Below, in pieces: positions 1-22,514 of a stretch of 22,514 nt of DNA (the first letter of the stretch is position 1; every line of letters begins with the position of its first letter). Both the position numbers and the translations under genes were made by a program. The notes under the pieces were generated by a model. It had not been told where the DNA came from and ran no database searches. It saw only the letters and a program-made list of their open reading frames with translations. Source of the DNA: a virus; the IMG/VR virus record IMGVR_UViG_3300027132_000059, positions 1-22,514 of that record; one strand, given 5' to 3'.

Positions 1-291
1 ATCTACCACAGATATCTTATTGAGTGTTGGTAGCTTTCTTTCTGCCGCGTAACTCATTCGTGTCATCTCAAACGCCATTCTTGGCAGCTGAATAGCAAAA
101 GGTTTGTTTAGATTAGGATCCTGCTGTATTCTAACTAGGAACTTTTCCTTTGGACCATAAGATATAGGTACCTTATAGTTCCTGATAATCTCTCCATTAC
201 TAGTCTTCTGAACATATATGTCATTGAATACTGTTCCAAATAAAATGACATATTTTCTTATAGTATCGTGAAAAAAGGTTTGATTAAACAT
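1..291 (-). CDS. gp15: Tail sheath stabilizer / tail terminator gp15 (3' end outside the window)
   Basis: The first 97 codons of a gene run off the left edge of the window. The ATG at 291-289 overlaps the gp14 stop as TAATG. The translation begins MFNQTFFHDTIRKYVILFGT and continues through FNDIYVQ, VPISYGPKEKFLVRIQQDP and AIQLPRMAFEM. These match the conserved N-terminal signature of T4-like gp15: RKY, FGT-FNDI, VPISYGPKEKF and LPRM. In T4, gp15 (272 residues) caps the finished tail tube and sheath and joins tail to neck. Following gp13 and gp14 directly is the T4 order, which supports the call. The C-terminal two thirds cannot be seen. Confidence 0.88.
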   Translation of the reverse strand, partial: MFNQTFFHDTIRKYVILFGTVFNDIYVQKTSNGEIIRNYKVPISYGPKEKFLVRIQQDPNLNKPFAIQLPRMAFEMTRMSYAAERKLPTLNKISVVD

Positions 292-1013
292 TAATATACG
301 CCCTCACTAAACGGATCAATTTCAGTGAAGTCAAGTATAGCATCACCCTCTGACTGGAATTCAACATTATCGGACACAGGATCAATTTCTTCAAGATAGA
401 AGTCATCTAAAATCATTTCGAATCCATCTTCAGTGAGCATGAACTTACCATCTTCAGTTAGGATATTGTAATCAGACAAGTCTGTTGACAGGCTAGTGTA
501 TATGTTATCAATAAAGTCAAGTCCGGTATTGAACTGCTCGTTACTGAATTCAAATAACTCGCAAACTAAATCATATGTCTGTAAAGATCCTAATTGATAG
601 AATATAGCTTCATGTTCAACAAACTTGATCTCAAAGAATTTATTATTAAGTGGTAAGAATATTATATCACCCTCTAATGGTCGATCACGACCGGAAAAAG
701 CACCAACATCTTCCCCAAAGGTTTTTCTAGCCATTGTAAGGGTAACCTGATCTCGTATCTCAAGATTAAACTTAGAAAGAAAGTCTCCCTGTCCTTGGAA
801 CCCTTCTACATTCTTGATATACAGATCGGTAAGATGGAAAGAATTGAATTGAGCATAGCTATCCTCACCAAGTATTTCATCAATGTTAACACTTGTTCTT
901 GGTAGGTAATAACTATCATGGCCGTAGATTTTAATAGACTCTACAACTAGACTCTCAATGAGCTGTTGCTCCCCACTAGCAGCAAAATTGTTGAAATAGA
1001 AGTTTGTAGCCAT
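291..1013 (-). CDS. gp14: Neck protein gp14
   Basis: 240 residues, close to the 256 of T4 gp14, a neck protein that with gp13 joins the DNA-filled head to the tail. Family signatures are visible: EQQLIESLVVESIKIYG (15-31), YYLPR (35-39), LYIKNVEGFQGQGDFLSKF (64-82), IRDQVTLTMAR (86-96), RPLEGDIIFLPLN (111-123) and FEIKFVEHEAIFYQLG (127-142). The ATG lies 1 base beyond the gp13 stop (TAGCATG) with no clear Shine-Dalgarno sequence, so translational coupling to gp13 is likely. The stop overlaps the gp15 start. The C-terminal region is strongly acidic and holds a tandem LTEDG motif (185-189 and 193-197), probably an exposed surface segment. The identification is secure from motifs plus gene order. 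Confidence 0.9.
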   Translation of the reverse strand: MATNFYFNNFAASGEQQLIESLVVESIKIYGHDSYYLPRTSVNIDEILGEDSYAQFNSFHLTDLYIKNVEGFQGQGDFLSKFNLEIRDQVTLTMARKTFGEDVGAFSGRDRPLEGDIIFLPLNNKFFEIKFVEHEAIFYQLGSLQTYDLVCELFEFSNEQFNTGLDFIDNIYTSLSTDLSDYNILTEDGKFMLTEDGFEMILDDFYLEEIDPVSDNVEFQSEGDAILDFTEIDPFSEGVY

Positions 1014-1014
1014 G

Positions 1015-1755
1015 CTAGCCGATCATATCCGTTACTGGGAGCGAGTAAGATGACATCATTTCCTTCTCAAGTGCTTCTATCTCAGCATTTGCGTCATTAT
1101 AGATCTTATCTCCATTAAAAGAAACTCCACCTGGAAGTTGAAGCCCACTAAATTTTGAAAGATTGCTACCCCACTGTCTTTTAATTAGTGCAGTAGTATA
1201 CATACCTAACCATCTATCACCCCATGCATCTGTATAAACGTCTGGATCAAGAACTTGGTAAGCCTCAACAATTAAATAATTACCAACGTTGACTTTATTC
1301 CAATCCATGTCAACACTCAGCCTATTTGTATGACGGTTGTATCTGATTGGCTGCATACCCACCAATAACTGTTCCATCAGCTGAACGTGCTGGAACATCA
1401 TGTAGTATGGGATCATTGAAACGGAAGTGAGGGAATACAGATCATTTAACGCAATTTGATATCTAATATCAAACAGGTTATTAGTAACCATGGGGTCACC
1501 AATGTTGAAAATACGCACAGCCCCAATTATGTTTTCTGGGAGTATTATATACTTGTCTGATACATTACTTGCTGTGATTACGTGCTTATAGTATATTTTT
1601 TCTGTACCATCAAAATGGTAATCCCAATAGTAGCTTAATGCTTCGTCAATACGATCTTCTACTTGATCATCATCTACGTTAATTTCAATAACAGGTTTAC
1701 CCAGCTTACGCAGGCAATATTCTTTGAATTCTGATCTTGAGACTGGACGGGCCAT
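1015..1755 (-). CDS. gp13: Neck protein gp13
   Basis: 246 residues. The N-terminal signature SEFKEYCLRKLGKPVIEINV, the following DDDQVEDRIDEALSYYWDYHFDG, the middle RHTNRLSVDMDW and the C-terminal ALIKRQWGSNL / LPGGVSFNG / LPVTDMIG are those of the T4-like gp13 neck protein. In T4, gp13 (309 residues) works with gp14 at the head-tail junction, so this is a shorter form. A strong Shine-Dalgarno TAAAGGAG (1763-1770) sits 7 bases before the ATG. Just upstream, at 1780-1787, is a CATAAATA sequence resembling the T4 late promoter. This is the first gene after the longest genuine gap in the region (43 bases), so it probably heads its own transcript with gp14 and gp15. Confidence 0.9.
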   Translation of the reverse strand: MARPVSRSEFKEYCLRKLGKPVIEINVDDDQVEDRIDEALSYYWDYHFDGTEKIYYKHVITASNVSDKYIILPENIIGAVRIFNIGDPMVTNNLFDIRYQIALNDLYSLTSVSMIPYYMMFQHVQLMEQLLVGMQPIRYNRHTNRLSVDMDWNKVNVGNYLIVEAYQVLDPDVYTDAWGDRWLGMYTTALIKRQWGSNLSKFSGLQLPGGVSFNGDKIYNDANAEIEALEKEMMSSYSLPVTDMIG

Positions 1756-1762
1756 TACTATA

Positions 1763-1770
1763 CTCCTTTA
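1763..1770 (-). promoter_or_regulatory. Strong ribosome binding site of gp13
   Basis: TAAAGGAG, 7 bases before the ATG at 1755. It is the best Shine-Dalgarno match among the structural genes here. It contrasts with gp14 and gp15, which have none and rely on stop/start overlap. Confidence 0.7.
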
Positions 1771-1779
1771 TTATTGAAG

Positions 1780-1787
1780 TATTTATG
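1780..1787 (-). promoter_or_regulatory. Candidate T4-type late promoter before gp13
   Basis: On the minus strand this reads CATAAATA, 7 of 8 bases of the T4 late-promoter -10 element TATAAATA. It lies in the 43-base gap between the oxygenase-like gene and gp13. Transcription would start roughly 6-8 bases downstream and leave a short leader containing the gp13 ribosome binding site. The position is right for a late promoter, but the element is short and the window is AT-rich, so chance cannot be excluded. Confidence 0.45.
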
Positions 1788-1798
1788 TTGCAGTTATT

Positions 1799-2329
1799 TT
1801 ATAGAAAACAATCTGCCGCTTCTTGGAAGGGGATACTCAAATACATCTGAATAAGGTATCTCTCTCTAGTACGGGCCGGGTCTTCAAGTACGGCGTGCGG
1901 TTGCCTTGAATTTAAAAGCCAGATATCATTATCACCAGCAACAAAGCTCTCTACTGGAGTCAATTTAGACTCATTGACCTGATAATATCCATTATCATCA
2001 TTGAATTCCGAAGGTATTCTTTCTTGCTCCCCCTCATAGAATACTGTCTCTTTACCATTAGTTTTATAATAAAAGTTAATAACACACTGCTCTATAGTAT
2101 GAACATGAGCTGATAAATCAGATATTACAGATTTAGTAACACCTAGACAGTTCTCTCTTATTTTTTGAGGAAATGGTGATAGGATTAAATTTACATCTTT
2201 TTTAGGTAGATAATATCTCACAAGAGCATACCCGTATGACCTTTTTGCATGCTTCTCTATTAGTCTTGTTCTATTATCAAACCCCGCAGATGAGTCAAGA
2301 TGTATGTTTAGTTTCTTTGCGTATTTCAT
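1799..2329 (-). CDS. Probable divergent Fe(II)/2-oxoglutarate (aspartyl/asparaginyl hydroxylase-like) oxygenase
   Basis: 176 residues when started at the ATG at 2329, 1 base after the TAA of the upstream oxygenase. A GTG at 2350 would add seven residues and overlap that gene, but the ATG start, MKYAKKLNIHLD, looks more natural. Neither start has a Shine-Dalgarno, so reinitiation from the upstream gene is likely. Features consistent with a cupin-fold dioxygenase are AHVHTIEQCVINFYY (74-88), an ETVFYEG strand (94-100), DIWLLNSRQPHAVL (135-148, candidate distal His145) and RERYLIQMYLSIPF (155-168, Arg for 2-oxoglutarate). A canonical HxD triad is not obvious: the first site reads HVH (75-77). 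The fold is therefore inferred and the activity is open. It could equally be a non-catalytic cupin. It sits last in an oxygenase cluster, before gp13. Confidence 0.55.
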   Translation of the reverse strand: MKYAKKLNIHLDSSAGFDNRTRLIEKHAKRSYGYALVRYYLPKKDVNLILSPFPQKIRENCLGVTKSVISDLSAHVHTIEQCVINFYYKTNGKETVFYEGEQERIPSEFNDDNGYYQVNESKLTPVESFVAGDNDIWLLNSRQPHAVLEDPARTRERYLIQMYLSIPFQEAADCFL

Positions 2330-2330
2330 T

Positions 2331-2933
2331 TTATTTAAAAGGTGGTCCACCTACCCAAAGTACAGCTGATCTTCTTATTCCTTTTGTAACAGGAGCCACT
2401 CTATGAAGTACATATGAAGGAAAAAACCAGGCTCTTCCTTTTACCAAATCTAATGTCTTTACTTCATCGCTTCCAATTTTGACCTGGAATTCACCACCCT
2501 CAAACTCACTTGGATCAGATAGTAAAAGAGCCATTGATAATTTTCTTGGTACCTTCATATCAAATGGTGATGCATCTGTGTGCCAGTCGTAATGACCTTT
2601 CTGATCACCAGAATAATAACTAAGCTGCATTGGTTCATGAAAACCGGATAGATCAAAATTAAAGAATCTTCTATTGACCTCTGTAACTGTTGCTGAAATT
2701 TTATCCCATATATAATGTATTTCAGGTTTAACACCAACCCAAGAAACATCGGAAACTCTAACTTTACTACTTACTTGAGCCTCTTCGGAATCACTTCCAA
2801 TAGTCGCCTCGTGTTTACTGTGCCACTCTGGAAGTGCTAATAAAGTGTTTATATCTTCATTAGATAAAAACCCATCCCAATATGCCATGTCATCTCGTCC
2901 ATATTGGTTTCTTGCATACATTGGATACAACAT
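2331..2933 (-). CDS. 2-oxoglutarate/Fe(II)-dependent oxygenase (PKHD-type hydroxylase)
   Basis: 200 residues. Members of this family use Fe(II), O2 and 2-oxoglutarate to hydroxylate proteins or small molecules. The iron triad is complete: His118 and Asp120 in YDWHTDA and His177 in VLHRV. Arg187/Arg188 in KGIRRSAVLW would bind 2-oxoglutarate. The core RKLSMALLLSDPSEFEGGEF (130-149) and GRAWFFPS (167-174) is typical of PKHD-type hydroxylases. The ATG at 2933 is preferred over the TTG one codon upstream, because GAGG at 2939-2942 then lies 5 bases away. The gene follows another oxygenase by 7 bases and runs into the next gene with one base between stop and start. Related enzymes are common in marine T4-like phages. 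The substrate is unknown, and virion proteins or host proteins are both possible. Confidence 0.88.
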   Translation of the reverse strand: MLYPMYARNQYGRDDMAYWDGFLSNEDINTLLALPEWHSKHEATIGSDSEEAQVSSKVRVSDVSWVGVKPEIHYIWDKISATVTEVNRRFFNFDLSGFHEPMQLSYYSGDQKGHYDWHTDASPFDMKVPRKLSMALLLSDPSEFEGGEFQVKIGSDEVKTLDLVKGRAWFFPSYVLHRVAPVTKGIRRSAVLWVGGPPFK

Positions 2934-2940
2934 CAAGTCC

Positions 2941-3528
2941 TCACTTTTCTTCCATTAATTTAGTTCGATTATATTTGTAGCTATATGGTCTCTCGCTTAC
3001 TGGATCACCAACCTGTGATGCATGCTGTCCATTCTTCTTTACAAAGTGAACAAAAACTTGACCAGAGTAGTATCCTTCTGGACCATTACAAACATCACGC
3101 CAGTGCTCTATATCACATCCCTTGTAGATGACAGCATCACCTTCCGCCATATCATATCGCTTCCCACCCATATATATTGGCCATGAATAATGATGTGATC
3201 TTCCAAGCTGAATGGTAGCACTTACCTCACAAGCAGGACGATCAGTATGTTTTTCTAATGTGTCACCATTGTGATATAGTCTTGAATAGGAATATGTCGG
3301 CATCAAGGGCTCCCCTAATGCACTTTCAATCATAGGCCACACTGCTTCTTGCAGTGTTTCAAACATAATCTCATGATGCATCACTGTTAGTGATGATGGT
3401 ACTTGTTGATCAGATACTGGATCTAGGTCAGCTTTTCTTAGTAATACGTGTGTGAAAAAATAACAAAGATGCTGTGACAACAGCCTTGGAACATATATTG
3501 CTCCAAACTTTTCAAATTGTTCATTCAT
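2941..3528 (-). CDS. 2-oxoglutarate/Fe(II)-dependent oxygenase
   Basis: 195 residues. His94 and Asp96 in LEKHTDRPACEVSATIQLG form an HxD motif, and His142 in DIEHWRD is the distal iron ligand. The strand and turn pattern between them, YSWPIYMGGKRYDMAEGDAV, followed by GYYSGQVFVHFV (152-163), is that of a double-stranded beta-helix dioxygenase. This is a family often met in marine phages. Its sequence differs clearly from that of the neighbouring PKHD-type enzyme, so the two are not recent duplicates. The ATG lies 1 base beyond the upstream stop (TAATATG) and no Shine-Dalgarno is seen, which suggests translational coupling. The substrate is unknown. The gene context (fibres upstream, neck genes downstream) is compatible with modification of virion proteins, but this is inference. 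Confidence 0.82.
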   Translation of the reverse strand: MNEQFEKFGAIYVPRLLSQHLCYFFTHVLLRKADLDPVSDQQVPSSLTVMHHEIMFETLQEAVWPMIESALGEPLMPTYSYSRLYHNGDTLEKHTDRPACEVSATIQLGRSHHYSWPIYMGGKRYDMAEGDAVIYKGCDIEHWRDVCNGPEGYYSGQVFVHFVKKNGQHASQVGDPVSERPYSYKYNRTKLMEEK

Positions 3529-3529
3529 A

Positions 3530-4051
3530 TTATTTTACATAAACTCCGTAAGTGTCTCTAAGAGCACGAACCTTCTTATTCCCGGTTGTAAATTTAAGTC
3601 TATTTACGTTAGTGTAATTCTTATCAGCAATATTAACAGCACCCTCCATCATGAAGATCCTCTTACCCATCAATACGGTAACCTCTTCACCTGCTTTCAG
3701 TTTGAAAGGTTCAAATCTATCATGTAGTGGTAGATAGTCAACATTTAAGTAGGGACTGAAGCAAAACATCTCGGAATGGTGGTCAATAATTATCTCATAT
3801 CTTCCATCAGGGATATTTACATCATACATGGTCTTACATGCAAAAGACCCTTCAGGAATGATTATCTCCTCACCTGTTTCAGTATTTCTCAATATCTGAG
3901 AGCTCTTGGTCTGCACAGTACAGTATCCATGATCTTCTTTATGAATATTAGTTATGTTATTAATTACTGGATCGGAGTTTATAATGTCTCCTGGATATAC
4001 TTTGGTTTGAACGCATATGTATTCAAAAGCCCCATGTCTTATCATTTCCAT
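3530..4051 (-). CDS. Unrecognised protein, predicted beta-rich (cupin-like?)
   Basis: 173 residues, family not recognised. Short alternating hydrophobic strands and turns dominate: YICVQTKVYPGDII near the start, EEIIIPEGSFACKTMYDV in the middle, then GRYEIIIDHH, and FKLKAGEEVTVLMGKRIFMM later. This gives an all-beta appearance that could be a cupin or jelly-roll, though no metal-binding His/Glu set is clear. DHHSEMF contains adjacent histidines. The start has an upstream GGAG (in CGGAGATATAAC), and the ATG follows the previous stop as TAACATG. The gene sits between a conserved small protein and the oxygenase cluster, with which it is probably co-translated. It may assist the oxygenases or fibres, but there is no direct evidence. 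Confidence 0.7.
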   Translation of the reverse strand: MEMIRHGAFEYICVQTKVYPGDIINSDPVINNITNIHKEDHGYCTVQTKSSQILRNTETGEEIIIPEGSFACKTMYDVNIPDGRYEIIIDHHSEMFCFSPYLNVDYLPLHDRFEPFKLKAGEEVTVLMGKRIFMMEGAVNIADKNYTNVNRLKFTTGNKKVRALRDTYGVYVK

Positions 4052-4052
4052 G

Positions 4053-4391
4053 TTATATCTCCGTTACAGGTTCCATATCTACAGGACCCAAGCTATCAAA
4101 GGTATACTCGAAAGTATTTCCAACTAATGATCTCAATGCTAGCTTCTTAACTGGATCTGCCTGAAGTATTTCTCTTCTTTTTTGCTGCTCAGCCACGTAC
4201 AATCCGGATTGAGCAATACGTTGTTTGATATCCTCAATGTCATTGACATCCGGCCACATATTGGCAGGTTGATATGCATACCCCTGATAATTATCGGGAT
4301 CTTGAGACAGGTTATCACTAGAAGCAAAAGAGACAATTAGTGAATCTGTTTGATCTTCGTATGATAATACTTTCATTTTTAGCGTTTTCAT
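4053..4391 (-). CDS. Conserved small protein downstream of the adhesin; possible fibre assembly factor
   Basis: 112 residues, beginning MKTLKMKVLSYEDQTDSLIV. I recognise this kind of small protein from marine T4-like phages but know no function for it. The N-terminal third looks like beta strands. Residues about 30-65 carry aromatic and Pro/Asp-rich sequence (YQGYAYQPANMWPDV), followed by a helix (DIEDIKQRIAQSGLYVAEQQKRREIL), and the C-terminus is acidic. A good AAAAGGA ribosome site precedes the ATG, which lies 11 bases after the adhesin stop. In many phages the gene immediately after a receptor-binding tip encodes its chaperone, so that role is a reasonable guess from position only. Confidence 0.75.
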   Translation of the reverse strand: MKTLKMKVLSYEDQTDSLIVSFASSDNLSQDPDNYQGYAYQPANMWPDVNDIEDIKQRIAQSGLYVAEQQKRREILQADPVKKLALRSLVGNTFEYTFDSLGPVDMEPVTEI

Positions 4392-4402
4392 TACTTTTCC
4401 TT

Positions 4403-5560
4403 TTAGCTTACAGCACCAATTCTTGTTCCGTTATTTGCCCATGTTACGAATGGGTTACCTGTTATGTATGGTCCAACAGCTCCAGCAGCACCACCACCGT
4501 TTGGAAAGTTACCTCCAGTACCCGGGGTACCTGCATTACCAGCAAGACCTTGGTTTCCACCAGCACCACCGTTACCACCAACATATCCACTAGCTGAAGC
4601 ACCAGCACCACCTGGACCACCATTAACAAAACCACCAGCTGTTCCAGCTGTACCTGTTGCAGGAGTAAAGGGAGATACACCGGCAGTACCACCAGCACCA
4701 CCAACTAATCCTGGCGTAGCTCCTGGACCACCGCCTCCACCTCCTCCGCCACCACCCTCAGCACCACCGGATAAATCATCATAACCAGTTACTGGGGTAG
4801 ATCCACTGACTGTATTTTTACCCTGTGTAAAAGTGAAAGGAATAGAGAAAGGTGGTGTACGGGCATAGTTGATTGATCCACCACCACCGCCTCCACCACC
4901 ACCTCCACCTATCAATGTCCCTTGGTTATCTATTGTGACAGGTCTTTGAGCAAGAACAGCAGCTCCACCAGCAGATCCTGCCGTAGCAGCACCACCTACC
5001 CACCCACCAATTGGATATCTTCCAGGTGCACTAGTTGATCCACCGGGACCACCAGCACCACCCTTACCGTAAATAGTTCCAAGATTATGAATAGTAATTG
5101 TATCTCCAGGAGCAAACTGACTTGGTATCAATAGGCCGGCAGACGCTGTGGTTGAAGCTGTCAGTACAACACCAGCCTCAATAGTAACATCAATATCAGA
5201 ACCACCTGGTGCATATATTGGAGTTCTGTTATCATAAAGATTGTAATCAACCGCATTAGCAGATACAGTTATTGAATACGGTATTCTATTCTGAGTACCT
5301 AAGAAGTCGTTATATGAAATCTGTGCTGCTGGTGTATCTGGTGCAGGCGGTGATATGTTATTTGGTATTGTTTGTGTAGCCGGAGTATTTCTAACGATAA
5401 CCGCAGGAGTGTTATTACCTCCACCAACAGGGTTAGGAACAACAGGAGTGTTTGAAGGACTCCTGTAATATTCACTTAGTGATATGGGACCACTACCACC
5501 AAACTCTCCTTGTATGGTGTTAGCATTAATTGTTGTTCCCGATGGTCCTGGAATTGGCAT
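4403..5560 (-). CDS. Glycine-rich tail adhesin / fibre-tip protein
   Basis: 385 residues in three parts. The N-terminal segment (1-33), with TTINANTIQGEFGGSGPISLSEYYR, resembles the conserved attachment segment of many marine phage tail proteins. A Pro-rich linker follows (11 prolines between residues 35 and 77), then a beta region (80-215). The C-terminal half is glycine-dominated with two pure glycine runs (218-228 and 269-278). It ends FVTWANNGTRIGAVS. Long glycine-rich tracts with GGxGGxxG spacing recall the polyglycine-II helix bundle of T4-superfamily gp38-type adhesins such as that of Salmonella phage S16. Such a domain would display variable receptor-binding loops at a fibre tip. The ATG has GGAG upstream, and a GATAAATA element lies in the 36-base gap before it. 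The host receptor is unknown. Confidence 0.72.
   Translation of the reverse strand: MPIPGPSGTTINANTIQGEFGGSGPISLSEYYRSPSNTPVVPNPVGGGNNTPAVIVRNTPATQTIPNNISPPAPDTPAAQISYNDFLGTQNRIPYSITVSANAVDYNLYDNRTPIYAPGGSDIDVTIEAGVVLTASTTASAGLLIPSQFAPGDTITIHNLGTIYGKGGAGGPGGSTSAPGRYPIGGWVGGAATAGSAGGAAVLAQRPVTIDNQGTLIGGGGGGGGGGGSINYARTPPFSIPFTFTQGKNTVSGSTPVTGYDDLSGGAEGGGGGGGGGGPGATPGLVGGAGGTAGVSPFTPATGTAGTAGGFVNGGPGGAGASASGYVGGNGGAGGNQGLAGNAGTPGTGGNFPNGGGAAGAVGPYITGNPFVTWANNGTRIGAVS
4727..4756 (-). repeat. Ten-codon glycine run in the adhesin
   Basis: Residues 269-278 are all glycine, encoded by mixed GGN codons. It is one of two such runs. It lies in the tract predicted to pack as polyglycine helices and is a potential site of slippage. 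Confidence 0.85.
4877..4909 (-). repeat. Eleven-codon glycine run in the adhesin
   Basis: Residues 218-228 are all glycine (mostly GGT and GGA, some GGC), directly after NQGTLIG. The N-x-G-x-(I/L)-x-G(n) pattern is common in phage fibre proteins. Simple-triplet character makes length change by slippage or recombination plausible. Confidence 0.85.
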
Positions 5561-5586
5561 TATTAATTACTCCGTTGTTTTACCAG

Positions 5587-5594
5587 TATTTATC
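5587..5594 (-). promoter_or_regulatory. Candidate T4-type late promoter before the adhesin
   Basis: GATAAATA on the minus strand matches 7 of 8 bases of TATAAATA. It lies in the 36-base gap before the adhesin ATG at 5560, leaving about 26 bases for a leader with GGAG. The evidence is sequence match and position only. Confidence 0.32.
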
Positions 5595-5596
5595 TA

Positions 5597-7687
5597 TCAA
5601 TAAGCTGGGGAGAAACCTGTTGGTACTGGATAGACTGATGTATTAGCACCACGAGCTGTATTTACTGTTATTCTGAAATCACTAAGATAACCATTAGATA
5701 GTTGAAATCCATCAGCTGCAGCACCTACAAGTATTCTATTTTGTCCGGTACCTGCCCAAACATACGATGAACCAACACTTACTCCATTCAGGTATAAATA
5801 CAAACTACCACTTATTCTTGCTAGTGCAATATGGTTCCATGTATTAAGAGATACCTGGCCAGTAACCAGTCTATCAGAGAGAGCAATATAAACACCAATT
5901 GTACCATCTCCCTTATTGTAGATATGGATAACATCCTCTGATACACCTGTGTTTATTCGCTGATCATATATTCCTGACTGACCATTGCTGGTTTTATACA
6001 GCCAGAATTCTATGGCAAAGTTACCTCCCCCTGTTACAGCAGGGAAGCCCATACCCAAGGAAGTATTTGCTACAGGAGTTAAATTCATTGCACCTCCAAA
6101 ACGAATAACACTACCTCCAAATTTACTTACTCCACCATCTTTAAAAGCAGTTCCTGCAGCAGTCTCAATACTAAAGTTACCGGTACTATCAATTACTCCT
6201 GCATTATTAAAATTAAGTAGCATCTTGGTGTTGGCTGTATTAGATAATAATGTAGTAGGAACAGGACAGCTGTTTGATGTGTAATCGTGACTTCCGACTT
6301 GAAGTCTCATGTTCGATATATGACCAATCCACGGATTTGATGTCTCACCGCCATCAATACCAATCCTCCAGTTTTCTGAATTTACTATTGGTGTAGCATT
6401 ACTAGTTGCTCCAGTCACAATAACACCGTCAAGAGAAAGATATATTACTCCACCAACACGATATGCTGCAACATGTTGCCACCGGTGAGTTACAAGAGGA
6501 GTTGTATGAGCTAATGGACCTGCTATATTCCACGTGGTACCGTTACCACTCATATAAAGCTGGAGTGTAGAGGTACTTCTCCATAATAAAATTGGACCAT
6601 AGGCAGCTGTACCAGAACGGGTCGAAACTATGACACCAGTACTAGCCACAGATGTTGGATACACCCAGCACTCCAAACAAAAATCACCTGATCCTATATT
6701 TCTATTAATATTGTAGGGTAAGGCTAAGTGGTCAGTCGTTCCGTCAAAAAACGCACTAGCACCATCAATTGTTCGATCGTAAGGTCTTGATAAAACAGGA
6801 CTATATGTTAAAAGGTAAATACCTGTACCACTACTATTAGCAACTAGAGTTTTAGCTGTTGTAGTCGTATTAAAATCAGCAAGTCTACCTGTAGCCGGAA
6901 ATAGAAATGTCTGACCAGTTGCATTTCTTGTTATTGGAGTTTTTGATGGAGTAAAATTTGAGGTATATTTGGCAACACCGTCAAGAATACTTATACTAGA
7001 AACATATCCTTGATAGGAAGCAAGCCCACTTCGATACTGGCCTATTGTGGTATTTGATGTTGATAGTATTCTGGTTGTGACTGTGTTGGTGCCGGTTCTT
7101 GTTTGAGCAGTACCATTTACATATAAATTTATATTACCTGCATCCGCTACTACTGCAATGTGACTCCATGTATTACTAGTCAAAGCTGCAGCTGGGCTAG
7201 CCACCGTCTTATAGGCACCATCATACCATGTGAATCTTAAAGCATTACCGTTAGTTAGTCCTATTCCCCAATTGAATAGATTACTTGAAGAATTAAAGTC
7301 ACCCACTAGTGCAGGTGCATTACCACTACTAGGATCAGTAGTTTGAGTTCCCTGAGGATGAACCCATGCCTCTACCGTGAAGGTAGTTGATGTGTTTGAT
7401 AATGAAGGACCAGCAAAGGAAACCCATGCAGAATTTCTTACTTGAAAACTCCAATTCTCTCTATACGGAGAGAACGTTGTTACGGCAGTGTTACCACCTT
7501 TTGTTATCGTGGTGTTTAAACTTGACGAGTCTAGAAATACGTTATTGTTAGATGTAGGAACTGCCAATCCACTTGAAATGTTGATAAGTGTTTGTCCGTA
7601 AAAAGTGTCTCTTGGATCAGCTGGACGTGTTCCAAAACCACCCATCCTAGCTGCAGTACCACCACCAAGCATAGCTAACAACGGCAT
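5597..7687 (-). CDS. Virion protein with three LamG/concanavalin-like lectin domains
   Basis: 696 residues. After an N-terminal segment containing GGGTAARMGGFGTRPADPRD there are three repeats of a LamG-type jelly-roll. They lie at about 85-250 (FTVEAWVHP, NTWSHIAVVADAGNINLYVNG), 305-475 (FCLECWVYP, HRWQHVAAYRVGGVIYLSLDG) and 525-690 (FAIEFWLYK, NTWNHIALARISGSLYLYLNG). The diagnostic E-x-W-x-Y/H and W-x-H-(I/V)-A....(I/L)YL..(N/D)G pattern occurs in all three. Such domains usually bind carbohydrate, so this is probably a receptor- or glycan-binding tail or capsid decoration protein. The Shine-Dalgarno AAGGAT overlaps the upstream stop region. It sits between small virion proteins and the glycine-rich adhesin, within the fibre operon. 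The ligand cannot be read from sequence. Confidence 0.82.
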   Translation of the reverse strand: MPLLAMLGGGTAARMGGFGTRPADPRDTFYGQTLINISSGLAVPTSNNNVFLDSSSLNTTITKGGNTAVTTFSPYRENWSFQVRNSAWVSFAGPSLSNTSTTFTVEAWVHPQGTQTTDPSSGNAPALVGDFNSSSNLFNWGIGLTNGNALRFTWYDGAYKTVASPAAALTSNTWSHIAVVADAGNINLYVNGTAQTRTGTNTVTTRILSTSNTTIGQYRSGLASYQGYVSSISILDGVAKYTSNFTPSKTPITRNATGQTFLFPATGRLADFNTTTTAKTLVANSSGTGIYLLTYSPVLSRPYDRTIDGASAFFDGTTDHLALPYNINRNIGSGDFCLECWVYPTSVASTGVIVSTRSGTAAYGPILLWRSTSTLQLYMSGNGTTWNIAGPLAHTTPLVTHRWQHVAAYRVGGVIYLSLDGVIVTGATSNATPIVNSENWRIGIDGGETSNPWIGHISNMRLQVGSHDYTSNSCPVPTTLLSNTANTKMLLNFNNAGVIDSTGNFSIETAAGTAFKDGGVSKFGGSVIRFGGAMNLTPVANTSLGMGFPAVTGGGNFAIEFWLYKTSNGQSGIYDQRINTGVSEDVIHIYNKGDGTIGVYIALSDRLVTGQVSLNTWNHIALARISGSLYLYLNGVSVGSSYVWAGTGQNRILVGAAADGFQLSNGYLSDFRITVNTARGANTSVYPVPTGFSPAY

Positions 7688-7696
7688 ATTATATCC

Positions 7697-8125
7697 TTAA
7701 GCAAATCGTGATTGAGTAGCTAGTACAGTGTAAGCTGCATTACCTGTTTTGAGAATAGAATAACTATAAGCATCAATACCGTTAGCATTACCAGATGTAG
7801 GTGCAATAGCGCCCTGCCACTTTGGAGTAACACTAGAACCATCAATAGTAAGTGATGTTGGATAGTATGATGAAGCACCCTGCGTAACAAGAAATATGAT
7901 TGAGGCTGCTTGATCAACTGCAAGAAGAGAGTTGAGGGTATTAGTCGCATCACCTCTAATATTTACAGCCCAGTTTGAGCTTGCATTGGCAGTGTAGTAT
8001 AGTATTGACTGGGTAATTAAATCATAATTAATTGTACCGGTAGCAGCAGTTGCAGAAGAAGTTATGTTTTCATAAATTGCTGGTTGTCCCGTAATACCAG
8101 TTGTTCCATTAAGTGAAATTGTCAT
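7697..8125 (-). CDS. Small virion structural protein (fibre-cluster type)
   Basis: 142 residues beginning MTISLNGTTGITGQPAIYEN, a start frequently seen in marine phage tail-associated proteins. The rest is small-residue-rich predicted beta structure: INYDLITQSILYYTANASSN, AASIIFLVTQGASSYYPTSL, and a C-terminal YSYSILKTGNAAYTVLATQS. No catalytic motif is seen. AAGGACT precedes the ATG by 8 bases, overlapping the upstream gene's stop. Its stop is 9 bases before the LamG protein. It may be a fibre or decoration subunit, and the exact role is unknown. Confidence 0.68.
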   Translation of the reverse strand: MTISLNGTTGITGQPAIYENITSSATAATGTINYDLITQSILYYTANASSNWAVNIRGDATNTLNSLLAVDQAASIIFLVTQGASSYYPTSLTIDGSSVTPKWQGAIAPTSGNANGIDAYSYSILKTGNAAYTVLATQSRFA

Positions 8126-8136
8126 TTTTTTAGTCC

Positions 8137-8904
8137 TTAGGCCCAGGTACCAACGTTTGTATTAGCACCACTGGTACTGATAGGATATATGTGAAAGTAT
8201 GAGCCAGTAGTTGTTGAGTAAGAACCAGCTGGTGCTGCAGAGGTTGTATACTGAGGAATAAACGTACCACCAACATTAATTGATACGGTGCCTTTTACAA
8301 ACACAGTATGATACTGAGTAGCTGATGCACTAGTTGCATATATTGAAACAGCTGTAGTATTTATAAAACCAGCTCTAGCCTCGCTACCAGCTGTGAGTAA
8401 GGGTGTTGAAAAGTTTGTTGTTGCAAACTGAGCATCTACAAACCCGCCAATATTATTAATAGTTGCAGTGCCACCAAATGAATAAGATACTGTATGAGTT
8501 GTTGTTCCAACAGTCTTACCAAGTAGGTACATTCCTTCGAATGCATAGACTGTTGAACTAGATAGTGTAACACCAACACCAAACACACTCTGAGCTGCGG
8601 TAGTGTTAGCTCCTACATAATCAGCATTCAATCTAAAGAACTGACTGCTTGGTATAACACCACGCTGAGTACCTTGTGGAGTTGCGTATAATACCTTACC
8701 ATCATACTCCATTGATCCTGCATTAGCAGTTGCCAGGTTTGTTCCAGATCTGAATAAAAGGGGTTGATTTATAGTGTTACCAATTGGAAGTATGATTGCT
8801 CCTGTAAATGTTGTATCAAGTAAAGTGTCAACCACCATTACATTTGATCCATTGATTTGGAACGATGTTGAACCGTCGTTATTTGTTTGAATGCCTGTTG
8901 TCAT
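8137..8904 (-). CDS. Virion structural protein, paralogue of the upstream gene
   Basis: 255 residues. It shares blocks with the 321-residue product of the preceding gene. Shared blocks are SMEYDGKVLYATP...RGVIPSSQFFRLNA (64-93), VTLSSSTVYAFE (112-123), THTVSYSFGGTATI.NI (136-152) and KGTVSINVGGTFIPQY...AAP.GSY...GSY..IYPI (204-242). The two genes therefore arose by duplication. The C-terminal block (strands plus GGTFIPQY) may be a trimeric beta-sandwich head. This copy lacks an insertion of about 70 residues found in the paralogue. The ATG has AGGATAATAA upstream. Probably a fibre or tail-associated protein; the function has not been established. Confidence 0.72.
   Translation of the reverse strand: MTTGIQTNNDGSTSFQINGSNVMVVDTLLDTTFTGAIILPIGNTINQPLLFRSGTNLATANAGSMEYDGKVLYATPQGTQRGVIPSSQFFRLNADYVGANTTAAQSVFGVGVTLSSSTVYAFEGMYLLGKTVGTTTHTVSYSFGGTATINNIGGFVDAQFATTNFSTPLLTAGSEARAGFINTTAVSIYATSASATQYHTVFVKGTVSINVGGTFIPQYTTSAAPAGSYSTTTGSYFHIYPISTSGANTNVGTWA
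8358..8365 (-). promoter_or_regulatory. Perfect TATAAATA late-promoter-like octamer inside a gene
   Basis: The minus strand reads TATAAATA exactly, within codons for F-I-N-T of the 255-residue protein and about 230 bases upstream of the next gene start. It could be an internal late promoter for the genes at 8125 and below. A perfect copy also occurs on the geneless plus strand at 5793-5800, so chance matches exist in this AT-rich sequence. Confidence 0.22.
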
Positions 8905-8912
8905 TTATTATC

Positions 8913-9878
8913 CTATACCCAGTTACCAACAGAAATATCCGCTGCAGCGTATGGTCCAATTGGATAGAATTGCATATATGATCCACCAAGTGTAATGTAG
9001 GTACCACCAGGAGCTGCAGAGAGCTGATATTGTGGAATAAATGTTCCTCCTGCGTTAATTGCCACAGTTCCCTTAATTAGAATATTCATGTAGATTGTAT
9101 TTGTAATACCTGTAAATAAAGCTTGCGCTCCTGCTGTTGTTACAGTAAAGTCAGCTATATTACCAACTGCAGCAGGAGTTGTGTTGCTATTTGTTGGACT
9201 AGAAGTGGTTTTTACATTATACATAATATTATGTACCGATGCAGTTCCACCAAATAAAAGTGAGAAGCTATGAGAACTGGTACCAGCAGTTCTTGCTATA
9301 CCATATACCATCTCAAAAGCATAAACCGTATTACTTGATACCGTCAATCCCTTACTTGACTTGATCTCTCTAGACCCGACAGTCTGAGATATACTTACAG
9401 TATATGTACCAGATCCACCAGTACCTGTTCCTAATGCTGTAATAATTGTATTTGCTGTGATACCAGTACCATACACCTGCTGACCAACAGCAAAGCCGTT
9501 AGCAACAGTACCACCAACTGTTAGCGTTGTACCGGCAATATTAGATGTTGTTCCTGATCCACCAGTAATAAACCCAATACCCATTGCTGCAACGTTAGCG
9601 CCAGAGCTATTAGCATTGAGTCTATAATATTCCATTGTAGGTAGAACTCCACGCTCGTTCAATAGCGGAGTTCCATAAAAAGCTGTGCCATCATACTCTA
9701 ACGCACCATTAGCTACGGTTGAAAAAGAAGTACAAGCAAGTATAGCTTTTTGAGATGATGATAGTGTGAGTGCTGTGGTACCTGCCCCACCACCTGTTTT
9801 CAATTCCAATATACCAGAACCATCTCCAACCATACCAAAATTATTTGTATCATTACCTGCTGTAATTACTGTTGACAT
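8913..9878 (-). CDS. Virion structural protein with inserted beta domain
   Basis: 321 residues. The N-terminal part has ALEYDGTAFYGTPLLNERGV then EYYRLNA. The C-terminal part has IKGTVAINAGGTFIPQYQLS and SYMQFYPIG. These are the same architecture as the 255-residue paralogue downstream. Residues about 103-176 have no counterpart in that paralogue. They hold TTLTVGGTV, GQQVYGTGITANTIITALG and GTGTGGSGTYTVSISQTVGS, a small beta domain often seen as a mobile insert in marine phage fibre proteins. AAGGGCG precedes the ATG by 5 bases and overlaps the upstream stop region. It is likely a tail-fibre or tip-associated subunit, and no enzyme motif is seen. Confidence 0.74.
   Translation of the reverse strand: MSTVITAGNDTNNFGMVGDGSGILELKTGGGAGTTALTLSSSQKAILACTSFSTVANGALEYDGTAFYGTPLLNERGVLPTMEYYRLNANSSGANVAAMGIGFITGGSGTTSNIAGTTLTVGGTVANGFAVGQQVYGTGITANTIITALGTGTGGSGTYTVSISQTVGSREIKSSKGLTVSSNTVYAFEMVYGIARTAGTSSHSFSLLFGGTASVHNIMYNVKTTSSPTNSNTTPAAVGNIADFTVTTAGAQALFTGITNTIYMNILIKGTVAINAGGTFIPQYQLSAAPGGTYITLGGSYMQFYPIGPYAAADISVGNWV
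9351..9572 (-). repeat. Inserted beta-domain cassette in the 321-residue protein
   Basis: Codons for residues about 103-176, absent from the adjacent paralogue. The tell-tale sequence is VGQQVYGTGI followed by a GTGTGG linker and TYTVSISQTV. The alignment joins FGVGVTLSSSTVYAFE in the paralogue directly across this stretch, which defines the insert. Confidence 0.65.
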
Positions 9879-9894
9879 TTTTCGCCCTTAAATA

Positions 9895-11742
9895 TTATAG
9901 TATAACCAAACGTGAATTATTTGCAACACTAACACCTACTCCGTTAGCAAAACTTACTGGACCAATTATCATTGCGTTATTTCCAGTAGTTACATTTACA
10001 TTACTTGTTATGGTAGTGGATGAGAAGTATACGGGTCCACTACCTGAACCTCCCGATACAGTACTCCAATAAGGAGCACCTGTAGCACCATTGGAAGCAA
10101 GTACTTGACCAGCTGTTCCAGTAGTCCCGTTTGCTGAAAGAGGCACATTATTTAATGTTACCTGAGTGCTATTAGCAATAAAAGATGTACCGGATGAAAT
10201 AGTTGCAGAGTTTACACTTGTAGTAGCGTTTACAACAGCTGCTAGGAAGCCATTTGCTTGTAAGTTTGCAATCCTGAATGTTGCGTTTGATGTGTCAATG
10301 AAAGCAGATTCATCTGGTTCAGGATCGTAATTATCGAATACTTTATATACACCATCAGTTGCATCTCTGAAGAAACCAGTGTGGTGATATGTACCATCAT
10401 TATAACCAGCCGCAAAACCAATATCTGGATTTGCATCTGTTGTACCCCTTGCAGTACCACCTGATGTATATGTATCAGTGTTTGTATTAGCAACAATAAA
10501 ATGTGTTGCATTTGCTTGGGTTATGTTGTGATATGTTCCGTTGAACGACGAAGGTGTTACACCAGTTACAGTTACGTCCCAGTTATTAGCATAGTTATTA
10601 TTAGCAACAAACACAACAGCTGTACCGTTACCAGTAGCGCCAGTGATATTAGCAAGAACACCGTTATTCATGAATATCATGTGGTCAGTAACTGCAAGTG
10701 TCCTGGCAGATACTGTAAATGTATTTCCCGAAACTGTTAAGTTACCTCCAATAGTGACAGCACCACTGAAGTCCCCAGTATTTGCAAATAAATTCCATCT
10801 ATTAGATAATGATCCTAAAGAGTAAGTATTAGACGCTGGGGTGATTGACGTCGCATTAGCTATAAATGCTGTTGTTGTAAAGGAAGTGGCGTTGATACTA
10901 TTAGCCAATATTGTAGTTACAACTACTGATGTTGAGTTCACAACAGAGTTGACTGTTGAATTACCAACACTGATATTAGTTGTGCTAATATTAATATTAG
11001 CTCCAACATTGATTGCTGTTGTTATATTAGCAGTTGAAGGTAATCTAGCTGTGTCTAGTGTGCCTGATGTAATATTATTGGCATTCGATGAATATAATCT
11101 CAAATCAGCTGCACTATTACCACCGACGTATGAAGCATTATTTACACTCAACGCACTAGCATATATTGCATCTACGAACAAACCAGAAGAGTTAGCAATC
11201 AGACCCGTATTTGCATTGACAGATATTGTACCTGTCGATGTTATTGGACCACCGGTTAAACCGTTACCAGTATCAACTTGTGTTACAGTACCATTTCCAC
11301 CACCACCAGCCCAGTAAGGAGCTCCAGTTGATCCGTTAGATATAAGAAATTGACCAGCTGTTCCTGTTGATCCATTTGCTGTCAATGGGGTGGTAACAAC
11401 TAGAGCTGTTGTATTAACAATGAATGATGTACCGACAGTTAAAAGAGCACTGTTAACAGATGTTGATATATTAGCGTAACCAGTTCCAATAATAGCTGTA
11501 CTATTAGCAATAAAATTAGATCCAACAGTATGGCTAGCAGCGTTAGCAGTATTAGAAACATTTTGATTAGTGAGATTAGCACCGACTTCAAACTGAACGG
11601 TTCCGTTAGACGAAAACATCTTACCATCGGTAAGATTGAGCGCTAGCTCACCAGTATCAATGTATTGGGTATTTGCAGGATCGGAGGTATTAGGCGTACG
11701 ACCGGATACAGTCGTACGTTTGACTTGAAATAAATTAGCCAT
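9895..11742 (-). CDS. Tail-fibre protein (615 residues)
   Basis: The N-terminus MANLFQVKRT...DTGELALNLTDGKMF is the docking segment seen in many phage fibres, also present in the 557-residue fibre here. The shaft is rich in Asn, Ser, Thr and Val, with repeated NST/ANST units. A 22-residue element ending SNGSTGAPYW occurs at 123-144 and again at 538-559. Residues 307-480 form a module shared with the 557-residue fibre (LGSLSNRWN...GNLTVSGN...DIGFAAGYNDG...HTGFFRDATDGVYKVFDNY), here interrupted by an insert of about 77 residues. AAGGGG lies upstream of the ATG. Likely a trimeric side or tail fibre; no self-cleavage domain is present at its end. The receptor is unknown. Confidence 0.8.
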   Translation of the reverse strand: MANLFQVKRTTVSGRTPNTSDPANTQYIDTGELALNLTDGKMFSSNGTVQFEVGANLTNQNVSNTANAASHTVGSNFIANSTAIIGTGYANISTSVNSALLTVGTSFIVNTTALVVTTPLTANGSTGTAGQFLISNGSTGAPYWAGGGGNGTVTQVDTGNGLTGGPITSTGTISVNANTGLIANSSGLFVDAIYASALSVNNASYVGGNSAADLRLYSSNANNITSGTLDTARLPSTANITTAINVGANINISTTNISVGNSTVNSVVNSTSVVVTTILANSINATSFTTTAFIANATSITPASNTYSLGSLSNRWNLFANTGDFSGAVTIGGNLTVSGNTFTVSARTLAVTDHMIFMNNGVLANITGATGNGTAVVFVANNNYANNWDVTVTGVTPSSFNGTYHNITQANATHFIVANTNTDTYTSGGTARGTTDANPDIGFAAGYNDGTYHHTGFFRDATDGVYKVFDNYDPEPDESAFIDTSNATFRIANLQANGFLAAVVNATTSVNSATISSGTSFIANSTQVTLNNVPLSANGTTGTAGQVLASNGATGAPYWSTVSGGSGSGPVYFSSTTITSNVNVTTGNNAMIIGPVSFANGVGVSVANNSRLVIL

Positions 11743-11756
11743 CTGGCCCCTTCAGA

Positions 11757-11770
11757 ACTCTATTTAGAGT
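11757..11770. other. Small inverted repeat between coiled-coil and fibre genes
   Basis: ACTCTATTTAGAGT can form a 5-6 base-pair stem. It lies in the 27-base gap before the 615-residue fibre gene. No T-run follows on the transcribed strand, so it is not a convincing terminator. It overlaps a weak TCTAAATA match to the late-promoter octamer. Confidence 0.3.
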
Positions 11771-11973
11771 CAAAAAGAATTATCAGAATTTTCCGATTTC
11801 TTCTTGGTTGTTTTTTCTATCTTAGTATTTAGCTTGGATAAATCATCAGCTAGCTGGGCTGCTTTAGCCTCGGCTAGCTGAAGTCTTGCTTCTAGTATAA
11901 TTTGTTTTGCTACTAAATCTTCAATCCAGGACTTTTGTTTTGCAATATAGACATTAACGAAATCAACTTCCAC
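11770..11973 (-). CDS. Small coiled-coil protein with GTG start
   Basis: 67 residues. After VDFVNVYIAKQKSWIEDLVAK comes a continuous heptad-like helix (IILEARLQLAEAKAAQLADDLSKLNTKIEKT) and a Lys/Ser-rich tail. This gives a parallel coiled-coil look with no enzyme motif. The start is GTG at 11973-11971, overlapping the upstream TAG as TAGTG. A strong GGAGGAA at 11981-11987, 7 bases upstream, supports it. Small proteins of this shape sit between fibre genes in marine T4-like phages. It may trimerise with or chaperone the fibres on either side, which is an inference from position and heptads. Confidence 0.75.
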   Translation of the reverse strand: MEVDFVNVYIAKQKSWIEDLVAKQIILEARLQLAEAKAAQLADDLSKLNTKIEKTTKKKSENSDNSF

Positions 11974-13646
11974 TAGAATGTTCCTCCATCAAGAGTAGCG
12001 TATACAAGTGCTGTACCATTAGACTGCAACACTCTTCCTGCAGCACCAATTGATAACTTTCTAAATCCATTTGTCGTGTTAGCAACAAGAATATCTTCTG
12101 CTGTATAACTGTTAAGACCAGTACCACCACTGTTACCTGATAGAGCTGTGGTAAGGTTTAAAGAGTTTGCAGTGATAGTTACAGCAATAGTTGAGTTAGC
12201 TGAGAGTGCAACAGCAGTACTATTAGTTACAAGACCACCAGAAACTAAGAAGGAAGAAAGCGAAGCTCTTCTGAATGATGCATGAGCCGTATTGATTACA
12301 CTACCTGGATCCGGTGTATAGTTGTCAAATAAATAGTATACATCATCAGTAGCATCACGTATAAAACCAGTATGTCTATCAGTTGCACCATCATTATAAT
12401 GGCCTACAAAACCAATGTCAACTAGATCAGATGCATTATTTGTTCCCAACTGAATTATTGGATCGGAAACAAGTAACGAACTTACATTAATTGTTGTTAC
12501 GTTACCAGAAACAACTAAGTTTCCAGAAATCTGAACATTGCCGTCAAAGTAACCAGAGTGAGAATGAACATTGGCTGCATGTATTTCATTCCATCTGATT
12601 GTATTATTACCAATATTATACGTTGCATTGGCGTTAGGCATGATATCAGTATTAACAAGAGCTTTAATAGTGATAACATCGGTGGTATTACTACCCAATA
12701 CAGTATTACCATTAACTGTTAGATCTTGAAATGTTACTGCACCAGTCGTTGAAATATCTTGACCTACATGAACACCAGTAGCATTAACTACAACACCAGT
12801 ACCTGCATTAACAAATACACCTGTAGAATTTGAAACGATACCGTTACCGGCAACTACTGCAATTGTAGGAGCTGATCCTTCTGAGGACCCGCTACCAGAA
12901 ATACCGTTACCAGCTGTAATTGTTGCTACGTAGTTACCAGTTGTTTTTGTTCCCAGTGCAATACCATCATCTTTAACTCTGAGAGCGCCACCAGAAATTT
13001 CAATTGTTGAGCTATCTACATTAGCGAATACACCAGTTGAGTTTGCAACAATACCACCACCAGCAACGACTGCTACGGTTGGAGTAGATCCTTCTGAAGT
13101 ACCATTGCCAGACAAACCATTACCTGCTGTAATTGTTGCAACATAGTTACCTGTAGTATCTGTGCCAAGTGCAATAGCATCTGCAGCAATAGTGGCTACA
13201 CCGTTTGCATCGATTGTAATATCACCAGATACAGATACGTTTCTGAATACACCGGTTGAGTTTGCAACAAGGATCTGTGCACCAGTGACACCGGATGTCT
13301 CAACATCAGATAAATCACTCAGTGAAGTAGCAGGATTACCCCAGTACAAACCACCTGTTGAATTTGCTAAAAGTGCCTGAGCGTTACCAGAAGATCCATT
13401 TGCATAAATTTTAGTAGGTACAAGATTAGCAACTCTGATCTCGTCCAAATACCCGGTACCATTAGCAACAAGTGCTTGATTAGCTGTAAGAGTACCAGGA
13501 TATCTTCTACCACCAATAGGACGAACATACTGCCCATCACCAATGAATAGTACCTCACCATTAGACGTATACGCTAATTCACCGTCTTCCAGTGTTGCTG
13601 GCACCGCCGTCAGGGCGGAACGCTTAATTTGAATAAGATTAGACAT
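11973..13646 (-). CDS. Tail-fibre protein (557 residues)
   Basis: The N-terminus SNLIQIKRS...LEDGELAYTSNGEVLFIGDG matches phage fibre docking domains. It is followed by repeated NSTGVF-type units. Two tandem copies of about 53 residues (157-209 and 228-280, offset 71) carry GT.TTGNYVATITAGNG and ANSTGVF. Residues 341-460 are the module shared with the 615-residue fibre (IGNNTIRWNE, GNLVVSGNVTT, DIGFVGHYNDG, RHTGFIRDATDDVYYLFDNY). The C-terminus reads ALVYATLDGGTF. A ribosome site AAGGTAAAAG precedes the ATG. Probably a trimeric tail fibre. The shared module without the insert of the other fibre suggests duplication followed by domain gain. Confidence 0.8.
   Translation of the reverse strand: MSNLIQIKRSALTAVPATLEDGELAYTSNGEVLFIGDGQYVRPIGGRRYPGTLTANQALVANGTGYLDEIRVANLVPTKIYANGSSGNAQALLANSTGGLYWGNPATSLSDLSDVETSGVTGAQILVANSTGVFRNVSVSGDITIDANGVATIAADAIALGTDTTGNYVATITAGNGLSGNGTSEGSTPTVAVVAGGGIVANSTGVFANVDSSTIEISGGALRVKDDGIALGTKTTGNYVATITAGNGISGSGSSEGSAPTIAVVAGNGIVSNSTGVFVNAGTGVVVNATGVHVGQDISTTGAVTFQDLTVNGNTVLGSNTTDVITIKALVNTDIMPNANATYNIGNNTIRWNEIHAANVHSHSGYFDGNVQISGNLVVSGNVTTINVSSLLVSDPIIQLGTNNASDLVDIGFVGHYNDGATDRHTGFIRDATDDVYYLFDNYTPDPGSVINTAHASFRRASLSSFLVSGGLVTNSTAVALSANSTIAVTITANSLNLTTALSGNSGGTGLNSYTAEDILVANTTNGFRKLSIGAAGRVLQSNGTALVYATLDGGTF
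12807..13178 (-). repeat. Tandem 213-base duplication in the 557-residue fibre
   Basis: Residues 157-209 and 228-280 align at a constant offset of 71 residues. Shared sequence includes IALGT-TTGNYVATITAGNG and EGS-PT-AVVAG-GIV-NSTGVF. The copies differ at several positions in DNA and protein, so the duplication is not very recent. Confidence 0.8.
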
Positions 13647-13672
13647 CTTTTACCTTTTTTATAATTATTATG

Positions 13673-13912
13673 CTAGAACGAACCGCCGTTTACGTTTGGA
13701 GTCTTTAATATATATTTATCACTATTGGCATCGTACACCAAAGTTGCTCCATCGACTAGTTCTTGCTCAACAACATCAAAAAGTTGATCCAATCTTGGTT
13801 TTGTTACTAGGGAAAGCGGGGAAACAGATACTAACTGTTGGCCTACAGTGGTTACAGACGCCTTAATTGTTCCACCGCCTGGTGTTACTAGTTGTGCTTT
13901 TATGACTGACAT
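13673..13912 (-). CDS. Small virion protein ending in a GGSF motif
   Basis: 79 residues. A beta-like first half (IKAQLVTPGGGTIKASV) leads to a helix (KPRLDQLFDVVEQEL) and a C-terminal TLVYDANSDKYILKTPNVNGGSF. The ending resembles that of the 557-residue fibre next to it (ALVYATLDGGTF), hinting at a shared interaction tail. GAGG lies 7 bases upstream of the ATG, and the gene follows the 109-residue gene by 4 bases. Similar small proteins sit beside fibre genes in marine phages, but I know no function. Confidence 0.68.
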   Translation of the reverse strand: MSVIKAQLVTPGGGTIKASVTTVGQQLVSVSPLSLVTKPRLDQLFDVVEQELVDGATLVYDANSDKYILKTPNVNGGSF

Positions 13913-13916
13913 TTGG

Positions 13917-14246
13917 TTACCTCGTTACGCCAGGGGTTACTGTTACGATACCTTCTACAATTCTTGTCACTACATTCGCTGAACTTGTTATTTCAACATC
14001 GTAAACATACCTACCGGGCTCAATATTAGCAGTTTGATTTGCTGTTAACTGTAAGCCAACTGTACCACTCATTCCACCAAGAGATACTGAAAATGATCTA
14101 GAGTTAGATGATGAGTAAGTTTTTCTCATCTGAGATGCACCGGTATAACCGGTTAGATTAATGGCACCACCATCCACATCAGTCAATGCAATTGATGTAT
14201 TAAAGTTAGTGCCTTGATCTATAATTAAATTAGCCTTTGTTGCCAT
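13917..14246 (-). CDS. Small virion beta-sandwich-like protein
   Basis: 109 residues: ANLIIDQGTNFNTSIALTD, NLTGYTGASQMRKTY, VGLQLTANQTANIEPGRYVY, DVEI and VEGIVTVTPGV. This pattern (an Ig-like or BppU-like N-terminal beta domain with GRYVYDVE near the end) is widespread among small tail proteins of marine and other phages. It probably acts as a baseplate or fibre adaptor. The gene starts inside the last codons of the S74 fibre gene (17-base overlap), with AGAAGAG upstream. No catalytic residues are visible. Confidence 0.7.
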   Translation of the reverse strand: MATKANLIIDQGTNFNTSIALTDVDGGAINLTGYTGASQMRKTYSSSNSRSFSVSLGGMSGTVGLQLTANQTANIEPGRYVYDVEITSSANVVTRIVEGIVTVTPGVTR

Positions 14247-17200
14247 TTTTTAACTCTTCTATTTCTTGTTTTAGTTCTACAATAGCAGCAAATGCAAGAG
14301 CCGATAACTTCTCATAATCTACTGCAAGAGTGCCATCCGTTCTCGTTCTTACTGCAAGTGGGAATGCTTTTTCTACATCCTGAGCAATGACACCAAAGTC
14401 ATTCTTAACAACAAAGTATCCATCTTCACCACCACGTTCATCAATATAATCCTGAGTCCAGCTAAATGTCTTACCACCAATCTGTGATACAATATCAACT
14501 GCACCCTTAATATCTTCAACATTCTCTTTGAATTTTATGTCCGAAGGTGCAAACGCTGTAATATTATTTAGAGCTCTAATTTCACCGGAAGTACCCAATG
14601 TTGCACCACCAACTGATAGTGACTTAATTGATGTGTTAGCGTTTGTTGCTAGGATCTGCTCTCTACCAATCGCTGTGACTACTGTTGAGTTTGCAATACG
14701 TAACTCTTCAAAAGTAACATAAGAGTTAACAGTAGTGGTACCTAATCTTACACCTGAGGTGAAATCAATATTACCAATATGAGTTGCATTAGCTGAATAG
14801 TAACCTGTTGCGTTAGCTACACCAGTACTGTACATACCTGTTGCATTGGCTAAGAATGTTGTATGGTTCTTAATTGATGATGATGTGATTACAGTATTAA
14901 CTGAGCTATTACCAAGTCGTATAGCATTAGTATCCATACTTGCACCATTGGTGGCTGCAATAGCAGATACTGTAAATGATGTGGATGTATTAACAGCACC
15001 AACTACTTGCAACGCACCACTCAAATAGTTCCGTACCTCATTATTACAGAAAATACCAAATCTATTTGTTACTCTTGTGTTATTGGTTGGGTAATCACCA
15101 TATAACAAGTAGCCATTGGTTACTGTCATTGACGCACCTGGTTCAATAGTACTATGATAACCAAATGCATTACCGATATTACCAGTACTTGAACCTACAA
15201 TCAGTGACTTGCTGCCATACGCTACGTTAATTATACCAGTACTAACTGCTCCAACTGCTGTGTACGTACCATATGCAGCATCAACAGTATTAGCTGCTGT
15301 ACCACCAGCTTGGTTATATGCAGAGAAATAACCACCAAACGCCGTTGTTGTTCTCGCATTTGCACCAACCGTATTTGCATTGAAGACCTGACCTATGGAA
15401 CCATAGTGTGTTGAATTAAGGTTTGCACCAGCAGAATTTCTATTCTGCGAGTTATTGAAAGCCTGATCATACCCACCCACAACGTATCGAGCAGCTGCGT
15501 GAGCTACGTTGGAATTATGAACAATAGTCCAATTTCCACCCCAGTCATTGTCTGTTGTATATGCTTTAATGATATTCAATGCATATGTCGATGGCGTAGA
15601 GTTACCAATACCAACTGCACCAGATGTCGTATTACCAATAATCAACGTGGTAGCATTTGCGGTAATATTACCAAGTGCAATATTCAATCCATTTGCATTT
15701 AAGTTACCAGTTGCGTTTGCATAACCGGCAATTGTTGTGTTGCCTGCACCTAAAGCACCATTGAATGTCAATGCACCAGTAACGGTTACAGCGTTACTGA
15801 AGGTAGCAGCACCTGTTACAGCTAATGTATTTGAGAATGTTGCAGCACCTGTTAAATTCAAAGTATTGCTAAATGTGACCGCACGTGTTACAGATAACGT
15901 GCTACCAAATGTAACAGCACCAGTTGCAGATAACGTGTTACTAAATGTAACAGCACCGGTTGCAGATAGCGTGTTGCTAAATGTAGCTACATTGTTAAAT
16001 GTAGCTACTCCGGTTATCAATGAGTTACCTGATACAATCAGGTTACCTGAAATATTTGTGTATGTGTTGACCGTAAGATGTGCACCAATACTCAATAGTC
16101 CAGTTACATTAGCAGATCCAGTTACTTGTAATGCCACTGTAGGAGCAGTATTATTGATACCAACTCTATTATTAACAGCATCAACAAAGAATGTACCAGC
16201 GTCGATGTTTACATTACCAGCCAAAGTATGTGATGTACCACTGATAGTCACATTACCACCAAGAGTTACATTGTTAGCTAATGTAGTGTTACCAACAACA
16301 TTCAACATACCAGACAGGTAGTTGTTTGATTCACCCTGCATGTAGATACCAAACTTATTAGTTGTGTTTGAACCGGTGTGTGAACCAAAGTATAGATAAC
16401 CCGTTGTAATTGTGCCTAATGTATTACTTTCAACTGTTGAAGAAACACCATACGCTGTTGATATGTTACCTGTGACGGTTGAGTTAGCAACTTGAACTAA
16501 AGAATTCAAACCAGTTGCAGTAGAAATTACACCTCTACCCCATGATCTTGCTACAGCAGTTACAGCGGCTGCGCTGCTAACAGTATTAGCAGTCGTACCA
16601 CCTGCAGCATTTCTAGATTCAAAGTATCCAGCACCTAACAAGGTCAATCTTGAGTTCTCAGTACCCATCTCAGTATTAGCATTTTTTGCTATTACTACTG
16701 TACCGTACAAATCATTACCAGGATTACCGTTTGTTGAGTTAGCACTCAAAGTATTTGCAAAAGCCTGGATATATTGTGAGTAGTGCTGTCTTGCAGCAGT
16801 CATTGTTGCATTGTTGTATACTGTACTGATCGATGAGCCGTAGCTAGTTGCATCAGATGCGTATGTCTTGTAGATTGATAATCCTGTGTTAGTTAGGAAT
16901 GTTGTGTTACCAATCGTGATCACGCCAGATATATTATTACCAATCTTCAACGTTGTTGAGTTAGCAGTCATGTTACCAAGAGCAATTATAACTTGATTGG
17001 CGTATACATTTGTTGTCGAGGTAATGTCGGAATTAAAAACAATAGGTAAATTGAATGTAACACCGTTAGAGAATGTTACGTTACCCGTAACCGATAAGGT
17101 ATTACTTAATGTTGTAGCACCAGCAACAGATAATGTGTTACTTAATGTGACACCACCAGTTACAGCCAATGTATTGGTAAATGCAGATGCACCAGCTACA

Positions 17201-19329
17201 GATAAGGTATTACCAAAAGTTACTTGACCTGTGTACTGTGTAGTACCAGTAAATGCTGTAGTACCACCAATTGAGAGTGAACCACCAATTGTAGTGTTAC
17301 CAGCAATTATGAGGTTGTTACCAATAGCAGTTAGACCTGTTACACCGAGTCCACCTCTTACTGTTAGTAGTTTAGGAGTAATAAAATGACCAGGTTGAGC
17401 TGTTGCAGCAATTGATGATAGATTGATTGCTGTACCACCAGGAGTAGCTGCTAGCTGAATATGTGATGCATTAGCTGTGATTATATAATAATCAGTATTA
17501 TTAGCAAGACCACCAATAACAGTGTTACCTGTTCCTACTGAGTATGTTACAATATCATTGTTGGAGATATTAGTAGTATCACCAGCAGATATAAATCCTT
17601 TTATGGAGCTGTTACCAACCAGTACTGATGATGCATTACCAGAGAATGTAAGTGTAGTAGTATTGGATACTAATAACCGGTTAACAAACGAGATACCACC
17701 ATTAACTCTTAGGCTACTATTAGCTACAACTGCACCGTTTACTGTTAACGTACTATTTGCTGTTATAGGAGGTGCTAAAATTACAGATGCGGCTCCAGAT
17801 GTAACTTCGAAGTTACCCAAACTCTTTAGCCCACCATTAAAGAACACTTGACTATTACGGAAGTTGATAGCTGTGCTTGTTACGTCAAAATCACCAACAG
17901 TACTGACGAGCCCCTGGGTCGTTATACTTGCTGCATTTATATTATTAGCAAAATTAGCAGTTCTATTGACTTGTAAAGTTAACAGTGTTGTATTGGATGC
18001 AGCAGCCAGTGTACCTCTCACCTGAGCGCCTGGAGCCACTAGGAAATGACCTGGCTGTGAGCTGGTAGGTACTGATGTTAGGTTTACAGCTGCATTGGAT
18101 GATGCATTGACCAACTGAATAGCTGTTGAGTTGGTAGTCAGTATATAATAAGCTGCACCATTAGTTAAACCACCAATAGCTGTGTTTCCTGTATTTGCAA
18201 TATATGTAACTAGATCATTATTAGAATATGAACCAGTTCTTGCACCCATCAGCAAGAAACCATTAGCAGTGCTATTACCAATTAGCACTGTTGTTGTATT
18301 ACCATTGAATGTCTGTGCACCACCACCAGAAGAAACACCTGAACTGCCACCACCAATTGAGCCTGTAACAACAACATTACCTGCAATAATTAAATCTCCA
18401 CCAACTTGTAGGTTCGCTCCCACGTTAGCCATACCGGAAATCTTAGCATCACCAGCAACTTCCAAAGCTACTGATGGTGATGCAGTATTAACACCTAATC
18501 TATTTGTTGATGCGTCTAGTACAAAACTACCCGAGTCAAAAATAACGTTTCCAGCAACAGAAAGAGTACTGCCAAGAGATACTGCACCGACAATATTAGC
18601 TGTGTTACTGAATGTAACATTGCCTACTACTGCTAAAGTGTTACTCAATACAACATTACCAGTTACTGCTAGCGTATTACTAAATGTAACATTACCAACT
18701 GCTGATACACTATTACTGAATGCTACACCACCAGTATACTGAACAGTGCCTGTGAAAGCTGTGTTACCTGCAACAGTAAGCACACCACCAACTGTTGTGT
18801 TACCTGTTATGTTTGCTTGACCTGTAACGTGCAGAGCAACGCCAGGAGCCGTGTTGTTTATACCAACTCTGTTATTGACGGAATCAACATATAGTGTTCC
18901 GGAGTCGATGTTAACATTGCCTCCAACAACATGCGAAGTACCACTAATGGTTACATTACCAGCTATATTTGCTAACCCACTAATAGTAGCGTTACCAGAA
19001 GCAGTAATAGATTGCGTACCTATCCCAGTAGTAGTGATTGTTGTATTAACAGTTGAGTTACCAACCGATACATTACTCGTCACAAAGAGAACATTACTTG
19101 TAGTTAGTGTACCACCCCTTAGACCAAGGGTACCAGATCCACTTACAACAACACTGTTTGATACAAACGTACCATTAATTACAGCATTACCAGTTGTAAT
19201 ACTACCAGCAGTATTTGCTACAGCAGTAACAGTGTATGTGGAGTATCCATATAACAGAGTGTTGGTTTTATCAACCCAGTTTTGGAATGAATCTGTTACG
19301 ATATTTACATTAGATGTTTGGATTGCCAT
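14230..19329 (-). CDS. Giant repetitive tail fibre with C-terminal S74 chaperone domain
   Basis: 1699 residues. The N-terminal MAIQTSNVNIVTDSFQNWVD is probably the attachment segment. The shaft holds three tracts of 12-residue repeats of the type VTFSNTLAVTGN (about 201-264, 701-757 and 1108-1191). It also has three copies of a VNNRVGIN.T.P.VAL.V.G motif, a duplicated domain of about 100 residues (338-439/558-659) and a duplicated domain of about 195 residues (816-1013/1250-1444). The C-terminal 104 residues are a peptidase S74 intramolecular chaperone: Ser1596-Asp-Ile-Lys-Phe-Lys1601, then FGVIAQDVEKAFP and LAVDYEKLSALAFAAIVELK. In characterised members this domain trimerises the fibre and then cuts itself off at the Ser. 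The start overlaps the end of the preceding gene by 20 bases, with GAGAG upstream. Receptor unknown. Confidence 0.85.
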   Translation of the reverse strand: MAIQTSNVNIVTDSFQNWVDKTNTLLYGYSTYTVTAVANTAGSITTGNAVINGTFVSNSVVVSGSGTLGLRGGTLTTSNVLFVTSNVSVGNSTVNTTITTTGIGTQSITASGNATISGLANIAGNVTISGTSHVVGGNVNIDSGTLYVDSVNNRVGINNTAPGVALHVTGQANITGNTTVGGVLTVAGNTAFTGTVQYTGGVAFSNSVSAVGNVTFSNTLAVTGNVVLSNTLAVVGNVTFSNTANIVGAVSLGSTLSVAGNVIFDSGSFVLDASTNRLGVNTASPSVALEVAGDAKISGMANVGANLQVGGDLIIAGNVVVTGSIGGGSSGVSSGGGAQTFNGNTTTVLIGNSTANGFLLMGARTGSYSNNDLVTYIANTGNTAIGGLTNGAAYYILTTNSTAIQLVNASSNAAVNLTSVPTSSQPGHFLVAPGAQVRGTLAAASNTTLLTLQVNRTANFANNINAASITTQGLVSTVGDFDVTSTAINFRNSQVFFNGGLKSLGNFEVTSGAASVILAPPITANSTLTVNGAVVANSSLRVNGGISFVNRLLVSNTTTLTFSGNASSVLVGNSSIKGFISAGDTTNISNNDIVTYSVGTGNTVIGGLANNTDYYIITANASHIQLAATPGGTAINLSSIAATAQPGHFITPKLLTVRGGLGVTGLTAIGNNLIIAGNTTIGGSLSIGGTTAFTGTTQYTGQVTFGNTLSVAGASAFTNTLAVTGGVTLSNTLSVAGATTLSNTLSVTGNVTFSNGVTFNLPIVFNSDITSTTNVYANQVIIALGNMTANSTTLKIGNNISGVITIGNTTFLTNTGLSIYKTYASDATSYGSSISTVYNNATMTAARQHYSQYIQAFANTLSANSTNGNPGNDLYGTVVIAKNANTEMGTENSRLTLLGAGYFESRNAAGGTTANTVSSAAAVTAVARSWGRGVISTATGLNSLVQVANSTVTGNISTAYGVSSTVESNTLGTITTGYLYFGSHTGSNTTNKFGIYMQGESNNYLSGMLNVVGNTTLANNVTLGGNVTISGTSHTLAGNVNIDAGTFFVDAVNNRVGINNTAPTVALQVTGSANVTGLLSIGAHLTVNTYTNISGNLIVSGNSLITGVATFNNVATFSNTLSATGAVTFSNTLSATGAVTFGSTLSVTRAVTFSNTLNLTGAATFSNTLAVTGAATFSNAVTVTGALTFNGALGAGNTTIAGYANATGNLNANGLNIALGNITANATTLIIGNTTSGAVGIGNSTPSTYALNIIKAYTTDNDWGGNWTIVHNSNVAHAAARYVVGGYDQAFNNSQNRNSAGANLNSTHYGSIGQVFNANTVGANARTTTAFGGYFSAYNQAGGTAANTVDAAYGTYTAVGAVSTGIINVAYGSKSLIVGSSTGNIGNAFGYHSTIEPGASMTVTNGYLLYGDYPTNNTRVTNRFGIFCNNEVRNYLSGALQVVGAVNTSTSFTVSAIAATNGASMDTNAIRLGNSSVNTVITSSSIKNHTTFLANATGMYSTGVANATGYYSANATHIGNIDFTSGVRLGTTTVNSYVTFEELRIANSTVVTAIGREQILATNANTSIKSLSVGGATLGTSGEIRALNNITAFAPSDIKFKENVEDIKGAVDIVSQIGGKTFSWTQDYIDERGGEDGYFVVKNDFGVIAQDVEKAFPLAVRTRTDGTLAVDYEKLSALAFAAIVELKQEIEELKNGNKG
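14233..14544 (-). other. S74 self-cleaving chaperone domain (residues 1596-1699)
   Basis: SDIKFKENV carries the conserved Ser and a Lys five residues later, the Ser-Lys pair used for autocleavage in characterised S74 domains. FGVIAQDV, the LAVDYEKL strand-helix and a C-terminal coiled-coil helix (IVELKQEIEELKN) complete the domain. Cleavage would occur just before Ser1596. Confidence 0.85.
14998..15582 (-). repeat. Fibre domain B, second copy
   Basis: Residues about 1250-1444: AYTTDNDWG, AAARY, GYDQAFNN, GGYFSAYNQAGGTAANTV, then TNGYLLYG and NRFGIFCNNEVRNYLSGAL. Aligned with the copy at 16291-16884. The two are clearly related but diverged. Confidence 0.75.
15757..16008 (-). repeat. 12-residue repeat tract 3 in the giant fibre
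   Basis: About seven units of the form A(V/T)TFSNTLSATG, 36 bases each. Adjacent units are nearly identical in DNA, and a short direct repeat of TAAATGTAGCTAC lies at its start. One unit carries an Arg (SVTRAV), which breaks the pattern. Confidence 0.85.
16099..16197 (-). repeat. VNNRVGIN motif, third copy in the giant fibre
   Basis: Residues 1045-1077: FFVDAVNNRVGINNTAPTVA followed by LQVTG. Almost the same as the copy at 18802-18900, with a looser copy at 18427-18531. This motif is frequent in fibres that end in S74 domains. Confidence 0.8.
16291..16884 (-). repeat. Fibre domain B, first copy
   Basis: Residues about 816-1013: TYASDATSYG, AARQHYSQYIQAFAN, GAGYFESRNAAGGTTANTV, then TTGYLYFGSHTGSN and NKFGIYMQGESNNYLSGML. 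Same order of landmarks as the second copy at an offset of about 431-434 residues. Confidence 0.75.
17059..17229 (-). repeat. 12-residue repeat tract 2 in the giant fibre
   Basis: Residues about 701-757, with units such as VTLSNTLSVAGA and TTLSNTLSVTGN. Preceded by TAFTGTTQYTG, which also precedes tract 1 in a near-identical form. Confidence 0.82.
17353..17658 (-). repeat. Fibre domain A, second copy
   Basis: Residues 558-659: LTFSGNASSVLVGNS, ISNNDIVTYSVGTGNTVIGG, YYIITANASHIQLA and AQPGHFITP. Aligns to the copy at 18013-18318 at an offset of about 220 residues. Confidence 0.82.
18013..18318 (-). repeat. Fibre domain A, first copy
   Basis: Residues 338-439: QTFNGNTTTVLIGNS, YSNNDLVTYIANTGNTAIGG, YYILTTNSTAIQLV and SQPGHFLVAPG. 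The module includes an (N)ND-VTY..GTGNT-IGGL core shared by both copies. Confidence 0.82.
18427..18531 (-). repeat. VNNRVGIN motif, divergent second copy in the giant fibre
   Basis: Residues 267-301: FVLDASTNRLGVNTASPSVA followed by LEVAG. A looser match to the copies at 18802-18900 and 16099-16197. Confidence 0.72.
18538..18729 (-). repeat. 12-residue repeat tract 1 in the giant fibre
   Basis: Residues about 201-264: units VTFSNTLAVTGN, VVLSNTLAVVGN, VTFSNTANIVGA and VSLGSTLSVAGN in perfect 12-residue register. Probably rungs of a beta-helical or triple-beta shaft. Confidence 0.86.
18802..18900 (-). repeat. VNNRVGIN motif, first copy in the giant fibre
   Basis: Residues 144-176: LYVDSVNNRVGINNTAPGVA followed by LHVTG. 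It precedes a repeat tract, as in copy three. Confidence 0.82.
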
Positions 19330-19537
19330 TGTTCTCTCTTCGTATTAAAACTGATAACATACTCTTGATATCATCAAGATCGCCTTTTAGGTTATCAATT
19401 TGACCTTGCAAATCGTTGTGGTTTTTTTGTTGAGCTCGTTGCTGCTTATAGAGACTGTAGGCCTCCGCATTTGTATTTATTAGTGCGTGATTACTACTAT
19501 CTCTATTAAAACTACCATCATCAGTTTTTATAATCAT
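19310..19537 (-). CDS. Small coiled-coil protein upstream of the giant fibre
   Basis: 75 residues. An N-terminal MIIKTDDGSFNRDSSNHALI is followed by a helix with Gln/Lys-rich and heptad-like character (YSLYKQQRAQQKN, then LQGQIDNLKGDLDDIKSMLS), and it ends RRENNGNPNI. The ATG overlaps the upstream stop as ATGA, and the end overlaps the fibre start by 20 bases, so all three genes look translationally coupled. No function can be assigned. Coiled coil plus position suggests a structural or adaptor protein between baseplate and fibre. It is similar in shape, but not in sequence, to the 67-residue protein at 11770-11973. Confidence 0.7.
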   Translation of the reverse strand: MIIKTDDGSFNRDSSNHALINTNAEAYSLYKQQRAQQKNHNDLQGQIDNLKGDLDDIKSMLSVLIRRENNGNPNI

Positions 19538-22514
19538 ACAGACACCGCTAAAGCCCTTATATCTTTAATTTTAGGAATATTCTGAGTATTATCTGACAAT
19601 AATACAATTTTTATACAAAATATTTTATATGTGCTGTAAGCTGATCTTGATGTATCATAATACTGTACTACGGAGCTATCAGCCCAATACTTGAATGCAG
19701 TAAGTGGCTGTGTAACTTTCTCTACGGTTAAACCAGTAGTAGTTGTATTTGAATAAGGACCAGTGTTACTTGTTAACTGTAATGACGTACTATTTGTAAC
19801 AGCATTTACTACATTAATTTCGTAATCAGTATTTGTATCGGTGTTCACAATTTTGATTAAATCACCAACAACAAGATCAGTATTAAATGTTGTAGAGGAT
19901 CCTGTTATAGTATTGTTGCTGTTCGTAGCTGCGACACCAGTTAATCTTGTTGCAGGAGGTGTCTTAGGTAATGAATACTCATACTCAAGGTAATCCTCCT
20001 CATCTGCTAGATCACTGAATAAACTAGTTTCTGTAGTCTGATCCAATAGAGTCCATTCTTTAGAATCAAACTGACCACCATCATCGTTACTCAATATTTT
20101 AGTATAAACTAAAACACTAGTACCCGCAGGCTTGTATGCAGTCACATAAAACTTCATATCCTCTGCATCGAGACCGTCAGCTAGAACAACACGCTTGGAT
20201 ATATATTTCACTTCTGCATTACCATACTTGGTATTTTCATCTGCGCTGGAATTATTAATCCTGTTTTGTAGTAATACAACACTAGCTGGTGTTAGATCTA
20301 TAACAGGGCTTACTTTATCTGATGTTGATGGTCTACCTAAAGTAGCTGTAATCCGTAAAGATTTATTACCACTATGGTTAGCTATCTCATTACTTCTTGA
20401 TCTCATTTCCAACTCAACGTCATTTTTATTAGATACTCCAAATCCAATATTTCCTGTACTAAAAGAATTAGAAGTAGTAGCTGCGTTCTGGGACAAATCA
20501 ATACTTGCTGATGAAGGTGTTAATGTAGATGCATGAACTTCTAGGAAGTTATAAGCATAATCATCTATGGAACTAATCACGGCTGTTGCATCTGATTTAG
20601 ATCCTACTATAGTTTTTGTTGCCTGGAACAAAAAGGAAGCATTAGCTGCTGTTGAGCTATCAATAACGATTGTGTCATCATTACCAATCTCAGCTACACG
20701 GCCAGTTACAGCTTTCTGTATATTTAAATATGTAGTAGAACCATCAGCTAATCGTTCAGGCCAGTCTTTTAGTAACAGAAGTGATGATGTCACCCCAAGT
20801 ACCATATTAACCTGAAAATGTTCTGTAACTCCGTGATGAGCCACACCAGACGCCGCTGTTGCTAAAGGAGCATCTATAGTGAGTTGAGTAGTGTTTGCAA
20901 TAGCAGTTACTTCACGGACACTATTACCAATAAGTAAATAATCACCTACACTATACTCGGTTGTGAAACTTGTTCCAGAACCAGTGATTGTTGTAGGTGC
21001 ACTATTTGATACGGTGCCGGTCTTTAAGACCTTATCAGTACCATATACCATTAGCACATTTTCACCACGAGTCAGCAATGCCGTCAGTGATGATGATGTG
21101 ACTACAAATGGCGATGATACGTTACTTGTTAGATTAGCAGATGTAATGAATGTATTAGACTTCTGAGCAATCAACTCACCACCTTCAAAACTACCTTCAG
21201 TATTTGATAAAGTAAAGAACTCATAGTTTTTATTCTCCAGCACTATAGTTCCGGATGAAGGTGTAAATTTAGCGTAGTATAAATTAAATTTAAGATCCTC
21301 TGTTTGTACTGGGGTCCATACTTTATCATTCGATGAAATAAACAATACTCCAACACCAAAGTCACCATTATCAATCTTGTTACTAGATACATCTGGCTGA
21401 CCTGGTACTGCAGTCCATACAGCGTAATCAGGTGAGTTTTGATCTGGGAGAATTGCAATACAGTAGTCTATGTTATTTCTAATAAACACAGGGGTATCTA
21501 AAACAACAGTAGTTGCTACTTGTCCCGTATTGCTTACATTTACATCGTCAGCAGAAATAAACTTGTTAGAAAGGATTATAGGGGTAGGTACACCATTTAG
21601 AGTTTCACGGATTTGAACTGCTATACCAGCGGTCGTACTTTTACTCTTAAAGAATAAGTCTAACTTGGTTATATAACACCCATCACCGCTATCATTGAAG
21701 TTTAAATTAAAGGTCTGTGCAAGAGGGTCCCATCTTATAACACGCTGTGTTGTAGTTGTCGTTACATCAATAGTTGTCTGGTATACAGCTGGAAATGATG
21801 CAGGGGCTTTGGTAATCATCGAGAGATTTGTCATCTCTTTCTTGAAGTTGTAAGCATTGTAAGGGGCAGTTACCCTTGATACTGCGCTATCTGAACTTTC
21901 ATAACTATCTGTATCAACAATTAAAACTTCACGCTGACCAACGTTGAATGTGTTTCCTGGTATAAAGAATGCACCAGCTAATCCACCTGTACTATTAGCA
22001 ACTAGGTTAGCACCAACTGGTCCTATGAATGAGAAATTGGTACTCTGAGATAATCCCTCTGTACCCCCATTGAGATCGGCCATACTAACAACCTGAGCAG
22101 GTCTACTTTGGAGTGGTTTTCCATCAAAGAATACATAGTGTCTTGCACCAGGTCTGAGTCCAATAACAACAAACTCAACTTGTTGTTCTCTAATAAATGG
22201 ATTGAAGTCAAACTGGGATACAAAATCTCCAATATCCTCCTTTGTTTGAACAGTCTGACCAGGAACAATTGATCCAGTTGTTGTTGCGGTAGTAGTTGTT
22301 GTTTTCTGTTCTTGTACAGCAAAATTTTTACCTTGTGCTGTCGTCACGAAATCTGAAGTATTGACAGTTATTGTTTTACCTGTTCCTTTGAGAGTAAAGT
22401 TATCATTTATAGAATTAACAATAGCGTTAAATTGCTTTGAAAAGTCGATAGTGAAGGAGGTTGCTTTTGTTGTTAAGTCATAGTAGTTATCATACTCCGG
22501 GAATAATCTCATAG
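19534..22514 (-). CDS. Large baseplate/tail structural protein (5' end possibly outside the window)
   Basis: At least 992 residues. An ATG lies at 22512-22510, but the frame stays open to the edge and no upstream stop or ribosome site can be seen, so the gene may extend further. RWDPLAQTFNLNF (260-272) followed by DLFFKSKS, VQIRETLNGVPTP and VFIRNNIDYCIAILP is a signature I associate with large virion proteins of marine T4-like phages. The segment AEVKYISKRVVLADGLDAED (766-785) followed by YVTAYKPAGTSVLVYTK is similarly typical. Two copies of a small beta domain lie at about 499-550 and 859-915 (TITGSGTSF, VGDYLLI and TITGSSTTF, VGDLIKI). In position it takes the place of T4 genes 9-10, but I cannot equate it with one of them. 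Confidence 0.75.
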   Translation of the reverse strand, partial: MRLFPEYDNYYDLTTKATSFTIDFSKQFNAIVNSINDNFTLKGTGKTITVNTSDFVTTAQGKNFAVQEQKTTTTTATTTGSIVPGQTVQTKEDIGDFVSQFDFNPFIREQQVEFVVIGLRPGARHYVFFDGKPLQSRPAQVVSMADLNGGTEGLSQSTNFSFIGPVGANLVANSTGGLAGAFFIPGNTFNVGQREVLIVDTDSYESSDSAVSRVTAPYNAYNFKKEMTNLSMITKAPASFPAVYQTTIDVTTTTTQRVIRWDPLAQTFNLNFNDSGDGCYITKLDLFFKSKSTTAGIAVQIRETLNGVPTPIILSNKFISADDVNVSNTGQVATTVVLDTPVFIRNNIDYCIAILPDQNSPDYAVWTAVPGQPDVSSNKIDNGDFGVGVLFISSNDKVWTPVQTEDLKFNLYYAKFTPSSGTIVLENKNYEFFTLSNTEGSFEGGELIAQKSNTFITSANLTSNVSSPFVVTSSSLTALLTRGENVLMVYGTDKVLKTGTVSNSAPTTITGSGTSFTTEYSVGDYLLIGNSVREVTAIANTTQLTIDAPLATAASGVAHHGVTEHFQVNMVLGVTSSLLLLKDWPERLADGSTTYLNIQKAVTGRVAEIGNDDTIVIDSSTAANASFLFQATKTIVGSKSDATAVISSIDDYAYNFLEVHASTLTPSSASIDLSQNAATTSNSFSTGNIGFGVSNKNDVELEMRSRSNEIANHSGNKSLRITATLGRPSTSDKVSPVIDLTPASVVLLQNRINNSSADENTKYGNAEVKYISKRVVLADGLDAEDMKFYVTAYKPAGTSVLVYTKILSNDDGGQFDSKEWTLLDQTTETSLFSDLADEEDYLEYEYSLPKTPPATRLTGVAATNSNNTITGSSTTFNTDLVVGDLIKIVNTDTNTDYEINVVNAVTNSTSLQLTSNTGPYSNTTTTGLTVEKVTQPLTAFKYWADSSVVQYYDTSRSAYSTYKIFCIKIVLLSDNTQNIPKIKDIRALAVSV

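Follow-up and report, generated by a model that had tools for sequence, protein, structure and literature searches.

Why does a T4-like phage carry three oxygenase genes in a row beside its adhesin, and on what would their products act? The question arises from a 22,514-base IMG/VR fragment, analysed at full length and called the window here. Its minus strand encodes, in order, fibre genes, a LamG-type gene, an adhesin, two conserved proteins that we call h112 and h173, the oxygenase-fold proteins OxA, OxB and OxC, and homologues of gp13, gp14 and gp15. An earlier reading of the letters alone had placed three oxygenase-fold genes at 1799-3528 between the adhesin and the neck genes, and had given two adjacent ones complete but different triads. 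Both statements held: the open reading frames are OxA (2941..3528), OxB (2331..2933) and OxC (1799..2329), all on the minus strand, with H94-x-D96...H142 in OxA and H119-x-D121...H178...R188 in OxB, invariant in relatives. The likely true starts of OxB and OxC are the ATG codons at 2933 and 2329, respectively, a longer OxC from a GTG at 2350 being possible. Since active-site residues are conserved in all three families, the motifs are not chance occurrences.

OxA falls into phrog_2954 (4e-40), a family named 'ferrochelatase'. It matched no Pfam family at E<=1, and its sequence returned from the PDB only weak matches to thymidylate synthase, which we rejected as chance. The AlphaFold model (pLDDT 95) is a double-stranded beta-helix of the oxygenase type, with Z scores of 14-16 against oxygenases, including 15.3 for the P. 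putida prolyl 4-hydroxylase (P4H) 4j25 and 14.9 for PHD2; SnoN was also near, and Foldseek returned the P. putida P4H as the closest structure. H94, D96 and H142 were invariant in 31 of 31 viral relatives, down to about 30% identity, and the triad was kept in all ten sequences when OxA was aligned with nine cultured-phage homologues (27-37% identical to it). R144, two residues past H142, is likewise invariant; no 2-oxoglutarate (2OG)-type Arg or Lys was seen at the usual spacing of about ten residues. By its HxD...H triad and modelled double-stranded beta-helix, OxA is a predicted member of the 2OG-Fe(II) superfamily. When ten phage 'ferrochelatases' were compared with the ferrochelatase model, none matched at E<=10. 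Given this absence of a ferrochelatase match and the conserved oxygenase triad and fold, the name of phrog_2954 is unsupported, and the family is one of HxD...H oxygenase-fold proteins. OxA is thus a member of the phage 'ferrochelatase' group PHROG 2954/3531 (T4-GC615), whose name the models do not bear out.

That name matters for the proposal that such genes serve auxiliary metabolism, through 2OG drawdown, DNA repair or the use of haem and iron. Cyanophage papers propose 2OG/NtcA signalling and DNA repair (PMC3037559), and pairs of a 'ferrochelatase' and a 2OG oxygenase have been read as iron or haem partners (PMC9599517, PMC11561400). Against this stand the ten phage proteins that fail to match a ferrochelatase, the nine aligned ones all bearing the oxygenase motif, and the fold of the window's OxA; moreover, several distinct active sites argue against mere consumption of 2OG. 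We consider a metabolic role of this kind very improbable. Other members of PHROG 2954/3531 are misnamed in the same way (for example L053:6836-7426 and L054:6740-7510), and published seasonal and iron readings use the name. PHROG 274 'DNA endonuclease V' and PHROG 1644 'minor coat protein' were also returned as names for proteins that match 2OG-oxygenase Pfam models, and are probably further mis-named oxygenase families.

OxB is of the PKHD/prolyl-4-hydroxylase type. It matched PF13640 at 2e-13 (51 bits, cut-off 27), and its H119, D121, H178 and R188 were invariant in 25 relatives; profile matches included a PiuC-type PKHD hydroxylase (1e-15) and a chlorovirus prolyl 4-hydroxylase (2e-11). 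Triad, 2OG-binding Arg and family profile thus assign OxB by sequence to the 2OG-Fe(II) superfamily. It is probably a prolyl hydroxylase, and the association with proline described below is a lead to that activity, not proof of it. With PiuC and the bacterial and viral prolyl 4-hydroxylases (9qn1, 4j25, 5c5t) OxB shares the full HxD...H...R pattern and OxA the fold; unlike in those systems, OxA is only about 8-16% identical to these proteins and the genes adjoin a phage adhesin. A natural fusion of an OxA-family domain to a PF13640 domain in S-SCSM1 (L057:9001-10362) mirrors the OxA-OxB gene pair.

OxC, to which the sequence-only reading had ascribed a divergent His/Arg pattern on a related fold, has a confidently modelled double-stranded beta-helix of the oxygenase type (pLDDT 86). 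Among many near-equal structural matches were 6n1f (Z 11.9), YcfD (Z 11.2) and AspH 5apa (Z 10.1), and the Foldseek matches include cupins. The likeness to AspH is one of fold Z score, no sequence match to AspH being found, and a search of the OxC sequence against the PDB gave no oxygenase, its best matches being spurious. The window's protein had no match in cultured phages, Pfam or PHROGs. From viral contigs we collected 91 related sequences in 88 loci; among 38 members compared with profiles, none matched Pfam and one matched a PHROG weakly. On these comparisons OxC is an undescribed viral family. In cultured phages, two Roseobacter phages carry relatives of an HxD-type OxC query. A pattern search of bacterial genomes gave 18 matches, none of which was confirmed by tblastn, and it therefore provided no clue to the host.

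The divergent pattern proved to be a conserved exchange of Asp for His. In the motif H82-x-H84...H152...R164, the residues H82, H152 and R164, together with N92, Y94 and T102, were invariant in 91 of 91 sequences, whereas position 84 holds Asp in 66 of them and His in the other 25, which are the window's clade. The HxH proteins form one group (support 100/99) and adjoin six HxD proteins, four of which also lie beside an adhesin. OxC of the HxH type is best read, from this tree and alignment, as having arisen when a predicted metal ligand changed once from Asp to His, a state strictly retained ever since. The window's OxC has the beta-helix and the 2OG-type Arg of the superfamily, and H84 in place of the HxD/E carboxylate ligand. 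Like the 3-His iron dioxygenases (cysteine dioxygenase and cupins), the clade has three His residues at its predicted metal site; unlike them, it keeps an invariant 2OG-type Arg and groups with HxD relatives.

Is such a protein still an enzyme? The same Asp-to-His change in human P4H, D414H, yields an inactive enzyme (PMC2767507), and HxH is confined to one clade, as might be expected if OxC were a metal-binding scaffold, a pseudo-enzyme that brings the adhesin to the other two proteins, OxA and OxB. The invariance of the six residues through deep divergence and the clade-wide retention of H84, as in a working metal site, speak for a functional centre instead, and cysteine dioxygenase works with a 3-His iron site. 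The scaffold idea, which concerns OxC of the HxH type only and is compatible with the explanation that we favour for the whole locus, is doubtful but a real possibility. In three loci (L073, L075 and L076) an HxH and an HxD paralogue of OxC stand three genes apart next to one and the same adhesin, which would allow the two kinds of site to be compared within a single locus. Elsewhere, HxD-type OxC adjoins radical SAM and carbamoyltransferase genes, or lies between thymidylate synthase and primase. At L086:6199-6750, and at the similar loci L087-L099 and L120-L125, it stands beside radical SAM genes and a NolO-like carbamoyltransferase (annotated in L086), in what is apparently a modification island unrelated to the adhesin.

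Which neighbours do these genes keep? The adhesin (4403..5560, minus strand) is a gp38-like, Gly-rich tail-fibre protein by PF05268, phrog_2056, composition and column analysis, and is the proposed substrate. Right after it on the same strand come h112 (4053..4391), a small protein conserved in synteny with no Pfam match, which may be an assembly partner, and h173 (3530..4051), likewise conserved in synteny, which matched no family in the Pfam or PHROG profiles. Gene order was compared at 47 OxA loci. The recurring order was adhesin, h112, h173 or a replacement, OxC, then OxA and OxB, with extra oxygenases interspersed; the contigs differed in their flanks, the gene order and the set of oxygenases varied, and the adhesins were about 36-52% identical.

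Beyond the cassette, the window carries neck proteins resembling gp13 (1015..1755, minus strand; phrog_211, 9e-41) and gp14 (291..1013, minus strand; PF11649, 4e-32). A gp13 gene lies downstream of the cassette in the window's close relatives only. We rejected coupling to the neck genes as incidental, since most relatives carry the cassette without gp13. The conserved partner of the cassette is the adhesin and not the neck genes. The earlier proposal that the oxygenases are coupled to virion genes, rather than to metabolic or DNA-modification genes, consequently survives for the adhesin, where the coupling recurs widely, and fails for the neck genes. Oxygenases lying away from fibre genes and linked to metabolism, which that proposal had taken to count against it, occur only among distant homologues, and the cassette stays with the adhesin.

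We also approached the linkage from h112, using the 77 dereplicated copies of its gene for which four or more genes could be seen downstream, drawn from the best 80 matches per search. An adhesin lay upstream of h112 in 74 of the 77 and an oxygenase within eight genes in 68, counts that are biased by queries built mostly from oxygenase-bearing loci. A query with the adhesin itself had a low yield in viral contigs, where Gly patterns saturate. In other phages, 24 OxA loci lack this adhesin family; 13 of them encode another Gly-rich protein no more than six genes away, and these include loci of five cultured phages (P-RSM4, S-CAM8, S-MbCM6, Mosig and HTVC033P). Gly-rich genes were more frequent near these OxA genes than far from them (17/262 versus 1/160, Fisher p 0.002), a proximity that in part reflects that both are tail-region genes. 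In Pelagibacter phage Mosig (L054) the fibre genes are succeeded by an oxygenase-type gene array, then by haem oxygenase and PcyA, and finally by neck genes; its annotated haem oxygenase and phycocyanobilin:ferredoxin oxidoreductase, in a SAR11 phage, occupy 9831-11067 between the array and the neck genes. A gene resembling fatty-acid desaturases (acyl-CoA desaturase 4zyo, E 4e-11; no Pfam match) lies in or beside the cassette at L013:7279-8001 and also in L010-L015 and L153.

The same linkage could arise if the variable fibre region simply gathered mobile oxygenase genes that act elsewhere, so that adhesin and oxygenases shared nothing but their transfer. The variable gene order and oxygenase sets are what such hitch-hiking would produce, and distant homologues do reside in replication modules, as the OxA homologues of S-CAM22 and P-SSM7 do. 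Transfer alone, however, hardly accounts for an order of adhesin, h112, h173 and oxygenases that recurs across adhesins only about 36-52% identical, nor for the comparable association that other phages show with Gly-rich proteins of a different kind, and we judge this account distinctly unlikely. In a second explanation the enzymes would alter glycans or lipids of the host surface, or a small molecule, for instance to block superinfection, the adhesin being near because both belong to a host-recognition island. Such islands of pelagimyophages carry glycosyltransferases (PMC7029224), a NolO-like carbamoyltransferase neighbours OxA in P-RSM4 and S-CAM8 and, together with radical SAM genes, OxC of the HxD type, and the desaturase-like gene is inserted in the L010-L015 cassette. 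Yet we identified neither a sugar gene nor a glycosyltransferase within the unit from adhesin to OxC, the tie is to adhesin and h112 in varied surroundings, and surface remodelling leaves the association with proline unexplained. It too seems unlikely.

From adhesin through OxC the genes are spaced by 1-11 nt, and the gaps on either side of the block measure 36 and 43 nt. Both of these flanking gaps hold ATAAATA, a T4-late-promoter-like motif, on the minus strand: one copy (5587..5593) lies 26 nt before the adhesin ATG and the other (1780..1786) between OxC and gp13, bounding the unit. The motif also precedes gp13 in L001, L003 and L008. Its total in the 22,514-base stretch was not above chance, and hence position alone makes it suggestive; as a general feature of the cassette it was rejected, not being general across the loci compared. 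By its spacing and flanking motifs, the window's cassette is probably transcribed as one unit, and its timing would be late.

If the adhesin is the substrate, its composition might bear a trace of the enzymes. The protein has 385 residues, 25% of them Gly and 9.6% Pro, and matches PF05268 (gp38) at 27.5 bits against a curated cut-off of 25, over residues 96-227 alone. The sequence-only reading had counted 11 prolines between residues 35 and 77, which is exact, and had offered this linker and the many Asn residues of the fibres as targets of a fibre-hydroxylation cassette. Neither target stood up. The Pro-rich linker is missing from the adhesins of L009, L010, L012, L016 and L021, which keep their oxygenases, and adhesin Asn is not enriched beside OxA or OxB, the tendency being slightly in the opposite direction. 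The broader idea of a hydroxylation cassette gains indirect support from proline content, and the Gly-rich tip domain, with its conserved P114, P146, P151, P207 and P370, appears from these comparisons to be a better substrate candidate than the linker.

Median Pro in the adhesin core was 7.6% with OxA or OxB and 2.3% without them (p 6e-5); in oxygenase-free relatives the adhesin domain is nearly proline-free (about 1% versus 7.5%). Pro ranked first of the 20 residues at separating the groups, and the difference persisted after regression on GC and locus Pro (p 0.003). In a larger set, all 49 OxB-linked adhesins had at least 4.8% Pro and OxB was absent from all 14 below 4.8%, a cut seen in the data rather than preset. 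The sites of P114, P146, P151 and P207 held Pro in 39-45 of 47 adhesins with OxA or OxB and in none of eight oxygenase-free ones. The oxygenase-free, Pro-poor adhesins form one clade in the h112 tree, and other proteins of their loci are also somewhat poorer in Pro. Supported independent contrasts number two or three; on average they agree, with essentially none in the opposite direction, and they are too few for significance. One locus (L230) keeps OxA beside an adhesin with 0.5% Pro; hence prolyl hydroxylation of the adhesin does not by itself describe OxA. Two loci (L203 and L166) have a high-Pro adhesin with neither OxA nor OxB.

From the folds, motifs and synteny that we observed, and from the association with Gly-rich adhesins and their proline content, we infer the timing, substrate, residue, chemistry and benefit of the cassette. 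Our preferred explanation, held tentatively at a little short of an even chance, is a conserved adhesin-modification cassette, expressed late, whose oxygenases have the adhesin as their target; prolyl hydroxylation is the probable reaction of OxB. It would consist of a Gly-rich gp38-type adhesin, h112 and h173, followed by between two and five oxygenases of the 2OG-Fe(II) type, which would act on the adhesin, or on partner fibre proteins, during virion assembly. OxB would most likely hydroxylate prolines of the Gly-rich tip, such as P146, P151 and P207, and the hydroxylation could change tip stability or receptor binding; OxA would probably act on a different residue in these proteins. The 3-His protein OxC might perform a related but altered iron chemistry or serve as a substrate-binding partner. 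A stronger combined version is in our view unlikely to hold as a whole: dedicated co-transcribed oxygenases would hydroxylate tip prolines, much as collagen is matured, and OxC would be a naturally occurring 2OG-type oxygenase with a 3-His site, derived by the single Asp-to-His change.

The window adhesin resembles the gp38 adhesins of T2-type phages (S16 and PP01) in its PF05268 match and Gly-rich composition. Tips of that type are polyglycine-II sandwiches. T4-like cyanophages carry 1-24 2OG oxygenases (24 in S-SCSM1), read as serving 2OG/NtcA signalling, DNA repair or host metabolism. These cyanophage and pelagiphage arrays belong to the same superfamily and show the same pairing with OxA; the portions available give an auxiliary metabolic reading and do not describe the adhesin linkage, the proline association or the OxC family. 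A 2026 annotation paper reports prolyl-hydroxylase-like folds in PHROG 61. According to a 2012 study, neither bacteria nor viruses possess prolyl hydroxylases that serve collagen-like fibres, a statement that the arrangement of adhesin and oxygenases may contradict. In the open-access literature we found no proposal of adhesin hydroxylation. No oxygenase cassette is known from T2-type phages, and it speaks against the preferred explanation that, as far as is known, the gp38 tips of E. coli phages work without such enzymes.

In conclusion, recurrence of the cassette in dozens of diverse phages suggests, from their gene content, that certain phages alter the chemistry of the tip with which they bind the host. 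Correction of the 'ferrochelatase' label touches the published iron and haem stories that rest on it, and OxC gives enzymologists a naturally occurring protein in which to ask if 2OG chemistry is possible at a 3-His site. Phage genes for 2OG oxygenases abound among aquatic viruses, lack an explanation and are routinely labelled auxiliary metabolic genes. If they are tied to receptor-binding tips, many would shift from host metabolism to virion maturation, with possible consequences for host range and for the stability of the tip.
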